Positions 1-64,000 of a stretch of DNA of 64,000 bases are shown here, in pieces. A program made the position numbers and the translations under genes. The notes below the pieces were generated by a model. It did not search any database, was not told the DNA's origin, and was given only the letters and a program-made list of their open reading frames with translations. Numbering within the stretch: position 1 is the first letter of the stretch; each line of letters starts with the position of its first letter. The stretch lies in the NCBI RefSeq assembly GCF_009906835.1, contig NZ_CP047652.1, positions 257,001 through 321,000 on the forward strand, given 5' to 3'. The DNA is from Aristophania vespae (lineage in GTDB: Bacteria > Pseudomonadota > Alphaproteobacteria > Acetobacterales > Acetobacteraceae).

Positions 1-1
1 T

Positions 2-139
2 GAGCATGGGGATATTATAGAGCGTTCAGATAATGAAGAGCATATAGAGCTTCATGTTCGTCTCACACCGTCCAATCAAGAGCGTTTTATGTGCCAGTTC
101 CTGGCCTGTTCAAGCCAGGAACGTCTTTCAGCTAAGTGA
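2..139 (+). CDS. hflX: Probable GTPase HflX, C-terminal fragment
   Basis: This is the last 45 codons of a plus-strand gene whose body lies before the window. The visible tail runs from an EHGDIIERSD segment into a strand reading HVRLTPSNQERF and ends at TGA (137-139). A '...HG(D/E)xxERxD...LxVRLxPxxxxRF' tail is how HflX ribosome-associated GTPases usually end, so HflX is my best guess from pattern memory only; no G motifs lie inside the window. A strong hairpin follows the stop immediately, so this is the end of its transcript. Any other protein with a similar tail cannot be excluded. Confidence 0.45.
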   Translation, partial: EHGDIIERSDNEEHIELHVRLTPSNQERFMCQFLACSSQERLSAK

Positions 140-141
140 AA

Positions 142-172
142 AAAAGGCCCCATTGGAAGGGGCCTTTTAAAA
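142..172. terminator. Intrinsic terminator between convergent genes
   Basis: A 10-bp perfect stem (142-151 with 159-168) encloses a 7-nt loop. Its A-rich left flank and T-rich right flank let it serve both the plus-strand hflX-like gene and the minus-strand SulP gene. Confidence 0.75.
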
Positions 173-180
173 AACTAAAC

Positions 181-1640
181 CTAATTTTGCGATTGCAAAA
201 CGTCTTCGTCAGACTGATCGGCAATAATGGCATGCTTGGTTTTGTTAAAGCCAATCATTTCTATTTTTTTGCCTCTGCTTCTGAGTTTTTCTATTATTTT
301 TTCCAATTCTTCAACAGATGTAATGTCCCAGAAATGGGCAGAAGAGAGATCAATAATAACTTTTTTTGCTGGGGTGTTATAATCTATCGCTTCACTCAAA
401 AGACTTGCTGAAGCAAAAAAGACCTGCCCTGTAACCTGATAGGTTAGAGTGGCGTCAGTTTCTACTTTCTTGACGTGAATAAGATTTGAAGTGCGCCAGG
501 CAAAGAAAACACCTGAAAGCAACACCCCAACAACCACACCTGCTGCCAGATCATGCGTTAAGACGACGACAAAGACGGTGACAATCATAACCAGGCTTGA
601 GAGCTTGGGATGACGCGTGAGAGCTTTTAAACTACTCCAGGAAAATGTGCTAATTGACACCATAATCATAATGGCAACCAGGGCCGCCATAGGGACTTGA
701 GCAACCCACTTATGCAGCACGACCATTAAGAGTAAGAGAAAAGCGCCAGCCGTGAAGGTGGAAAGCCTTCCTCGCCCCCCATAGCGTAAATTGCCAACTG
801 TCTGACCAATCATGCCGCAGCCAGCAATACCACCAAAGATACCCACAAAAACGTTAGATATGCCCAGTCCTGTGCATTCACGTTGTTTTTCACTATGGGT
901 GTCAGTGAGGTCATCCACCACTGTAGCTGTCATAAGTGATTCTAGCAGCCCTACAGCAGCCATTGCGAGCGCATAGGGAAAGACAATTTCCAGAGTCGTA
1001 AAATTAAGAGGAACGTGGGGAAGTGTGAAATGAGGCAAACCTGTAGGAAGCTCACCTAAATCGGCGACTGTACGGACAGGCATGGGATGAATCATTGTGA
1101 TGGCAGTGAGTATCACAATGCAAATCAGCGGGGAGGGTATAATTTCTGTAAGCTTGGGCAGGAGATAAATGATGATTAGGCCCAGAAAAATGAGCAAATA
1201 AGTATGCCACGTTACCCCAACCATTTGCGGTACTTGAGCAGAAAAAATCAGAATTGCCAATGCATTAACAAAGCCTGTCCTGACTTCGCTTGCTACAAAA
1301 CGCATGACAGCCTGTAAGCGGCATAATCCAAAAAGAATTTGCAATAATCCCGCCATCAAAGTGGCTAAAATCATATAGTTTACGCCGTGATGATGAACGA
1401 GCGGCGCAACGACTAAAGCGACTGACCCAGCAGCCCCGAGATCATACCGGGGCGACCACCAAATATGGCAATAGAAACCGAAATGACAAAAGAGGCGAAA
1501 AGAGAAACAGCAGGAGAAACGCCGGCTATATAGGAAAAAGCAATAACCTCTGGAATAAGGGCAAACGTCCCCACCATGCCCGCGAGTATTTCACGCACCG
1601 GGCGTTGCGTCCATTGCTGGACGTAAACGGAAGCTGACAT
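181..1640 (-). pseudogene. SulP family anion transporter with STAS domain, frameshifted
   Basis: This is a minus-strand SulP (SLC26-like) inner-membrane anion transporter. The N-terminal piece (stop near 1413) carries the first helices, ending in a GGRPGMISG segment. The piece 181-1374 carries the remaining transmembrane helices and a C-terminal cytoplasmic STAS domain (about the last 110 residues, with a VIIDLSSAHFWDITSVEELE core). The two frames join if one G is added to the GGGG run at 1434-1437 (CCCC on the plus strand), which restores a continuous GAAGSVALVVAPLVHHHGVNY stretch. I start at the ATG at 1640, which has a GAGAAGG about 12 nt upstream, rather than the in-frame TTG at 1661. Substrate (sulfate, bicarbonate or other) cannot be told. 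Sequencing error is more likely than true loss. Confidence 0.85.
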
Positions 1641-1853
1641 AAAAACTTTGAACCTTCTCAATTTTAAGGAAAAAGATAGGGTGCGCCGTATTCAGGCCCG
1701 GAGCGGCAATGACACTTTATTTAATAGGCATTTTTGACAAACATGTGAAGCCTGAAGCCCGAGGAGGAACAAAAAATACGTCTAGGAACAAAAAAATATT
1801 AAAAAGGGGCTGGACGAGACGCTCAGGATTATCTAAATCTTCCTCTGCTGTGT

Positions 1854-1930
1854 GGCGGATGTAGCTCAGTTGGTAGAGCGCCGGTTTGTGGTACCGGTGG
1901 TCGCGGGTTCGAGCCCCGTCATTCGCCCCA
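1854..1930 (+). tRNA. tRNA-His (anticodon GTG)
   Basis: A complete cloverleaf. The acceptor stem pairs 1855-1861 with 1920-1926. The extra G at 1854 faces the discriminator C, the hallmark of tRNA-His. The anticodon loop reads TTGTGGT (anticodon GTG), the T-loop GGTTCGAGCC is canonical, and CCA is encoded at 1928-1930. Confidence 0.95.
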
Positions 1931-1982
1931 GCAGTTTTCCCCTCAAATTTATTTACCTTAATCTCCTGGTGAGATGCGCTTT

Positions 1983-3536
1983 TTATCGCGCATTTACCGA
2001 GGTGACATGAAGGGAATCTATAATATTCTCCGCAGATGCTGTAGGTGAGAGCTTGCTAAAGATAGCAGGAGATATGTTTCCCAAACTGATACTTAAAGTG
2101 CGATCACGAGGATCAGTCCAGAAATCTGCTAGTGGGCTGATAAAGGAACGCACTTCGGCTAGCTTATCTAAGTTGTGAATAATATCTTCACGCAGACTTT
2201 CACGCGTTTCCAAAGGCTCAAGCTGCTGTGCAAAAGCAAGCCCCAAATCTATAAAATGGTCACCATGCATCGTAATGATTGTATTATTAAATTCGGTGGC
2301 CTGTGCAAAAGAGCGTGTTAATCCAGTCTTTTTATAAAGTGGATTATAATCTGGGTAGTTATAGTGGCTGTTAAGCGTCAAATTACCAATATTATTTAAA
2401 GACAAACGTGCAGTAGCATCACCTTGCCACAGATTATTTTCACGGTGATTTTGTAATGTAAGGCGTAAAGTGCTTTGTGATCCATTAACTGAAAATGGCA
2501 GGTTAAATTTCTGTGTAGGCCGGAAATGGAAGCCTTTAAGAAGGGCCTCTGTGCGGATACCGTTATTATCGTCTCTACGTGAGATAGAAAGTGAGTCTAG
2601 CCGTGTGCTATTTTGTACCGAGTCCTTGTTAAAAGCTAATTTTAAATCATTAACACTAAGATAGCCTGTGTTGAGCCATGGTAAATCTAATGGCCTTTCC
2701 CAGAAAATCCTGGTGATCTGTGAATCACCTTTGAAAGGGCGCTTCAAAAGATGTGGCGTTCCTTCTCTAGCTTCTAGATAAGAGAGGCTAAGCGTGGCTG
2801 GTAAAGGTGTTTTGGCATTTTTCCCCTTGGGGAAAAGAAGAGCACTCGCAAATGTTGTTCCAAATGAATTCAGATCATTTTTGCTTAGATTGATCCCTAA
2901 AGAAAGATTTTTCAGCATGCCGTAAACACGCTTTCCGTGGCCGTAACCTTCTAAAGTTAGGGACTCGGTATGAGCTTCACGAATCGTTAAGTTATTATAA
3001 GATGTTTCAATAGCTTTAGGGAAAAGAAGATTAAGTGCTTCTATATGAGTACGCGAAAAACGTAGGGAAGTCAGGTTTTCTGGATTAAAGGTCAGGATCA
3101 TTGCTAAAGAGCGCATGCTGTTAGCTGTGAGATCAGACCCTTTTATGATGCCTGGAGCCGCAGGAATCAAAAGATGTCTAAATATAATTTTCTTTATATC
3201 AAGTTGTAATTTGGGTGTTTTATAGCCGGTATTTTTTAATAGAAGGCTTGAGAGAGTTAGCCTGCCTCCCGGTAAAAACTGTGGATGACCTAAACGTATG
3301 AGTTTGGCATGAAAAGAGCTGGAGCCGTTTTTAAATGTGACATCATGTAAAGTGACGCCTCTAACTAAAAACGCAGGACTTGCCGAACGATAGGTAAAAA
3401 CAGTGCCTTTAGGAAGGGCTGCCTGAAAGCGCTCAACAGCATGCTCCAACTCTAGGCTGGCATGGCGATAAATGCCCATGCCGGCTATGGCAAACACCAG
3501 GGCAATCAGACATAGAGCGAGCCAAGGTCTTTTCAC
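1983..3536 (-). CDS. Membrane-anchored protein of unknown function (AsmA/DUF2125-like architecture)
   Basis: About 517 residues. There is one N-terminal membrane segment (roughly residues 5-25, WLALCLIALVFAIAGMGIY) and the rest is predicted periplasmic. The body is a long series of beta-rich stretches of the type seen in AsmA-, YdgA- and DUF2125-like envelope proteins, with phrases such as 'PGGRLTLSSLLL' and 'NIGNLTLNSHYNYPDY'. I do not recognise a catalytic motif. I start at the GTG at 3536, which has GGGAG about 8 nt upstream and puts the membrane anchor at the N-terminus. An in-frame ATG at 3602 would add 22 polar residues ahead of the anchor. It is a single gene, convergent with tRNA-His and divergent from rplM. 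Function unknown. Confidence 0.7.
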   Translation of the reverse strand: MKRPWLALCLIALVFAIAGMGIYRHASLELEHAVERFQAALPKGTVFTYRSASPAFLVRGVTLHDVTFKNGSSSFHAKLIRLGHPQFLPGGRLTLSSLLLKNTGYKTPKLQLDIKKIIFRHLLIPAAPGIIKGSDLTANSMRSLAMILTFNPENLTSLRFSRTHIEALNLLFPKAIETSYNNLTIREAHTESLTLEGYGHGKRVYGMLKNLSLGINLSKNDLNSFGTTFASALLFPKGKNAKTPLPATLSLSYLEAREGTPHLLKRPFKGDSQITRIFWERPLDLPWLNTGYLSVNDLKLAFNKDSVQNSTRLDSLSISRRDDNNGIRTEALLKGFHFRPTQKFNLPFSVNGSQSTLRLTLQNHRENNLWQGDATARLSLNNIGNLTLNSHYNYPDYNPLYKKTGLTRSFAQATEFNNTIITMHGDHFIDLGLAFAQQLEPLETRESLREDIIHNLDKLAEVRSFISPLADFWTDPRDRTLSISLGNISPAIFSKLSPTASAENIIDSLHVTSVNAR

Positions 3537-3602
3537 AGAGTTTTCTCCCGAACTTATCTCTATCTGATAAAGAAAGTTTAACCAAAAATGATCATAGACC
3601 AA

Positions 3603-3914
3603 ATATCATTACCGAATCCTGCCTAAGGTCGGCAAGTTTTTCGGTTTTTTTTAGGTATAAAGATAAAATTTATTGTGTGGTATAATGATACCACAAGTAG
3701 TTATTTGTTGAAGAACTGCCAAAAAATTAGTGCTGCTTTTAGAAAAAAGACTTGACGTGCCTCTTGCTTATAGCGATAACACGCCAACTTATACCAATCT
3801 CATAGTTTGGTTTTCTCCCTCTTCTTAATGTTGCATGGGTCAAAGCTAGCTTGAGGTGGGATTCTTTCCTGGTGCGGCGATGAGCGCAGCACCGCTAGAC
3901 CGGAAATGTCACTA
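3603..3914. promoter_or_regulatory. Divergent intergenic region upstream of rplM, with promoter and palindrome
   Basis: No gene is seen here. A sigma70-like promoter for rplM-rpsI is suggested by TTGACG at 3752-3757 and GATAAC at 3775-3780, 17 bp apart. An 8-bp inverted repeat with a 4-nt centre (TGTGGTAT...ATACCACA, 3676-3695) could be a repressor operator. Just before rplM, a hairpin with GGTGC/GCACC arms (about 3872-3894) lies in the leader RNA and could belong to autoregulation by L13, as in other bacteria. All of this is inferred from sequence shape. Confidence 0.45.
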
Positions 3915-4388
3915 ATGAAGACCACACTTTCGCTGAAACCTGCGGAGGTAACAAGGAATTGGATTTTGATCGACGCCGAAGGGCTCGTTCTAGGTCGCCT
4001 TGCAACGATTATTGCTAATCGACTCCGTGGTAAACATAAGCCTCAATTCACGCCACATGTTGATTGTGGTGATGCAGTTGTTGTTATTAACGCTGACAAA
4101 ATTGCCCTTACAGGCAATAAAGTTGGCCAAAAGCTCTTTCATTATCACACAGGTCATCCTGGTGGTATTAAAGAACGCAGCATCACACAGCGTCTGGAAG
4201 GTAAAAATCCAGGTCACGTTGTGATGAAAGCGGTTGAGCGTATGATTACGCGCGGCCCGCTTCAACGCGCTCAGATGAAGCATCTTTATATCTACGCTGG
4301 TACAGAGCACCCCCATGGTGGTCAAAACCCTGTGAAGCTAGATGTTGCGGCTCTGAACCGTAAGAATACCTTGAACAGCAAGTCGTAA
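3915..4388 (+). CDS. rplM: 50S ribosomal protein L13
   Basis: This large-subunit protein binds 23S rRNA early in assembly. The sequence is full length (157 aa from this start) and has the L13 hallmarks: [16 protein letters not shown] near the N-terminus, an [18 protein letters not shown] block, the HTGHPGGIK turn, and a C-terminal [16 protein letters not shown]. The family usually begins MKTTxSLKP, so I prefer the ATG at 3915, with GGA about 10 nt upstream. An in-frame ATG at 3906 would add MSL. rpsI follows 10 nt after the stop, the conserved rplM-rpsI operon. Confidence 0.97.
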
Positions 4389-4398
4389 GGCCTGTATC

Positions 4399-4902
4399 AT
4401 GTCAGAAACTCAAGAGCGCCTCGTCGCCGAGCGTACCGGCACGCTGCAGGATCTCGCTAGCGTTGCTCCCGTTACCACGAATGCTGCACCCGTTTATGAA
4501 GCAAAGCGTGACGCCCAAGGGCGTTCCTATGCAACTGGACGTCGTAAAGATGCAGTAGCTCGTGTATGGCTCAAGCCAGGTAAAGGCGATATTATCGTCA
4601 ATGGCCGTTCCGTAACGACTTATTTTGCACGTCCTGTGCTTCGTATGCTGATCACTCAGCCATTCTTGGTTGTTGATCGCTATAACCAGTTCGACATTTA
4701 CTGCACCGTAAAAGGTGGTGGACTTTCTGGTCAGGCTGGTGCCGTGCGTCACGGTATTTCACGTGCTCTTACTCATTATGAGCCAGAACTTCGCCCTGTT
4801 CTTAAAGCGGCTGGGTTCCTTACACGTGATAGCCGTGTTGTTGAGCGTAAAAAATACGGTAAAGCAAAAGCACGTCGTTCCTTCCAGTTCTCAAAACGTT
4901 AA
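4399..4902 (+). CDS. rpsI: 30S ribosomal protein S9
   Basis: S9 of 167 aa. An alphaproteobacterial N-terminal extension of about 45 residues precedes the conserved core, which starts at [20 protein letters not shown]. The core includes a [21 protein letters not shown] block, and the protein ends in the universal basic tail [11 protein letters not shown], which reaches into the ribosomal P site. It is the second gene of the rplM operon and is followed by a strong intrinsic terminator. Confidence 0.97.
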
Positions 4903-4936
4903 TCCTAGACGTTTTGGCGGATTGTTACGCTTATGG

Positions 4937-4970
4937 AGAACCCTGGAGGCAAATAGTCTCCGGGGTTTTT
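4937..4970 (+). terminator. Terminator of rplM-rpsI
   Basis: A stem of about 10 bp (4939-4948 with 4958-4967, one G-T pair) is followed by a run of T, 35 nt after the rpsI stop. Confidence 0.8.
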
Positions 4971-5197
4971 CTTTAAGCCAGACATATTATTGTTTTATTC
5001 GATGGCTAAATGTCGTGGTGTAATTTTATTAGTTAAAAAGACGATTATTTGATATATTTGACAAGATATTATTGCTAATTCCTTATAGATTCTTTCAAAA
5101 TTTTATGACTAATATCCTAAAATAGGGTTTCCCAATAAAAGAACCTATGTCAGGGTAGAGAAAATACGAGTGTTACATTTCTGGGAAAGCTGGCCTC

Positions 5198-6280
5198 ATG
5201 ACACAATTCACTTTTGAAAAAACACCTAATCCAATCTCGCAAGAACGCCGTCAAGCTTTATTGCAAGATCCAAAATTTGGCCGTGTCTTTACCGATCATA
5301 TGGCTGTTATTCGTTATAATGATGAAAAAGGATGGCATGATGCAAAGGTAACGCCGCGCCAGCCACTGCCTATTGATCCAGCATCTACCGTTTTGCATTA
5401 TGGGCAGGAAATTTTTGAGGGCCTGAAAGCTTATCGTGGTGAAGATGGTCGCCCGCTGCTTTTTCGCCCTCAAGCCAATGCTGCCCGCTTTGCAGCATCT
5501 GCTCGGCGGCTTGCTATGGCAGAATTGCCAGAAAATCTCTTTTTGGGTGCTATTGAGGCCCTGTTGAAATTAGATCATGAATGGATTCCCTCTGGGGAAG
5601 GGCAAAGCCTTTATTTGCGTCCTTTCATGATCGCAAATGAAGTCTTTCTTGGAGTAAAGCCGGCAACCGAATATCTCTTTGTACTTTTAGCCTGTCCTGT
5701 AGGGGCCTATTTTGGTTCGGGTTGTGTACCGGTCTGGGTGACCGAAACATATAGCCGCGCCGCACCAGGCGGTACAGGAGAAGCGAAATGTGGTGGTAAT
5801 TACGCTGCAAGCCTTGTTGCGCAAATGGAAGCCAAGGAAAAAGGCTGCGAGCAGGTGCTTTTCCTTGATGCCGTTGAAAAGCGTTATATTGATGAAATGG
5901 GCGGCATGAATGTCATGTTTGTGCGGCGTGACGGTACTGTTGTAACGCCACCTCTAAGCGGCACTATTTTAAGAGGCATTACGCGTGATAGCTTATTGAA
6001 ATTGGGCCGTCATTTAGGAATTTCGATGGTTGAAGAAAAACTATCCATTGATGATGTTTTTGCTCAAGCTCAATCTGGTGAAATTACAGAAGCTTTCGCT
6101 TGTGGAACAGCTGCTGTTATTTCTCCTATTGGAGTTTTGAAACGTCCTTCAGCTATTGCGCAGTTTGGTGATGGAAAAAATCCTGGCCCTGTCACCTTGC
6201 GTTTGCGCGAGGCGCTTACCACGTTGCAACGTGGCCAGTCAGAAGATCCTTTTGGTTGGCGTTATAGCGTTACCCTCTAA
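5198..6280 (+). CDS. ilvE: Branched-chain amino acid aminotransferase
   Basis: PLP-dependent class IV aminotransferase that carries out the last step of leucine, isoleucine and valine synthesis, using glutamate as donor. At 360 aa it is the length of the type II (ilvE/BCAT) group. Visible hallmarks are HYGQEIFEGLKAYR (about residues 67-80), the PLP-lysine motif K-C-G-G-N-Y-A with Lys197, the EMGGMNVMFV block near 231-240, and the late TEAFACGTAAVISPIG motif that holds the cofactor phosphate. It is transcribed alone, about 300 nt after the rpsI terminator. A small membrane protein gene follows 17 nt downstream and may share its message. Confidence 0.95.
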   Translation: MTQFTFEKTPNPISQERRQALLQDPKFGRVFTDHMAVIRYNDEKGWHDAKVTPRQPLPIDPASTVLHYGQEIFEGLKAYRGEDGRPLLFRPQANAARFAASARRLAMAELPENLFLGAIEALLKLDHEWIPSGEGQSLYLRPFMIANEVFLGVKPATEYLFVLLACPVGAYFGSGCVPVWVTETYSRAAPGGTGEAKCGGNYAASLVAQMEAKEKGCEQVLFLDAVEKRYIDEMGGMNVMFVRRDGTVVTPPLSGTILRGITRDSLLKLGRHLGISMVEEKLSIDDVFAQAQSGEITEAFACGTAAVISPIGVLKRPSAIAQFGDGKNPGPVTLRLREALTTLQRGQSEDPFGWRYSVTL

Positions 6281-6297
6281 TATTAGCGAGAAAAGCC

Positions 6298-6600
6298 GTG
6301 GCGCGATCTGTACTTATTCGTAACACAACTTCGGGAATTACCCGTGAAGGATATGTCGGCTTTAGCTGGACTTATCTTTTTTTCGGATTTCTTGTCCCAC
6401 TTTTTCGTGGGGAAATTGCTATAGCGGCTTTTCACGCTATTTTGACGTTTTTAACAGGCGGGTTGTGGCAGATATTATACTGTTTTTTCTATAATCGCCA
6501 TTATATGACACGTATGTTGTCTCATGAGGGTTATGTCTTGGCTGACACGCCAGAGCGTAATCAGATGGCCGCCTGGCAGCTCAACATCACCCAACTTTGA
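6298..6600 (+). CDS. Small membrane protein of unknown function
   Basis: A 100-aa protein starting with GTG, 17 nt after ilvE. It has two hydrophobic segments: FVGFSWTYLFFGFLVPLF-like (about 21-38) and a second at about 42-65. The residues between and after them (RGEIAIAAFHA, YNRHYMTRMLSHEGY) are polar. The pattern resembles short DUF2628/HrgC-type inner-membrane proteins, where a cytosolic end is joined to a paired hairpin, but this is a weak resemblance. Co-transcription with ilvE is likely from spacing alone. Function unknown. Confidence 0.7.
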   Translation: MARSVLIRNTTSGITREGYVGFSWTYLFFGFLVPLFRGEIAIAAFHAILTFLTGGLWQILYCFFYNRHYMTRMLSHEGYVLADTPERNQMAAWQLNITQL

Positions 6601-6619
6601 TTCTTAATGGGGGTAGGCT

Positions 6620-7373
6620 CTAGGGAGCGGCCCCTTTTTGAGAATAAAACTCTTCTAGCCGCTTTTCTAAGCGGCTTTTTAGTGCCAGGTCGGATGGAAG
6701 ATCAGGATTTGAAAGCTCTTTTTTCATAGCCAGAAGAATATCTATTGTGGCTGTCTCAACAGCTTTATGCCACCAATAAAGGGCTTCTTTGGAACGCTGG
6801 AGACTTACTAGAGCTGTGGCGTAATTATGCTGCCCTCTATAATCTCCCCCTCGGCAGAACGTTTATACCACTCTAAAGCAGCTTGAGGGTTGCGGGGTGT
6901 TTCCCATCCTTCTTCTATAAAACGTGCAAGAAGATTCATAGATTTTGCATGACCTTGTAGAGCTGCTTTTCGAAATAAAAGATAAGCATCAGCACGGTTT
7001 GCTTGGATACCCAAACCACGTAAGGTCATAATCCCAAGATTATAACAGCCCCATAAATCACCTAGTTGAGCAGCTTTTTGGTAGTAAGAGACAGCCTGAG
7101 AAAGTTCACGGTCACATCCCCATCCAAAATGAGAACAACGCCCTAACATATTATAAGCCGGTCCATATTGCGCTTGAGCCGCAATTAAAAACCAGGAGCG
7201 TGCCTGTTCATGGTCTGGTTTAAGATAGGTGCTGTTAAGAAGTATTTTCCCCATAAAACTTGCTCAAGAGCATGCCCATTAGCCGCTTTTTGATAAATTT
7301 CAGCTATGTCGGGGGGGAGTGCAGGAACGGAATTCCTGGAAAGAACCCGCTGTAAGAGGGTAAGTCCTATCAT
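6620..7373 (-). pseudogene. Sel1-repeat (SLR) protein, two frameshifts
   Basis: A minus-strand tandem-helix repeat protein. Sel1-like units are visible as 'A..YQKAANGHALEQ', 'AVSYYQKAAQLGDLWGCYNLG', 'ADAYLLFRKAALQGHAKSMNLLA' and 'AALEWYKRSAEGG'. Three reading frames must be joined: one added G in the GGGG at 7249-7252 and one in the GGGGG at 6846-6850 give a continuous protein of about 250 residues ending at 6620. The tail reads ...EALYWWHKAVETA and closes with FYSQKGAAP. I choose the ATG at 7373; an upstream GTG would lie inside the adjacent tRNA. Sel1 proteins usually act as adaptors, and the partner is unknown. Confidence 0.75.
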
Positions 7374-7402
7374 GGTACAGACCCTATATAAAATTTCTTG
7401 AG

Positions 7403-7488
7403 TGGTGCGCACTGCGGGACTTGAACCCGCACGCTCTTACGAACCCGAGATTTTAAGTCTCGTGCGTCTACCATTCCGCCAAGCGCGC
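7403..7488 (-). tRNA. tRNA-Leu (anticodon TAA)
   Basis: On the minus strand the 86-nt gene begins GCGCGCTTGGCGGAATGG. It has a long variable arm typical of class II tRNAs, an anticodon loop around ACTTAAAAT (anticodon TAA), a GGTTCAAGTCC T-loop, and an encoded CCA at 7403-7405. The 7-bp acceptor stem closes with one G-T pair. Confidence 0.95.
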
Positions 7489-7565
7489 TACCTGGGGAGG
7501 CTTATAGACTATTTATAGTTTCATGGGAAGTAGGGGATGCATTAATTTTACGTTCAAAGCCAATA

Positions 7566-8237
7566 TTAAATGATACTGAGCAAAACTGGACCATGCACTT
7601 TAAGCCAATTTTCAGCCGAAACGCGTCCTTCTTTCCCCTGAGGGCAATATTGATCAACTAATGACCAAAACTCAGAACCATGGTTAAAATATTTTAAATG
7701 AGCAAGTTCATGAATAATGACATAGTCCCGAATATTAGCCGGAGCTAATAAAAGACGCCAGTTAAGCATAAGACGGCCTTGTCTAGTGCAACTTCCCCAG
7801 CGGCTACGCACATCTCGTAATGCAAGAGTGCTTGGAAAGAGGGCCATGTTTTGACTATAAATTTTAACAAAAGGCGTTATGCGCTCTATTGCCAAGCGCC
7901 TTAGGAAATCTTTCAAACGCCGTTCATGATGTTCTGCATTTCCACTTATATGGATGCCAGACTCATCGAGCCAAACGCCTCTTTTTGCATTGGGTTCAGT
8001 AAAAAGGGGTATATTTATGCCCTCAATTAAAATTGACCTAGCATCCAGAGCCTTAAGAGGAAGCTCTTCAAAGGCTCGTCTCACCCAAAGAGACTGGCTA
8101 TGTAAAAAGGCAAGTCCTTCTTTTTTACTGATGCGTGGCGGTAAAGTGATAATGACGGCCCGCTTTGCAGGATCAACCCGCAGAGAGAGCCGCCTTGCCC
8201 GAGAATTTTTTCGCCAGATCAGAGGTGGTGATAGCAT
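7566..8237 (-). CDS. YgjP/SprT-like M48 family metallopeptidase
   Basis: A 223-aa protein of the YgjP (DUF45) zinc-peptidase family. The gluzincin site HELAHLKYFNHGSEFW lies about residues 175-190: two zinc histidines and the catalytic glutamate in HELAH, and a third histidine in the NHGSEFW part. It is preceded by the family signature RSRWGSC around residues 144-150. No signal peptide, so cytoplasmic. It is the last gene of a minus-strand run behind a periplasmic binding protein gene and ycgN, 27 nt after the latter. The substrate is not known for this family. Confidence 0.85.
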   Translation of the reverse strand: MLSPPLIWRKNSRARRLSLRVDPAKRAVIITLPPRISKKEGLAFLHSQSLWVRRAFEELPLKALDARSILIEGINIPLFTEPNAKRGVWLDESGIHISGNAEHHERRLKDFLRRLAIERITPFVKIYSQNMALFPSTLALRDVRSRWGSCTRQGRLMLNWRLLLAPANIRDYVIIHELAHLKYFNHGSEFWSLVDQYCPQGKEGRVSAENWLKVHGPVLLSII

Positions 8238-8264
8238 ATAATGGCAAATATTTGAGAAAAGGCG

Positions 8265-8735
8265 TTACTCTTGCACTTTGGCCGTTTCGGGCCATTTTCC
8301 GGGCCAGTCAGTGATATAATCTTCTATGATATCGACATAACGCTCATTAATAAAACGTTGTCTTACCGAAGCGCCTGACTCGTGAATAGTGTCAAAAGAC
8401 CCACTAACGAGTGGGTGCCATTTTGGTAGATCAAATCCATCTCTTAATAAGCGATAAGCGCAACTGGCGGGAAGCCAATCCGTTTCTTCTAAAAGTTCTG
8501 GAGTAAGTGTGATGCAATCCCGTATACGCTTATGACGTTTCTCATAATCCTTACAACGGCATGTCTCTTTATCAAGCAGGCGGCACCCAACATTTGTCCA
8601 TAAAATTTCGTCTGTCTCATCTTCACGAAATTTATGCAAACAACAGCGTCCGCACCCGTCACATAGAGATTCCCATTGTTCTCTGGTCATGTCTTTTAGG
8701 GAAGTTGTTTTCCAAAAAGGAATTTTTTCGGTCAT
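8265..8735 (-). CDS. YcgN family cysteine cluster protein
   Basis: A 156-aa member of the UPF0260/YcgN family. The defining cysteines are visible as [11 protein letters not shown] (about residues 26-36), then a cysteine in the TNVGCRLLD segment and the CRCKDYEKR stretch, and later SCAYR. Such CxxCxxCC clusters usually bind zinc or an Fe-S centre; the role is not established. The gene starts 4 nt after the stop of the upstream binding-protein gene, so the two are very likely co-transcribed. Length and C-terminal [12 protein letters not shown] are typical of the family. Confidence 0.88.
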
Positions 8736-8739
8736 AAAT

Positions 8740-9768
8740 TTAATGTCTTAGGTGAGTCGGGGCTGTGATCGGCTTAAAATCCGAAAAGTCAGATTTCAAC
8801 CATTTTTTAAAAAGGGGTTCCAGTGTAGGACCATGGGCCATCCAAAACCTATCATCAATAAATAAACTAGATGCTGGTAATTTTTTTGGCAGGGACGATA
8901 AATGTGGTTCTGAGGTGTCAAGACTTTCTTCAATGAGTTTTATCCGATTTTTAGACAAATAAGAGGGGACACCCCAATAGCGTCTAGAATAAAAAGAATA
9001 CTCAAGTTCTGGGACAAAATATAAGTTTTTATGTTTTTTGTCATGGGGTGGAAGGGTACTTAAAGGTGCAACGCCAAAAATTATACTTTTTGAAAGCAAA
9101 AGCTCTTTATATTCATTTGGTGTGCGGTACCAAACAATATAGGGCCTGAGCTGTTCTAATAAGTTAAAGGCTCTTTGTAAGCCTTTCTGAGTGGATAGGG
9201 TTGCATATATTTTTGCAGGAGGCACACCATTAGCAAGTAAGGCTGTTTCTAATGTGCCGCGTGCTTGCTGAGGGAATGATCTTTTTCCAGGAAAGCGAAT
9301 AACATCCCATAATGCAGCCCAGTTAGGTGGTTCTACAATTCGTTTTTTATCCCAAATCAAAGCACTTTGAAGATAGCCAGCCGAACGCCCACACTCATTT
9401 TCATGAAAAATTTTCAACCACCCCTGAGCGCATCCAAGTGCAAGATTATTTTCACTTACCATGATGGCATCCCATAAGGGAGGATGACTTAAGCTGCCAT
9501 CATGTAGGGTGGATAAAAGTTCATCCCATGTAATGAAATGGCCCTTAAAGTTATCTGGTATAAAAAGCCAGTTCTTACTCAGTAATGTTTCGGGAACTGC
9601 AAAAACAAGTGGTTTTAAAACTGTATTTTGAGCAAATGCCTGCGGTAAAAAATTACAACTAATGAGTAAAATTGAAGTCGTGAATGCAATAAAAAAAAGA
9701 AAACAGAAGCGTTTAAAATGGTCATAAATGGATTGTAATGAAAGACAACTCACGTGATGGATCACCAT
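8740..9768 (-). CDS. Periplasmic ABC-type substrate-binding-like protein
   Basis: 342 aa with an N-terminal export signal: basic HFKRF, then a [15 protein letters not shown] core, then either a lipobox-like LISC or a signal-peptidase site after AFAQ. The mature part looks like a type II periplasmic binding protein of the spermidine/putrescine or iron class ([17 protein letters not shown] is the typical 'WsDLwdpkykGki' block, followed by [17 protein letters not shown]). No transporter permease or ATPase gene lies nearby, so the partner is unknown. The start is uncertain: no ribosome site stands before the ATG at 9768. It leads an operon with ycgN and the metallopeptidase gene. Confidence 0.65.
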
Positions 9769-9971
9769 TTAAAAAATAAAAGAAGAAAGAGCACGACTTT
9801 TGATGACACAAAAATAACATATTCTAGAATGAGAATTAAAGTTTATTTGGTAAATATTTTATTACCAAAGAGGAAATGAGGTTTTTGACTTCAAATTTTT
9901 TTAATAAATTATCTTTTTTTTAAGAGTGTCTCCAGAAAACTATAACCTCATTTTCTTATGGAGTGATTGTC

Positions 9972-10259
9972 ATGGCTAAACAGGTTAAAGAAAAAGTAGA
10001 ATCAGCTTCTGATACGGTTCAGGACCAGTTGAACAATTTACGTAATCAGATGCAGGACTTTATGAAAAATCACAAAGATCTCCCTTTAGATAATGTAAAA
10101 AAAGGCCTGGAAACCCATCTGGAAAAAGCTTCAGATCAGTTAAATAGTCTGGAAGGGCCACATATTGAAGGTTTTTGCAAAACAGTTAGTCAAAGACCTA
10201 TTAGCGCTGTGCTTTTATCAATGTTTGCCGGATTTATTTTTGGTAGATTATCAAAATAA
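9972..10259 (+). CDS. DUF883 (ElaB/YqjD-like) membrane-anchored protein
   Basis: A 95-aa protein with a long amphipathic, coiled-coil-prone region (about residues 1-70, rich in K, E, Q and N) and one C-terminal membrane segment, PISAVLLSMFAGFIFGRL, ending in SK. That is the architecture of ElaB/YqjD/YgaM, which tether to the inner membrane and in E. coli bind stationary-phase ribosomes. I start at the ATG at 9972, with GGAG about 8 nt upstream, rather than the GTG at 9963. A holin-X/YqjE-like gene follows, mirroring the yqjD-yqjE pairing. A 12-bp hairpin lies between them. Confidence 0.8.
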   Translation: MAKQVKEKVESASDTVQDQLNNLRNQMQDFMKNHKDLPLDNVKKGLETHLEKASDQLNSLEGPHIEGFCKTVSQRPISAVLLSMFAGFIFGRLSK

Positions 10260-10286
10260 TTCCTTCTTATTTGATAAATATGACCT

Positions 10287-10313
10287 AAGGTGAAAGCTGA
10301 AAGCTTTCACCTT
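10287..10313. other. Intergenic 12-bp hairpin between the YqjD-like and YqjE-like genes
   Basis: Perfect 12-bp arms (10287-10298 with 10302-10313) enclose a 3-nt loop. No T-run follows, so it is more likely an RNA-processing or stabilising element within the operon than a terminator. Confidence 0.5.
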
Positions 10314-10373
10314 GAGATATTTGTCGCTATAAGAATTGAAAACGTTTTCGAGAGAAGAGGTTAAAGGATTATT

Positions 10374-10820
10374 ATGAGCAGCCCGATCGAATTAGGCCAA
10401 GAAGTTCTGGCCGCTCAGGGACGAGTTTTTGCCCAGACAGTAAAACGCCATGGCGTTAGAGTCGTTTTTGCTATCATAGCGGCTATTTTTCTCTTATTTG
10501 CCGCTATTTCACTTCATGGTGTTTTATGGACACTCTTTTTGGGAGTCTGCCATTTTAGCCCATTAAATGCGGCACTCTGCGTTATGGGAATCGATATTCT
10601 CTTTGCCCTCATTTTTCTCTTACTGGCAATGCGTGCCCGCCATTCTACTCCTTCTGAGGAGAGAGCTATTTTGGCCCGGGATCAAAAACTTCAAGAACTT
10701 AAACGCTCCATTGGGCTTTCAGCTTTATTAAGTGTGGCTTCCGGTCCGGTAGGACGTTTTGCAGGTGGTCGCGTTTTAAAAATGGTAAAGCTTCCATTTG
10801 GGCGTCGTAAAAAAAGATAA
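10374..10820 (+). CDS. Phage holin superfamily III / YqjE-like membrane protein
   Basis: 148 aa. After a polar N-terminus of about 25 residues come two transmembrane helices (about 28-52 and 60-82: VVFAIIAAIFLLFAAISLHG, then ALCVMGIDILFALIFLLLAM), followed by a basic cytosolic tail ending GRRKKR. This is the PF07332 ('holin-X')/YqjE layout; despite the name, such chromosomal proteins are not lysis proteins. AAAGGA stands 7 nt before the ATG. Pairs with the DUF883 gene upstream and ends at a strong terminator. Confidence 0.75.
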   Translation: MSSPIELGQEVLAAQGRVFAQTVKRHGVRVVFAIIAAIFLLFAAISLHGVLWTLFLGVCHFSPLNAALCVMGIDILFALIFLLLAMRARHSTPSEERAILARDQKLQELKRSIGLSALLSVASGPVGRFAGGRVLKMVKLPFGRRKKR

Positions 10821-10865
10821 GACCACGTCATTGATTTTCCGTGAAAAATAGTCACGAAGTTTTAG

Positions 10866-10903
10866 GCCCTCTTCTTTTATTTTTAAAAGAAGAGGGCTTT
10901 TTT
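10866..10903 (+). terminator. Intrinsic terminator after the YqjE-like gene
   Basis: A 13-bp perfect stem (10866-10878 with 10885-10897), 6-nt loop, then six T. Confidence 0.9.
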
Positions 10904-11079
10904 GGTTCGGGCAGTGTTGATAAACATGGAAAAAGGCGCGTTTATTTTTTTATTAGTAAAAATTTATTTTTATAGATGAATGTAATGACTAGTCAGAGTG
11001 CTGGTGATTCGATAACTAAAGACCATGTCAGTTTATCCATGGCATAGAAAAGCCTTATAGAGCTTTATTGGGGAAGAGC

Positions 11080-11142
11080 GTGACTAAGAAGGTTAGATCA
11101 CCAAAGGCTACTATCCAGCAGCAAAGCAAGATAGTCATATAA
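11080..11142 (+). other. Short open frame overlapping the DUF1656 start, possible remnant
   Basis: A GTG-started stretch of 20 codons (VTKKVRSPKATIQQQSKIVI) whose TAA stop overlaps the ATG of the next gene. Translational coupling of this kind usually marks a real upstream gene. In aae-type operons that gene would be the FUSC transporter (aaeB), which is absent here. The frame is open back only to 11020. It may be a leader peptide, a decayed aaeB end, or chance. Confidence 0.25.
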
Positions 11143-11336
11143 TGCTTGCGGAAGTTGATCTCTTCGGTATTTTTGTTTCGCCTATTGCTGTTTACGCTGT
11201 TGCGGCAGTATTGGTGACACTCTTATGTCGTTATTTTTTGTGGCGTGTGGGTGCACTTAGCTGGTTTTGGCATGTTGCTCTTTTCGAAATTGCCTTTTTC
11301 GTTTGTGTGCTGTGTCTCATGGTGATCTATGTTTGA
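11142..11336 (+). CDS. DUF1656 (AaeX-like) small membrane protein
   Basis: 64 aa with two transmembrane helices and the N-terminal 'EVDLFGIFVSPIAVYAVAA' that defines DUF1656/AaeX. It is the small inner-membrane partner of aromatic-acid and drug efflux systems. The HlyD-family gene starts 12 nt downstream and an outer-membrane factor gene follows, so the three form one operon. The usual large FUSC (AaeB) subunit is not encoded in the window. Confidence 0.85.
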   Translation: MLAEVDLFGIFVSPIAVYAVAAVLVTLLCRYFLWRVGALSWFWHVALFEIAFFVCVLCLMVIYV

Positions 11337-11348
11337 TAGGGGAGCGCC

Positions 11349-12260
11349 ATGAACTGGTTGCGTCGCCTGGTTCGGCCGTTATTGACTTTATTAGTCGTCT
11401 GTCTTGCTTGTGGCTTGGGCTATGTTGTTTGGGATCTTTATGTCCTCGATCCCTGGACTCGGGATGGCAGGGTTCGAGTCTATGTTGTAGCAACGGCCCC
11501 CGAAGTAGCCGGAACTGTTGTTTCAGTTCCTGTAAAAGATAACCAATTTGTCCATAAGGGTGATCCCCTTTTTAGAATCGACCCGCTGCGCTTTCAGATT
11601 AAAATTGATGAAGCAAGAGCGCGTGTTTCTGGTGCAGAAGAAGATTATCGTTTAAGTCTCTCAAATGCGCGTCGTCGCCATAATTTGAGTGGCGTTGTAT
11701 CGCGCGAAGAGCAGGATAATTTTAATTCTGATGTCACAAGCAAAAGAGCTTTGTTGGATGAAGCCAAGGCAGCTCTGGATACGGCTCTTTTAAATCTTCA
11801 GCGTGCAACACTTTATGCTTCTGTCGATGGTTATGTGACCAATCTTAATTTACGTGTTGGAGATTACGTCCAGGCAGGGCATCCATATTTATCGGTCATT
11901 GATGCCAATAGTTATTGGGTGAACGGGTATTTTGAAGAAACCAAAATGCATGGTGTGCATGTTGGTGACGAAGCCCGCATAAAGTTAATGGGTTATCGTA
12001 AGGTTCTTAAAGGCCACGTAGTGAGTATTGGCCGTGGTATTAATGACCAAAATGGCAGTTGGGACCAGCTAGGGCTACCAAATGTTAACCCTATTTTTAC
12101 ATGGGTGCGTCTGGCCCAGCGTATTCCTGTTAGAATAGCTCTTGATGATGTTCCTCCTAATGTTATCTTATCTGCCGGCATGACAGCGACAGTTGCCGTT
12201 GGTAAGCAAAAAAAGGGCGGACGAGGCCTTTTAACAACGTGGCTACAGAATCACCTTTAG
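11349..12260 (+). CDS. HlyD/AaeA-type efflux membrane-fusion protein
   Basis: A periplasmic adaptor of 303 aa linking an inner-membrane pump to an outer-membrane channel. There is one N-terminal anchor (about residues 11-30). The first biotinyl-lipoyl half follows (APEVAGTVVSVPVKDNQFV, then KGDPLFRIDP), then a coiled-coil hairpin (about 75-155, with EARARVSGAEEDYR). The second lipoyl half is A-S-V-D-G-Y-V with LNLRVGDYVQAGHP, and last comes the beta-barrel region (YWVNGYFEETK). This order is typical of AaeA/EmrA. The outer-membrane factor starts 2 nt downstream. Confidence 0.92.
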   Translation: MNWLRRLVRPLLTLLVVCLACGLGYVVWDLYVLDPWTRDGRVRVYVVATAPEVAGTVVSVPVKDNQFVHKGDPLFRIDPLRFQIKIDEARARVSGAEEDYRLSLSNARRRHNLSGVVSREEQDNFNSDVTSKRALLDEAKAALDTALLNLQRATLYASVDGYVTNLNLRVGDYVQAGHPYLSVIDANSYWVNGYFEETKMHGVHVGDEARIKLMGYRKVLKGHVVSIGRGINDQNGSWDQLGLPNVNPIFTWVRLAQRIPVRIALDDVPPNVILSAGMTATVAVGKQKKGGRGLLTTWLQNHL

Positions 12261-12261
12261 A

Positions 12262-13763
12262 ATGAAAAAATTCTTACCCTTTCTTGCTTCTGGTCTTTGT
12301 CTATTGTCTTCTTGCACAGTAGGGCCTGACTATAAGCCAGATCACTTTCCTCTTCCCAATCATTTTGCGGGACAGCCTCACCCTGCTACGAAAGAGGAAA
12401 TTGCTTCAACCGAAGCATTGTTGAAAGAATGGTGGGCTCATTTTAATGACCCAGTACTCAATGATCTGATAGAAAGAGCCATTAAGGGAAATTATAATCT
12501 TCAGTCTGCTTCTCAGCATATTTTGGCAGAACAGGCTGTTAGGCGTCAGGCCGAATCAGACTGGTATCCTCAACTTGATGCTAATGCGGGGGAGGCGATA
12601 CACGTTATTCGATTAGTGTCGGAAACTGGGTCAACCGGCCTCCCAATCCTTTAAATCATCCTCACGCGTCTCTTTTGACATGGGGTGCGCGAGCAAATTG
12701 GGAAATTGATATTTTCGGGCGTATTTCGCGCCAGGTTGAAGCCCGTAAACGCATAGTTGATGAAACGATAGAAGAAAGGCGAGGTATTCTCGTCTCTTTA
12801 TTAAGTCAGCTCGTTAGTGACTATATTAGCTTAAGGACTGTTCAGGAGCGGTTAAACGTTACCGAACATGCCATTAAGGTTGCTCATGATGGCAGTCTCT
12901 TAGTTGAGCGGCTTTATAGTAATGGTGTAGGAAATACGCTGGCTATAGCTCAGGCCAAGGCAGAAGAGCATACAGAACGTGCGAGGCTTCCGTCGCTTTT
13001 TGCCCAGCAAGAGCGTTTGATTCACGCTATTGCCGTATTAATGGGAGAAATGCCGGGGACGATAGAACCCGAGCTGCAAAAACGCCACAAGCTCCCTCTT
13101 ATACCCTCTTTTCCGTCAGCCATTCCGTCTATTGTGGTTGCTAACCGCCCTGATATTCGAGAAGCTGAGCGTCATTATGCTGAAAATACGGCGCGTATTG
13201 GTATGGCCGTTGCGCAGCTTTACCCCAATTTTAGCATCCCTCTGACATTTGATCCCAACTCATCTGCTCTCGCAGAGGCATTTAAACTTAATGCAATGAG
13301 TTGGAATATTTTAATGATGATGTCTATTCCTGTGCTTCATGGTGGTAAATTTGGGGCGCAAATTATGCAGGCCCGTGCCGAAGCTGAAGAGAGCCGGTTA
13401 CAATATCGTCAGACAGTTCTTAATGCTTTTCGCGAAGTTGAGGATGCAATCGTCAACTGGCAGCAGGATAATGAGCTTGTATCTCAGCGTGGCGAGGCGG
13501 CAAAGCAGGCAGGTTTGGCCCGTGACAGAGCCAGAAAGCTCTTCACGGCGGGCTTAACTGGTTATCTAAATGTTTTAAATTCACAGCAAACAGCCTTAAC
13601 AGCTCAGGATGAAGCCGTGCTGGCAAGGGGCAAAAGGTTAGATGACGCTGTAACGCTATATGTCTCTATGGGGGCAGGCTGGCAGGGGCGGGAGCTTGCA
13701 GATACGCGGCTTCCCATAGAGAAAAAAGAACATAGCGTTCTTATGAGGGCTTTCGCGCGTTAG
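12262..13763 (+). pseudogene. NodT-family outer-membrane efflux lipoprotein, frameshifted
   Basis: A TolC/OprM-like outer-membrane factor. It has a lipoprotein signal with the lipobox LLSSC near residue 18, followed by the family's TVGPDYKPD. The first frame ends at 12654 and the second runs 12675-13763. Adding one G to the GGGGG at 12588-12592 joins them through a GGGDTRYSISVGNW stretch to TWGARANWEIDIFGR, the conserved NodT motif. The C-terminal half shows the second repeat (NRPDIREAERHYAENTARIGMA... and FREVEDAI). Joined length is about 500 aa, normal for the family. It is the third gene of the DUF1656-HlyD operon. The stop overlaps the end of the convergent glycosyltransferase gene by 23 nt. 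Confidence 0.85.
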
Positions 13764-14706
13764 CCATTACGTCTGGATAGAGGCTTGCAAAGCGCAAACT
13801 CATAAATTGTTCCTGGTTTTTTTCGTCGCGTACGCTGGTTTTGACGTTAAGATCAAGGCGCATCTCATCATGGCCTGCAAGATGAATAATTCCTGCGGGG
13901 AAATGAGGATAAGTTAGCTCACAAATTTTCTTTGTTTCTGTATTGAAATGCCAGGGCCCCATATAGTTGCACCCCGGGGGAAGAAATTCGACAGGTAGCT
14001 TATCAACATGGCCACAGAGTGAAAGCGATAATTGATCTGAGCAAAAAATCTTACCGTGCTTCAAAACTATTTTTTGCCATTCTTGTAGTTTTTTCCAGTG
14101 GGGGGCAGTGCGTGATAGGGCAAAAATACCGCCATTTAAAGTGGGGCGAACCCCAACATAGCGACGAATAGAGCGCGGTAATCTGGCAATAGTTGTATTT
14201 TTGTAAAGAATAGAGCGAATTTGGGCGAGATTGAATGGCAGCCATCTCAAACGGAATGGTTTGTGCAGAAAAAGTTCAGGAATGGTGGCTAAAGCAGGGT
14301 TTTCTGTTTCTGTGGCTGAAAATAAAAGCTCTAATGCTGAGGATTCTTGCACCCAGCTATCAGCATCAAGCCATAAGATACTGTCAAACTCAGGAAAAAA
14401 TTCATTAAGCCAGAGTTTAGAGAGCCCAATGGCCAGACTGGGGCGTTTTTTCAAAGCCTTTTTAGATATGGTTTCAGGAATATAAGGTGCCTGAACCGGA
14501 ATATTTTTTCGGGCAAGACAACGCAGATTGTCAGGGCTCAGTCCGCCATCAACACAGGCAATTGCAAGATTTTTTGCCTCAGGGAAACGCTGGATAGACG
14601 CAATTAGCTCTTCAAGTAGAGGAAAATAGCGAGAATCACATCCTGTAACGATGAGTCTTTTTTTAGGAGTGTGAGCGTTAAGAGGGGGTAAAGGTGAAGA
14701 GAGCAT
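13741..14706 (-). CDS. Glycosyltransferase (GT8-like fold)
   Basis: A 321-aa predicted cytosolic glycosyltransferase of GT-A type. After about 17 residues comes a nucleotide-binding strand, RLIVTGCDSRYFPLLEELIASI. A DxD-type metal site is seen in LWLDADSW (about residue 115-122), and a later LNGGIFALS block and DQLSLSL segment match the order in GT8 and related families. Acceptor and sugar are unknown. It is a single gene, convergent with the efflux operon, and its last 23 nt overlap the outer-membrane factor gene. Confidence 0.75.
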   Translation of the reverse strand: MLSSPLPPLNAHTPKKRLIVTGCDSRYFPLLEELIASIQRFPEAKNLAIACVDGGLSPDNLRCLARKNIPVQAPYIPETISKKALKKRPSLAIGLSKLWLNEFFPEFDSILWLDADSWVQESSALELLFSATETENPALATIPELFLHKPFRLRWLPFNLAQIRSILYKNTTIARLPRSIRRYVGVRPTLNGGIFALSRTAPHWKKLQEWQKIVLKHGKIFCSDQLSLSLCGHVDKLPVEFLPPGCNYMGPWHFNTETKKICELTYPHFPAGIIHLAGHDEMRLDLNVKTSVRDEKNQEQFMSLRFASLYPDVMANARKPS

Positions 14707-14839
14707 AATATTTATGATTGACCTTAACTTGCTAATTAAGTCGTTGATTTACGGATTAGTGATGGTTTGTTGCCTGATATAAGATTACTCTATTGAACTT
14801 CGTAAAGTCTGTACATATTTCTTCTGAAAGGAGAAAGTT

Positions 14840-15001
14840 ATGAGTAATGTGGAGCCATTGCCCATTGCTGATTTTTTGCGGCCCAAATTGCAGAAAATCG
14901 TTTATGATGGTGTGCAGGCTGGTTTTTCTTATGACCAAATTATAGCTGTTTTAATTGATCTCGTTGATGATACTGATTTGAAGGATCCAGAGAAACAATG
15001 A
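14840..15001 (+). CDS. Small conserved-looking protein upstream of the J-domain gene
   Basis: A 53-aa protein, MSNVEPLPIADFLRPKLQ... ending DLKDPEKQ. It has a clear ribosome site (AAAGGAGAAAGTT before ATG), and its TGA overlaps the next gene's ATG (ATGA at 14998-15001), a sign of translational coupling. It is acidic and helical, with no membrane segment or cysteines, and a 'GVQAGFSYDQIIAVLIDLVDD' core. I do not recognise a family. Coupling suggests it works with, or tunes expression of, the DnaJ-like co-chaperone. Confidence 0.7.
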   Translation: MSNVEPLPIADFLRPKLQKIVYDGVQAGFSYDQIIAVLIDLVDDTDLKDPEKQ

Positions 15002-15902
15002 TAGACCCATATGCCACGCTAGGCATCGCTAAAACAGCGACTGACAAAGAAATACGCAGTGCCTATCGTCGCCTGGCAAAGCAATACCACCCGGATCACA
15101 ATCCCAATAATGCCAAAGCTGAGGAGAAATTCAAAGCCATTGGTAAAGCCTATGGTATTTTAGGCGATAAAGAAAAGCGCGCACGCTTTGACCGCGGTGA
15201 AATTGATGAAAATGGCCAGGAGCGCTCGCCCTTTGGTGGGGGATTTGGGGAGGCACGCGCGGTTACGGCCAGCGTCAGGGCTTTCAAAGCGAAGATGATC
15301 TTGGGGCCTTTTTTTCCGATATGTTTGGGGCAGGCGGTTTTCGCACGCCGCCACGACCAAGACGAGGTGAAGATCTTCATGGCGAAATAACCATTAGCTT
15401 TGAAGAAGCTGCCCTGGGGGACAAGCGTGAAATTGATCTGGGAACAGGGCAAAAAATCGCTGTAAATATTCCTCCTGGTGTAGAAGAAGGCATGACCCTG
15501 CGTGTCAAGGGTAAAGGTATGGCGGGGCATCCAGGACATGATGGTACAGTCGGCCCAGCAGGGGATGTCTTGCTCAAAATTCACGTAAAGCCCGACCCTT
15601 ATTATGTGCGTGAAGGGCGTAATTTACGTGTAACGCAAGATATTGATTTAAAAACAGCTTTGCTTGGTGGAAAAATTCCCGTTCGTACACCTAAAGGGAC
15701 TGTAGCTGTATCGGTAGCGGCTCATTCTGACAGCGGTACAATCTTACGCTTAAAAGGGCGAGGGATTGAGGCACATGGCAGGTCAGCTGCAGGTGATTTG
15801 CTTGTAACGTTACGCGTTGTGCTTGGTAAGCTCGATTCTGAGCTGCAAAAGCTTATAGAGGGTTATTACCAGCAAGAAGCTTCTTCTGAAAAAGCGTCAT
15901 AA
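14998..15902 (+). pseudogene. DnaJ/CbpA-like co-chaperone, frameshifted
   Basis: Hsp40 of the CbpA/type II kind. The N-terminal J domain (residues 3-65) contains the HPD motif in KQYHPDHNP, which stimulates DnaK's ATPase. A Gly/Phe-rich linker follows, then the DnaJ C-terminal domain (GEDLHGEITISFEEAALG, IPPGVEEGMTLRVKGKG, LKIHVKPDPYY). There is no CxxCxGxG zinc finger, so it is not canonical DnaJ. Frame one runs 14998-15390 and frame two ends at 15902. One G added to the GGGG at 15247-15250 gives FGGGFGGGTRGYGQRQG, a normal G/F linker, and about 300 aa in all. Coupled to the small gene before it. Confidence 0.85.
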
Positions 15903-15907
15903 TCATT

Positions 15908-16066
15908 ATGGTCAAAAGCGTATTTCGATTTTCGGCTCTCGGTAATGGGGTTCGTAACCGTGAAATCATTGGTTTAATTGTTGCGATCTCGTTAGTAGCA
16001 GTGCTTTTTGTGCTTGGATTTTTGGGTGTGAGTCTTATAGATGGCTTCCATCTTGCAGGGGGGTAA
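15908..16066 (+). CDS. Small single-pass membrane protein
   Basis: A 52-aa frame from ATG 15908 to TAA 16066, 5 nt after the co-chaperone gene. It has a basic N-terminus (MVKSVFRFSALGNGVRNRE), then one strong transmembrane helix (about residues 20-42, IIGLIVAISLVAVLFVLGFLG), then a short GFHLAGG tail. The arrangement and tight spacing favour a real gene over chance. No family recognised. It lies between the J-domain gene and the peptide transporter gene. Confidence 0.55.
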   Translation: MVKSVFRFSALGNGVRNREIIGLIVAISLVAVLFVLGFLGVSLIDGFHLAGG

Positions 16067-16105
16067 GGTTAAAACACTTACCCTTCACCAATAGCCGGTA
16101 TTTTT

Positions 16106-17614
16106 ATGTTCCCAGCCTCGTCTTCACATTCTTCTAGCTCACTGCAACGGGGCAAAGCCTTCTCGGTTGTTTTAGCAATCGAGATTTGGGAGCGGTTTGG
16201 TTATTATGGCATGCAGGCTGTTCTCACCGTATTTATGGTGCAGAACCTGCACATGCTGGATAAAGATGTTAATTTGATGCTCGGTGCTTTTGCCGTGCTT
16301 GCCTATAGCTTACCTATTGTGGGGGGGATTATAGGCGATTACTATCTTGGCACACGCCCTACGCTCGTTATAGGAGCCTGTGGGCTTACATTAGGTTATG
16401 CTCTCCTAGCTATTTCATTACAGCAAAGAGCTTTTTTTCTGCCAGCTTTGGCGTTAATCGCTTTATCCAACGGGCTTTTTAAACCTAATGCCGGCAACCT
16501 TGTGAGGCGTGTTTATAGCGGTGATGATACAGCTTTAGATGCAGCTTTCACGCTTTATTATATGTCGATCAATGTAGGGTCAGTTATTTCGATGATTCTT
16601 CTGCCATGGGTGCAGAGTCATTGGGGACCGGCCATTGCTTTTGGTGGTTGTGCATCAGGCTTGCTAGTGGGTTTGAGCTATTATATATGGCGTGCCTCGT
16701 GGCTTAACCCCTTTGCGCCAGCACAGCTCTTACAGAAAAAAAGCAAATTCTTATTTTTTTGCTTATTTATTTTTCTGCTTGTTGCTTTGTGGAGCCTATC
16801 AGTTTTAGTCCTGGCAAAACCATCTATCGCACAATTAGGGGTTATTGCCGCAGGAGTGGCTCTTGCTATTTTGTCGGTTTATCTTTTGAGATGCGTAAAA
16901 TCTTTTGAAAAACCTGGACTCATTCTCACATATATTTTGTGCTTACAGACCGTTGCTTACCAAATATTTTTCCAGCAGATGCAGACGTCTCTGACACTCT
17001 TTGCTCTTAGAGCAGTGTCTGGGCAATTCAAGATTGGCTCTATTTACTTATTTACTTTATCAGCAGGGCAATTTTACGCGCTCAATCCTTTCTGGATTAT
17101 GGTTTTTAGTCCTATTGCGGCTTATTTTTATCACCGTTGGGCCAAAAACGATAAGGACATAGCTCTATTTTATAAAATACTCGCTGGATATGTCATGGTG
17201 GGGGCTGGGTTCCTGCTATGGTGGCTTTCGGCCAAACACGCAACGGGGCTTGTTTCACCCTGGGTTATGGTAGCAGGTTATGGCTGCGTTTCTTTTGGTG
17301 AGATCCTTACAGTTGGGTTGGGCCTTTCTATCATTGCGCGTTATGCCCCTGTTCGTATGAGCGCCATATTAATGGGTGCGCTATATATGCTGTGGGGAAT
17401 AGGGATGTATGTTGGTAGTCTGGTTGCAAATGGTGCGGCTATAGCGTCTGTGCCACATCAACAAGTTGTGGCAGGTTTATATGCTCCACTCTTTGGTCAT
17501 CTTGTTTTGGGTGCCGTTATTTTATGTGCGGTTATAGTGCTTTTGCTGCCGTTCATGAGAATTTTGGATAAAAAACATAATGAGCTGCGCCCTCGTACAG
17601 AAAAAACAGCATAA
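16106..17614 (+). CDS. POT/PTR2 family proton-dependent oligopeptide transporter
   Basis: A 502-aa inner-membrane symporter for di- and tripeptides. The POT signature ExxERF is visible in EIWERFGYYGM (residues 26-36), where it takes part in proton coupling. The family motif YYMSINVGSVIS lies near residue 150, and 12-14 hydrophobic segments run through the protein, with a SFGEILTVGLGLSI helix near the end, where the conserved glutamate sits. Length matches DtpA/DtpB. Single gene with its own start 40 nt after the small membrane protein. Peptide uptake suits a host-associated or nutrient-rich lifestyle. Confidence 0.92.
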   Translation: MFPASSSHSSSSLQRGKAFSVVLAIEIWERFGYYGMQAVLTVFMVQNLHMLDKDVNLMLGAFAVLAYSLPIVGGIIGDYYLGTRPTLVIGACGLTLGYALLAISLQQRAFFLPALALIALSNGLFKPNAGNLVRRVYSGDDTALDAAFTLYYMSINVGSVISMILLPWVQSHWGPAIAFGGCASGLLVGLSYYIWRASWLNPFAPAQLLQKKSKFLFFCLFIFLLVALWSLSVLVLAKPSIAQLGVIAAGVALAILSVYLLRCVKSFEKPGLILTYILCLQTVAYQIFFQQMQTSLTLFALRAVSGQFKIGSIYLFTLSAGQFYALNPFWIMVFSPIAAYFYHRWAKNDKDIALFYKILAGYVMVGAGFLLWWLSAKHATGLVSPWVMVAGYGCVSFGEILTVGLGLSIIARYAPVRMSAILMGALYMLWGIGMYVGSLVANGAAIASVPHQQVVAGLYAPLFGHLVLGAVILCAVIVLLLPFMRILDKKHNELRPRTEKTA

Positions 17615-17774
17615 TAGTTTTTACTATGAGGCAAAGCTCACTCTGGGTGCAAAATTAGCGTGTAATATTTCTAAGTCGGAATGAAACAGAATTTTTTTCA
17701 AAGTTTTGCGAATCGGCTCGAACTGTTTTTGTGATGAAATAAAATTCCTTTTAATTTTATGGCCTGATTTTAAA

Positions 17775-17813
17775 CATAAGTCATGCATCTTTTTTACAGA
17801 TGCATGACTTATG
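17775..17813. terminator. Perfect 16-bp inverted repeat between convergent genes
   Basis: Arms 17775-17790 and 17798-17813 match perfectly around a 7-nt loop. It sits between the peptide transporter and queF, which converge on it. The T-run after the stem is weak, so termination is likely but not certain. Confidence 0.6.
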
Positions 17814-17824
17814 GCCTTTAGAAT

Positions 17825-18313
17825 TTAACCGCGTCCACGATAACCAGGCACGTCCTGAGCCGGTATCCAAACATCCTGAGGCGCTGATCCTGTCTGCCAA
17901 AATACATCAATAGGAATACCCCCGCGCGGATACCAATAAGCACCAATGCGTAGCCATTCAGGATCTAATAACTCAACAAGTCTGGTTGCTATTGTTACGG
18001 AGCAATCTTCATGAAATGCACCATGATTTCTAAAGCTGCCTAGAAAAAGCTTGAGAGATTTGCTCTCAACAATCCAATCTTTAGGAATATAGTCAATGAC
18101 GATATGAGCAAAATCTGGCTGGCCCGTAACGGGGCAAAGAGAGGTAAATTCAGGCGCAGTAAACCGTACAACATAGCGCCGTCCTTTATGAGGAGAGGGA
18201 ACGCGTTCAAGTACGGCATCTTCAGGCGAATGAGGAAGGGCTGATTGCTGGCCAAGCAATTGCAGATCATCGGGCTTGGAATGTTTTGAATCGTGAGAAA
18301 AACTCGAACTCAT
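17825..18313 (-). CDS. queF: NADPH-dependent 7-cyano-7-deazaguanine reductase (QueF)
   Basis: This enzyme reduces preQ0 to preQ1 in queuosine synthesis; the product is inserted into tRNAs with GUN anticodons, including the tRNA-His and tRNA-Tyr of this window. At 162 aa it is the short, unimodular form. The catalytic Cys60 lies in [12 protein letters not shown] with the conserved Asp67, the QueF motif is seen as [21 protein letters not shown], and a C-terminal [10 protein letters not shown] follows. Cytosolic. Divergent from typA, with no other que gene nearby. Confidence 0.96.
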
Positions 18314-18429
18314 AGTGTAAATCTTTGCCTTTAATGTGTTAGAGAGAAATGCATAATTTGCAAAATAATCTAATTCAGTGCAGAAGACAGCACATTCTGT
18401 CTTAAACTATTGTTCCCTGGAAGATCGCC

Positions 18430-20250
18430 ATGGATATTCGTAACATTGCCATTATTGCCCATGTCGACCATGGGAAAACAACACTTGTTGATCAGCTCCT
18501 GCAACAGTCTGGTTCTTTTCGTGAGAATCAGCATGTTGCTGAACGCGCTATGGATAATAATGATCTAGAGCGTGAGCGTGGTATCACCATTCTCGCTAAA
18601 TGTACGTCAGTTGTCTGGAAAGATACGCGTATCAATATTGTTGACACCCCAGGCCACGCCGATTTCGGTGGTGAAGTTGAGCGTATTCTCAGCATGGTTG
18701 ATGGCGCTGTCATTTTGGTTGATGCTGCTGAAGGGGCTCTCCCTCAGACAAAATTCGTGCTTGGTAAAGCATTAGCACGCGGTTTACGCCCTATTGTGGT
18801 CGTTAATAAAGTTGACCGTAGCGATGCACGTCCTGACGAAGTGCATGACGAGGTTTTTGATCTTTTTGCAGCGCTCGACGCCTCAGAAGAGCAGCTTGAC
18901 TTCCCCATGCTTTATGCATCTGGTCGTCAGGGCTGGGCTGACATGGAGCTTGATGGGCCTAAAAAAGACCTTTCACCACTCTTTGATCTTATCCTAAAAC
19001 ATGTGCCTTCACCCGGTCTTGATAAAGATAAGCCTTTTGCGATGGTTTCAACGATCCTTGAAAGTGACAACTTTCTGGGCCGTATCTTGACCGGACGCAT
19101 TGAGCAGGGCCGCGCCAAGGTCAACATGCCGATTCGTGTTTTCAGACCGGATGGTACGATTGTTGAAACAGGCCGCGCCACAAAGCTTCTTGCTTTCCGT
19201 GGACTTGAGCGTGTGCCCGTCGACGAAGCCGAAGCAGGCGATATTGTCGCTATTGCAGGGCTTTCCGAAGCAACAATTCCTGACACATTTGCTGATCCTG
19301 CTCTTGAAGGTCCTCTTCCTTCAACGCCTGTTGATCCGCCAACCTTGTCCATGACCTTCCGTATCAATGATGGTCCGCTCGGTGGCCGTGAAGGCAAAAA
19401 GGTAACATCGCGTCAGATTCGTGACCGCCTTTTCAAAGAAACCGAAGGTAACGTCGCGATTAAGGTATCTGATAGCCCCGAGAGTGAGGCTTTCGAAGTT
19501 GCGGGTCGTGGTGAGCTTCAGCTTGGTGTGTTGATTGAGACAATGCGTCGTGAAGGTTTTGAGCTTACAATTGGCCGTCCTCGCGTTCTCTTTAGAGAGA
19601 ACACCGAAACAGGTGAGCGTGAAGAACCTTTTGAAGAAGTTCTCATTGATGTTGACGAAGAATTTTCCGGTTCTGTCGTTGAGAAAATGTCCTTACGTAA
19701 AGGTGTGATGCAAGATATGCGTCCTTCTGGAGGAGGAAAGCTTCGTCTTACCTTCCTCATCCCTTCACGCGGACTTATCGGCTATCACAACGAATTTTTG
19801 ACCGATACACGCGGCACAGGGATTATGAACCGCCTGTTCCACGACTATCTTCCTTATGCTGGACCAATTGAGGGACGTCGCAACGGCTCTTTAATCTCAG
19901 CTGAAGATGGCAATACAACACAGTACGCGCTCTTCTCATTGCAGGATCGTGGTACATTATTTGTTGGTGCTGGCGAGAAAATTTACACAGGAATGATCTT
20001 GGGTGAGCATTCTCGTGAAAATGATCTGGAAGTGAATGCTGTTCGTGAGAAAAAACTCACAAATATGCGTGCTGCTGGTAAAGATGAGGCTCTTCTTCTT
20101 ACGCCACCTCGTAAAATGAGCCTGGAACAAGCCATTGCTTATATTGAGGAAGATGAATTGGTTGAAGTTACACCTTCTGCCATTCGTCTCAGAAAACGCT
20201 ATCTTGACCCGCATGAACGTAAGCGGGCAGCCCGTAGCAAAGAAGCTTAA
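18430..20250 (+). CDS. typA: GTPase TypA/BipA
   Basis: A translational GTPase of 606 aa that binds the ribosome and supports subunit assembly and growth under stress, especially cold. All G motifs are visible: [10 protein letters not shown] (G1, residues 10-19), RERGITI (G2), DTPGHADF (G3), VNKVDR (G4). Domains II, III and V and the TypA-specific C-terminal domain follow ([18 protein letters not shown], then [24 protein letters not shown]). Codon use is somewhat more GC-ending than its neighbours, fitting high expression. A strong terminator follows the stop. Confidence 0.97.
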
Positions 20251-20261
20251 GATACTTCAAG

Positions 20262-20291
20262 AAAAGGGCCGGGTTTACCGGCCCTTTTTTT
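20262..20291 (+). terminator. Terminator of typA
   Basis: A 10-bp perfect stem (20263-20272 with 20278-20287), 5-nt loop, then a T-run. Confidence 0.9.
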
Positions 20292-20489
20292 GTTCCCCGG
20301 TGGTTAAAGGGGGCTGGTAAGCAAAAATTTTAATGAGATAACAATTATCGTTACTTAGAACTTGTCTAAGAAAAAGTGCGAGAGGGGCATATAAAGTCTC
20401 TCTCACAATTTTCTGCAATGCATCTTCTTTCAGATAGGTATATGACTAAATAAAGGAATTTTTCCCTTATTATACAAAGGACATGATCC

Positions 20490-20786
20490 ATGGCGATGAA
20501 AAATTTATATGCCACAATGCGCGCTCTTCCTGATTGTCGTGAAAAACTCCGCACACTTCTTACTGGTCTTGCTCATAATGTGCGTAACGAGCCTGGTAAT
20601 GTCCGGTTCGTGGTTTACACCCTGGCGGAAGACCCAGATTTATTTCATGTAGAAGAAACATATAAGGATGAGGACGCTTTTCGTGCTCATATGGCGACAG
20701 AGCATGGAAAAATCTTTAATAATGCTATTAAAACACTCGTCGAAAATGGTGGCTCTAAAGTCGTATTTCTTGACTTGGTGATTTAA
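20490..20786 (+). CDS. Antibiotic biosynthesis monooxygenase (ABM/YgiN-like) domain protein
   Basis: A 98-aa single ABM domain: a ferredoxin-like alpha+beta barrel that usually dimerises. Visible family pattern: LYATMRALPDCREKLRTLL, then EPGNVRFVVYTLAEDPDLFHVEETYKDEDAFRAHMATEHGK. The last block is the typical 'E.w.d..A...H..t.h' segment. Proteins of this size act as quinol monooxygenases or as heme/quinone-handling proteins; the substrate cannot be told. It starts with ATG after an AAAGGACATGATCC site. Monocistronic. Confidence 0.85.
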   Translation: MAMKNLYATMRALPDCREKLRTLLTGLAHNVRNEPGNVRFVVYTLAEDPDLFHVEETYKDEDAFRAHMATEHGKIFNNAIKTLVENGGSKVVFLDLVI

Positions 20787-21145
20787 AAAAGCCTGTCTTT
20801 TGATTCTGCGGTGAGGCCTTCTTGGCTCAAAAAAAATTCCGAGAGGCTCTTATGAAGAGCTAGTGAATGAAATATCGAATAGGAGTCATCGCTTCAAAAG
20901 AGGATTCAATCTTTCCATATTACTCCGGTCACATTCGCATTTTATCTTTAAATTCAAGGGCGACTCGTAAGCGAGGCTTATGGGCACGCTCTTGTTCCTA
21001 TTTATGCAACAATTTGTATAAGTAACAGAAAGCAGGGCGCTGCTTTTTCGCTATCTTTGCTTTTTAGAAAGGCTTGGGACCTTAACAAGCTTTATTTTGC
21101 TATTCTGATAATTATGCTTGTGCGTAATCAATAGTGCCACAAAAA
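20787..21145 (+). other. Gene-free stretch with an isolated intrinsic terminator
   Basis: No protein gene is supported. A plus-strand terminator-like hairpin (AAAGCAG/CTGCTTT, 21029-21035 with 21040-21046, 4-nt GGCG loop, then T) ends about 260 nt after the previous stop. It may end an untranslated transcript or a long 3' UTR. A 6-bp hairpin (about 20853-20867) lies upstream. Confidence 0.35.
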
Positions 21146-21173
21146 GGCCGGGGCCAGAAAATTCTGGCCCCGG
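21141..21173 (-). terminator. Terminator of the reductase gene (minus strand)
   Basis: A 12-bp perfect GC-rich stem (21148-21159 with 21162-21173). On the minus strand it is followed by CC and then TTTTT. Confidence 0.85.
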
Positions 21174-21273
21174 TCATCACTGTTAATTACAGCCTCGTTC
21201 AGCTCTGGACAAAGACATTATATCGGCTTGCTCATAAGTTTGGAGAACTAACCCTGATGGTTTCCCTTATTTC

Positions 21274-22292
21274 TTATGAAGGTTTACCGCGGCTTGTGGA
21301 ATGCTCAAAACGCAAGGCGGTTTCAGGGTAGGCGATGGGATAAGCGGCATGAGCCGCCATAGCGCCCTCTGAAAAACCTTGTAAGATAAGTTTTAATTTT
21401 CCAGGATAAGAGGCAACATCACCAATGGCAAAAATACCTGGTGTGCTTGTTTCTAAAGTAGCTGGGTTTACCATTACCGTACTGCGATGGGTTTGTATGC
21501 CCCATGTTGCAATAGGACCTAAATCAGTAGACAGCCCATAAAAAGCGAGTAGATGATCGACCTCTAAGTGACGGATTTCATCTTCGAGGGAAATAACATC
21601 AACTCCCGATAAAAGGCCATTTTGTCCTTTTAGGGCGTGAAGCTGATAGGGAACAATTTTTTCTATTGCTCCTATTTTTACCTTTTCTTCGATTTGAGCC
21701 AGTGTTTCGGGGGCGCCGCGAAAGCGGTCGCGACGATGTAAGAGATAAACATGTTCGGCAATGTCAGAAAGAGACAAGGCCCAGTCTAGGGCTGAGTCTC
21801 CGCCACCAGCAATAAGAAGGCGCTTGCCCGCAAATTCTGCACGTTTGCGAACGTAATAGTGAACTGTACCGCCAGTTTCATAATCATCTAGCCCTTCGAG
21901 AGGGGGCGGTTGGGCCCGAATGCACCCGCACCTGCTGCAATGATTACAGCTTTGGCATGAACTTTATCCCCGCGTTCATTTCCAAGCACAAACTTGCCTC
22001 TTACTCCCTCAAGGGTCGTCACACGGCTACCCAGGAGTTTAGGAATATCAAAAGGCGCTATCTGAGCTTCTAGAGCTGCGATTAGATCACCCCCTGTTAT
22101 AGAAGGATGTGCAGGAATGTCGTAAATTGGCTTTTCTGGATAAAGGGCGGCGCATTGGCCTCCTACACTATCGAGAACGTCCATCAGTACGCAGTTAAGA
22201 CGTAGCATCCGACACTCGAAAGCGGCAAAAAGAGCGGTTGGACCTGCACCGATGATGGCAATGTCAGTAGTGTAAGAAAAACTTTGAGTCAT
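21274..22292 (-). pseudogene. Ferredoxin/flavodoxin-NADP+ reductase (TrxR-like), frameshifted
   Basis: A flavoprotein of the thioredoxin-reductase-like FNR group; it passes electrons between NADPH and ferredoxin or flavodoxin. The FAD site is IIGAGPTALFAAFE (residues 13-26). The NADP site GGGDSALDW comes after the frameshift, and the second FAD motif is FAIGDVASYPGK near the end. It lacks the CxxC redox pair of true thioredoxin reductase. The N-terminal frame (21888-22292) and the C-terminal frame ending at 21274 join if one C is added to the CCCCC run of the coding strand (GGGGG at 21902-21906). This gives FGPNRPPLEGLDDYETGG and about 338 aa, the normal length. Confidence 0.85.
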
Positions 22293-23228
22293 AATAGTGC
22301 TTCATAAGCCCTTTTTAAGTATTCTGGTAGGGTTTAAGGCCAGGAACTCCCAAAAAATAACATTTTTACTTCAAAATGAATCCATTTCTTTTAAAGCAAT
22401 CTCTCATAATTAGCTTTTAAGGAGTGCCTAGAACCAGATGAAGGGGATGTGTGAGTGTCGCAATATTCCACTTATTCCTGACAATGGGCCTGGTCCGAAA
22501 TTTACCTGCATAAAGCTCTTTGTTTCAAAATCTGTTATTGCTTTCACCCAAGATATCAAACAAATGGTTTTGGTAGTTTTTGACGAGATAAGTGAGTTTA
22601 CAGCCTTTTCCGTAAGGGAGGCTCAATTCCCAAAAATTGTTTCGATAATTAAGTATTTTGCCGGTCAATGCCCAGAGGCTCGACGTAACCTTGTCAGCTC
22701 TGATTGAAATAAAGCTCTAATATGCGAAGATGGGCACCGGGGTTAGTTGTAGGAAAGCTCACTCAGGATTAGATTTTGAGTATTATGAGTTTGCCCGTAA
22801 AAAAGTCCGATCTCTTTTTCCGCTTAGCTATGGTCTTTCTCATACGAAATTTGATATAAAAGAGCCTGATCTTTGCGTTATGAGTCAGACAATGACAGCT
22901 AGCGTGATAATCTCTGATAAAGACAAATAGTCAGTGCTACAGCCCCTAGGGGCCTGACGATGATAAAACGGGTTTTTGACACGTCCGATGGGCTTTGAAA
23001 GTGCATTAGGCCCTATGCGAAGGCCGTTATGCTGAAGTTGCAATAGAACTTCGCTTACTAGCTTGCTTTGATGCAAAGACGCGTTATTGGGTGATCATTA
23101 AAGGTAATTATCACATTGCAGTTGGAAAAAATTCCGAGACGGTTTTGGCAAAGCAAGTATCACTCTTGCCGGAGACTATACGCGCACTTCCAAAAAGACT
23201 TTTATGACGTAAGAGGAGAGACATTAAA
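22293..23228. other. About 0.9 kb with no convincing gene; possible decayed sequence
   Basis: Only short frames without good starts are found. A minus-strand frame near 22885-23076 ends in LSLSEIITLAVIV, which recalls the 'LSxSEIxT' part of IS982-type transposases, but the rest does not align by eye and terminal repeats are not evident. A plus-strand frame at 23010-23207 stays open for 65 codons. The stretch looks like a degraded region between the reductase and tsaE. Confidence 0.4.
23010..23207 (+). other. Open frame without a start codon, possible gene remnant before tsaE
   Basis: 65 codons between a TAG (23007-23009) and a TGA (23205-23207). The product reads like real protein: GRYAEVAIELRLLACFDAK, TRYWVIIKGNYHIAVG, then LLPETIRALPKRLL. 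No ATG, GTG or TTG start with a ribosome site is present, so this may be the tail of a decayed gene. Family not recognised. Confidence 0.3.
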
Positions 23229-23678
23229 GTGCTTTTGACTCTCTCTTCTCCTCAAAAAACAGTCTCTCTTGCGGCTCAGCTAGCTGCAAGAATAGAGCCG
23301 GGTGATTGTTTGGCTCTAACAGGTGAACTCGGTGCGGGCAAAAGTACTTTTGCCCGTGGTTTTTTGCGGGTCCTGAGTGAAGATCCTGCTCTGGACGTGC
23401 CTAGTCCTAGCTTTTCTCTCGTGCAGCCTTACGACACGGTGAAAGGACCTGTATTTCATTATGACTTATGGCGCCTCTCAGGCCCTGATGAGCTTTATGA
23501 ATTAGCATGGGACGATGCTTGTGAGGCTATTATGATCGTAGAATGGCCACAAAGAGCAGAGGAGCTTTTGCCAATAAATGCGCTCCATTTAACATTTAGT
23601 TATGGAGAGGCTGAAAATGAACGCAAGGTTTTATTAGAAGGTTGGCCCGAAGAGCGCTTAACTGGGCTGGCATTATGA
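23229..23678 (+). CDS. tsaE: tRNA threonylcarbamoyladenosine synthesis ATPase TsaE
   Basis: A small P-loop ATPase of 149 aa that works with TsaB-TsaD in making t6A37 of ANN-decoding tRNAs. Walker A GELGAGKSTFARG (about residues 36-48), the conserved SPSFSLVQPY strand, HYDLWRL, and the Walker-B-like IMIVEWPQRAEELLP are all visible. It starts with GTG, preceded by GGAG. The stop TGA overlaps the addB start (ATGA at 23675-23678), so the two are translationally coupled. In many alphaproteobacteria tsaE heads the same operon, often with sugar-phosphate genes in between; these are missing here. Confidence 0.95.
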   Translation: MLLTLSSPQKTVSLAAQLAARIEPGDCLALTGELGAGKSTFARGFLRVLSEDPALDVPSPSFSLVQPYDTVKGPVFHYDLWRLSGPDELYELAWDDACEAIMIVEWPQRAEELLPINALHLTFSYGEAENERKVLLEGWPEERLTGLAL

Positions 23679-26600
23679 CGGTAGCAACCATTCCCGCATC
23701 ATGTTCATTTTTAGATAGTGTTGCCCAATCCTGGATAGAAAAGATTGGGTTGGGCGGGGTGCAGGATGGAGATGATCTAGGCGAAAGGGGGCTCATTCTA
23801 GTCCCTGGTCGACGCGCCGCCCGAGCCTTGATGGAAGCTTTTTTACGCGTGCTTGATGGCCGTGCGGCTCTTTTGCCTGATATTGTTGCTATTGGTGATG
23901 TTGGTGAAAGTGATTTATTTACGCTGCCACTTGAAGCAGAACTCGCACCACCAGTTGATCCCATGCGACGCTTGTCAGTGCTTTCACAATTAATTTTGCA
24001 TGCCCCTCTTTTTCGGTCAGCACAGGGTGATGAGGCAGTAAGTTTAGAGCGTGTCTGGCCACTTGCCCGAGCCTTGGCTGAATTAATGGATGAGGCTGAA
24101 CGGTGCAATATTGATTTAAAAGAAGCACTTCCTAAAGCTGTTGAAGAAGAATTTGCCCATCATTGGCAACAAACACTTTTATTTTTACAGATTGTTACAG
24201 AGTTTTGGCCAAAATGGCTAAAAGAGCAGGGCCTTACGAACCCCGTTGCGCAACATGCAACCCTTCTTAAAACACATGCGGAACTTTGGCGGCGCCATCC
24301 TCCTTCAACGGTTGTGTGGGCTATAGGGTTTTCGGATGGATTAAGTGGTGTCGGGGATTTTTTAAAAGTTGTTGCTTCTTTGCCAAAAGGGGTTGTGATT
24401 TTACAGGCCGTAGATATGGCTCTTGAAGACTCCTTATGGGAAGCTTTATCAGAATCTCATCCGCAATTTTTATTTCGTGATCTTTTGGCTGAATTACATG
24501 TTGAGCGATCTGAACTCGAAATTTGGGGCAAGCCGGTCAATCCTCAGCGTGAAGATTTATTGCGAGAGGTGCTTTTACCTGAAGAAGGTCTTGCCTCCTG
24601 GGCTCATAGAAAAAATTTTATTGATCTTTCAGCCTTATCGCTTTTGAAGGCGGCTGATATTCAGGAAGAGGCTGTAACAATTGCTCTTATTTTGCGCGAT
24701 GTTGCCTCACATCCTGGTAAATCAGCCGCTCTGGTAACGCCTGATCGTGATTTAGCAAAAAGAGTAAGAGCTGCGTTACTGCGTTATGGGATTCACGCAG
24801 ATGATAGTGCTGGTGAATCATTAAGCCGTACTCCTGTTGCAGTTTTTTTAAGGCAAATTGCTCAGGCAGTTTCTAGCCAGTTGGCGCCTGTGCCTTTATT
24901 ATCACTTTTAAAACACCCATTTGCTTCTTTGGGAATGAAGCCAGGAGAATGTCGCTCTCTGGCAAGGCTCTTGGAAAAATTCGTGTTGCGTGGGCCTGCG
25001 CCTGAGGCAGGTTTTCCTGGTCTTTATGCTGCCCTGGAAGAAAGATTATCTTCTGGGCGTGGTGTTTATAAGGCTGAGACGCAAAATATAGAAACATCCT
25101 CTTTAAAGCAGCGTTTAAAAGCTTTTCTCGAAAAACTTGAAAAAGCATTTGCCCCCCTTTTAAACCTGACGGGCTTTCATCCTATGCCTGTCTGGTTAGA
25201 AGCTTTAGTTCGTTGTGCTGAATCTTTGGCTTTCGTGGCTGAAAATAACGAACAGCCTTCTTTGCTTCAGGCGCCTCTCTCTCCTTTATGGCGAGGAGAT
25301 GATGGGGCCATGATGTCACAGCATCTCATTGATTTGATGACCTATACCGAGGATCTTCCACAGGAAGCAATCAGTGGCGTGGAGGGTTTTCTGACTGTCT
25401 CAATGGCTGATATGACGCTGCGAGGTCTAAGAGGCCACCAAGATGGTATAGAGCTTGCTCATCCGCGCATTTCAATTTTGGGTGTTTTAGAAGCACGTCT
25501 TTTATCGTTTGATACCGTAATATTAGGGGGGCTGGTTGAAAATAGCTGGCCCCCATCTGCTGACCCTGGTCCGTGGCTTAGTCGCCCCATGCGGCAGAAA
25601 ATTGGCCTGTTATCGCCCGAAAGAACAATAGGGCAAAGCGCTCATGATTTTACAATGGCCATTCTTTCAGCCCAAAATGTCGTATTTGCCTATGCAGGTA
25701 GAGAAGGGGGAAAGCCAACTGTTCCCTCAAGGTGGCTAGCGCGTTTTGAAGCTTTTTTATCGGGGCAGGAAGTTTTATCGGCTAGTGAACAAAAATTACC
25801 CTCTCATCCTGCTCTGGATTGGCAGTCATATATCGATTTGCCTTTGGGTGATGCCAAGCCTGTATCTCCTCCTCAGCCACGGCCGCCTTTGGCACTAAGA
25901 CCGAGGCAGTTATCAATAACTGACATAGACACGCTCATTAGAGATCCGTACGGTCTTTATGCCGAGCGTGTCTTACAGTTAAGAGCACTCCGCCCGCTTG
26001 AAGAAAAGGCTGAGCCTTTCGTCTTTGGTTTGGTGGTTCATAGCGCTATGGAAGCGATGACACGCCGTTATCCGCGACAATGGCCGGCTCAGGCTCTTAA
26101 TGAGCTTTGTCATTATTTTGATGAGGCCCTAAAGGCAATTTCAATTCGTGCTGCTTTACATGCCTGGTGGAAACCAAGATTAAAGCGCATTGCTCAATGG
26201 GTTTACGAGCAGGAGCGTGTCATCAGGAGTGCTAAAGTTCCTTTTCGTTCTTATACGGAAATTGAAGCTTCTTATAAATTTGAGGCTTTACCAGGGGGGC
26301 AATCCATCTTACGGGGCGAGCAGATCGTATTGATGTTTTCGATCATAATGACGAAGGCACTCATTTTGCCCAGATTTTTGATTATAAAACTGGTGCTCTT
26401 CCAGAAATTAAAAATGTGCGCCAGGGATGGAGCTCACAGCTAATATTAGAGGCTGCCCTTTTAGCAGAGGGAGCATTTAAGGGACTGAATCCCGCTCGTA
26501 TCAAAGAATTAACTTATTGGAAATTAAGTGGGGCCGCGCAATCTGGTGAAGTGCGTCATCTGCTTTCACTTGATAAAAAGCCGGAACATCAAGATATTAT

Positions 26601-26760
26601 TGATCAGGCTTTGGACAATGTGCGCCATTTACTTCATGACTATGATCAGCCAGACCGAGCTTATCTTTCAAGGCCCAGAATAGGGTACGCTCCTCAATAT
26701 TCTAACTATACGCAACTCGCTCGTGTTGATGAGTGGTTCTATAATTCAGGCGATGAGTAA
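23675..26760 (+). pseudogene. addB: Double-strand break repair protein AddB, frameshifted
   Basis: The nuclease/inactivated-helicase subunit of AddAB, which resects DNA ends for RecA. The start ATG overlaps the tsaE stop. The alphaproteobacterial AddB layout is visible: N-terminal LVPGRRAARALMEAFLR, middle VTPDRDLAKRVRAALLRYGI, then SILGVLEARLLSFDTVILGGL with WPPSADPGPWLSRPMR. The C-terminal PD-(D/E)XK nuclease has LTGRADRID and DYKTGALPE. The first frame passes 26294-26299 (GGGGGG); one added G moves it into the frame that gives GGAIHLTGRADRIDVFD and runs to 26760. Joined length is about 1,028 aa. If the shift were real, the nuclease lysine/aspartate motifs would be lost. Confidence 0.88.
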
Positions 26761-26769
26761 GCATTTTTC

Positions 26770-29700
26770 ATGCAGAATTCTTCCATAACTCAAGATGATG
26801 CCATTGCCACAGCCGACCGGGCACAGCGTTTAGCGTCTGATCCACAAGCATCTGTGTTTGTATCTGCATCAGCCGGATCAGGAAAAACGAAGCTTCTGAT
26901 TGATCGCTTATTACGTCTTATGTTGCCTATAGAAGTTGAAGATGAAGGAAAGACCATCATCTTGGAAGGCACACATCCAAGGCGTATTTTATGTTTGACC
27001 TATACCAAGGCGGCGGCGGCCGAGATGGCGAGCCGTTTGCAATCCCGTCTAGGGAAATGGGTCACCCTTTCAGATGAGGCTTTGGGACAAGAACTAGATG
27101 CCCTGGCTGTGCCAAATACCGAAAAAACACGTGCTTCTGCTCGTGGTTTATTTATTAAAGTCCTGGATTTGCCAGGAGGTCTCAGGATCGAGACGATTCA
27201 TGCTTTCTGTCAATCTCTTTTGCGACGTTTTCCGCTAGAAGCGGCTCTGGACCCTCATTTCTCCCTTATTGAAGAAACAGAGGGGAGGTTGCTGCTTAAT
27301 CAAGCTTTTGAAAGTGAGATAGCGGCCCATCCTGAAAAAGCAGTTTCGCTTGCTGGTCAGGTGTCTCTTGAGACGATGCTAAAGATTTTGGGAAAATTTA
27401 TCGAAAAATCTGAAGATTTTAGTGCCCTTATGAAACGCTGGAGCCAGTTCCCACATGAAGGTGAGCTGGCTTATCGTGAGCTCTTAAATTTACAGGATCT
27501 GACTTTAGAAACGTTAGAAGAGCAGGATCGTTTTTCCCCTTTTGAAAAGGAGCTTATAGCACAATTTGAATTGGCTGATTCTGCACTGACAGCAAAGGGC
27601 CGTGATTTAAGCCAACCTCTTTTGGACTGGCTAAGGCAGCCTCCAGCTCAGAGACAAGCCTTTTCTTTGGATTCTGTTTTTATGACAAAAGAACAAAAAC
27701 CAAAGAAAATGAATCTTCTTGTCTGTAAAGCTGCCCGAGAGCTAGCGCCTGAGCTGCTTTCTTTATTGGAACAGGAAGCAAAAAGACGGTACGAAATTTT
27801 TCAGGCCAAAAAGGCTTTTGAGCTTATTACATTAAACAAAGATCTTCTCGCTTTAAGTTTGCCGCTTTTTGCTCGTTTTCAGACTGAAAAAAACCGCCGT
27901 GGTTCGGTAGATTATGGTGATCTTATTACCAGAACAAGGATGTTGTTACGTGATCCTGGTGCAGCATGGGTTCTCTATAAGCTCGATGGGGGTATAGAGC
28001 ATCTTTTACTTGACGAGGTGCAGGATACATCTGGTCTGCAATGGGAAATAGCAGGGGCCTTAACGTCAGAATTTTTTTCTGGTGAAGGGGCACATGAAGC
28101 GTTAGTGCGTCCACGCACTATCTTTGCTGTGGGTGATTTCAAACAGTCAATTTACAGCTTCCAAGGTGCTGAGCCAGAGCAGTTTCATAAATGGCGTAAG
28201 GAATTTGCCTTACGGGTCAAAAGAGCAAATTTGCTGTGGCGTGAACCAGAACTTAATGTGTCTTTTCGTTCTGTAACGCCTGTTCTCACATTTGTTGATG
28301 AGGTTTTTGCAAGCGAGATTGCGGCAAAAGGTTTGGTAGAAGAGGGCAGTCATGCCCCTGCGCGTCATATTTCTGCACGTCCTGGTCAAGGGGGGCGTGT
28401 GGAGCTCTGGCCTCTTGTCCCTCTTAATGAGGCAGATGATGATAATGATGATTCACCGTGGCGTGCTCCGTTGCATAATCAGATGCAGCAAACAGCGATG
28501 CAGCAATTTGTAGAGTCTCTGGCGCAGTGGATTAGAGATAAAATAGGTACAATTCCTCAACCAGGAAAAACTCCCTTAAAAGCGAGCGATATTTTAATTC
28601 TCGTCTCAAAACGGTCTGCTTTTATCCCGGCTCTCATTCGTGCCTTAAAAACGCGTTCAGTGCCCGTTGCAAGCTTTTTGCGTGCTAAAGTAACAGAGCA
28701 GCTGGCCGTGCGTGATTTGCTCACTTTATGTGCAACGCTGCTTTTACCTCAAGATGATTTGAGCTTGAGCAGTGTTTTGACTTCTCCTTTTGGTGGGGTA
28801 AGTGATTCCTCTTTAATGGATCTGATTACGAACAATAAAAAGCGTATTCTTTTAGGTAAAAAAGGTCGTCCTTTATGGGATGTACTGCGTGATCGTCATC
28901 AGGAAAGACCCGAATGGCAGGATATATGGGAGCGCCTATCAGCTCTTTACCGAAGGGTAGATTTCGATTCACCTTTTGAGCTGTTAATGCAAGCGCTTGG
29001 CCCTCTGGGTGGCCGTAGCCGTATTTTTGCTCGGCTTGGGCCTGAGGCATCTGAATCGATAGATGAACTTTTGTCGATGGCCCTTACTTATGAAAGTGAA
29101 TATGCGCCTTCTTTGCAGGGTTTTCTGCAATGGGTAGAAGAAAGCGCTATTGAAACACGCAGAGAAGCCGAAACAGTTTCGGATGAAGTGCGTATTATGA
29201 CTGTGCATGGGGCAAAAGGGCTTCAGGCGCGGATGGTTATTTTACCAGATACAACATCATCTCCGAGAGAAGAGGCTGATCTATTGTGGCCTCATTATAG
29301 TGGTCAGTCTTATCCTTTTTGGGTACCGCGTGCTCCCATGGCGACTGACAGCATTAATGAAATGCGGAGTCAGCTTAAAAAACGTGCTGAAGATGAAAGT
29401 CATCGCCTGCTTTATGTTGCCTTAACACGGGCAAGTGACATGCTCATTATTTGTGGATGGGAAAAGAAAAGAGCCCCAAAGAAGGCGCTTGGTATCATTT
29501 ATGCGAAGAGGCTTTTAAAAGGATAAAAAATAGTTCTCAGGAGGAACTGGAATTTTCCTGGGCAGAGACCAAACATGTTTTGGAAGAATTACCCGAAACT
29601 GTCTCTCATTTGCCGGTGTCTTTTCCAAAAAAAGCGAAATCAGCGCCACCTGCCTGGAGTGGCACAGCTCCACATTGGATTGCAGAAAAGGCTCCATTAG

Positions 29701-30353
29701 AAAATGCTCTGGCCCGTCCCCTCACGCCAAGCCGTCCTGAAGGGGTAGAGTTTGGACCACCACCGGCGGCACGCTCACCTCTGGATATTTTATATCGTAA
29801 GGATCAAATTGCTTCGGCTCAGGCTAGCAGGTTAAAAGCCCTGCAACGTGGCCAGTTAATTCACCGCTTGTTGCAGCGTCTTCCAGAGGTGCCTCGAAGT
29901 GAACGCTATCAGGTGGCCAAATCCTGGCTGTCTCGACCAGCATGGCAGTTAACTCAGAAAAATATAAATGCGTTATTGCGTGAAATTTTTAACGTATTGG
30001 ATGACCCTCGTTTTTTACCTTTATTTGGCGAAAATAGTCGTGCTGAACAGTCAATTTCTGGCACTTTGAGTGCTGCTGATATAGGTGAAGGCAGTGAAGG
30101 GCGCGTTGTTTTAGGGAAGGTGGACCGCTTTAGCCTGGAAAAAGACAGTTTGTGGTTATGTGACTATAAAACAAACAGGCACCCGCCACAGCATGTTTCC
30201 CTAACGCCAGCTCCTTATTTGAGGCAAATGGCGGCTTATAAAGCTGTGATGAAACAATTATACCCACGCCACGATATAAGATGCTTTTTGCTTTGGACCG
30301 AAGGGCCAGAAATAACTGAGTTGCCGGATAGTTTATTAAAAGGGCAACTTTAA
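26770..30353 (+). pseudogene. addA: Double-strand break repair helicase AddA, frameshifted
   Basis: A UvrD-like 3'-5' helicase with a C-terminal nuclease domain, the partner of AddB. Walker A SASAGSGKTKLLIDRLL (about residues 32-48), motif Ia LTYTKAAAAEMASRL, motif II LLLDEVQDTSGLQW, motif III VGDFKQSIYSFQGAEP, and motif V-VI VHGAKGLQARMVILPD...RLLYVALTRAS are all present. The second frame (ending 30353) carries the nuclease: QRGQLIHRLLQ, then VVLGKVDRFSLEKDSLWLCDYKTN. One C added to the CCCC at 29474-29477 joins the frames as APKEGAWYHLCEEA. Total about 1,194 aa. It begins 9 nt after addB. Confidence 0.88.
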
Positions 30354-30471
30354 ATTTCAAATTTATTATCATGCAAAAGAGCTAATGGGCTCTTGTGATT
30401 TCACAAAGGGCTACAATATCAAAGGGAGTAAAATTACTCTATTTTGAGAAAAAACGTGAAAAGGTTAGCTC

Positions 30472-30801
30472 ATGGGCGCTCATACAGTTGCAGTTACAGA
30501 TCAAGGCTTTGAAGATGATGTTCTTAAAGCCTCCGGTCCTGTCCTTGTTGATTTCTGGGCTGAATGGTGTGGTCCCTGCAAAATGATTGGTCCAGCTCTA
30601 GAAGAAATTGGAGCTGATTATCAGGGCAAGTTAAAAGTGGCAAAAGTCGATATTGATAGTAACCCACAAACACCAACGACTTTTGGCGTTAGAAGTATCC
30701 CAACTTTAATGATTTTTAAAAATGGCGAAGTTGTTGCCCAACAAACGGGTGCTTTGCCTAAAAGTCAGCTTAAAGCCTGGATTGATAAGCACTTAGGATA
30801 A
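30472..30801 (+). CDS. trxA: Thioredoxin
   Basis: A cytosolic disulfide reductant of 109 aa. The active site is WCGPCK (Cys33/Cys36) after VLVDFWAE, the buried aspartate is in that strand, and the cis-proline motif is seen in [13 protein letters not shown]. This is a TrxA of normal size. It lies 118 nt after addA, a neighbourhood (addA-trx) common in alphaproteobacteria, with enough space for its own promoter. Confidence 0.96.
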
Positions 30802-30888
30802 AATTTTTTAGTGGAGAGGGGGATGAAATTACCCCCTTAACACCGAAAAATATGGCTAGTTTCAAAAGGATTGTGTAGGATGCGCGCC

Positions 30889-32072
30889 ATGTCTAAGCGT
30901 CCTGCCTTTTCCGAACCAGTTATGCTCACTTCTTCTGAGGAAGTGGCACGATATTGTAACTCTTTAGCGCAAGAAGAGTTCGTTACCATAGATACGGAAT
31001 TTGTCCGTGAGCGGACTTATTGGCCGCAATTATGCCTTGTTCAATTAGCAGGCGTAAAAGATGTTGTGCTGATAGATACATGTGCTCAAGGGCTTGATCT
31101 TACCCCGTTAAAAAATCTTTTGGCCAAAAAAGAGTGTTTAAAAGTTTTTCATGCGGCGCGACAGGATCTAGAAATTTTTCTTCATATTTTTGACGAAATG
31201 CCTGTTTCGGTTTTTGACACACAAATCGCTGCTATGGTTGCAGGATTTGGAGAGCAGGTAGGTTATGATAATCTGGTTGGCTCTTTAACAGGATGTCGTA
31301 TCGATAAAGCTCATCGTTTTAGTGACTGGGCGGCAAGACCGCTGCGTCCCGCCCAAATCACTTATGCTGCAGCCGATGTGACTTACTTGCGTCTTGTTTA
31401 TCAAAAATTGCATCAGCAATTAGAAGAACAGGGACGGCTAGAATGGGTCAAGGTTGAGCAGACTAGCCTTACAGACGTAGCGACTTATCGGCCTGACCCT
31501 CGTAATTTATGGCGTAAATTAAAGGCCAGAACCAATAATCGCCGGATTTTGGGAATTTTGCAGGAATGCGCTGCATGGCGTGAAATTGAAGCCCAAAAAT
31601 TAGATTTGCCACGTCAAAGAGTTATACGTGACGAAAGTCTTATGGAAATTGCGGCAGTTAAGCCCAAAACACCGCAAGATTTAGCGCGTATTCGTGGTGT
31701 GACAAATAACTTTGCTGAAGGTAATTCTGCTCAGGGTTTGTTAAATGCCATTAATAGGGGGAGGAGATGGATGAAGAAGATTTGCCCATTTCTCCTTTTA
31801 AGAAAAAACCTGACGCGAAAAAAAGTCCTCAGGCTGTTATAGCGCTTTTGAAAACATTACTGGTTTTGAGAAGCGAGGCACATCATGTTGCTGCACGATT
31901 AGTTGCTTCTGGCGATGAGCTGGAAAAGTTAGCTAGTGGTGAAACTGATCTTCCCGTTTTAAAGGGGTGGCGCTATGAGATTTTTGGTCAAGAAGCGCAA
32001 TCTCTTTTAGCGGGGAAAAAGGCCTTAATGATTAAAAATGGTGAGTTGCACTTTTGTGATGCGCAGCAATGA
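30889..32072 (+). pseudogene. rnd: Ribonuclease D, frameshifted
   Basis: A 3'-5' exoribonuclease of the DEDD family that trims tRNA and other stable RNA ends. The exonuclease domain comes first: TIDTEFVRERTYWPQLCLVQLA with Asp/Glu of motif I, then FHAARQDLEIF, FDTQIAAMVAGFGEQVGYDNLV, and ITYAAADVTYLRLVY. An HRDC-like region follows (RRILGILQECAAWREIEAQ). Frame one ends at 31842 and frame two at 32072. One G added to the GGGGG at 31757-31761 restores AINRGEEMDEEDLPIS and full length. Start taken at ATG 30889 (MSKRPAF); upstream in-frame starts at 30871 and 30880 are possible. Confidence 0.85.
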
Positions 32073-32196
32073 CTTAAGACTGGTTTAAAGGTTTCAAACT
32101 AAAATTCTTCGGTTTGTGAGTTAGTTTTGCTATCAAGCGTTTTAGCATGCGCCAAATGTGAAATTACGTGGTTTGTAAGAGAAGGAAGCGGATAGT

Positions 32197-32877
32197 ATGG
32201 ACTGGACAGATGATCTCATCGCCAGATTGAGGGATTTATGGAGCCAAGGGCTTTCGACGGCGGAGATCGGGCGCCAGCTATCTATCACGAAAAATGCTGT
32301 GGTGGGCAAGGCACATCGTCTCGGTTTACCTCCACGTCCCTCGCCTATTCGTAATAAGGCAGTAAAAGACGGCGAGGTTGCAGTACCGGCGCGCCGTAAA
32401 CCCCCTACAAAGCGGGTGAAAAAGGTAAAAGAAACAGCTGAAGGTCAGTCAACAGATAAAGATGCTGCTGAGGCTGGCACAAGAGTTAAGAATATTGCTG
32501 AAACAAAGAAAAAAGCTGAAGCTACGCAAAAAGCTTTATTTCCAGAGCCCAAAAATACAGTTAAAGCCCGGCTTTCTGAAGGAGAGAAAAGGGCAGATGT
32601 AAAAAAACCAGTCTCCAAAAAAGAGGGTAAGACTACTAAAATAGCTGCGGCCAAAACAGCACCTACAGCTGTGGTAAAGCCAATTGTACGTCCTAAAAGA
32701 GTGCGTGATATTATGGAGCGCCCTTTAAAGCGTGGGCCTTCTTGTCAGTGGCCACTGGGCGACCCTGGAACACCAGAATTTCATTTTTGTGGCGCAACGC
32801 CTTTGCCTGGTAAGCCTTATTGTGCCGAGCATGCAGCTATTGCCTATGTCAGGATTCGCGACCGCCGAGATGGTTAG
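32197..32877 (+). CDS. gcrA: GcrA cell cycle regulator
   Basis: A transcription factor of 226 aa found only in alphaproteobacteria. It binds methylated GANTC promoter sites and sigma70-RNA polymerase to drive cell-cycle genes. The N-terminal HTH reads MDWTDDLIARLRDLWSQG, then LSTAEIGRQLSITKNAVVGKAHRLGL, the family signature. The C-terminus carries the CQWPLGDPG...FHFCGATPLPGKPYCAEH block that contacts sigma70 domain 2. The linker (about 55-165) is an unusually long, Lys/Ala-rich low-complexity segment. It is followed by a terminator. Confidence 0.95.
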   Translation: MDWTDDLIARLRDLWSQGLSTAEIGRQLSITKNAVVGKAHRLGLPPRPSPIRNKAVKDGEVAVPARRKPPTKRVKKVKETAEGQSTDKDAAEAGTRVKNIAETKKKAEATQKALFPEPKNTVKARLSEGEKRADVKKPVSKKEGKTTKIAAAKTAPTAVVKPIVRPKRVRDIMERPLKRGPSCQWPLGDPGTPEFHFCGATPLPGKPYCAEHAAIAYVRIRDRRDG

Positions 32878-32901
32878 TTAATGCTGCCATTGTGATTTAA
32901 T

Positions 32902-32935
32902 AAAAAGCCGCTCGTAACAGAGCGGCTTTTTATTA
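32902..32935. terminator. Bidirectional terminator between gcrA and the bactofilin gene
   Basis: A 12-bp perfect stem (32902-32913 with 32920-32931) with A-run and T-run on either side, suited to both converging genes. Confidence 0.88.
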
Positions 32936-32952
32936 GAATATTAAGGGCGAAA

Positions 32953-33567
32953 TTACTTAGACTCTGGAGTTTGATTTTCTGGCAGCTTTTTACGCAAAGG
33001 TGAAGCAGGCTCCTGAGTGCTGGTAATCATTTCGAGCTGACCGGTGATTTGACCGCCATCCTCAACTTGTAAGCGGTGACAGGCAGCCTTGCCAATTAAA
33101 CGCCCTGTGGAATGAACTGTTAGGCTACCAAAAGCTTTTAGCTCACCATCAATCGTACCTGCTACTTCAGCAGTTTCAGCTTCTACTGTTCCGCGGAAGA
33201 TGCCGCCATGGGCAATAACAAATTCTTTCGCTTTAATGATATTTGCTTCAACCGTGCCTTCTACAACAAGGCGTTCAGCATCCTGAATAGAGCCCTGGAT
33301 ACTGATACCGTGGCTAATAACAAGAGTTTTTAAAGAACCATGCTGATTTTGCGAAGATCGTGTGCCGGTTGAGGAAGATGAAAGCGATAAGTTAGGTCTT
33401 GGGCGAGGTGTCAGCGCAGATACTGGAGAAGGAGGTGTGACTTCGCGATTTTGTGTGGGCGAAGCTGTATCTGCGGAGGGCTCGACAGGAGGTTGAGGAA
33501 ATACAGGTCTGGAGACAGTATTCTCGATAATATTCTTTTCGTCATTTTGTCGGTTTTTTTTGAACAA
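32953..33567 (-). CDS. Bactofilin (polymer-forming cytoskeletal protein)
   Basis: 204 aa. A proline/serine-rich disordered N-terminus (about 1-85, PQPPVEPSADTASP) precedes the DUF583 beta-helix core, seen as regularly spaced strands: LVISHGISIQGSIQDAERLVVEGTVEANI, then KEFVIAHGGIFRGTVEAETAEVAGTIDGEL, then GRLIGKAACHRLQVEDGGQITG. A short charged tail follows. Bactofilins polymerise without nucleotide at the inner membrane and place cell-wall or stalk enzymes. Single gene, divergent from the PfkB kinase gene. Confidence 0.9.
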   Translation of the reverse strand: MFKKNRQNDEKNIIENTVSRPVFPQPPVEPSADTASPTQNREVTPPSPVSALTPRPRPNLSLSSSSTGTRSSQNQHGSLKTLVISHGISIQGSIQDAERLVVEGTVEANIIKAKEFVIAHGGIFRGTVEAETAEVAGTIDGELKAFGSLTVHSTGRLIGKAACHRLQVEDGGQITGQLEMITSTQEPASPLRKKLPENQTPESK

Positions 33568-33851
33568 GGGAGCCTCATAGTGTCTGGTTTATCGAGTGCG
33601 TAAGATGTTTATTTTATAATACTGAGCTGTAAGGTGAAATAAAACTCAATTAGACCTAAACATCCTCATTATTTTTGGAATTATACGCACCATAAAGTGA
33701 ACAACAAGCGAAACTGTGACAGATTGTTTGTTTTTCTAATTTAATAAGCTGCTTTTGTTGAAAATTAACAAAATTGGCCGATTTCCAATATTGATTCGGA
33801 TTTAAGAACCACTATGCTGGAATAATCATCTAAAGTTTGTTTGGAAATGTT

Positions 33852-34853
33852 ATGAGTAACTCTAATAATTCTGTCCAGTATGATCTTCTGTGTATTGGTA
33901 ATGCGATTGTCGATATGACAGCATCGATTGAGCCAGAAATATTAAAAGAATTTCGGGTGGCACCCGGTAGCATGACACTGATTGATGCAGAGACCGTACA
34001 GCGTCTAACTCAAAATGTTGCTATTACTCAGGTATCAGGTGGCGGTTCTACCGCAAACTCAGCCGTAGTTGCAGCACGCATGGGTATTAAAACAGCTTAT
34101 CTAGGAAAAGTGGCGATAGATGAGGCAGGAGAAGATTTTGCTGCGGATCTGAAAGAACAGCATATTCATTTTCCTTCCAAACCTCTTGGTTCTTCTAAGG
34201 GTGATGAAGAAATACCAACAGCATGTTGCATAGTACTTGTTACACCAGATGGGCAGAGAACAATGTTCACCTATCTGGGAGCATGTGTTGAGTTTGCTCC
34301 TGAAGATGTTCTTAAAGATGTTGTTGCTGATTCGGCAGTGACCTATCTCGAAGGTTATCTTTTCGATCGTATTAAAGCCCAAAAAGCCTTTTACGAAGCT
34401 GCTAAAATTGCTCATGAAGCCGGACGGAAGGTAGCTTTGACCTTGTCCGACTCATTTTGTGTTGAGCGTCATAGAGATGACTTCAGAAAATTCATATTAG
34501 AGTCTGTCGATATTCTCTTTGCTAATGAAAGTGAGATTTTGTCTCTCTATAATACCCACAATCTTGAAGAAGCTCTGGCTCAGGTTTCTCAGGAGACAAA
34601 TATTGCCGCTATCACACGCGGTGAAAAAGGGTCTGTCATTATTGTTGGCGCAGATCGTTATGAAGTGCCAACAAGGTCAGTAAAGGTTGTTGATACAACC
34701 GGTGCAGGTGATGCATTTGCTGCTGGTTTCCTAGCAGGCTATGCTAAAGGGCGTGATTATTCAGAATGTGCACGCCTGGGTAATGAAGCTGCTGGTGCCA
34801 TTATCACACATCTGGGTGCACGCCCTACAGATAATTTTGCTCTTAAGGTTTAA
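33852..34853 (+). CDS. PfkB family kinase (adenosine kinase-like)
   Basis: A sugar/nucleoside kinase of 333 aa. N-terminal YDLLCIGNAIVDMTA, the substrate-binding GGGSTANSAVVAARMG (the '(G/S)GG..aN.a' motif of nucleoside kinases), the lid region, and the catalytic signature DTTGAGDAFAAGFLAGY with its base aspartate are present. This group in alphaproteobacteria is usually annotated as adenosine kinase; ribokinase-like activity is the alternative. The start is ATG 33852; an upstream TTG would add five residues. The stop overlaps the end of convergent hpnK by 4 nt. Confidence 0.9.
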   Translation: MSNSNNSVQYDLLCIGNAIVDMTASIEPEILKEFRVAPGSMTLIDAETVQRLTQNVAITQVSGGGSTANSAVVAARMGIKTAYLGKVAIDEAGEDFAADLKEQHIHFPSKPLGSSKGDEEIPTACCIVLVTPDGQRTMFTYLGACVEFAPEDVLKDVVADSAVTYLEGYLFDRIKAQKAFYEAAKIAHEAGRKVALTLSDSFCVERHRDDFRKFILESVDILFANESEILSLYNTHNLEEALAQVSQETNIAAITRGEKGSVIIVGADRYEVPTRSVKVVDTTGAGDAFAAGFLAGYAKGRDYSECARLGNEAAGAIITHLGARPTDNFALKV

Positions 34854-35686
34854 AGATCGCTCCAACCTATAGAGCTGATATTTTCGCTTTCTAAAATATG
34901 GCGGGTTGTAGGAGAAATGAGGGTTTCAAGCTCTCGCTCTTGCTCATAACCCGCCATAAGACTGCTCATTTGCGCATTTTGCCGTGTAGCTGGATGAAAA
35001 TAAACTTCACTGACTCCTTGGGGGAGGTGAGGGAGTAATGAGTGTATTTTTTCAGGCACCATGTGGCCTGACCAGCGTAGCCCAAAGCAATAATCATTGG
35101 TTTTCATGCCGGCTCGACGAATTTGCCTTCTTAAAATTTTTGTCCATTTTTCAAGTGCTGCATCGCCTAAAGTGAGTTTGGCTCCAAGGGGTGAGGCAGG
35201 TTCCATAGGGGTTCTTACAGCTTTTAAGCTGTAATCCTGTCCTGTCTGAATTAAGAGCTTTCCTACAGTTGGATGAAGATGCATGTGTTTATGAGCGTTG
35301 GCGTGATCTAATGTCAGGCCACTTTTCATGAAAGCACGGAACTGAGCTTCTATTTCTTTTTTCAGAGCGGATTTTTTTGCCAAATGGAAAAAATAAGAAA
35401 CACCTAGCTTAAGCTGGTCTCGTCCAAACCATCCTTTTTCATCAGTAATAAGAGGGTCTTTTAGTACTGAGTCACCTTCTATGACGACAAGATGCAACCC
35501 TAAGCGTAAATTGGGTAAACGGCGTGCTCTTTTAAGGGCATCTTCAAAAGCAGGACCAGCAACCATGAGACTCGCTGTTGTGAGAACGCCATCACGGTGA
35601 GATTTTTCAATAGCCTCATTAACTTCCTCACTCATACCGAAATCATCGGCAGAAATAATGACACGGCGTTGTGGGAAAGAGAGCAT
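34850..35686 (-). CDS. hpnK: Hopanoid biosynthesis-associated deacetylase HpnK
   Basis: A 278-aa YdjC/ChbG-fold carbohydrate deacetylase. Metal ligands are in ISADDFGMS (about residues 10-18) and the HANAHKHMHLHP stretch (about 128-139), and LRLGLHLVVIEG is also typical. HpnK is thought to deacetylate the N-acetylglucosaminyl group that HpnI adds to bacteriohopanetetrol, giving glucosamine-BHT. It is the last hpn gene on this strand; an intrinsic terminator lies between it and hpnJ. Confidence 0.92.
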   Translation of the reverse strand: MLSFPQRRVIISADDFGMSEEVNEAIEKSHRDGVLTTASLMVAGPAFEDALKRARRLPNLRLGLHLVVIEGDSVLKDPLITDEKGWFGRDQLKLGVSYFFHLAKKSALKKEIEAQFRAFMKSGLTLDHANAHKHMHLHPTVGKLLIQTGQDYSLKAVRTPMEPASPLGAKLTLGDAALEKWTKILRRQIRRAGMKTNDYCFGLRWSGHMVPEKIHSLLPHLPQGVSEVYFHPATRQNAQMSSLMAGYEQERELETLISPTTRHILESENISSIGWSDL

Positions 35687-35723
35687 AGATTAATCTCGGA
35701 CAGTGAAATAAAAAAGCTTACAT

Positions 35724-35753
35724 AAAAAAGGTATGGCCAAAGACCATACCTTT
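35724..35753 (-). terminator. Terminator between hpnJ and hpnK
   Basis: A 10-bp perfect stem (35727-35736 with 35744-35753). On the minus strand it is followed by a T-run. It lies 38 nt before the hpnK start, so read-through must be partial or hpnK has its own promoter. Confidence 0.75.
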
Positions 35754-35782
35754 CTTTACGCCCAAAAAGGCAAAATTTGTGC

Positions 35783-37207
35783 TTAAGAAGCGTGACGTTG
35801 GCGAAGGAACTGGAAGAATTCCATACCTTCACGTAAGCGGCGTTTCATCATTTGTGGGTCACGGATCATCTCATTGAGAATTGAGAAGATTTTAGAAGGA
35901 CGGAAATAAAATTCTTTATAGAAAACTTCAACGCTCTTAAAAATCTCTTCGTGAGAAAGATGAGGGTAATGAAGTGGTGCAATTTGAACACCATTTTCAT
36001 CAATCAACTCAGCTTCATTCTCGTTGAGCCAGCCATTTTCTGTAGCTTGCTTGTGTAAGAAGGTGCCTGGATAAGGTGCAGCAAGAGAAACCTGTAATGT
36101 GTGAGGGTTAATTTCTTTAGCAAAATTAATTGTCTCACGAATGGTTTCTTTGGTTTCTCCAGGGAGACCAAGAATGAAAGTGCCGTGAATTTTAATGCCG
36201 AGATCATGGCAGTTTTTAGTAAATTCACGCGCTACCTCAATACGCATACCCTTTTTAATATTATGAAGGATCTGCTGATTTCCGCTTTCATAACCAACTA
36301 AGAGCAGACGTAGGCCGTTTTCTTTCAGAACTTTTAATGTGCTGTAAGGCACATTGGCTTTTGCATTACATGACCAGGTAATACCCATTTTGCCAAGTTC
36401 ACGCGCAATAGCTTCTGCACGGGGAAGGTCGTCGGTAAAAGTATCATCATCAAAGAAGAATTCTTTGACCTGAGGGAAATACTGTTTAGCCAGGCGAATT
36501 TCAGCAGCCACATTTTCGGGGCTGCGTGTGCGGTAATGGTGTCCGCCCACTGTTTGAGGCCAGAGGCAGAATGTGCAGCGTGATTTACAGCCACGACCAG
36601 TGTAAATGGAGATATAAGGATGTTTAAGATAGCCGATAAAATAATCTTCAATCTTAAGATCACGCTTATAAACTTCAGTTACGAATGGCAGGCCATCCAT
36701 ATCTTCAATCATGGCGCGGTCTTTATTAGCGATGATTTCGCCATTTTCATTGCGCCATGTGATACCATCAACTTCAGCTAAAGGCTTACCTTCAGCAATT
36801 TCTTTAATGGTGTAATCAAATTCGTTACGGGCAACGAAATCGATAGGATCACCTTTTTCCAAGCTTTCATTAGGTTGCACGGCAACCTTAGCGCCAACCA
36901 TACCGATGATAAGCTTTGGATTAACCTCTTTAAGCATTTTAGCAACGCGTACGTCAGACCCAAAAGATGGGGTTGAAGTATGCATAATGACGAGGTCACG
37001 ATTTTTAACATCTTCTAAAATGGGGCCCATGCCCATTTTAGCAGGTGGCGCATCAATAAGACGAGAGCCGGGGACAAGGGCAGCTGGTTGAGCGAGCCAA
37101 GTAGGATACCAAAATGAACGGATTTCACGTTTTGCTTGGTAACGGGAACCGGCACCGCCATCAAATCCATCAAAGGAAGGGGGTTGTAAGAAAAGGGTTC
37201 TCATCAT
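35783..37207 (-). CDS. hpnJ: Hopanoid biosynthesis radical SAM protein HpnJ
   Basis: A B12-binding-type radical SAM enzyme of 474 aa. It is proposed to contract the glucosamine ring to the cyclitol of BHT cyclitol ether. An N-terminal cobalamin-like domain (about 45-150, VIMHTSTPSFGSDVRVAKMLKE and LIIGMVGAKVAV) precedes the radical SAM core, with the iron-sulfur cysteines in GRGCKSRCTFCLWP (CxxxCxxC), then EFFFDDDTFTDD and GTFILGLPGETKETI. Its ATG overlaps the hpnI stop by one base (TAATG), so the two are coupled. Confidence 0.95.
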   Translation of the reverse strand: MMRTLFLQPPSFDGFDGGAGSRYQAKREIRSFWYPTWLAQPAALVPGSRLIDAPPAKMGMGPILEDVKNRDLVIMHTSTPSFGSDVRVAKMLKEVNPKLIIGMVGAKVAVQPNESLEKGDPIDFVARNEFDYTIKEIAEGKPLAEVDGITWRNENGEIIANKDRAMIEDMDGLPFVTEVYKRDLKIEDYFIGYLKHPYISIYTGRGCKSRCTFCLWPQTVGGHHYRTRSPENVAAEIRLAKQYFPQVKEFFFDDDTFTDDLPRAEAIARELGKMGITWSCNAKANVPYSTLKVLKENGLRLLLVGYESGNQQILHNIKKGMRIEVAREFTKNCHDLGIKIHGTFILGLPGETKETIRETINFAKEINPHTLQVSLAAPYPGTFLHKQATENGWLNENEAELIDENGVQIAPLHYPHLSHEEIFKSVEVFYKEFYFRPSKIFSILNEMIRDPQMMKRRLREGMEFFQFLRQRHAS

Positions 37208-38460
37208 TATCGGGCACTCCTGTTAATACCGGGTGGGCTGTCTATAGTTGAATTAGAGGCTGCTGTCTGGGAAGACTTTAGGGCAGAGGCTCCATTAGCA
37301 TTTGCTGAATGTGATTTTGCAGAAGTGATATGCACAGTTTGCCCCCGCCATGCAACGCGTGAACCGGTTGCACTTGCAACCATAATAAGAGCTGAGAACC
37401 AGTCACGTATAATAAGGAAAGGAAAAATGCCCGGAAGTGGGCATTTCGTCAAACGAGAAATTTTTTTAACCACTATCCCCCTGATGATCCACCCTAAAGC
37501 TAGAATTAACCATGAAATGGGTGAGAGAGGAGAAAATACAATAGTTAAGGAAGCCCAAAAGAGAGGGAACTGGATAGATGATAAACCATATCCCAAAGGC
37601 TCTACAGAGCGGACAGTTCGCCCCCATCTAACTTCATGAGAATAAAGCTCATGGAAGCTTTCTTCTGTAACAGTGGTGCGGCAGATTGTCGGTGCCAGTG
37701 CAACATGTTCCCCTCGGTCTCTAATGAGTTTGCCCAAAAGAGCGTCGTCAGCAACATGATGAACAAGAGACTGAAAACCGCCAATATTAGCCAGTTTCTC
37801 TCTCGTAAGAACCATAGTTGCTCCCAGGCAGTCTTCTCGCCCTAAAATGCGAGACATCATAACACCTGGAAGAAAATTAGCATTGATAGCAAGAGCGCCC
37901 AATTGCCGTACTAAGCGCGAATCAGCAGCGAAGCCGGCATATAAAGTTGTGACAAGTCCCACATTTGGCTGCTCTAATGTAGCAACAATATGTTTTAGGT
38001 AATCTGGCTCAACGTGAATATCAGAATCGGAAATAACGAAGATATCGTAGCGACATTTTTTCTGAATATTGATGAGGTTGCCGACTTTGCGATTAATGCC
38101 ATGTTGTGATGTGTCAATAACCACTGAAACTTGTTGTTTTGGGTAACGCTGGCATAGTTTTTGTACGACTGGTAAGGCTGTATCTGTAGAGTTATGAAGT
38201 CCAAACACAATTTCATAGCAGGGATAATCTAACTGAAAAAAGCTTTCTAAAGCATTTTCCAATAGAGGTTCATCCCCACTGAGTGGTTTTAAAATGCTTA
38301 TAGGCGGCCAAGAGCGTTTTTCTTGGTCAAGGGTATCTTTGAGTTTTTTCGCCTTTTGTGAAAAACGCTCAAGAAGTGTGCTGCCAAGCATAGTCTGAAT
38401 CTGACCTGCTAGAGATATAACTCCCGTCAAGCCTGATAAGAGCGGTAAAATACTTATCAC
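37207..38460 (-). CDS. hpnI: Hopanoid biosynthesis glycosyltransferase HpnI
   Basis: A 417-aa membrane GT2 enzyme related to ceramide glucosyltransferase. It adds N-acetylglucosamine to bacteriohopanetetrol. One N-terminal membrane helix, then the catalytic domain: PPISILKPLSGDEPLLENALESFF, FVISDSDIHVEPDYL (DxD) and DDALLGKLIRDRGEHVALAP. The HEVRWGRTVRSV motif (the Q/RxxRW-like element) follows, then C-terminal hydrophobic helices. The tail (about 385-417) is Ser/Ala-rich. It is the first gene of hpnI-hpnJ(-hpnK). Confidence 0.93.
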   Translation of the reverse strand: MISILPLLSGLTGVISLAGQIQTMLGSTLLERFSQKAKKLKDTLDQEKRSWPPISILKPLSGDEPLLENALESFFQLDYPCYEIVFGLHNSTDTALPVVQKLCQRYPKQQVSVVIDTSQHGINRKVGNLINIQKKCRYDIFVISDSDIHVEPDYLKHIVATLEQPNVGLVTTLYAGFAADSRLVRQLGALAINANFLPGVMMSRILGREDCLGATMVLTREKLANIGGFQSLVHHVADDALLGKLIRDRGEHVALAPTICRTTVTEESFHELYSHEVRWGRTVRSVEPLGYGLSSIQFPLFWASLTIVFSPLSPISWLILALGWIIRGIVVKKISRLTKCPLPGIFPFLIIRDWFSALIMVASATGSRVAWRGQTVHITSAKSHSANANGASALKSSQTAASNSTIDSPPGINRSAR

Positions 38461-38486
38461 GTGAGCTTATGGCCCTAGAATAAACT

Positions 38487-38514
38487 TCACTCCCGCCATA
38501 TATAACGGGAGTGA
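38487..38514 (-). terminator. Hairpin between hpnM and hpnI
   Basis: A 9-bp perfect stem (38487-38495 with 38506-38514) and 10-nt loop, 20 nt after the hpnM stop on the minus strand. The T-run after it is short, so it may be a weak terminator. Confidence 0.5.
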
Positions 38515-38534
38515 GGCTAAAAGACGACTTTGGC

Positions 38535-39203
38535 TTATTCACTTAAAAAGTCGTTCGCTTTCTGATTTAAAACATGCGTTAAGGCCTTGGCGCCACCCTG
38601 AGCAAAAGCGGCTTTGAAATCAGAGCGCTGGGCAGCAACCTGGCTGATATGACCATCGAGGAGGACGTCTGTAATCTGCCAGCCTTTGTCTGTTTGTTTC
38701 ATAACATAATCAATAGAGGTAGCATTGGAAGAATCGGCTTTGCCACCAATGGTTGTATGAACCAGAGTCTGACCTGTCTGCGTCGTTTTGACGGTTGGGA
38801 CAATGGTAAAGACAGTGTCTGAACCTGGTTTAAAGGTTGAAACGTAGCGTGCTACCGTAAAATTACGGAATGCCTGTAAAAGGGAGGCCCGCTCATCTTT
38901 ATTGAGGTTATTATAATGCAGTCCAATGGAGCGGTGCATAATTTCATCGAGGTTGAAAGCGTTATCAACGGCAGGTTCAACAATGTTCTTTCGCTGAGAG
39001 ACCCCTTCAGAAGATTTAACGATCTTTGCGAGAGCGTCATATAAACCCTGGACAGGAACAACGGGGTTGGTAGCAGGGGCAAGCTGCGCTGCTTTCTCAG
39101 CCTGGGCAGCAGAAATTGGAGAAAAATTCCCTCCTACGAACGCTAAGCTTCCAAGAACTAAAGCTGTGGAAAAAGTGAGTTTAGTAAGATGAGTCGTGAA
39201 CAT
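38535..39203 (-). CDS. hpnM: HpnM, MlaC/Ttg2D-like periplasmic lipid-binding protein
   Basis: A secreted protein of 222 aa, the hopanoid-cluster paralogue of MlaC, which shuttles lipids across the periplasm. It has a signal peptide (FSTALVLGSLAFVGG, cleavage near SAAQA). MlaC-fold blocks: VQGLYDALAKIVKS, then FNLDEIMHRSIG..YNNLNKDERASLLQAFRNFTVARYVSTF, then YVMKQTDKGWQITDVLLDGHISQ. The start at ATG 39203 has AGGAG 8 nt upstream. An ORF start at 39245 would lie ahead of the signal peptide. It probably helps place hopanoids in the outer membrane. Confidence 0.92.
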   Translation of the reverse strand: MFTTHLTKLTFSTALVLGSLAFVGGNFSPISAAQAEKAAQLAPATNPVVPVQGLYDALAKIVKSSEGVSQRKNIVEPAVDNAFNLDEIMHRSIGLHYNNLNKDERASLLQAFRNFTVARYVSTFKPGSDTVFTIVPTVKTTQTGQTLVHTTIGGKADSSNATSIDYVMKQTDKGWQITDVLLDGHISQVAAQRSDFKAAFAQGGAKALTHVLNQKANDFLSE

Positions 39204-39537
39204 GCTCTTTCTCCTAATTAGAGTTTCGTGCAAGAGGATTTTCACCCTTTTGCTTTCTTTTATACTATTAACGCATCAAAGGCTGTGTCAGATATGTTAC
39301 AGCTCAAATGATAATATAGTGCTTAACCGTTGAAGAAATATTGTCTAACAGGATATATGCAGGCTGAATAAGTGTGAATTTGCTCCTATGTGAGTCATAC
39401 AGTTTTTTTAAAGCTGTCTGTCCAATATAAGTTAGAGAGGCGATTTTTTCGTATTTCTGATGGGACGGCCACGTCAGGAAGTGTGCGAACTCAATAGAGC
39501 CGAATCAAGGCTCTGAGAGAATGACTAGAGGATTATA
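39204..39537. promoter_or_regulatory. Divergent promoter region between hpnM and hpnH
   Basis: No gene seen. The stretch is AT-rich and must hold the start sites for both sides of the hopanoid locus. I find no clear operator. AGAGGA precedes the hpnH ATG by 5 nt. Confidence 0.5.
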
Positions 39538-40731
39538 ATGGCTGTACCATTGATGCAGGCTGTCCGCGTAGGGCGGTACGTTGTTAAACAGCACCTGACG
39601 GGGCGAAAACGCTACCCATTGGTGCTGATGCTTGAGCCATTGTTCCGTTGCAACCTTGCCTGTGCGGGATGTGGCAAAATCGATTATCCGGCTCAAATCT
39701 TGAATCAGAGAATGAGTTTGCAGGAATGTCTTGATGCCGATACGGAAGCTGGCGCTCCTGTGATTGCCGTGGCAGGGGGTGAACCTTTGCTGCATAAAGA
39801 GATGCCCCAAATTATTGAGGGACTCATTGCACGAAAAAAATATGTTTATTTGTGCACAAATGGTTTGCTTCTAGAAAAGAAAATCAACGACTATAAACCG
39901 TCTCCTTTCTTTTCATGGGATATCCATCTTGATGGCGATAAGGCTATGCATGATGCCTCTGTCTGTCAGGAAGGCGTTTATGACCGTGCGATTGCTGCAA
40001 TAAAACTCGCCAAGTCGAAAGGGTTTCGCGTTTCTATTAACTGTACACTTTTTGATGGTGCACAGCCTGAGCGCGTTGCTGCCTTTTTTGACGAAGCCAT
40101 GAAGCTGGGTGTTGATGGTATTATGACGGCTCCGGGTTACGCTTATGAGCGGGCGCCAGATCAGGAGCATTTCTTAAACCGTCAAAAAACGAAACAGCTT
40201 TTCCGTGACATTTTCCGTTTAGGAAAAGGCCGGAAATGGCGGTTTACGCAATCACCTCTATTTTTGAACTTTTTGGCTGGTAATGAAAATTATCATTGTA
40301 CGCCTTGGGGTAAACCTTTGCGTACGGTCTTTGGCTGGCAGCGCCCTTGCTATTTGCTTGGTGAAGGTTACGCCAAAAGCTATAAAGAGCTTATGGAAGA
40401 CACGGCCTGGGATCAATATGGTACAGGCGCTTACGAAAAATGCGCTGACTGTATGGTCCATTCTGGTTACGAATCAACAGCTGTGATGGATGCTGTGCGT
40501 CGTCCCTGGCATATTGCTAAAGTTGCATTTTCAGGACCAGAAACAGAAAAGCCGATGGTGCCTGAAATTTCTTTAGCTAATCAGCGTCCAGCTGAATATG
40601 ACTATGATGCTCAGGTTGAAGCTCAGATGGAAAAGCTTTCAGCCAGTGCTAAGCCAAGCCGTGGGCCACGTGTGCGCGTTAATGGCAAGGCTGTTACATC
40701 GTCAGCCGAAGCTGTCGGTGCAGCGGAATAA
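39538..40731 (+). CDS. hpnH: Adenosyl-hopene transferase HpnH
   Basis: A radical SAM enzyme of 397 aa that joins the 5'-deoxyadenosyl radical to diploptene, the first step of making extended (C35) hopanoids. The cluster cysteines are in RCNLACAGCGKIDYP (CxxxCxxC, about residues 38-52), followed by VIAVAGGEPLLHKEMPQII and WDIHLDGDKAMHD. A SPASM-like cysteine tail is seen near YEKCADCMVHSGYE. The C-terminal 40 residues are Ala/Ser-rich and variable. It faces away from hpnM. The hopene cyclase gene (shc) is not in the window. Confidence 0.96.
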   Translation: MAVPLMQAVRVGRYVVKQHLTGRKRYPLVLMLEPLFRCNLACAGCGKIDYPAQILNQRMSLQECLDADTEAGAPVIAVAGGEPLLHKEMPQIIEGLIARKKYVYLCTNGLLLEKKINDYKPSPFFSWDIHLDGDKAMHDASVCQEGVYDRAIAAIKLAKSKGFRVSINCTLFDGAQPERVAAFFDEAMKLGVDGIMTAPGYAYERAPDQEHFLNRQKTKQLFRDIFRLGKGRKWRFTQSPLFLNFLAGNENYHCTPWGKPLRTVFGWQRPCYLLGEGYAKSYKELMEDTAWDQYGTGAYEKCADCMVHSGYESTAVMDAVRRPWHIAKVAFSGPETEKPMVPEISLANQRPAEYDYDAQVEAQMEKLSASAKPSRGPRVRVNGKAVTSSAEAVGAAE

Positions 40732-40804
40732 GGGGAGAGATTAGGCCGTTAAGGGGAGAAGATATTTCTTATTTTGAAGTATTTTCTTCGCGAGGCCGTT
40801 TTTT

Positions 40805-42097
40805 ATGATCGTTTCTCTTATCATTATTATTTTGCTAATTCTCCTTAATGGCTTATTTGCAACGGGAGAATTAGCACTCATATCAGCCAAAAAAACGCGC
40901 CTTGCAAATCTTGCCAGGCAAAATATGCCAGGCGCAGAGCGGGCATTGAGACTGGCTGAAAACCCGCAAAATTTTCTTCCGACAGTTCAGATTGGCATGA
41001 CTGTTGTCTCTATCATTGAAGGGGCTTTTGGTGGCTCTCAAATAGAGATTGACGTTCAGCACTGGATCGTTCACTGGGAAGTGCTTGCGCCTTTCTCAAG
41101 TGAATTATCAATCATTATTGTCGTAGCGCTGATTACGTTTGCCATGCTGGTTTTTGGCGAGCTAGTGCCGAAGCAGATCGCTCTTCAGCAGCCAGAATTT
41201 ATTGCTATGAAGTTATCGCTTTTTCTAGAAGCTTTAGCTTTTCTAACAAAGCCGATTGTTTGGCTATTAAGCAAAACGTCTTCCTTTGTTCTGAAACTGG
41301 CAGGTATTGGCACACTTCCACGGGCTGCCGTGACAGAAGAAGAATTAAAGGCAGTTTTGATTGAGGGTACCCAGGCAGGAATTTTAGAGACTGAGGAGCG
41401 CGCTATGATTGAGCGCCTACTTAGACTCGCCGATCGCCCTGTAAGGGCTATTATGACGCCAAGAAACGAGCTTTTTTGGGTGGATCGCAACGCAGATCAA
41501 GAAACTATTGTCAGCAAATTAAGACAAAGTTCTTTTGGCCGCATTGTTGTTTGTGATGGTGATGTTGATCATCCAGTGGGTGTGATTTTAGCCAAAGACA
41601 TTATGGATCGCCTGTTGCTGGGGTTACCAATCTCTATTAACGCTGTCTTGCGTAAGCCTCCGGTGATTCCCGATAGCTTAACAGCACAGGCTATGATTGA
41701 GCGCTTGCGTGGTATTACGCTTGGAATCGTTTTTGTACTTGATGAATATGGTTCATTTGAGGGTATTGTCACAGCATCCGATATTTTTGATGCAATTATT
41801 GGTGAAGAGACCACAGAACCCAAGTCAGCACGTATTGTGACGTCACAAGGGCAGGAAGATTATATTTTTGACGGGTTCATGCCTGCTGATGAAGTATCTT
41901 CTAAACTTGATATTGCTCAGTTTCCTGGGGCAGGGAGCTATCATACGCTTGGTGGAGCCATGATGGCTTTATTAAAACGTGTACCTGCTAAAGGCGATAA
42001 GGTCGTTTTCTCAGGATGGTTATTTGAAGTTCTGGAAATGGAAAAAAGGCGCGTATTGCGTGTTCGGGCAAGCCGTTTGGCTCTGGCGCAAAACTAA
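40805..42097 (+). CDS. Hemolysin-family CNNM/CorC transporter (DUF21-CBS-CorC_HlyC)
   Basis: A 430-aa integral membrane protein. The DUF21/CNNM domain (about residues 1-190) has four hydrophobic segments and the typical NGLFATGELALISAKKTRL start. A CBS pair (about 210-335, IMTPRNELFWVD...GRIVVCDGDVDHPVGVILAKDI and VLDEYGSFEGIVTASDI) and a C-terminal CorC_HlyC domain (EDYIFDGFMPADEVSSKL) follow. Members move or sense Mg2+ or Co2+; the 'hemolysin' name is historical. It lies 73 nt after hpnH and may be read with it, but no functional link is known. Confidence 0.92.
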   Translation: MIVSLIIIILLILLNGLFATGELALISAKKTRLANLARQNMPGAERALRLAENPQNFLPTVQIGMTVVSIIEGAFGGSQIEIDVQHWIVHWEVLAPFSSELSIIIVVALITFAMLVFGELVPKQIALQQPEFIAMKLSLFLEALAFLTKPIVWLLSKTSSFVLKLAGIGTLPRAAVTEEELKAVLIEGTQAGILETEERAMIERLLRLADRPVRAIMTPRNELFWVDRNADQETIVSKLRQSSFGRIVVCDGDVDHPVGVILAKDIMDRLLLGLPISINAVLRKPPVIPDSLTAQAMIERLRGITLGIVFVLDEYGSFEGIVTASDIFDAIIGEETTEPKSARIVTSQGQEDYIFDGFMPADEVSSKLDIAQFPGAGSYHTLGGAMMALLKRVPAKGDKVVFSGWLFEVLEMEKRRVLRVRASRLALAQN

Positions 42098-42277
42098 GCT
42101 GTAATGCCGCGATGAGGGTATATATAAAGTGTCCGTGAGTACTAGCTAAGGCCTAAAATCATATAGGGTCTTGGCTATCCAAGACATACGGGATATAAAC
42201 CCCCGAACTGGCCCGTATTTAGCAGCCGTTATGTGATGCAGTAAATATAGGCTTCATGTCGGGATAGGGATTTGCGC

Positions 42278-42691
42278 ATGAATACGCTCTCGCCGGACTA
42301 TCGTCCGTCTGACGATGAAGAGTTCATGAATGAACGTCAGCTTGAGTATTTTCGCCAAAAATTACTTCGTTGGCGCACGGAACTCCTCAAAGAGTCGGGT
42401 GATACTTTAGCTAGCCTTTCAGAAGGTGGCATTCATGAAGCGGATATTACAGACCGCGCCACTGTTGAAACAGACAGGGCTTTTGAACTCCGTACTCGTG
42501 ATCGGGCACGAAAGTTAATTGTAAAAATTGATTCGGCTCTCTTACGTATCGAAGATAGATCTTACGGTTTTTGCGAAGAAACGGGTGAACCTATATCGCT
42601 TCAACGCTTGGAAGCCCGGCCGATAGCAACACTCTCTATTGAGGCGCAGGAACGTCACGAACGCCATGAAAAGGTGTATAGAGACGATTAA
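42278..42691 (+). CDS. dksA: RNA polymerase-binding transcription factor DksA
   Basis: DksA of 137 aa that acts with ppGpp at the secondary channel of RNA polymerase. The coiled coil with the tip aspartates is seen in GIHEADITDRATVETDRAFELRTRDRARKL. The globular part reads GFCEETGEPISLQRLEARPIATLSIEAQERHE: only one of the four zinc cysteines remains, as in the cysteine-poor DksA forms common in alphaproteobacteria. The start is ATG 42278; an in-frame TTG at 42272 would add two residues. tRNA-Thr follows 51 nt later. Confidence 0.93.
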   Translation: MNTLSPDYRPSDDEEFMNERQLEYFRQKLLRWRTELLKESGDTLASLSEGGIHEADITDRATVETDRAFELRTRDRARKLIVKIDSALLRIEDRSYGFCEETGEPISLQRLEARPIATLSIEAQERHERHEKVYRDD

Positions 42692-42742
42692 AGGGGTTGC
42701 ATAAATGGCATTAACAGGGTAGGAACCCGTCCATGCCCTCGG

Positions 42743-42817
<75 letters not shown>

Positions 42818-43144
42818 CTGGAACCTTTTAAAAAGGTTTCCGCCTCTTCCAAAGTCCTTTTGGATATGTGCCCTCAATTTGGGGGTATTATCACGCTTAT
42901 AATACCGTTTAGATGATTATGCTTATTTTCAAGGCATGTCTTTTTTAAATTAGGCTTTATAAATTCTGTTCTGGCTAGAGCGTATTTTTAAAAAGCAGGT
43001 ATTCATATCCTAAGCTTATACCCTTTTTAAGGGTATTTTTTGAAACTTTGATATTGTGATGAAGATTTTGAATAATAATCTTATTGATCGTGAGTATGAT
43101 GAGTTTCAATATTCTTTAAGTGAAATTTTTGTAAGGATATTACG
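42818..43144 (+). other. Gene-free stretch after tRNA-Thr, with a terminator
   Basis: No protein gene is seen. An imperfect hairpin follows the tRNA at once (about 42821-42841). A clear terminator lies at 43018-43042 (ATACCCTT/AAGGGTAT, 3-nt loop, then six T). The 200 nt between have no assigned role. Confidence 0.5.
43018..43042 (+). terminator. Intrinsic terminator upstream of the ArsC-like gene
   Basis: An 8-bp perfect stem (43018-43025 with 43029-43036) followed by a T-run. It may end the dksA/tRNA-Thr transcript or an unannotated RNA. Confidence 0.7.
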
Positions 43145-43495
43145 TTGACTCCTTCTGTTCATATTTATGGTATCAAAAATTGCAGCACTGTTAAAAAAGC
43201 TCTTACATGGCTTACAGAGCATAATATTAGCCATGTTTTTCATGATTTCAAAAAAGAGGGCGCAAATAAGGAAAAGCTCGCTGAATGGATAAAACAAGTA
43301 GGGTGGGAAGCTCTGTTGAACAAACGGGGAACGACATTCCGCAAGCTTTCTGACGAAGAAAAAGAAAATTTAACCCAAGAAAAAGCTCTCTCTTTAATGA
43401 CCGAGCACCCTACGCTCATTAAAAGACCAGTTATAGAAAATTCTGGCGTGATTTTAGGTTTTAGCGAAAACGTTTATACGGAAAATTTTCTTTAA
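43145..43495 (+). CDS. ArsC/YffB family reductase-like protein
   Basis: A 116-aa thioredoxin-fold protein of the ArsC/Spx superfamily, YffB type. N-terminal VHIYGIKNCSTVKKALTWL has a single cysteine (CSTVKKA) at the position of the ArsC nucleophile. Then FHDFKKEG, LLNKRGTTFRKLS, and the C-terminal HPTLIKRPVIEN...GFSENVY are family hallmarks. YffB-like proteins bind glutathione; arsenate reduction is not shown. It starts with TTG, with AAGGA 9 nt upstream; no ATG gives a full N-terminal strand. Confidence 0.9.
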   Translation: MTPSVHIYGIKNCSTVKKALTWLTEHNISHVFHDFKKEGANKEKLAEWIKQVGWEALLNKRGTTFRKLSDEEKENLTQEKALSLMTEHPTLIKRPVIENSGVILGFSENVYTENFL

Positions 43496-43970
43496 ATAGT
43501 TTTGCACATTTAAAAGCAATCCAAGCTGTTATTAGAGAGGGGCAAGATTCCTTCTAATTCCAAAGAGTTCTCTAGTTTACTAGCTGTGAAAAATGCTTTT
43601 CTAAACGAAAGACTCTACCTACGAATGGCTCTGCGGCTATTGCCAAAATCGTAGGCCATTATTCTGCAATCAGCAGAATTAGTCACTTCATGGTGAAGTA
43701 GGCTGTCATGAATGCAGCTAGTCATTATAAAATGACGTGAGTTCCTAAGTCGCATTTATGCAATTTTCGTCGGTTCTTATTCTACTGAATAAGAACGTAT
43801 AATTATGTCAAGGAGGCAAAATTTTTGAGAGAAAACTCATCGTAAGATACAAGAATAATACAATTCATAAAATTTTGTGCACAAGCTCCGTTTTTAATAA
43901 AATTCTCTCTTGCATGTTTTGTGTGCATAGCTGCTATACTAAAAAGTAATATAGGAAAAAGGAAGAGTTC
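43496..43970. other. 475-nt intergenic region with several hairpins
   Basis: No gene with a credible start. Three close inverted repeats are seen: ATTCTGC/GCAGAAT (about 43661-43679), ACTTCA/TGAAGT (about 43685-43699), and a perfect 10-bp stem with 4-nt loop at 43773-43796. They may be structured untranslated RNA, operators of the permease gene, or repeat remnants. Confidence 0.4.
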
Positions 43971-45293
43971 ATGTCGCATCCCGACCAGCTTGCTCATACA
44001 CTCCGTGCCCGTCATATCACGATGATTGCCTTAGGTGGCGTCGTAGGAGCTGGCTTTTTTGTTGGTGCTTCATCAGCTATTTTAAAAGCTGGGCCGGTGG
44101 TTTTTGTTTCTTACATGCTGGCTGGTCTTCTTATTTATCTTGTTAATCTTGCACTGCGAGATTTGGCTCTTGAAGGCCCTGGTAAGGGTTCCTTCATGAT
44201 GCAAATTCGCGAAACATTGGGTTTCAAAGTAGGTTTTCTGGCAGGTTGGGCGTACTGGTTAACCTGGGTTATCGTTTTGGCAGCTGAAGTCATTGCTGGC
44301 GCAGCGATGCTTAAACCCTTTATTCCATTGCCTTATTGGGTGATTGAATTATCTCTTTTATTGTCAATGACGGCTGTGAATCTGCTTTCAGTAAGGGGTT
44401 ATGCCGAGTTTGAATATTGGTTTTCGCTTATCAAATTGGTAGCGATCGGTGTTTTTGCTGTTATTGCGATTTGGGCCTTATTTAAAGGTTTTATGGGGTG
44501 GGGCGTGACGGTGCCAGTCCATCATAATTTATTCGATTTTGGTGGTCTTATACCAAAAGGATGGCCTGCCATTTTAGCCGTTATTCCCACCATTCTCTTT
44601 TCTATGACGGGAAGTGAGATTGTTACAGTAGCGGCTCTTGAATCAGATGATCCAGACGGTAATATTGTGCGCATCACCCGTACGATTGCCTGGAGAATTC
44701 TAGGCTTTTATCTCACATCCATAGCCTTAATTCTCTGTTTTGTACCGTGGTCTGATTTAATACCAACAAAATCACCCTTTTTGGTTGTTTTAAACCAAAT
44801 TGGAGTACCGTTTTCTGAGACTTTCGTTTGGATTGTTATTTTCTCAGCTGTGCTTTCAACATTAAATTCTGCTGTTTATGTCACATCACGAATTTTATAT
44901 GAATTAGCAGAAAATGGCGATGCTCCTGCTTTCTTTCTTAAAGTAGATGCAAAAAAGAAGCTTCCTGTAAGAGCCATTATGGCGGGAACTCTTGTCGCCA
45001 TTTTGATTTTACTGACTGCGATCGTTTCGCGTGATCAGTTTTTTGCTCTTTTATTGAGCATAACAGGGACTTTGATGTTATTTAATAATCTACTGATTAT
45101 TCTGGCACAGATGAAAATTGATAAAATACATACTATTGGCCCCAAATTAGCGTGTCTCCTTTTAGCTTGTTCGTTTGGTGCTATGTTGTGGGTTCCTGAA
45201 ACGCGAAGCCAGGCTTTACTCGGGTTTCTTGCCATTTTTGTTATTTCTATTGCGTCTTGGTGGCGTTACCGGCTTGTTTCTGCAAAGGACTAA
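43971..45293 (+). CDS. Amino acid permease (APC superfamily, AAT/GABA-permease-like)
   Basis: An inner-membrane proton-coupled amino acid transporter of 440 aa with about 12 transmembrane helices. The N-terminal substrate-binding helix has the family motif ALGGVVGAGFFVGASSAI (the 'GxIGxGxFxG' element). A helix with GWAYWLTWVIVLAAEVIAG (about 100) and SMTGSEIVTVAALESDDP (about 215) are typical of the AAT (GabP/ProY/CycA) group. Specificity cannot be read from the sequence. A separate transcript after the hairpin-rich spacer. Confidence 0.88.
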   Translation: MSHPDQLAHTLRARHITMIALGGVVGAGFFVGASSAILKAGPVVFVSYMLAGLLIYLVNLALRDLALEGPGKGSFMMQIRETLGFKVGFLAGWAYWLTWVIVLAAEVIAGAAMLKPFIPLPYWVIELSLLLSMTAVNLLSVRGYAEFEYWFSLIKLVAIGVFAVIAIWALFKGFMGWGVTVPVHHNLFDFGGLIPKGWPAILAVIPTILFSMTGSEIVTVAALESDDPDGNIVRITRTIAWRILGFYLTSIALILCFVPWSDLIPTKSPFLVVLNQIGVPFSETFVWIVIFSAVLSTLNSAVYVTSRILYELAENGDAPAFFLKVDAKKKLPVRAIMAGTLVAILILLTAIVSRDQFFALLLSITGTLMLFNNLLIILAQMKIDKIHTIGPKLACLLLACSFGAMLWVPETRSQALLGFLAIFVISIASWWRYRLVSAKD

Positions 45294-45339
45294 GCTTATC
45301 TGATTATAAAATAATTTGATAAAGGGATGAGGGTCGGTG

Positions 45340-46416
45340 ATGGAGGTTTTTTCAAGACGTTCACGTAACCTTCCAAAAGCTGATGAAAAAAATAATCTCA
45401 CCCCTTTAGTGACACCAGAAAGATTACAATCTCTTTTTGTCAGTCGTTTAAATGAAATATGCGCCCGCTTTGAGGAATGGTCTTACCCATTTACGGTTGT
45501 AGGTCGTCTGGGAACTGTTCCTCCTGATAGTTGGCGGCGATATGAACCGCTCCCTTTGCTAGATTTGCAAGGTCAAGCAGAAATTGGCCTTGAAGTGACG
45601 CTCTCACTTTTGGAAGAAGCAGGTTTAAAGGCTGGCGATGTCGTACAAGCGACAGGTTTTTTGAGGGCACGACTGGTAAAGGGACAAGTAAGCCCCCGTT
45701 TTGAAACAGTCAGTTTGTGCCGTAATGAAAATAGTTCTGATGCTGCCCTTCAATCAGAAGCAAATATTCTGTCTCTTTTAAGAGATTTACCTGCCGAGAC
45801 GCATAATTTTCCCCATAGAGATGACTTACGGCTTCTTTTGGTTAATTTGAGCCTACCGCCAGAATGTTTGCAGGATTTGAAAGGGGCTCTGGGGGCTTTA
45901 TGGCATGAGCGTTCTATTAGAAGTTTAACGATAAAACCGACTGACCGGCAAATGCTGCTTCAAAGCCTTTTAACCATGACAGAAGATATTGTGGTTATAT
46001 TAAGCGGAAATGAAGGCTTGCCAATGCTCGAAAATAGCTTTGTCTTAAAAGCAATAACAGCCTGCAAAGCCCATCGAATTTCAGTTCTGGAAAATAGGCG
46101 TCTTGAGAAGAAACTTGACGAAAAAAAACCTGCCTTAAGGTCAGTCGCAAGCCATTTAATGGACCGTCACTTTAGCTCTGCTCTTGAGGCGGGGCGCTAT
46201 ATCAGAGAGCAAAGTGGCCAGACATGGCAAGCACGTGAAGAAGAGCGTGCCCGTCAGGAAGAGCTTAATGCTTTGAGAGATAGTCTTGCCCGCTTTGCTG
46301 ATTTGCCTGATGTTTCCCGAAAATTTGGTGTATGGCGCGGCATTATAATTGGTGTTGCTTTAGGAATTATTTTAGTTGTGGTTTGTTTACTCGTTATGAG
46401 GTTGTTAGGGTTTTGA
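45340..46416 (+). CDS. XseA-like protein tethered by a C-terminal membrane helix
   Basis: 358 aa. The first part (about 25-135) looks like the OB-fold of exonuclease VII large subunit: FTVVGRLGTVPPDSWRRYEPLPLLDLQGQAEIGLEV and AGDVVQATGFLRARL. A second part (about 160-265) follows the XseA catalytic-core outline (TEDIVVILSGNEGLPMLENSFVLKAITACKAHRISVLE, where XseA has a 'GGGSxEDLW' stretch and 'PVISAVGHE'), but that glycine-rich signature is not kept. Next comes an alpha-helical, charged segment (about 270-325), then one membrane helix (about 332-355, GIIIGVALGIILVVVCLLV). So it is a degenerate or paralogous, membrane-anchored relative. Nuclease activity is doubtful. Start taken at ATG 45340, next to a GTG at 45337. 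Confidence 0.5.
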   Translation: MEVFSRRSRNLPKADEKNNLTPLVTPERLQSLFVSRLNEICARFEEWSYPFTVVGRLGTVPPDSWRRYEPLPLLDLQGQAEIGLEVTLSLLEEAGLKAGDVVQATGFLRARLVKGQVSPRFETVSLCRNENSSDAALQSEANILSLLRDLPAETHNFPHRDDLRLLLVNLSLPPECLQDLKGALGALWHERSIRSLTIKPTDRQMLLQSLLTMTEDIVVILSGNEGLPMLENSFVLKAITACKAHRISVLENRRLEKKLDEKKPALRSVASHLMDRHFSSALEAGRYIREQSGQTWQAREEERARQEELNALRDSLARFADLPDVSRKFGVWRGIIIGVALGIILVVVCLLVMRLLGF

Positions 46417-46429
46417 GCTGTTTTCTGGC

Positions 46430-47896
46430 TTAGGGTAAAAAGGGTTGAAGTGCAGGAATAAGCTTGCCCAGTAATTTTGCGTCTTTTGACGTCAAAAGAG
46501 AGAATCCTCTTCTAATATCATGATGCTGTGCCTCTGGGTGTGTTGCTAACCACTCAAAAAGACCTTCCAGGCTTAAACCTTGTTGCTCATTACAAACAGG
46601 TAAGGGCAAGAAATAGGGTACCACATTTTGCGGCGAAGGCAGCATTTCGTAGAAAAGCCTGTCATGCCCGCTTTCTTTAGGTAATGTGACAATATTTGAT
46701 CTGTAAGTTGGTGCTGTTGGTACAACGGCTAGACCTTCAGAGCAGTTAATGTCTCCTAGCTGAAACTTGTTATTATCAATAGAAATAAGCGTGAGTAAAC
46801 GTGGGTAACGGTCTTGCGTTACACATAGCAGCAAACTGGCCTTTTCATGCTCATTGCTATCAGTCAGTAAATATTTATTATTGTTAGTTCTTAGCAGCCA
46901 GATACGGGTTGTATCTGCGGGCGGAAAAGCTTGTTTTGAAAGTAGAAGAGATTCTTCTTTATTTAAACGGATACGGCGATAAGAAAACCCAAAACGTGTT
47001 GCCTCATCAGGGAGTATAAGATCGTCATCGTCACGAATAGTGCTATTTTTAATATCTAATTTATAAGCGTCTATAAGGGCTTCAAACTGTGTCAGGCCGG
47101 CGGCAAATAACGTTTCTAAAAGGCGGGCCTTAATCTGGCGTGTTGCTCCCAAATGACGATAGCCATAGGTGTCTTTTATATCGCTGCGATTATAATAACG
47201 CTGGAGGATATGATCTAAAGTGTTTTCACTGCTGGTTTTGTCATAATTTGAACAAACATAGTGAAGAATGCGCCCTCCTTCCCATGTGACGTCGGTTTGT
47301 GGGGAATAAGGCTTACCTGATGCTGTTTCCCATTCAGAAGGTAACAAGTTATATGTTACGGGATCGTTAATCTTGTTTGTGTGAATAATGGCTGAAAGGC
47401 GAACGAAAAGCTTGACGAATTTATGGTCAGGAAAGGAGATATCAGCCCGCCATGGGTGAGCTGTAACGATATGGCCTTTAGGTCGTTCTCTATGGTTATT
47501 TGCACCAAAAATACACCAATTTAATGCGATAGCTTTTGTTTTGGCGCGGCATTTTAAAATATTGGCGAGGGTACTGTCAGGGCAAAAATATTCATCAATG
47601 TCCAAACAAAGCATCCAGCCGCCTTTGTCAAAAAGAGACTCTATAGCCTGCTTTATGAGCCCAAGGCGCTTTTCCTGAGGGCCTGTTTCAGAAACCAGAG
47701 AAGGGGAAAACCACTTTACCGGCCAGGTTTTCTCGAACTTCTGAACAATATCTTTTGTTCCGTCGTCGGAACCAGCATCAACAATAATAATACGCTGAAA
47801 GCCAAATGTTAGATGCCATGACAGCCAGTCGATAATATCTTTTTCTGCATTCTTAACAAGCAAAACAAGATAAGCGCGGGGATTTTTAGCGGACAT
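46430..47896 (-). CDS. Glycosyltransferase family 2 protein (PF13704-like)
   Basis: 488 aa. The N-terminal domain matches the 'LVKNEADIIxWLxWHxxxGFxxIxIxDxxSxDGT' group: YLVLLVKNAEKDIIDWLSWHLTFGF, IIIVDAGSDDGT, and the metal-binding LCLDIDEYFCP (about residues 90-105). Such enzymes often sit in surface-polysaccharide or capsule loci. The C-terminal 200 residues (beta-rich, from about 290) do not recall a known domain to me. It is downstream of, and overlaps by 11 nt, a small lipoprotein gene, so the two are probably coupled. Sugar and acceptor unknown. Confidence 0.82.
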   Translation of the reverse strand: MSAKNPRAYLVLLVKNAEKDIIDWLSWHLTFGFQRIIIVDAGSDDGTKDIVQKFEKTWPVKWFSPSLVSETGPQEKRLGLIKQAIESLFDKGGWMLCLDIDEYFCPDSTLANILKCRAKTKAIALNWCIFGANNHRERPKGHIVTAHPWRADISFPDHKFVKLFVRLSAIIHTNKINDPVTYNLLPSEWETASGKPYSPQTDVTWEGGRILHYVCSNYDKTSSENTLDHILQRYYNRSDIKDTYGYRHLGATRQIKARLLETLFAAGLTQFEALIDAYKLDIKNSTIRDDDDLILPDEATRFGFSYRRIRLNKEESLLLSKQAFPPADTTRIWLLRTNNNKYLLTDSNEHEKASLLLCVTQDRYPRLLTLISIDNNKFQLGDINCSEGLAVVPTAPTYRSNIVTLPKESGHDRLFYEMLPSPQNVVPYFLPLPVCNEQQGLSLEGLFEWLATHPEAQHHDIRRGFSLLTSKDAKLLGKLIPALQPFLP

Positions 47897-48362
47897 TGAT
47901 GCGTACCACAGCCTGTTTTAACAAAGGGGCTGTTCGCAGCCTCATATCAATCTGGATAGGAAGTGCACCTGCGTCACTAATTTGCGTGGCAACGGGTACG
48001 ACAAGTTCATTCAGCAATGCTGTCATATGCGTAACTTGTTCTTCTGGTGTCTTTTGAAGTGGAGAGAGACCTTCAACTATAAATAAAATGTTCTTTTTTT
48101 GCGTTAAAGCCGCTTTAACAGCCTTTTTTAATGGTGCTCCATACACATCCTGAGATGTGCCCTGCACAATTTCTACAAATGGCTTTTTGTCAGGGGTAAA
48201 ATAATGCTTTTTATGAAGTACTGGCGGCTTTCCAGCATCCGCATTGAAAGTGCGCTGATCGATGGGCGTGCAGCCTTGCAGAGCAACCAAAAAGAAGCCA
48301 AGCAAAAGCAGCTTTAAATGCGCCTTTCGACGTAATGAAGAGGGGGAGAAAAAAATGGGCAT
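47886..48362 (-). CDS. Small putative lipoprotein
   Basis: 158 aa with a basic start (SLRRKAH), a hydrophobic core (LKLLLLGFFLVALQG) and a lipobox ending in Cys30 (LQGC). The mature part is about 128 residues with no motif I recognise (VQGTSQDVYGAPLKKAV, FIVEGLSPLQKTPEEQ, PLLKQAVVRINVR). Its end overlaps the start of the glycosyltransferase gene by 11 nt, so it probably functions with it. Divergent from gap. Confidence 0.7.
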   Translation of the reverse strand: MPIFFSPSSLRRKAHLKLLLLGFFLVALQGCTPIDQRTFNADAGKPPVLHKKHYFTPDKKPFVEIVQGTSQDVYGAPLKKAVKAALTQKKNILFIVEGLSPLQKTPEEQVTHMTALLNELVVPVATQISDAGALPIQIDMRLRTAPLLKQAVVRINVR

Positions 48363-48517
48363 ATTAATTCAATACTTTGCAAGGAACGAAGCTGAGAAGC
48401 AAGAGAATAAAAATAGCTAAAAATAAAAACCTTTTTACCCCTGTTGTTATCTTCATAGAGTGTTATTTATCAATAGAGCCACATATAAAGTTCTCAATTT
48501 TGTGAAGGGATCAATCA

Positions 48518-49540
48518 ATGGCTATTAAGATTGCTATTAATGGTTTTGGGCGTATTGGACGCCTGGTATTGCGCGCTATCGTTGAAAGCGGGCGGACAGA
48601 CGTCACTCCCGTATTAATTAATGATCTTGGCTCTGTAGAAGCTAATGCTCACCTGCTCAAATATGACAGTGTACACGGGCGCTTTCCTGCAGATGTAGAA
48701 GTCGTCAATGGCGACCTCCTCATTAAAACTCATGATGGCCGCACAGTTGGCCCTATCAAGGTCACAGCTCATCGCAACCCTGAGGAAGTTCCTCTTGCGG
48801 GCGTTGATGTGGCCATGGAATGCACAGGCCTCTTTACCACACGTGAAAAAGCAGAGCTTTTGATCAAGGCTGGTGCAAAGCGTGTGCTGATTTCTGCACC
48901 TTCAAAAGATGCAGAAGCTACTATTGTTTATGGCGTGAATAACGATGCCCTAAAACCAGGCATGAAAATCGTTTCCAACGCATCCTGCACAACAAACTGC
49001 TTGGCCCCTATCGCTTCAGTGCTTGATGAGAAATTCGGCATTGAAACAGGCTATATGGTCACGATTCACTCTTATACAGGTGATCAACGTACCGTTGATA
49101 CTCTGCATAAAGACCCTCATCGTGCCCGTGCAGCAGCACTTAACATTATTCCAACATCTACTGGCGCTGCACGCGCTGTTGGCCTAGTGCTTCCTCAGTT
49201 AAAAGGTCGTTTGGATGGAACAGCTGTCCGCGTCCCTACACCTGATGTCTCTTATGTGTCTTTAGACTTCATTCCTAAAAAGACTCCTTCTTCAGTCGAA
49301 GAAGTAAATCAGGCTCTTCTTGAGGCGTCTCAAGGTCGTCTAAAAAATATTTTAGACTATAATACAGACCCTCTCGTAAGCTCAGACTTCATTCATGTCC
49401 CAGCATCTTCAACTTTCGATGCAACTCAGACAACATTAGTTGATGGCGGCAAGCTTGTTCGTGTTGTTGCTTGGTATGACAATGAATGGGGCTTCTCAAA
49501 CCGTATGGTTGATACGGCAGTTTTGTTGGGGAACGTCTAA
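48518..49540 (+). CDS. gap: Glyceraldehyde-3-phosphate dehydrogenase, type I
   Basis: A glycolytic/gluconeogenic enzyme of 340 aa. The Rossmann motif is INGFGRIGR (residues 7-15), and the catalytic [12 protein letters not shown] contains the active-site cysteine near residue 154 with the partner histidine in [11 protein letters not shown]. The C-terminal [14 protein letters not shown] is invariant. AAGGGA is 8 nt before the ATG. pgk begins 2 nt after the stop; the pair forms the usual gap-pgk operon of lower glycolysis. Confidence 0.97.
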
Positions 49541-49542
49541 TC

Positions 49543-50757
49543 ATGGCGTTTCGCACGCTTGATACTATAGAAGCACGCGGCAAACGTGTGCTTCTACGTG
49601 CTGATCTCAATGTGCCTGTGCATAATGGGGCCATCACAGATACGACGCGGATTGAGCGTGTTGTTCCGACAATCCGTGAATTAGCTCAAAAAGGTGCCAA
49701 GGTTATTGTTCTGAGCCACTTTGCCCGCCCAAAAGGCAAAGTTGTTCCTGATATGTCCTTGGAGCCAGTAAGCGCAGCCTTATCCAAACTCCTGGCTCAG
49801 CCTGTCACATTCGTACATGATTGTGTCGGTCCTCAAGTTACAGAGGCTGTGCAGTCCATGCAGGATGGGGATGTTCTTCTGCTTGAAAATACACGTTTTC
49901 ATGCAGGGGAAGAGGCTAATGACGCGGCTTTTGCAAAAGCTCTTGCCGAAAATGGTGATCTCTATGTTGATGATGCCTTTTCGGCAGCTCATAGAGCCCA
50001 TGCCTCGACCGAAGGCGTTGCAAAAATCCTGCCTTCTTTCGCAGGTCGCCTCATGGAAGCTGAGCTTGGTGCCCTAACAGCGGCTTTAGAGACTCCAGAG
50101 CGTCCCGTAGGGGCGATTATTGGTGGTTCTAAAATCTCTACCAAGCTTGATCTGATTGGTAATGTCCTTGAAAAAGTCGATGTTCTTTTCATCGGCGGCG
50201 CCATGGCCAATACATTTCTGGCAGCTCAGGGCTGTAATGTCGGCAAATCTCTGCAAGAGGCAGATATGCATGACACGGCTCTCCAAATTGCCAAACATGC
50301 AAAAGAGAAGGGCTGTGATATTGTCCTTCCTGTAGATGCTGTTGTGGCACGTGAATTCAAAGAGAATGCTGAAACATGGGTCTATCCTATTGATCAGATT
50401 CCTGATGATGTCATGATTTTGGATGTCGGACCAAAGACAGTTGCTCTTATGGAGCAGCGTTTAGGACAGCTAAAAACTTTAGTGTGGAATGGTCCTTTAG
50501 GCGCATTTGAAATTGCACCTTTTGATCGTGGCACAAATGAAGTTGCACAAGCTGCTGGCAAGCTGACAAAAGAAGGTAAACTGAGAACAGTTGCAGGGGG
50601 CGGTGACACAGTTTCGGCTCTCAAACATGCAGGTGTTTCGCAGGATATGAGTTACATCTCTACTGCAGGCGGTGCTTTCCTAGAGTGGTTAGAAGGTAAA
50701 ATTCTTCCAGGAATTGAAGTTCTTCGCACTGCGGGGCAACAGCTTGGTTTAGGCTAA
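49543..50757 (+). CDS. pgk: Phosphoglycerate kinase
   Basis: 404 aa. It makes ATP from 1,3-bisphosphoglycerate. N-terminal LRADLNVPV and the HFARPKGK substrate arginines, then [43 protein letters not shown], and C-terminal [13 protein letters not shown] with [15 protein letters not shown] are all typical. Directly follows gap with a 2-nt gap and no own ribosome site that I can see, so translation may depend on gap. Ends at a double hairpin. Confidence 0.97.
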
Positions 50758-50767
50758 AAGCTCGCAT

Positions 50768-50886
50768 TATGAGGAGGGATGTTATCAATCTCTCCTCATA
50801 CAGTTTTAAAAGAGCTTTGGAATAGAGCTTAAGAGTCGCTCTTATATAAAACCCGCTTCATATTTTAAAATATGAAGCGGGTTTTT
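50768..50886 (+). terminator. Terminator region of gap-pgk
   Basis: Two hairpins follow pgk. The first is ATGAGGAG/CTCCTCAT (about 50769-50800). The second is a perfect 18-bp palindrome (50848-50865 with 50866-50883) followed by T, a strong terminator that could also serve the convergent rpoH. Confidence 0.85.
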
Positions 50887-50920
50887 AATTTAACGACTTA
50901 TCTGAGGGACAGAATTTTGA

Positions 50921-51817
50921 TTAATCTTCAAGTCCTTGATCTTTACGGCGCCGCTCAACAGCTTCTGCCATAGCTTTTTGTAACTTCTCCATGGCACGAG
51001 CCTCAATTTGACGAATGCGCTCACGTGAGACGTTATAATGATGAGATAGTTCCTCTAAAGTGGAGGTCTCTTCATTCAAACGGCGTTCGGTAATGATATG
51101 GCGTTCACGCTCATTGAGTGTTTGCATAGCCTCAGATAAGAGGGCTTTGCGGCCATTAAGCTCTTCTGACTCAGCCAAAATATCTTCTTGGCTTTCTTGC
51201 TCATCAACAAGCCAGTCCTGCCATTCCCCTTCACCATCCATACGTAAGGGAGCGTTAAGGCTGTGGTCAGAGGAAGAAAGACGTTGATTCATAGAAATCA
51301 CATCTTGCTCAGGCACATCCAGAGTCTGCGCTATTTTGCTAACCTGCTCTGGTTTTAGATCACCTTCCTCAAAAGCTTGCATCTGACCTTTAAGGCGACG
51401 AAGATTAAAGAAAAGTTTTTTCTGTGCGGCAGTCGTCCCCATTTTAACAAGAGACCAGCTATGTAGAATATATTCTTGCATAGCAGCGCGGATCCACCAC
51501 ATTGCATAAGTCGCTAAACGGAAACCCCGTTCAGGATCAAAGCGGCGAACAGCCTGCATCATGCCAATATTACCTTCGCTAATCAGCTCATTAAGAGGCA
51601 GACCGTAGCCACGGTAGCTCATGGCAATCTTTGCAACCAGACGAAGGTGAGATGTGATGAGACGGTGGGCCGCCTTTGTATCATCATTGTCTCTTAACCG
51701 CCGGGAAAGAGTGAGTTCTTCATCAGCCGTAAGCATGGGGAAGCGGCGAATTTCCTGTAAATACCGCGTTAGGTTGCTTTCAGGACCAATGTTGGGAATG
51801 GCAACAGGAGAATTCAT
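50921..51817 (-). CDS. rpoH: RNA polymerase heat-shock sigma factor RpoH (sigma32)
   Basis: 298 aa. Region 2 reads LRLVAKIAMSYRGYGLPLNELISEGNIGMMQAVRRFDPERGFRLATYAMWWIRAAMQEYIL. The RpoH box is seen as QKKLFFNLRRLK, which sets it apart from other sigma factors. Region 4 contains the HTH ETSTLEELSHHYNVSRERIRQIEARAMEKL. I start at ATG 51817, with AAGGAG 9 nt upstream; the longer open frame to 51898 adds 27 unlikely residues. It controls chaperone and protease genes; none of its likely targets lies beside it. Confidence 0.95.
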   Translation of the reverse strand: MNSPVAIPNIGPESNLTRYLQEIRRFPMLTADEELTLSRRLRDNDDTKAAHRLITSHLRLVAKIAMSYRGYGLPLNELISEGNIGMMQAVRRFDPERGFRLATYAMWWIRAAMQEYILHSWSLVKMGTTAAQKKLFFNLRRLKGQMQAFEEGDLKPEQVSKIAQTLDVPEQDVISMNQRLSSSDHSLNAPLRMDGEGEWQDWLVDEQESQEDILAESEELNGRKALLSEAMQTLNERERHIITERRLNEETSTLEELSHHYNVSRERIRQIEARAMEKLQKAMAEAVERRRKDQGLED

Positions 51818-52079
51818 ATGTTTCGACTCCTTGCACCGAGATGACGAACCAGACAGAGAGACAACTCCATTTTGTCTATATTTCTGAAAGATTGACATAC
51901 TCCCGGTTTGTGACGCTGTTGAGGAAAGGACATTGCTACTACGTCACCGCCTCTTACCCCTTATATGCGGCAATGAAGAAGCGGCACGTCCGTTCCGGCG
52001 ATGCGCCAGATTCGTCGGATCAAGTGTATTTCTAATAGGTTTTGCTAAATTTGTCAAACATTAAATAAAGTTTAGCCGA

Positions 52080-53093
52080 TTAATGCGCACTCAAATGAGC
52101 AAGCAACTCTTCAAAATCAAAGGGAAGAGGTGTGCTAAATTCCAGCTCTTCTTTTGTACGGGGGTGAATAAAACCCAGAGTCGCAGCGTGAAGGGCCTGT
52201 CTGGGAAAATCAAGGCATAAGGCACGTAGCTCTTTATCAAGCTTTTTTGCCTGAGCTGGAACACGTTTTAGATAAACAGGATCACCCAAAAGCGGGTGCC
52301 CTGCGTGAGAAAGATGAACCCTTATTTGATGGGTGCGGCCAGTCTCCAGGCGGCATTCAATAAGGCTAATAGAGTCATGAAAAACAGAAAGGGTCTTAAA
52401 ATGCGTCAAAGCATGCTTACCCCCTGATTGTACAACGGCCATTCTTTTACGATCGCGCTTATCGCGGCCAATATTGCCTTCTAGTTCTCCCTTTGGGGGT
52501 AATACGCCCCATACTAATGCACGATATGAGCGTTTGATTGTGCGGTCAGCAAAAGCTTCGGAAAGATGCTGATGTGCTAAAGGAGTTTTGGCAGCAACCA
52601 TAACGCCAGAAGTGTCTTTATCGAGGCGATGAACAATGCCGGGACGTTTTTCTCCACCAATGCCCTCAAATTCTGGTCCACAATGACCTAAAAGGGCATT
52701 GACTAAAGTGCCTGTCTCATTACCCGGGGCTGGATGAACAACAAGCCCTGCTGGCTTATCAATAACAATGAGGTCACGATCTTCATATAAAATAGTGAGG
52801 GCAATGGTTTCTGCCTGAGGGCGGGCGGGTTCTGGGGGAGGAATAGTGAGAGAAATATTCATGCCCTCACGTGTGATAAGAGACGGGTCACGCTTAATGT
52901 CACCATTACAGCTTAAAAAACCCGATTCAATAAGAGCTTTTACACGCGAACGAGAAAGAGATTTATTCTGTTCGGCTAAAAGACGGTCTATACGTTCTCC
53001 TGTCTGGTCAGAAGATATGACCAGATTCAGAGTTAAGGCGTTATGAGAGGACATAGATATGGGAGAAGACTCAGAAGTGAAAGCATCAGACAT
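52080..53093 (-). CDS. rluD: Ribosomal large subunit pseudouridine synthase RluD-like
   Basis: RluA/RluD-family enzyme of 337 aa (or 324 from the internal Met at 53054). N-terminal S4 RNA-binding domain (about 35-85, ERIDRLLAEQNKSLSRSRVKALIESG), then the catalytic core with DRDLIVIDKPAGLVVHP and the HRLDKDTSG motif holding the active-site Asp158, and C-terminal GRTHQIRVHL. RluD makes three pseudouridines in helix 69 of 23S rRNA. No clear ribosome site precedes either start. In either case the 5' end overlaps or abuts the divergent gene at 53059. Confidence 0.92.
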   Translation of the reverse strand: MSDAFTSESSPISMSSHNALTLNLVISSDQTGERIDRLLAEQNKSLSRSRVKALIESGFLSCNGDIKRDPSLITREGMNISLTIPPPEPARPQAETIALTILYEDRDLIVIDKPAGLVVHPAPGNETGTLVNALLGHCGPEFEGIGGEKRPGIVHRLDKDTSGVMVAAKTPLAHQHLSEAFADRTIKRSYRALVWGVLPPKGELEGNIGRDKRDRKRMAVVQSGGKHALTHFKTLSVFHDSISLIECRLETGRTHQIRVHLSHAGHPLLGDPVYLKRVPAQAKKLDKELRALCLDFPRQALHAATLGFIHPRTKEELEFSTPLPFDFEELLAHLSAH

Positions 53094-53487
53094 GAAAAAG
53101 AGTGTAGCTCAAACTGTGACGATGGGCGAGATAGCTCATGATGCGCGTCCGTCTCGTTTTTTATTAGGCGCTGTTATTATTATGGGCCTGTTAATTGTTA
53201 TCGGAACAGCCATTCTTTTATGGGTGATTGTTCACCGTGCCTTACATCATAATGATGTGGCAGCACCTCAGACAAAAGCAGCTTATCATAATGTTTTGGC
53301 TACGCCTTCAGTGCTCAGCCTCGTCCCTCGTCCCGGAGAGAAAGTGCAGTCTATTACGGCACGTTCTGATGGCAGTCTTGCTTTGGATTTAAGAACAGTA
53401 GAGGGAGGAGAGAGAATTCTTATTTGGGCACCAGAAAAAGCTCAGATCATTGCTGAACTTGAATTAAGCAAATCAGTCTCTCAATAA
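53059..53487 (+). CDS. Single-pass inner-membrane protein of unknown function
   Basis: 142 aa. A 35-residue polar N-terminus, one membrane helix (about 36-58, LLGAVIIMGLLIVIGTAILLWVIV), and a periplasmic domain of about 80 residues (SLVPRPGEKVQSITARSDGSLALDLRTVEGGERILIWAPE) that looks like a small beta fold. Similar short proteins stand next to rluD in many alphaproteobacteria, but the function is not known to me. The ATG at 53059 has GAGAGGA 8 nt upstream. The coding ends of this gene and rluD overlap divergently. Confidence 0.7.
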   Translation: MGEDSEVKASDMKKSVAQTVTMGEIAHDARPSRFLLGAVIIMGLLIVIGTAILLWVIVHRALHHNDVAAPQTKAAYHNVLATPSVLSLVPRPGEKVQSITARSDGSLALDLRTVEGGERILIWAPEKAQIIAELELSKSVSQ

Positions 53488-53784
53488 ACCTTTAATAACG
53501 GCTTCCATAAGGCCAGGAAAATGTTCATCTAATTCCTGGCGCCGAATTGCATTAATATGCTGCACGCCCTTGATCTGCGTGTGAATAATACCGCTGTCAC
53601 GTAAAACCTGAAAATGGTGCGACATGCTTGATTTGGGACGTTTGCCTAAAAGGGTCGTGCAATTAGCCTTGCCCAATTTATGAAGCTGACGTACCAAGTC
53701 CAAACGTATTGGGTCTGCTAAAGCCTTTAAAACAGTGAGAATGGTTATCTCACTAAAATCAGGATGTACGTAATTTGACGACAT
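53473..53784 (-). CDS. ArsR family winged-helix repressor
   Basis: 103 aa. The HTH reads VLKALADPIRLDLVRQLHKLG, then the recognition part KRPKSSMSHHFQVLRDSGIIHTQIKG, typical of ArsR/SmtB repressors. The metal-site ELCVCDL motif is absent; the only cysteine is in KANCTTLLG, which could sense electrophiles or thiols. Start taken at MSSNYV (53784), near an inverted repeat at 53837-53862. The stop overlaps the convergent gene by 15 nt. The divergent OYE reductase gene is its likely target. Confidence 0.85.
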   Translation of the reverse strand: MSSNYVHPDFSEITILTVLKALADPIRLDLVRQLHKLGKANCTTLLGKRPKSSMSHHFQVLRDSGIIHTQIKGVQHINAIRRQELDEHFPGLMEAVIKGLLRD

Positions 53785-53836
53785 AACAGTTCTAAGTCTC
53801 ACCCCTGACGTAAAAAATAGCAGCTTGCATTTGATA

Positions 53837-53862
53837 TATACCGAACCTTTTAATACGGTATA
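53837..53862. promoter_or_regulatory. Inverted repeat upstream of the ArsR-type gene, possible operator
   Basis: 7-bp arms TATACCG/CGGTATA (53837-53843 and 53856-53862) with 12 nt between, 53 nt before the arsR-like start. Likely a site for autoregulation. Confidence 0.4.
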
Positions 53863-54032
53863 GTATCATTTATTTACATAAATGCCCAAGAACTCCATTC
53901 ATCAGCATATAAAAACTTAAATGCGGCTGAAGCTGGTCATCATAAAGAGATTGTCTTTGGCTAGATTAATAATGTTATTATTAATCCTGCATGCCATATC
54001 AAAAAATATTTTGAGATAAAAAGATGATATGG

Positions 54033-54284
54033 TCATATGTTATGCGATAAGTTTACTTCCCAAAGAATATAATGAGTATCCTTCTGTTCCGCTCCAAAGC
54101 TTGAAACCATAGTCATAGAGCTAAATTTCTCAAAAATTGCGCGATAAAAATATATGAGTCTCTCAAGAGAAGAAATTTTCTTGACAGCTGGATGAAAGTC
54201 ATTCATCGTTCGAATTGTATCGAACAATGAATGACTCATTTTAGTCCAAATTTTTTCACAGTCCGGACCGAGAGAGAAAGTCAT
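54033..54284 (-). pseudogene. Possible truncated NTF2/SnoaL-like gene
   Basis: An 83-codon frame. Its part MNDFHPAVKKISSLERLIYF and then YRAIFEKFSSMTMVSSFG resembles the first half of NTF2-like (SnoaL) domains, and HYILWEVNLSHNI recalls their 'yLxWe' strand, after which it stops; the second half of the domain is missing. No ribosome site stands before the first ATG. It may be a remnant or chance; weak call. Confidence 0.3.
54201..54232. promoter_or_regulatory. 13-bp inverted repeat upstream of the OYE gene, possible operator
   Basis: Arms ATTCATCGTTCGA (54201-54213) and TCGAACAATGAAT (54220-54232) match at 12 of 13 positions around a 6-nt centre. It lies 72 nt before the reductase start, as expected for a repressor site at its promoter. 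Confidence 0.55.
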
Positions 54285-54303
54285 TCAAAAGGGAGCAAAG
54301 TCA

Positions 54304-55392
54304 ATGCCTAATTTATTTGATCCTATTCAACTTGGTTCTATTAAAACGTCTAACCGTGTTTTTATGGCTCCATTAACGCGGGGACGTGCCGATAAAAATG
54401 CTGTCCCAACAGAATTAATGATTGAGTATTATACACAGCGCGCCACAGCGGGACTTATTATCTCAGAAGCTACGGGTATTTCTCGCCAGGGCTTAGGGTG
54501 GATTAATGCCCCTGGTATTTGGAACGATGCTCAAATTGAGGGTTGGAAACCCATCATCAAAGCTGTTCATGATAAAGGGGGCAAAATCGTATGCCAGCTC
54601 TGGCATATGGGCCGTCTGGTGCATTCTTCTATTACAGGTGAACAGCCTGTTGCGCCTTCACCTTCTACAGCACCTCGTTACATTCACACTTATGAAGGCA
54701 AAAAACCTTATGAAGAAGCCCGCGCTCTAAGAGCCGATGAGCTTCCTGCTATTGTGGCCGATTATGCCAAAGCAGCCCAAAATGCAATAAAAGCCGGGTT
54801 TGATGGCGTGCAAATTCATGCTGCCAACGGCTATTTAATCGACGAATTCTTGCGTGACGGCACAAATCATCGCTCTGACCAATATGGTGGTTCTCCAGAA
54901 AATCGCATGCGTTTCTTGCGTGAGGTGACGCAGGCAGTGATTAATGCTGTTGGCGCCGAGCGGGTTGGTGTTCGTTTATCACCAAATGGTGAAGTACAAG
55001 GCACGGTTGATAGTAACCCCGAAACCGTGTTCGTGCCTGCTGCTAAAATGTTGCAGGATCTTGGTGTCGCGTGGCTCGAATTACGTGAGTGGAAAGAAAA
55101 TAGCGATTTTGAGTTTGCTGAAGAAACAGACCAGCCAATTCTGTCTCCAAAAATCCGCAAAGTATTCACAAACCCTCTCATACTGAACCAGAATTACACA
55201 GCTGAGGAAGCTAAAGAGGCTGTTGCCTCTGGTCATGCTGACGGAATTTCTTTTGGTCGACCTTTTATTGCCAATCCTGACCTGGTTCACCGGATTAAAA
55301 ACAACATTACCTGGCAAAAAAGCGAGATAAAAACATGGTACGGCATTGAGTATGGCCCCAAAGGCTACACAGATTACCCATTTGCCTCTTAA
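54304..55392 (+). CDS. Old yellow enzyme-family alkene reductase (NemA-like)
   Basis: An FMN-dependent ene-reductase of 362 aa that uses NADPH to reduce activated alkenes, N-ethylmaleimide, quinones or nitro-esters. Hallmarks: NRVFMAPLTRGRA (N-terminus), CQLWHMGRLVH, the FDGVQIHAANGYLIDEFLRDGTNHRSDQYGG block with the substrate-binding His-Asn pair, VGVRLSPNGE, and GHADGISFGRPFIANPDL binding the FMN phosphate. GGGAG is 9 nt before the ATG. Probably controlled by the divergent ArsR-type repressor through the repeat at 54201-54232. Confidence 0.93.
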   Translation: MPNLFDPIQLGSIKTSNRVFMAPLTRGRADKNAVPTELMIEYYTQRATAGLIISEATGISRQGLGWINAPGIWNDAQIEGWKPIIKAVHDKGGKIVCQLWHMGRLVHSSITGEQPVAPSPSTAPRYIHTYEGKKPYEEARALRADELPAIVADYAKAAQNAIKAGFDGVQIHAANGYLIDEFLRDGTNHRSDQYGGSPENRMRFLREVTQAVINAVGAERVGVRLSPNGEVQGTVDSNPETVFVPAAKMLQDLGVAWLELREWKENSDFEFAEETDQPILSPKIRKVFTNPLILNQNYTAEEAKEAVASGHADGISFGRPFIANPDLVHRIKNNITWQKSEIKTWYGIEYGPKGYTDYPFAS

Positions 55393-55438
55393 AATAACTC
55401 TTTAGTTTTTGTTCTAAGCTCTAAAGAGATTTAATTAT

Positions 55439-55478
55439 AAAACCTCTCATAAAGAAAACCCTTTATGAGAGGTTTTTT
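55439..55478. terminator. Bidirectional terminator between the OYE gene and rlmB
   Basis: A 16-bp perfect stem (55439-55454 with 55461-55476), 6-nt loop, A-run before and T-run after. Confidence 0.9.
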
Positions 55479-55486
55479 ATTAGGCT

Positions 55487-56296
55487 TTAAAAAGGGCGTG
55501 TGAGCTCATAAAGAGCAACAGCCGAAGCATTAGAGACATTTAAGCTCTCCATAGTACCAGGCATGTGAATAGAGGCAATTTCATCACAAGTCTCACGTGT
55601 AAGACGGCGCAAACCAGCCCCTTCAGCACCCAGAACAAGAGCAACGCGTCGATCACCTAACCCATCACGGCGCAGCGGTGCTCCACCCGCATCAAGCCCA
55701 ATAACCCATAAATTTTCATTTTGCAGTTGTGAAAGGGCACGAGAAAGATTTGTCTCTCTCAGTAAAGGCACAATATCAAGCCCACCTGAGGCGGCTTTTG
55801 CCATAGTGCCCGTTTCGGGCGGTGTATTGCGATCTTGAACCAAAACCGCAGCAGCGCCAAAGGCAGCAGCAGAGCGCAAAATGGCACCAATATTTCGAGG
55901 ATCAGTAACCTGGTCCAAAACTAAAACCGGCCCAGGGCGTTCAAGGGCCTCTTCAATAGTGAGGGGGGTGAGGGGAGAAACATGCAGGCATATGCCTTGG
56001 TGCACAGCCTCACGTCCGCAAAGAGAATCGAGCTGCTCACGCGTTACAATGCGTGGCTGTATTGCAGATTGCTGCGATATAGATGCAGCAGCTTCACGCG
56101 TGGCAAGAAGTTCATGCGCTGTGCGTAGAGGATTTTCTAGCGCAGCCATAACAGCATGAAGCCCATAAATCCAGTAATCTCCTCGTCCGAGAGAACTAGA
56201 ACGTTGGCGTGTTTGAACCCGTTTATTTCCTTGCCGAGACAGATCAGGCACGGAGTTAGAGGGGCGGCGAGACTGTGAAAACGATTTTTTGACCAT
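55487..56296 (-). CDS. rlmB: 23S rRNA (guanosine-2'-O)-methyltransferase RlmB-type (TrmH/SpoU)
   Basis: A SPOUT-class methyltransferase of 269 aa. A basic, low-complexity N-terminus (1-40) leads into YWIYGLHAVMAALENP (start of the SpoU substrate-binding domain). The knotted SAM-binding core has LVLDQVTDPRNIGAILRSAAAFGA (motif 1), VALVLGAEGAGLRRLTRETCD (motif 2) and IHMPGTMESLNVSNASAVALYE (motif 3). RlmB modifies G2251 of 23S rRNA. TrmH-like alternatives cannot be fully excluded. It is divergent from tRNA-Tyr. Confidence 0.92.
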   Translation of the reverse strand: MVKKSFSQSRRPSNSVPDLSRQGNKRVQTRQRSSSLGRGDYWIYGLHAVMAALENPLRTAHELLATREAAASISQQSAIQPRIVTREQLDSLCGREAVHQGICLHVSPLTPLTIEEALERPGPVLVLDQVTDPRNIGAILRSAAAFGAAAVLVQDRNTPPETGTMAKAASGGLDIVPLLRETNLSRALSQLQNENLWVIGLDAGGAPLRRDGLGDRRVALVLGAEGAGLRRLTRETCDEIASIHMPGTMESLNVSNASAVALYELTRPF

Positions 56297-56367
56297 AAAC
56301 TTCTCTATAATCGTCTTATGCTCATTGACATAGCCCGAAATGATACTTATTAAACAGTCAACCTTTT

Positions 56368-56453
56368 GGAGGGGTGCCCGAGTGGCTAAAGGGGGCGGAC
56401 TGTAAATCCGCTGGCGTACGCCTACGTTGGTTCGAATCCAACCCCCTCCACCA
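56368..56453 (+). tRNA. tRNA-Tyr (anticodon GTA)
   Basis: An 86-nt class II tRNA. GGAGGGG (56368-56374) pairs with CCCCTCC (56443-56449). The anticodon loop CTGTAAA gives GTA, a long variable arm follows, the T-loop is GGTTCGAATCC, and CCA is encoded at 56451-56453. Confidence 0.95.
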
Positions 56454-56726
56454 TTATTTTCATCATAAAATAGAAAATAATCTCATAAATGGCCAAAATA
56501 GCCAGTTTGTGATGATGGTGCCTTCAATAAAATGTAGCTTGTTAAGTACATTGAAGCCAGCAAAGGCAAATGAAATACTAACAAGAAATGACGGTTTGAT
56601 GTAGTTCTGCAAGAACGAAACTGTACAATCCTGTTCAAATACCCCGCCAGTCCTATATAAAAAAATATTCTAAAATTAGCGATATTGTAATATTTATGTG
56701 TTTTCGACACATTGTGGAATCATTAT

Positions 56727-57113
56727 ATGAAAACAATAAAATTGTCCTTTTTTATGACATCATTGCTGTTGTTGGGAGCGTGTAGTTCAAGTGGGAATGT
56801 GAGTATTAGGAAAGAAACATCGGCAACGATTGATACTAAAGTGGTTGATGGGACTACAACCAAGGATCAGGTGAGGAAACTGTTTGGTGATCCTAAAGAA
56901 ACAAGCTTTACCGATAGCGGCCATGAACTCTGGAAGTATACGTTCGAAAGAGAGCAGATTGATGCCACTAACCTCATTCCTTATTATGGAGCTTTTTCCA
57001 ATGGTACACATGGTAAGAAAAAAACATTAACCATAATTTTTGATGGCGATAAGGTTTGGCATCATGTTTTAAGTGAATCAAAAGTGCAGAAACATAGTGG
57101 TATATTTGGGTGA
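56727..57113 (+). CDS. BamE/SmpA-like lipoprotein
   Basis: 128 aa. The lipoprotein signal LSFFMTSLLLLGAC puts the lipidated Cys at about residue 19. The mature part has the SmpA/OmlA outline: VDGTTTKDQVRKLFGDPKETSFTDSGHELWKYTF, where 'G.T..qV..llG.P' and a following aromatic strand are the fold's signature. It lacks the rest of canonical BamE and is more like the phage- or plasmid-type relatives. Start taken at ATG 56727 (MKTIKLS). Alone between tRNA-Tyr and the metY-type gene. Confidence 0.75.
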   Translation: MKTIKLSFFMTSLLLLGACSSSGNVSIRKETSATIDTKVVDGTTTKDQVRKLFGDPKETSFTDSGHELWKYTFEREQIDATNLIPYYGAFSNGTHGKKKTLTIIFDGDKVWHHVLSESKVQKHSGIFG

Positions 57114-57297
57114 AAATACTCAAAATTATTTCTTTAATAAAGAATAAGCATGTATCTTTACTGATATTATAAATATTTTATGAGTTAAGATTTATGTGAG
57201 AGGCAAGAAAAATTTAAGTAGTTAGAATTTTATGTTGCAGGTCCACTCTTAAAATTACTTTTAATGATGGCCTGCACATAATTTCAGAAAACTTAAA

Positions 57298-58609
57298 CTA
57301 AGCTTTCTGAGCCTGGGCTAAAGCTTGTTCAAGATCAGCTATAATATCGTCAGGATGTTCTAACCCGACTGAAAGACGCACATAGCCAGGTGATACACCC
57401 GCAGCTTTTTGTTCAGTCGGGGTTAATTGGGAGTGAGTGGTTGAAGCAGGGTGAATGGCAAGGCTGCGTGCATCGCCAATATTAGCGACGTGATAAAGAA
57501 GCTTTAGTGAATCGATAAAGCGTTTTCCACCTTCCACGCCGTTAGACAGTTCAAACCCAACAAGTCCACCATATCTGCCGTTAAAATAGGTTTGAGCCCG
57601 TTTAAAAGTCTCTCCTTTATGTAAGGCAGGATATATTACTTTTGAAACGGCTTTGTGCCTCTTGAGGTAGTGGGCAATTAAAGCAGCATTTTCGCAATGA
57701 CGTTCCATTCTTAATGGGAGGGTTTCAACGCCTTGAATGAGCTGGAAGGCGTTAAAGGGTGATAAAGCCGCTCCTAAGTCGCGTAGCAACACAGCGCGTA
57801 GGCGTAATGCATAGGCAATAGGTCCAAATTTCTTTGCCGCTTCGCTCCAGATTAAGCCGTGATAGCTGGGGTCAGGCGTTGTTAGGAGAGGGTGGCGTTT
57901 TGGGGTTTTGTCCCAATCAAAGGTGCCACTATCAATAATAATGCCTCCGATAGATGTGCCGTGCCCCCTATATATTTGGTCGTGGAATAAATAACGATGG
58001 CGGCTCCGTGTTCCAATGGTTTGGCAATTAAGGGAGCGGCTGTATTATCGACGATAAGAGGAATATTATGTGTGCGTCCGAGTGAGGCAATTTCTGCCAA
58101 AGGAGGTACGACTAATTTAGGGTTTGGTAGCATTTCCAGATACCATCCCCTTGTGCGTTCATCACTTGCTTTTAGAAAGGCTTGAGGGTCGGAAGGATCA
58201 ACAAAGCGCACATCAATACCCATATTGCGCAGCGTATGGGTAAAGAGATTCCACGTTCCTCCGTAAATATCAGTGCTGCTGACAATATTATCTCCAGCCT
58301 GGGCAATTGTTTGAACAGCCATGGCCGAAGCTGCTTGTCCTGATGAAACAGCAACAGCAGCAACACCCCTTCTAAGGCAGCAAGACGTTGTTCAAGCACG
58401 TCTATAGTGGGGTTGCCGAGGCGGGTATAAATTGGCCCTGCTTCTTGCAAACTAAAGCGTTTGGCCGCCTGGTCACTATCTGCAAATTGGTAGGAGGTGG
58501 TTTGATGAATGGGTGGTACGACAGAGCCTGTGATTAAGTCTGCACGCCAGCCCGCATGTAGGGCTAATGTTTCTGGATGAAGGGTTTTAGGTAAGTCGTT
58601 ATCATTCAT
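57298..58609 (-). pseudogene. metY: O-acetylhomoserine aminocarboxypropyltransferase (MetY-type), two frameshifts
   Basis: A PLP enzyme of the Cys/Met metabolism class that makes homocysteine from O-acetylhomoserine and sulfide. Three frames join through one G added at the GGGG of 58366-58369, restoring [20 protein letters not shown], and one at the GGGGG of 57964-57968, restoring STTKYIGGHGTSIGGIIID with the PLP lysine in TTKY. The N-terminus [27 protein letters not shown], and the C-terminus FELSNGVEGGKRFIDSLKLLYHVANIGDARSL with PASTTHSQL, are typical of MetY. The joined length of about 437 aa is normal. It is a single gene; no riboswitch is evident in front. Confidence 0.87.
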
Positions 58610-58709
58610 AAAAGGCTCTTAAATAATAAAATTAGAAAGAAGCCTCTACGTTACGAATATTTCGAATGTTTCTTCAATCTTTGTAAGGACGTTTTATCAA
58701 AATAGTGCG

Positions 58710-59384
58710 TTATTTACGGTGTTTTGGATGGTAGAGAGTGCGAAAAATGACATCTAGCCATGGCAGGCTGATGGCATAATTATGCTCTTCGGTCATATAA
58801 TGATGCAATAAATGGTGCTTTTTGAGCCATGATAGCGGGAAGCTTTTCATGCGAAAATTATGCGTGGCGTAATGAATTGTATCATAGAGTGCATATCCCA
58901 GGAAAAACCCTGCAAAAAATGCGCTTCCAAAGCCAGCGCCGCCACACCAGATTGATACTGACCAGATAATTATGCCCACTGGGAGGGTAACGATTAGTGG
59001 CATAATCGTGCGAAGAGGGTGGTTGGGTTGGATATGATGGTTACCGTGGAAGATATAGACCATTTTTTGGAGATAGGGATTATTGCTTTTGAAGTGAAAA
59101 ATATAACGGTGCATTACATATTCAAAAAATTCCCAGACAATAATGCCTACGGCAAAGCGCCAAAGACAGCCGAGCCAGTTATGTGAATATTGGTATGTTA
59201 CATAGAGAGCCAGACACTCACCTATGATGCAAAATGTTAAAAAAGTTCTAAAAGAAATGAGGGTAAACGCTTCCATCCAATCTCGTTTAAAGATTCGTAT
59301 GGGAGGGGCTTTGCCTGAGATCTTTTTGTAACGCGAAATCTGTTCGTGTTTAGCTGGCTTTGAAGGAAAATCTGTCATGAACAT
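58710..59384 (-). CDS. Sterol desaturase/fatty acid 2-hydroxylase family membrane enzyme
   Basis: 224 aa with about four hydrophobic segments. The di-iron histidine boxes are complete: FFEYVMHRYIFHF (HxxxxH), HGNHHIQPNHP (HxxHH), and near the C-terminus HYATHNF and KKHHLLHHY. This spacing is that of FA2H/ScsG7-like hydroxylases, which add a 2-OH to the fatty acids of sphingolipids or ornithine lipids; 2-hydroxy acids are typical of acetic acid bacteria. Whether its substrate is free or bound acyl chain is unknown. Start: ATG 59384, or 59378. Confidence 0.88.
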   Translation of the reverse strand: MFMTDFPSKPAKHEQISRYKKISGKAPPIRIFKRDWMEAFTLISFRTFLTFCIIGECLALYVTYQYSHNWLGCLWRFAVGIIVWEFFEYVMHRYIFHFKSNNPYLQKMVYIFHGNHHIQPNHPLRTIMPLIVTLPVGIIIWSVSIWCGGAGFGSAFFAGFFLGYALYDTIHYATHNFRMKSFPLSWLKKHHLLHHYMTEEHNYAISLPWLDVIFRTLYHPKHRK

Positions 59385-59618
59385 CCGGCTAAAAGAAATC
59401 GTGGATCACAAATGATTTTGAGAATAGCATAATATATCAAATATATTTATGTATAAATTTTATAAAGAAGACTTCTGTCATAAATGTGGTTTTTTTTCGT
59501 ACAAAAAGATATTTAATCGCCCAAATTTAAGCCCTAATTTATTAAAGTTTCCTTAAATAACTTTCTTATATGACTCAAAAGAAAGTTTACAATATAGAGC
59601 TGCAACGTAAAGGAGACC

Positions 59619-61103
59619 TTGGCGCCAATGTTATTGCAAAGCATCTCTCATGATAAACTGGCCCTTTTAATTTTGGTCATTGGGGCCTTGATTTTGGGAG
59701 AAATAATAGATTTCTTTGCAAAACCGCGGCTAGGGTTTCGCTCTATTCGTAAGCTGGCATTGCGCTTCTTACCTCTTTTGTTACTGAGTAGCCTCTTGCT
59801 TGTTATGACTGGCTCGGTGAGTGTTGCTCTTTTGCTTACGGGAGCTTTGCTTCTGGTACTAGTGATTGGGTCAAATCTGAAATTAAGATTACTCAATGAG
59901 CCACTTGTTTTTACTGATCTCACTTTATTAGCGGCTTTTGTTAAACATCCCCGTTTTTATCTTCAGGCTATTCCTGTTTTTGTGCGCTGGTTGTCTCTCT
60001 CAGCCCTTGTGCTTTTAATTTTAATGTTAATTTGGGCGTCAAATGGCCAGATTATTATACGGATAGAAGGTGCGGTTTTAGCTATTCTTTCGGCTGTCAG
60101 CCTAAAGTTGATTCTTGAAGCGCAAAGTGATCCTGGCCTATTTCCGCCTGATTTATGGGCGGACATGCAACGTGATGGCCTGTTACCAACTTTATTGCTT
60201 TATGTTCGTCGTTGGAAAAATTTGCCGCCTTTATCTGCTCGTCCTTTGCCTCAAATTGGATTAGAGGCGGTTGGTCAAGCTCCAGATATTGTCATAATTG
60301 TGCAGTGCGAGTCCTTTGCTGAGCCATCTGTTCTTAATCCCCAGTGGGAAACCTTACCTACTCTGGCTCGTGCCCGCGATGAAGCTATACAGTGGGGGGA
60401 GCTTCATCCTAGTGGGTTTGGGGCTTATACAATGCGAAGTGAGTATGGTGTCTTATGTGGTGATGAAAATGAAGCGCTCTCATATCGCTTATTTGATCCC
60501 TTTTTGACTGCGGCTCAAACGCCTTCTCATGGTTTGGCAAATCAGCTTAGCTTGTTATATGAAAAAAGACTTTTCCTTCATCCTTATGATCTTAATTTTT
60601 ACAATCGCCGGGAGCTAATGCCTCAACTTGGTTTTACCTCTCTCATAGGAGGTGAGGCTTTTACTGAACAAGATAAGATTGGCGATTATGTAAGTGATGC
60701 GTCTCTTGCTCACTATCTTTTACAAACAGTGCAAAAACATGATCGGTTTTTGGCTTATTGCGTCACGATAGAAAATCATGGTCCCTGGAAAGATGGTCGT
60801 TTGGGTCTGGTCAAAGGGTCTGATGCATGGCGTGAGCATGCTCAGCATAGTGATGAAATGCTCTCAAATTTATGTGACGGTCTTAAAGCGAGTGGCAAAG
60901 ATGCCTTGCTTGTTTTTTTCGGTGATCATCGTCCGGCTTTAGGACCTTTACCGCCTCAGCCCCATGTTTCTCGTACAACCCCCTATGTCATGTTGCGTTT
61001 CAATGAAGGTAAGAGTGTAAAATTACCATCATCTCAAGAAAATGTGCCTCTAACCATGGCTGAATTACATCATACTATTATACGTACCATTATGAATAAA
61101 TGA
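59619..61103 (+). CDS. LTA synthase family (alkaline phosphatase superfamily) phosphotransferase
   Basis: About 494 aa. Four to five N-terminal membrane helices (about 15-165) precede a periplasmic sulfatase-fold domain. Its visible parts are DIVIIVQCESFAEPS (first metal strand; C or T usually follows), the nucleophile region PSGFGAYTMRSEYGVLCG with a threonine, ENHGPWKDGR (His-metal site) and FFGDHRPALG. The family transfers phosphoglycerol or phosphoethanolamine onto glycans or lipids (OpgB/LtaS group). Which one is unknown here; a Gram-negative cell makes osmoregulated glucans or capsule decoration plausible. TTG 59619 (AGGAG 4 nt before) and ATG 59628 compete as start. Confidence 0.82.
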   Translation: MAPMLLQSISHDKLALLILVIGALILGEIIDFFAKPRLGFRSIRKLALRFLPLLLLSSLLLVMTGSVSVALLLTGALLLVLVIGSNLKLRLLNEPLVFTDLTLLAAFVKHPRFYLQAIPVFVRWLSLSALVLLILMLIWASNGQIIIRIEGAVLAILSAVSLKLILEAQSDPGLFPPDLWADMQRDGLLPTLLLYVRRWKNLPPLSARPLPQIGLEAVGQAPDIVIIVQCESFAEPSVLNPQWETLPTLARARDEAIQWGELHPSGFGAYTMRSEYGVLCGDENEALSYRLFDPFLTAAQTPSHGLANQLSLLYEKRLFLHPYDLNFYNRRELMPQLGFTSLIGGEAFTEQDKIGDYVSDASLAHYLLQTVQKHDRFLAYCVTIENHGPWKDGRLGLVKGSDAWREHAQHSDEMLSNLCDGLKASGKDALLVFFGDHRPALGPLPPQPHVSRTTPYVMLRFNEGKSVKLPSSQENVPLTMAELHHTIIRTIMNK

Positions 61104-61128
61104 GGTGACAGGTTGAGTTCAGCCACAG

Positions 61129-61178
61129 GTAACCGTCTCGATAATAACTATGACCTCATGAGTCATGACGGTTACTTT
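61129..61178 (+). terminator. Composite hairpin after the LTA-synthase-like gene
   Basis: Outer arms GTAACCGTC/GACGGTTAC (61129-61137 and 61167-61175) enclose an inner ATGAC/GTCAT stem (61150-61154, 61162-61166). TTT follows. Probable terminator of the plus-strand gene. Confidence 0.4.
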
Positions 61179-61205
61179 GTTTAAATTACATAATGTGAAT
61201 TATAT

Positions 61206-61245
61206 AAAAAAGCGGGGCGAAACATGATGTTTCACCCCGCTTTTT
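61206..61245 (-). terminator. Terminator of the polysaccharide export gene
   Basis: GCGGGG-x-GAAACA pairs with TGTTTC-x-CCCCGC (61212-61224 and 61228-61240, one mismatch), flanked by A- and T-runs on both sides. Confidence 0.85.
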
Positions 61246-61267
61246 AGGTCTTCTTTAGTCTTGCATT

Positions 61268-62443
61268 TTACCTGACAGCATAAAGTCCTGCCGTTGTGCC
61301 TTCACCCAGTAAGGTTCCAATCAACATATTGATTTTGAAGAAGCGTGTTGATGGTGCATCGGTAATGAGAATGGCATCATGATCCTTAACAGGTATCCTC
61401 TGGGCGAGGAAATATTGGGTTGGGTTCATAAGGTCAATTTCATAGGCGACAGGTGCTGAGTGATGTCCAGCCTTAACAGGGATACCTAAACGGTTACAGA
61501 CTTCTTCATTTTCATAACGAATGAGATAAACACCATTTGGATCGGCCCGACTATCAGCTGGCCCACCGATACGTGCCAGAGCTCCTGCTAAAGTAAGAGT
61601 GGCTGTGCCAAACTTAACTTCGTTACGTTCTTGCGTTTGTCCAATAGCACCAAAGGCTGTGAAAGTACGTGGCTGATAAATTACTCGAATACGGTCACCT
61701 GGATCAACGCGGATATCTTCCTCAGGGTGGTTCTCCAGAGTTGCAAGATCTGTAGCCCCCAATCGACCACGTCTCACGAGCTCAATTTCGGTGTCCTGAG
61801 GCGCATATTTTGCGCCGCCAGCGATAGCAACAACATCAGAGAGATGTTCGTCAGCAAGAGATAAAATAACGCGACCAGGTTTGGAGACTTCACCGGAGAC
61901 AATGACAGTATTGTTGATGTCTTTCTGAATACGGACCATCACTTGTGGATTTTGTGATTTTCCTTTCAGACTTTTTTGAATCATGGTGGCCACCTGGCTG
62001 GGTGTTTTCCCTTTTACCTTTAGATGACCTGCATATGGCACCATAATAGTACCGTCATTTTCGACTTGTGTAGGAGGAAGCTCCTGGCTGGTAATATGTG
62101 GCGGAACCATTGTTCCGCTGCCACTGGCGCTGGTGCTGCCAATATTATGATCGGCATTAGAAAACAGGCTGCTACCAAGCTCAAAGATTGTAATACCAAG
62201 CATATCTCCCGCACCGATGCGATCATTGCCGGTGGTACGGACATCACCTTTTTGCAAAGTAGAGATAAGCGGTTGAATTTCCGAAGCTAAAATATTGGCA
62301 ACTTCGGGCGTCATAGAGACTAATTTATAGTCCAGATTTGCCTTATTTGCCTTGGATTTTGTGTAACCGCGCACTTGCCCCTGCGTAGGGCTGGAACGCG
62401 GCATCCAGGAACAACCGGTAAGGAGTAACGCTAATATACCCAC
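61268..62443 (-). CDS. Wza/KpsD-like polysaccharide export outer-membrane lipoprotein
   Basis: 391 aa. A very short signal with lipobox LLTGC (Cys11), then the PES domain (about 70-160: GAGDMLGITIFELGSSLF and GTIMVPYAGHLKVKGKTPSQVATMI), an SLBB domain (NTVIVSGEVSKPGRVILSLADEHLSDVVAIAGG), a second SLBB-like stretch (TLAGALARIGGPADSRADPNGVYLIR) and the end (AILITDAPSTRF). It forms the outer-membrane export channel for capsule or exopolysaccharide. It begins with GTG; in-frame extension upstream meets a stop after ten codons with no better start. Together with the kpsT- and kpsM-like genes upstream it forms a group-2-like export set. Confidence 0.85.
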   Translation of the reverse strand: MGILALLLTGCSWMPRSSPTQGQVRGYTKSKANKANLDYKLVSMTPEVANILASEIQPLISTLQKGDVRTTGNDRIGAGDMLGITIFELGSSLFSNADHNIGSTSASGSGTMVPPHITSQELPPTQVENDGTIMVPYAGHLKVKGKTPSQVATMIQKSLKGKSQNPQVMVRIQKDINNTVIVSGEVSKPGRVILSLADEHLSDVVAIAGGAKYAPQDTEIELVRRGRLGATDLATLENHPEEDIRVDPGDRIRVIYQPRTFTAFGAIGQTQERNEVKFGTATLTLAGALARIGGPADSRADPNGVYLIRYENEEVCNRLGIPVKAGHHSAPVAYEIDLMNPTQYFLAQRIPVKDHDAILITDAPSTRFFKINMLIGTLLGEGTTAGLYAVR

Positions 62444-62718
62444 AGCCCTATAGATAAGGAGAAAGAGTTCTTAGGTTTATGTGAAGCAATTTTCCTGTTT
62501 AAAGAGGCTGACATTACGCGTTCTCATAGTTTGTCTAGGGACACGCCGGTGAAAATAATTTCTTGGGCGATAAAAAGCACTAATTTATTTGATTAATGCA
62601 AAAGCTCCGGAATTGAAATTCTATGTCATTGCGAAAGACCTTTCGGTTGAGTGAAATATAAAGCCAGGATTTTGGAATAGCTGTTTTGGGCAAAATAGCG
62701 CGAAGGAATTATTTTTTT

Positions 62719-63366
62719 TCATAGTGAGTTATAAACCTCGATACCTTCATCAACGCTGCTAAAATCATGTAACTTTTTGTCATATATCACAGCGCTCCGT
62801 GAGCATGTTTCACGGATGAAGCCCATATCATGTGATACGATAATCAGAGCACGATCTGAACGTTTGACAAAAAGTTCATCTTGGCATTTTTTTGCAAATT
62901 TTGCGTCACCCACCATAATCACTTCATCGATTAAATAGGCATCAAACTCAATGATAACAGAAAGGGCAAATGCCAGGCGTGCGCGCATGCCAGATGAATA
63001 AGTTTTAACAGGGTCTAAAAGCTGTGAGCCAAGCTCGGCAAATTCATCGACATAATCACGGGCACTTTTATAGTCGAGATTATAAATTCGCGATATAAAC
63101 CGCAAATTATCAAGACCGCTCAAACTTCCTTGGAAGGCTCCACCAAAGGCTAATGGCCAGGATACACTCATATCGCGTTCAATACGGCCTGCTGTTGGTA
63201 ATTCTACACCACCAATAATCCTAATTAATGTAGATTTTCCAGCTCCATTACGGCCCAGAACCCCTACTTTCTCACCGCGCTCCATCTGAAAATTTATTCC
63301 ATCAAGAACCCGTTTTTTCCCGCGTTCAACGTGGTAATCCTTGATGATATCGATGCATCTAATCAT
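62719..63366 (-). CDS. Capsule/O-antigen export ABC ATPase (KpsT/CtrD-like)
   Basis: 215 aa. Walker A GRNGAGKSTLIR (about residues 38-49), Q-loop region FGGAFQGSLSGLDN, ABC signature TYSSGMRARLAFALS, Walker B AYLIDEV, and the switch histidine in LIIVSHDMG are all seen. The sequence matches the KpsT/CtrD/VexC group that energises polysaccharide export; its 'YSSGM' signature is typical. It starts 12 nt after the permease gene ends. Confidence 0.92.
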   Translation of the reverse strand: MIRCIDIIKDYHVERGKKRVLDGINFQMERGEKVGVLGRNGAGKSTLIRIIGGVELPTAGRIERDMSVSWPLAFGGAFQGSLSGLDNLRFISRIYNLDYKSARDYVDEFAELGSQLLDPVKTYSSGMRARLAFALSVIIEFDAYLIDEVIMVGDAKFAKKCQDELFVKRSDRALIIVSHDMGFIRETCSRSAVIYDKKLHDFSSVDEGIEVYNSL

Positions 63367-63378
63367 GGAAGAACGCTC

Positions 63379-64000
63379 TTAATTGAGGAAGATATAACGG
63401 CGCACTCTTAGTGTAAGATATAAGCCGATAATAAGCAAAATGACGTTAATCCAGCATGTATAAAATATATCATAGTGAGCATGACTATTCAGTCCAAATT
63501 GCCCAGCACGGATCATTTCAATACTTTCCTGGCTAGGAGACCACATTATGGCCCAACGATATTGCGGCGGAAACCAATCGACCATAATAAAAGCTCCCGT
63601 AAAGGGGAGACTTAAATAGCCAAATACACCAAGAAATTTTTCCAAAAGCTCGGACATTTCAGTTAATGCTGCAAAGATCAGCGCAGTGTTAAAACTGAAA
63701 AGCATGTGAAAAAGCAGTCCTAACCAGAGAAGAGATGGCTCTTCGGGTAACTCCATATAGCCCGTAGATACGGCTGCGGCAAAAACAAGCACACCTGCCA
63801 TCATAGTGCCGATAATTTCAAGAAAACTTCGCGCTATGATGATATCAAGCGGAGTTACCTGTCTATGAAAAAGAAGACTCCCATTGGCTTCAAAAGCCTT
63901 GACAGAGCGGGCCATGCAGTGGCGCCACATTGTAAGAGGAATGTAACCTGTAACGACCATAGCCGTCATAGGTAAACCATGCTCGTGCGAAGGACGGATT
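63379..64000 (-). CDS. Capsule/O-antigen export ABC permease (KpsM/CtrC-like), 5' end beyond window
   Basis: The frame stays open to the window edge, reading ...RPSHEHGLPMTAMVVTGYIPLTMWR, so the true start lies past 64000 and only about 207 residues are seen. The ABC-2-type segments remain: IIARSFLEIIGTMMAGVLVF, LLFHMLFSFNTALIFAALTE, FLGVFGYLSLPFTGAFIM, and a last helix before RVRRYIFLN. 'WSPSQESIEMIRAGQFG' is the family's periplasmic turn ('NP..h..e..R...f'). KpsM-type permeases move polysaccharide, or lipid-linked glycan, across the inner membrane with KpsT. Confidence 0.9.
   Translation of the reverse strand, partial: IRPSHEHGLPMTAMVVTGYIPLTMWRHCMARSVKAFEANGSLLFHRQVTPLDIIIARSFLEIIGTMMAGVLVFAAAVSTGYMELPEEPSLLWLGLLFHMLFSFNTALIFAALTEMSELLEKFLGVFGYLSLPFTGAFIMVDWFPPQYRWAIMWSPSQESIEMIRAGQFGLNSHAHYDIFYTCWINVILLIIGLYLTLRVRRYIFLN

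Follow-up and report, generated by a model that had tools for sequence, protein, structure and literature searches.

The window analysed here, a stretch of 64,000 nucleotides (G000:C1:257001-321000) from a genome of 2.02 Mb in two contigs, encodes a 358-residue protein that is probably a non-catalytic, inner-membrane-tethered paralogue of XseA, akin to proteins of mobile elements. We put the probability of this reading at about 0.7. Exonuclease VII is a soluble two-subunit enzyme. In XseA, the core is followed by a long coiled-coil part that binds XseB and by a C-terminal domain. In the window protein, all parts beyond the core would have given way to a charged helix followed by a membrane anchor at the C-terminus. 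The original prediction of a degenerate, possibly non-catalytic XseA paralogue is supported computationally, with inactivity read from the residues.

The reading frame starts at ATG 45340 and ends with the stop codon at 46414-46416, giving 358 codons. An alternative GTG start at 45337 would add one residue. The ATG start is favoured because the sequence M-[E/D]-[AV]-F is common to the Acetobacteraceae orthologues, L049 excepted. The N-terminus M-[E/D]-[AV]-F-x-[RK]-[RKQ] (45340-45363) is strongly conserved in the same orthologues, again with the exception of L049, and is perhaps a short binding motif. Downstream of residue 280, the model and the hydropathy profile contain only one 40-residue helix and a membrane helix. 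The charged helix is the most conserved of six stretches compared, and the OB part shares 70% identity with that of the nearest relative.

Table 1. Coordinates of the XseA-like gene, its parts and neighbours in the window, and of a related conjugative locus
Feature	Coordinates	Strand	Basis or remark
XseA-like tail-anchored protein gene, 358 aa	45340..46416	+	ORF and orthologues
N-terminal peptide, residues 1-20 (MEVFSRRS...)	45340..45399	+	pLDDT <50; orthologue alignment
Predicted OB-fold domain, residues 21-130	45400..45729	+	model and fold searches
XseA-like core, residues 161-280, most active-site columns substituted	45820..46179	+	hhalign and residue table
Charged long helix, residues 281-320 (EEERARQEELNALRDS)	46180..46299	+	alignment, model, identity table
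C-terminal transmembrane segment, residues 335-353 (model helix 324-357)	46342..46398	+	hydropathy and model
Amino acid permease gene, upstream neighbour	43971..45293	+	ends 43 nt before GTG 45337
Glycosyltransferase-like gene, convergent neighbour	46430..47896	-	ORF and cluster comparison
Conjugative locus: transglycosylase-like, DUF3363 relaxase, XseA-like, coupling protein, CopG-like, TrbB-like, TrbE-like	L102:109-11804 (G383:C25)		

On its own, the window protein matches no Pfam family at E values up to 1, PF02601 included, has no PHROGs family, and is unmatched by the XseA equivalog TIGR00237 at E up to 0.01. Its two NCBIfam matches lie far below the cut-offs (13.8 bits versus 74, and 11.1 versus 300). 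Since the protein alone matches no XseA model, its homology to XseA rests on intermediates and on the fold.

Four relatives provide the link in sequence. L049, Gluconobacter L057, P0002 (Sulfuricystis) and P0004 (Paenibacillus) score 70.2, 54.1, 68 and 108.9 bits, respectively, against Pfam Exonuc_VII_L (PF02601), all above the cut-off of 35.9 bits. Against TIGR00237 they reach 56.8-115.8 bits, below the equivalog cut-off of 180 bits; the canonical XseA of the host genome scores 420.2 bits. The Gluconobacter protein L057 carries the motifs RGGGDASEF and GHTANRTLAE, a modified XseA signature. L049, which is the XseA-like gene of locus L102 in genome G383, is 23% identical to the window protein and matches it with an E value of 4.4e-25. 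The same search matches canonical-length xseA frames in many genomes: 372 of 397 are matched at E <= 0.001, mostly through canonical xseA as judged by frame length. Pfam OB families are matched in the canonical XseA of the host genome, and are unmatched in the window protein and in the four relatives.

Profile comparison extends the similarity over both domains. An alignment of 25 family sequences compared by hhalign with eight canonical XseA rows gives a probability of 82.8 and an E value of 9.4e-6, spanning the OB part and the core, whereas a 10-row set gives a weak result (probability 5, E 0.008). Searched by sequence against the PDB, the 10-row profile matches no ExoVII; a 13-row profile that includes intermediates matches E. 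coli ExoVII (PDB 8txr) with an E value of 1.2e-7.

The AlphaFold model built from the 25 family sequences has a mean pLDDT of 81.2 and a pTM of 0.52. Its top Foldseek matches are three chains of 8txr, with E values from 3.5e-12 to 3.0e-11, and the next match follows at 1.4e-4. VIA-align superimposes the model on 8txr with a Z score of 13.3 over 266 residues and an rmsd of 18.1 Å; the next row has a Z score of 10.7. The rmsd of 15-18 Å over whole alignments and the pTM of 0.52 indicate that the domain folds agree with ExoVII but their mutual placement does not. An earlier model from 10 rows had a pLDDT of 66, and Foldseek already placed 8txr first; in VIA-align it matched mostly OB-fold proteins, with 8txr absent among the matches listed. 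The predicted model thus holds an OB fold followed by an ExoVII core fold, as the original prediction had outlined, with the OB assignment resting on the model and on profile comparison. An unrelated fold, or homologues in another named family, had been named as findings that would speak against XseA. Neither was seen; it is the XseA models, not those of another named family, that the intermediates match.

The least probable of the readings considered is that the protein has no relationship to XseA and combines an OB fold, an α/β domain of other origin and a membrane anchor. It would suit the window protein alone, which has no significant family match, and the core alone, which also resembles type II dehydroquinase (Z 10.7) and PurE (Z 10.5). 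It is contradicted by the intermediates and by the fold comparison over both domains, which also exclude a chance OB resemblance.

Transmembrane segments were called from Kyte-Doolittle hydropathy. The peak 19-residue mean of the window protein is 3.37, at residues 335-353, and the preceding charged stretch is helical in the model, so the proposed order of a charged helical stretch and a single C-terminal transmembrane segment holds. A search for homologues with the same membrane tail in Acetobacteraceae had been suggested as a check; a C-terminal peak of at least 1.86 is present in all 27 family and plasmid rows and, in addition, in the Paenibacillus protein (2.58). In the eight canonical XseA rows, by comparison, there are only internal maxima of 1.19-1.70. 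Among five other plasmid XseA-like proteins, four lack a C-terminal peak (0.96-1.71). The fifth, from Rhodococcus, has a peak of 2.09 at residues 338-356 of 408, yet groups with the comparison rows (84/57), and the membrane segment may therefore have been gained more than once. The N-terminal part presumably faces the cytoplasm. The charge preceding the membrane segment ranges from -2 to +4 among relatives, which makes the support for this topology weak.

The active site of E. coli XseA contains Asp155, Arg205, His238 and Asp241 in canonical numbering, within the HDI, RGGG and GHETD motifs, residues that we take to be catalytic. The PDB title of 8txr, 'ExoVII(H238A)', is the only support drawn on here for that role. 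The corresponding columns were compared in 50 proteins, comprising 22 canonical or comparison rows and 28 tail-anchored rows. Every one of the 22 canonical or comparison rows has D, R-GGG, H and D. D, RGGG and H are retained in eleven tail-anchored rows, namely seven Gluconobacter-type proteins, L049, and the Sulfuricystis, Azospira and Paenibacillus proteins; the last Asp column is Asn in ten of these and Asp in L049. RGGG is absent from the other 17 of the 28, the window protein among them. As predicted, the glycine-rich signature is not kept in the window protein, with both RGGG and GH absent at the aligned positions. The first Asp, of HDI, is kept, RGGG is replaced by SGNE, the His by Asn, and the last Asp by Leu. 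On these residues, the window protein is expected to be catalytically inactive.

A membrane-anchored nuclease with a rebuilt active site is very unlikely. The retained first Asp column would be compatible with it, as would the Asp, Arg-Gly-Gly-Gly and His kept by the Gluconobacter and plasmid relatives. The substitutions at RGGG, His and the last Asp in the window protein argue against it, and so does the lack of a common replacement sequence among the 17 RGGG-less rows. In two of them, the Saccharibacter rows L051 and L052, H and D occupy the last two active-site columns.

Loss of RGGG may have occurred once or twice. The core tree groups the Neokomagataea proteins with the other motif-less rows (80/93). 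Among the canonical XseA proteins, G179 (Neokomagataea) groups with G225 (Gluconobacter) (99/91). Both numbers of losses are possible, since the data do not reject a tree constrained to unite the proteins of Gluconobacter with those of Neokomagataea (p-AU 0.205).

Conservation is distributed differently in the two groups. Across the core, the seven Gluconobacter-type rows share a mean pairwise identity of 77% and the 17 motif-less rows one of 31%. The corresponding values are 67% versus 49% for the OB fold and 81% versus 55% for the long helix. From 253 pairs of 23 sequences, dN/dS could be estimated for 50 pairs of more than 60% identity (36 Gluconobacter-type and 14 motif-less) and lies between 0.04 and 0.22, many dS values being above 1. 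The 14 motif-less pairs give 0.05-0.22. The pair formed by the window gene and L050, a locus of Acetobacteraceae bacterium ESL0709, is saturated (pS 0.82), leaving the window branch without a dN/dS estimate. The dN/dS and identity values together indicate that purifying selection maintains the gene in the relatives and that constraint has moved from the core to the OB fold and the helix.

Decay of the gene after loss of function is accordingly judged highly improbable from the codon comparison in relatives. The lost active site and the variable core would fit such decay, as would genome G032 (genus g33), which has no family match. Against it stand the frames free of stop codons in 30 of 30 matching genomes, the dN/dS values of the motif-less pairs, and the retention of the OB fold, the helix and the anchor.

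Within the taxonomic family, a search with the single protein gave matches in 11 of the 200 genomes examined; one match (L011) was judged to be an unrelated ORF and was dropped. The 10-row profile finds the family in 30 of 397 genomes and 6 of 102 genera. The closest relative in the sample is in G061, of the same genus as the window genome. G032 lies outside the 30, and its single match, at 2.5e-8, is of the strength seen for canonical xseA. The 18 named loci belong to Saccharibacter, Bombella, Parasaccharibacter, Gluconobacter, Neokomagataea and two 'Acetobacteraceae bacterium' records. The host genera are largely flower-, fruit- and bee-associated bacteria.

Across the window and these 18 loci, the gene neighbourhood is largely conserved. 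The upstream permease cluster is found at 11 of the 19 loci and the convergent glycosyltransferase cluster at 17. A fixed operon partner was rejected on the grounds that the permease cluster is present at only 11 loci and the downstream glycosyltransferase gene is convergent. The neighbours of the window gene resemble ordinary chromosomal genes rather than a mobile element.

Canonical exonuclease VII genes, sought elsewhere in the genome, are present in one copy each. The single canonical xseA (PF02601 match) lies at C1:536576-537571 and encodes 513 residues, and the single xseB match (PF02609) is at G000:C1:1255672, about 950 kb from the window gene, consistent with the earlier statement that no xseB is nearby. 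This coexistence favours the main rival reading, in which the protein regulates the exonuclease VII of its own cell from the membrane, as a pseudo-enzyme subunit that joins or competes with canonical XseA and thereby limits or recruits it. Pseudo-enzymes often regulate active relatives, and the two proteins have the OB and core folds in common. However, the XseA region beyond the core is missing, and the core is the variable part in the motif-less lineage, the OB fold and helix being better kept. That the core varies more than these two parts suggests that it is probably not the main interface. We regard regulation of exonuclease VII as unlikely.

The kinship with mobile elements comes from the closest relatives outside the lineage of the window protein. 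Tail-anchored XseA-like proteins are also encoded on the plasmids Sulfuricystis pSTJ1, Azospira pAZI09 and Paenibacillus pSb31l. The pSTJ1 and pAZI09 genes each adjoin a divergent PD-(D/E)XK gene and have PRTRC genes within 10 kb; the pSb31l gene is near a Hypoth_Ymh gene. The annotation of pAZI09 (L128) also places a dnaN gene of the plasmid's own beside the PRTRC genes; the same 40 kb include dinG and a toprim-domain gene. In G383, which belongs to the same taxonomic family as the window genome, 16 nt separate the XseA-like gene from the end of a preceding DUF3363 relaxase gene (PF11843, 1.1e-126), and a coupling-protein gene (PF02534, 2.2e-101) lies 1.3 kb further along. Genes for a T2SSE ATPase (TrbB-like) and a TrbE-like protein follow the coupling protein, all on one strand.

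Other plasmid copies are of different kinds. In Acetobacter, Acinetobacter and Caballeronia, the xseA gene carried by a plasmid is adjoined by xseB. A Microvirga plasmid encodes an XseA-like protein of 503 residues that lacks a membrane peak, and the six features shown include no xseB, so an adjacent xseB fails as a divider between full-length and anchored plasmid copies. The Rhodococcus qingshengii plasmid gene (L127:1171-2397) encodes a 408-residue XseA-like protein with all active-site columns and 52 residues after the membrane segment; no xseB is annotated within the 24 kb shown.

Near relatives are rare in wider searches. Among 398 genomes of the phylum, the 13-row profile gives three matches beyond 1e-14, in the window genome, in G673, where the coordinates match pSTJ1, and in G509, where the frame of 465 residues is canonical-looking. 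Among 385 genomes of the class, L049 gives one match beyond 1e-15, the window genome, and it gives two matches among plasmid records at E <= 1e-3. These counts do not measure the general abundance of tail-anchored XseA-like proteins: 155 plasmid records, a few of which were inspected, were matched by P0004. No relative of P0002 was found in viral contigs. Two records from a phage collection (L122 and L123; MT835504.1 and MT836401.1) hold canonical XseA in bacterial-looking stretches and were used as canonical rows only. Each has nusB-like, xseA, xseB-like and ispA-like ORFs in a row, and both are probably bacterial contigs labelled as phage.

In the core tree, which is unrooted, has long branches and is based on 115 columns, the 28 tail-anchored rows share one side of a branch supported at 94/85 (94% of 200 bootstrap trees), apart from the canonical XseA of the same genomes. 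This split favours an old tail-anchored lineage over a recent duplication of a local xseA. Descent from a mobile element to the chromosome would fit the kinship described above.

The upstream regions were scanned in 33 genes (L024, L040, L042 and L047 are among those left out). All 11 Gluconobacter-type genes (L039, L041, L043, L044, L045, L048, L055, L056, L057, L058 and L063) have a GAACN4GTTC palindrome at -31/-32, which is absent upstream of the 22 other genes examined, including the window gene. The motif-less gene L035 has GTTCN7GTTC at -108, which may be due to chance. In five LexA-positive genomes, GAACN7GAAC precedes lexA at four of five loci and recA at three of five; it precedes recA in none of three genomes without LexA. 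GAACN4GTTC occurs at three of the five lexA loci, inside a divergent neighbouring ORF that resembles ribosomal protein L33. SOS control of the window gene was rejected, the palindrome not being demonstrably a LexA site and being absent from the window gene. The Gluconobacter-type palindrome is possibly an operator for another regulator. Three of the eight genomes examined, G000 (window), G157 (Saccharibacter) and G169 (Bombella), have no LexA above the TIGR00498 cut-off, and the five g55 genomes do; the window genus, Saccharibacter and Bombella may have lost this SOS repressor.

In the mechanism that we propose, the gene for a plasmid- or conjugative-type protein would have settled permanently on the chromosome in the lineage that comprises Gluconobacter, Neokomagataea, Saccharibacter, Bombella and the window genus. 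Gluconobacter has kept the core. The window lineage has lost active-site residues and its core varies more, the OB fold and the membrane-proximal helix being better retained. OB folds also bind proteins and sugars; here the OB fold would bind single-stranded DNA, either entering the cell or present at repair sites, and the protein would keep it at the inner membrane uncut. Judging by the relatives, we favour DNA that is incoming or transferred, or else repair sites close to the membrane, as the place where the protein would act, with low confidence in the exact process. A defence role, also raised in the original prediction, receives no support from PADLOC, which matches no family to the window protein at E values up to 1.

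A broader and speculative proposal, which we consider doubtful, concerns the class as a whole. Tail-anchored XseA-like proteins could be a class, so far unrecognised, that serves conjugation or the establishment of plasmids by catching or trimming single-stranded DNA at the inner membrane on its way out of or into the cell. One of them would have been domesticated in a group of acetic acid bacteria, standing under a dedicated operator in Gluconobacter and becoming a non-cutting tether for incoming or repair-site DNA in the window lineage.

Beyond the original prediction, the analysis adds the canonical xseA and xseB elsewhere in the genome, the graded loss of the active site, the evidence of selection, and the plasmid and conjugative kinship. 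No membrane-anchored XseA relative, and no exonuclease VII beside relaxase genes, was found in the titles and beginnings of abstracts that the literature searches listed. A membrane-fixed form that has no annotated xseB neighbour on three plasmids and stands behind a relaxase gene elsewhere raises the question of whether it handles single-stranded DNA during conjugation.

XseA (E. coli, PDB 8txr; TIGR00237; PF02601 and PF13742) resembles the window protein in placing the OB fold ahead of the core and in its fold, and shares the RGGG and GH motifs with the intermediates. The two proteins differ in size, the host's own XseA having 513 residues and the window protein 358. The window protein has nothing XseA-like beyond the core and a C-terminal membrane segment instead, has lost most active-site residues and has no adjacent xseB. 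The plasmid xseA-xseB pairs of Acetobacter oryzoeni, Acinetobacter ursingii and Caballeronia grimmiae are likewise extra XseA copies on mobile DNA, but their proteins have 420-641 residues and no C-terminal membrane peak, and xseB adjoins.

The closest counterparts are the anchored proteins. The L049/L102 protein of G383 has the same architecture as the window protein but keeps all active-site columns, and its gene lies between those for a relaxase and a coupling protein. The pSTJ1, pAZI09 and pSb31l proteins, annotated as exodeoxyribonuclease VII large subunit, have 338-351 residues and, like the window protein, consist of an OB-like part, a core and a C-terminal membrane segment; the annotated stretches shown contain no xseB. 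They differ in their plasmid location and in keeping RGGG and GH, with Asn at the last Asp. We propose a tail-anchored group of about 340-370 residues with an XseA-like OB fold and core, a C-terminal membrane segment and no adjacent xseB, the last feature being judged by annotation only in the plasmid members. The window protein has all of these properties. Within this group, the series from a motif kept in Gluconobacter to a motif lost in Neokomagataea, Saccharibacter, Bombella and the window genus constitutes a natural experiment in the passage from nuclease to pseudo-enzyme with the membrane anchor kept.
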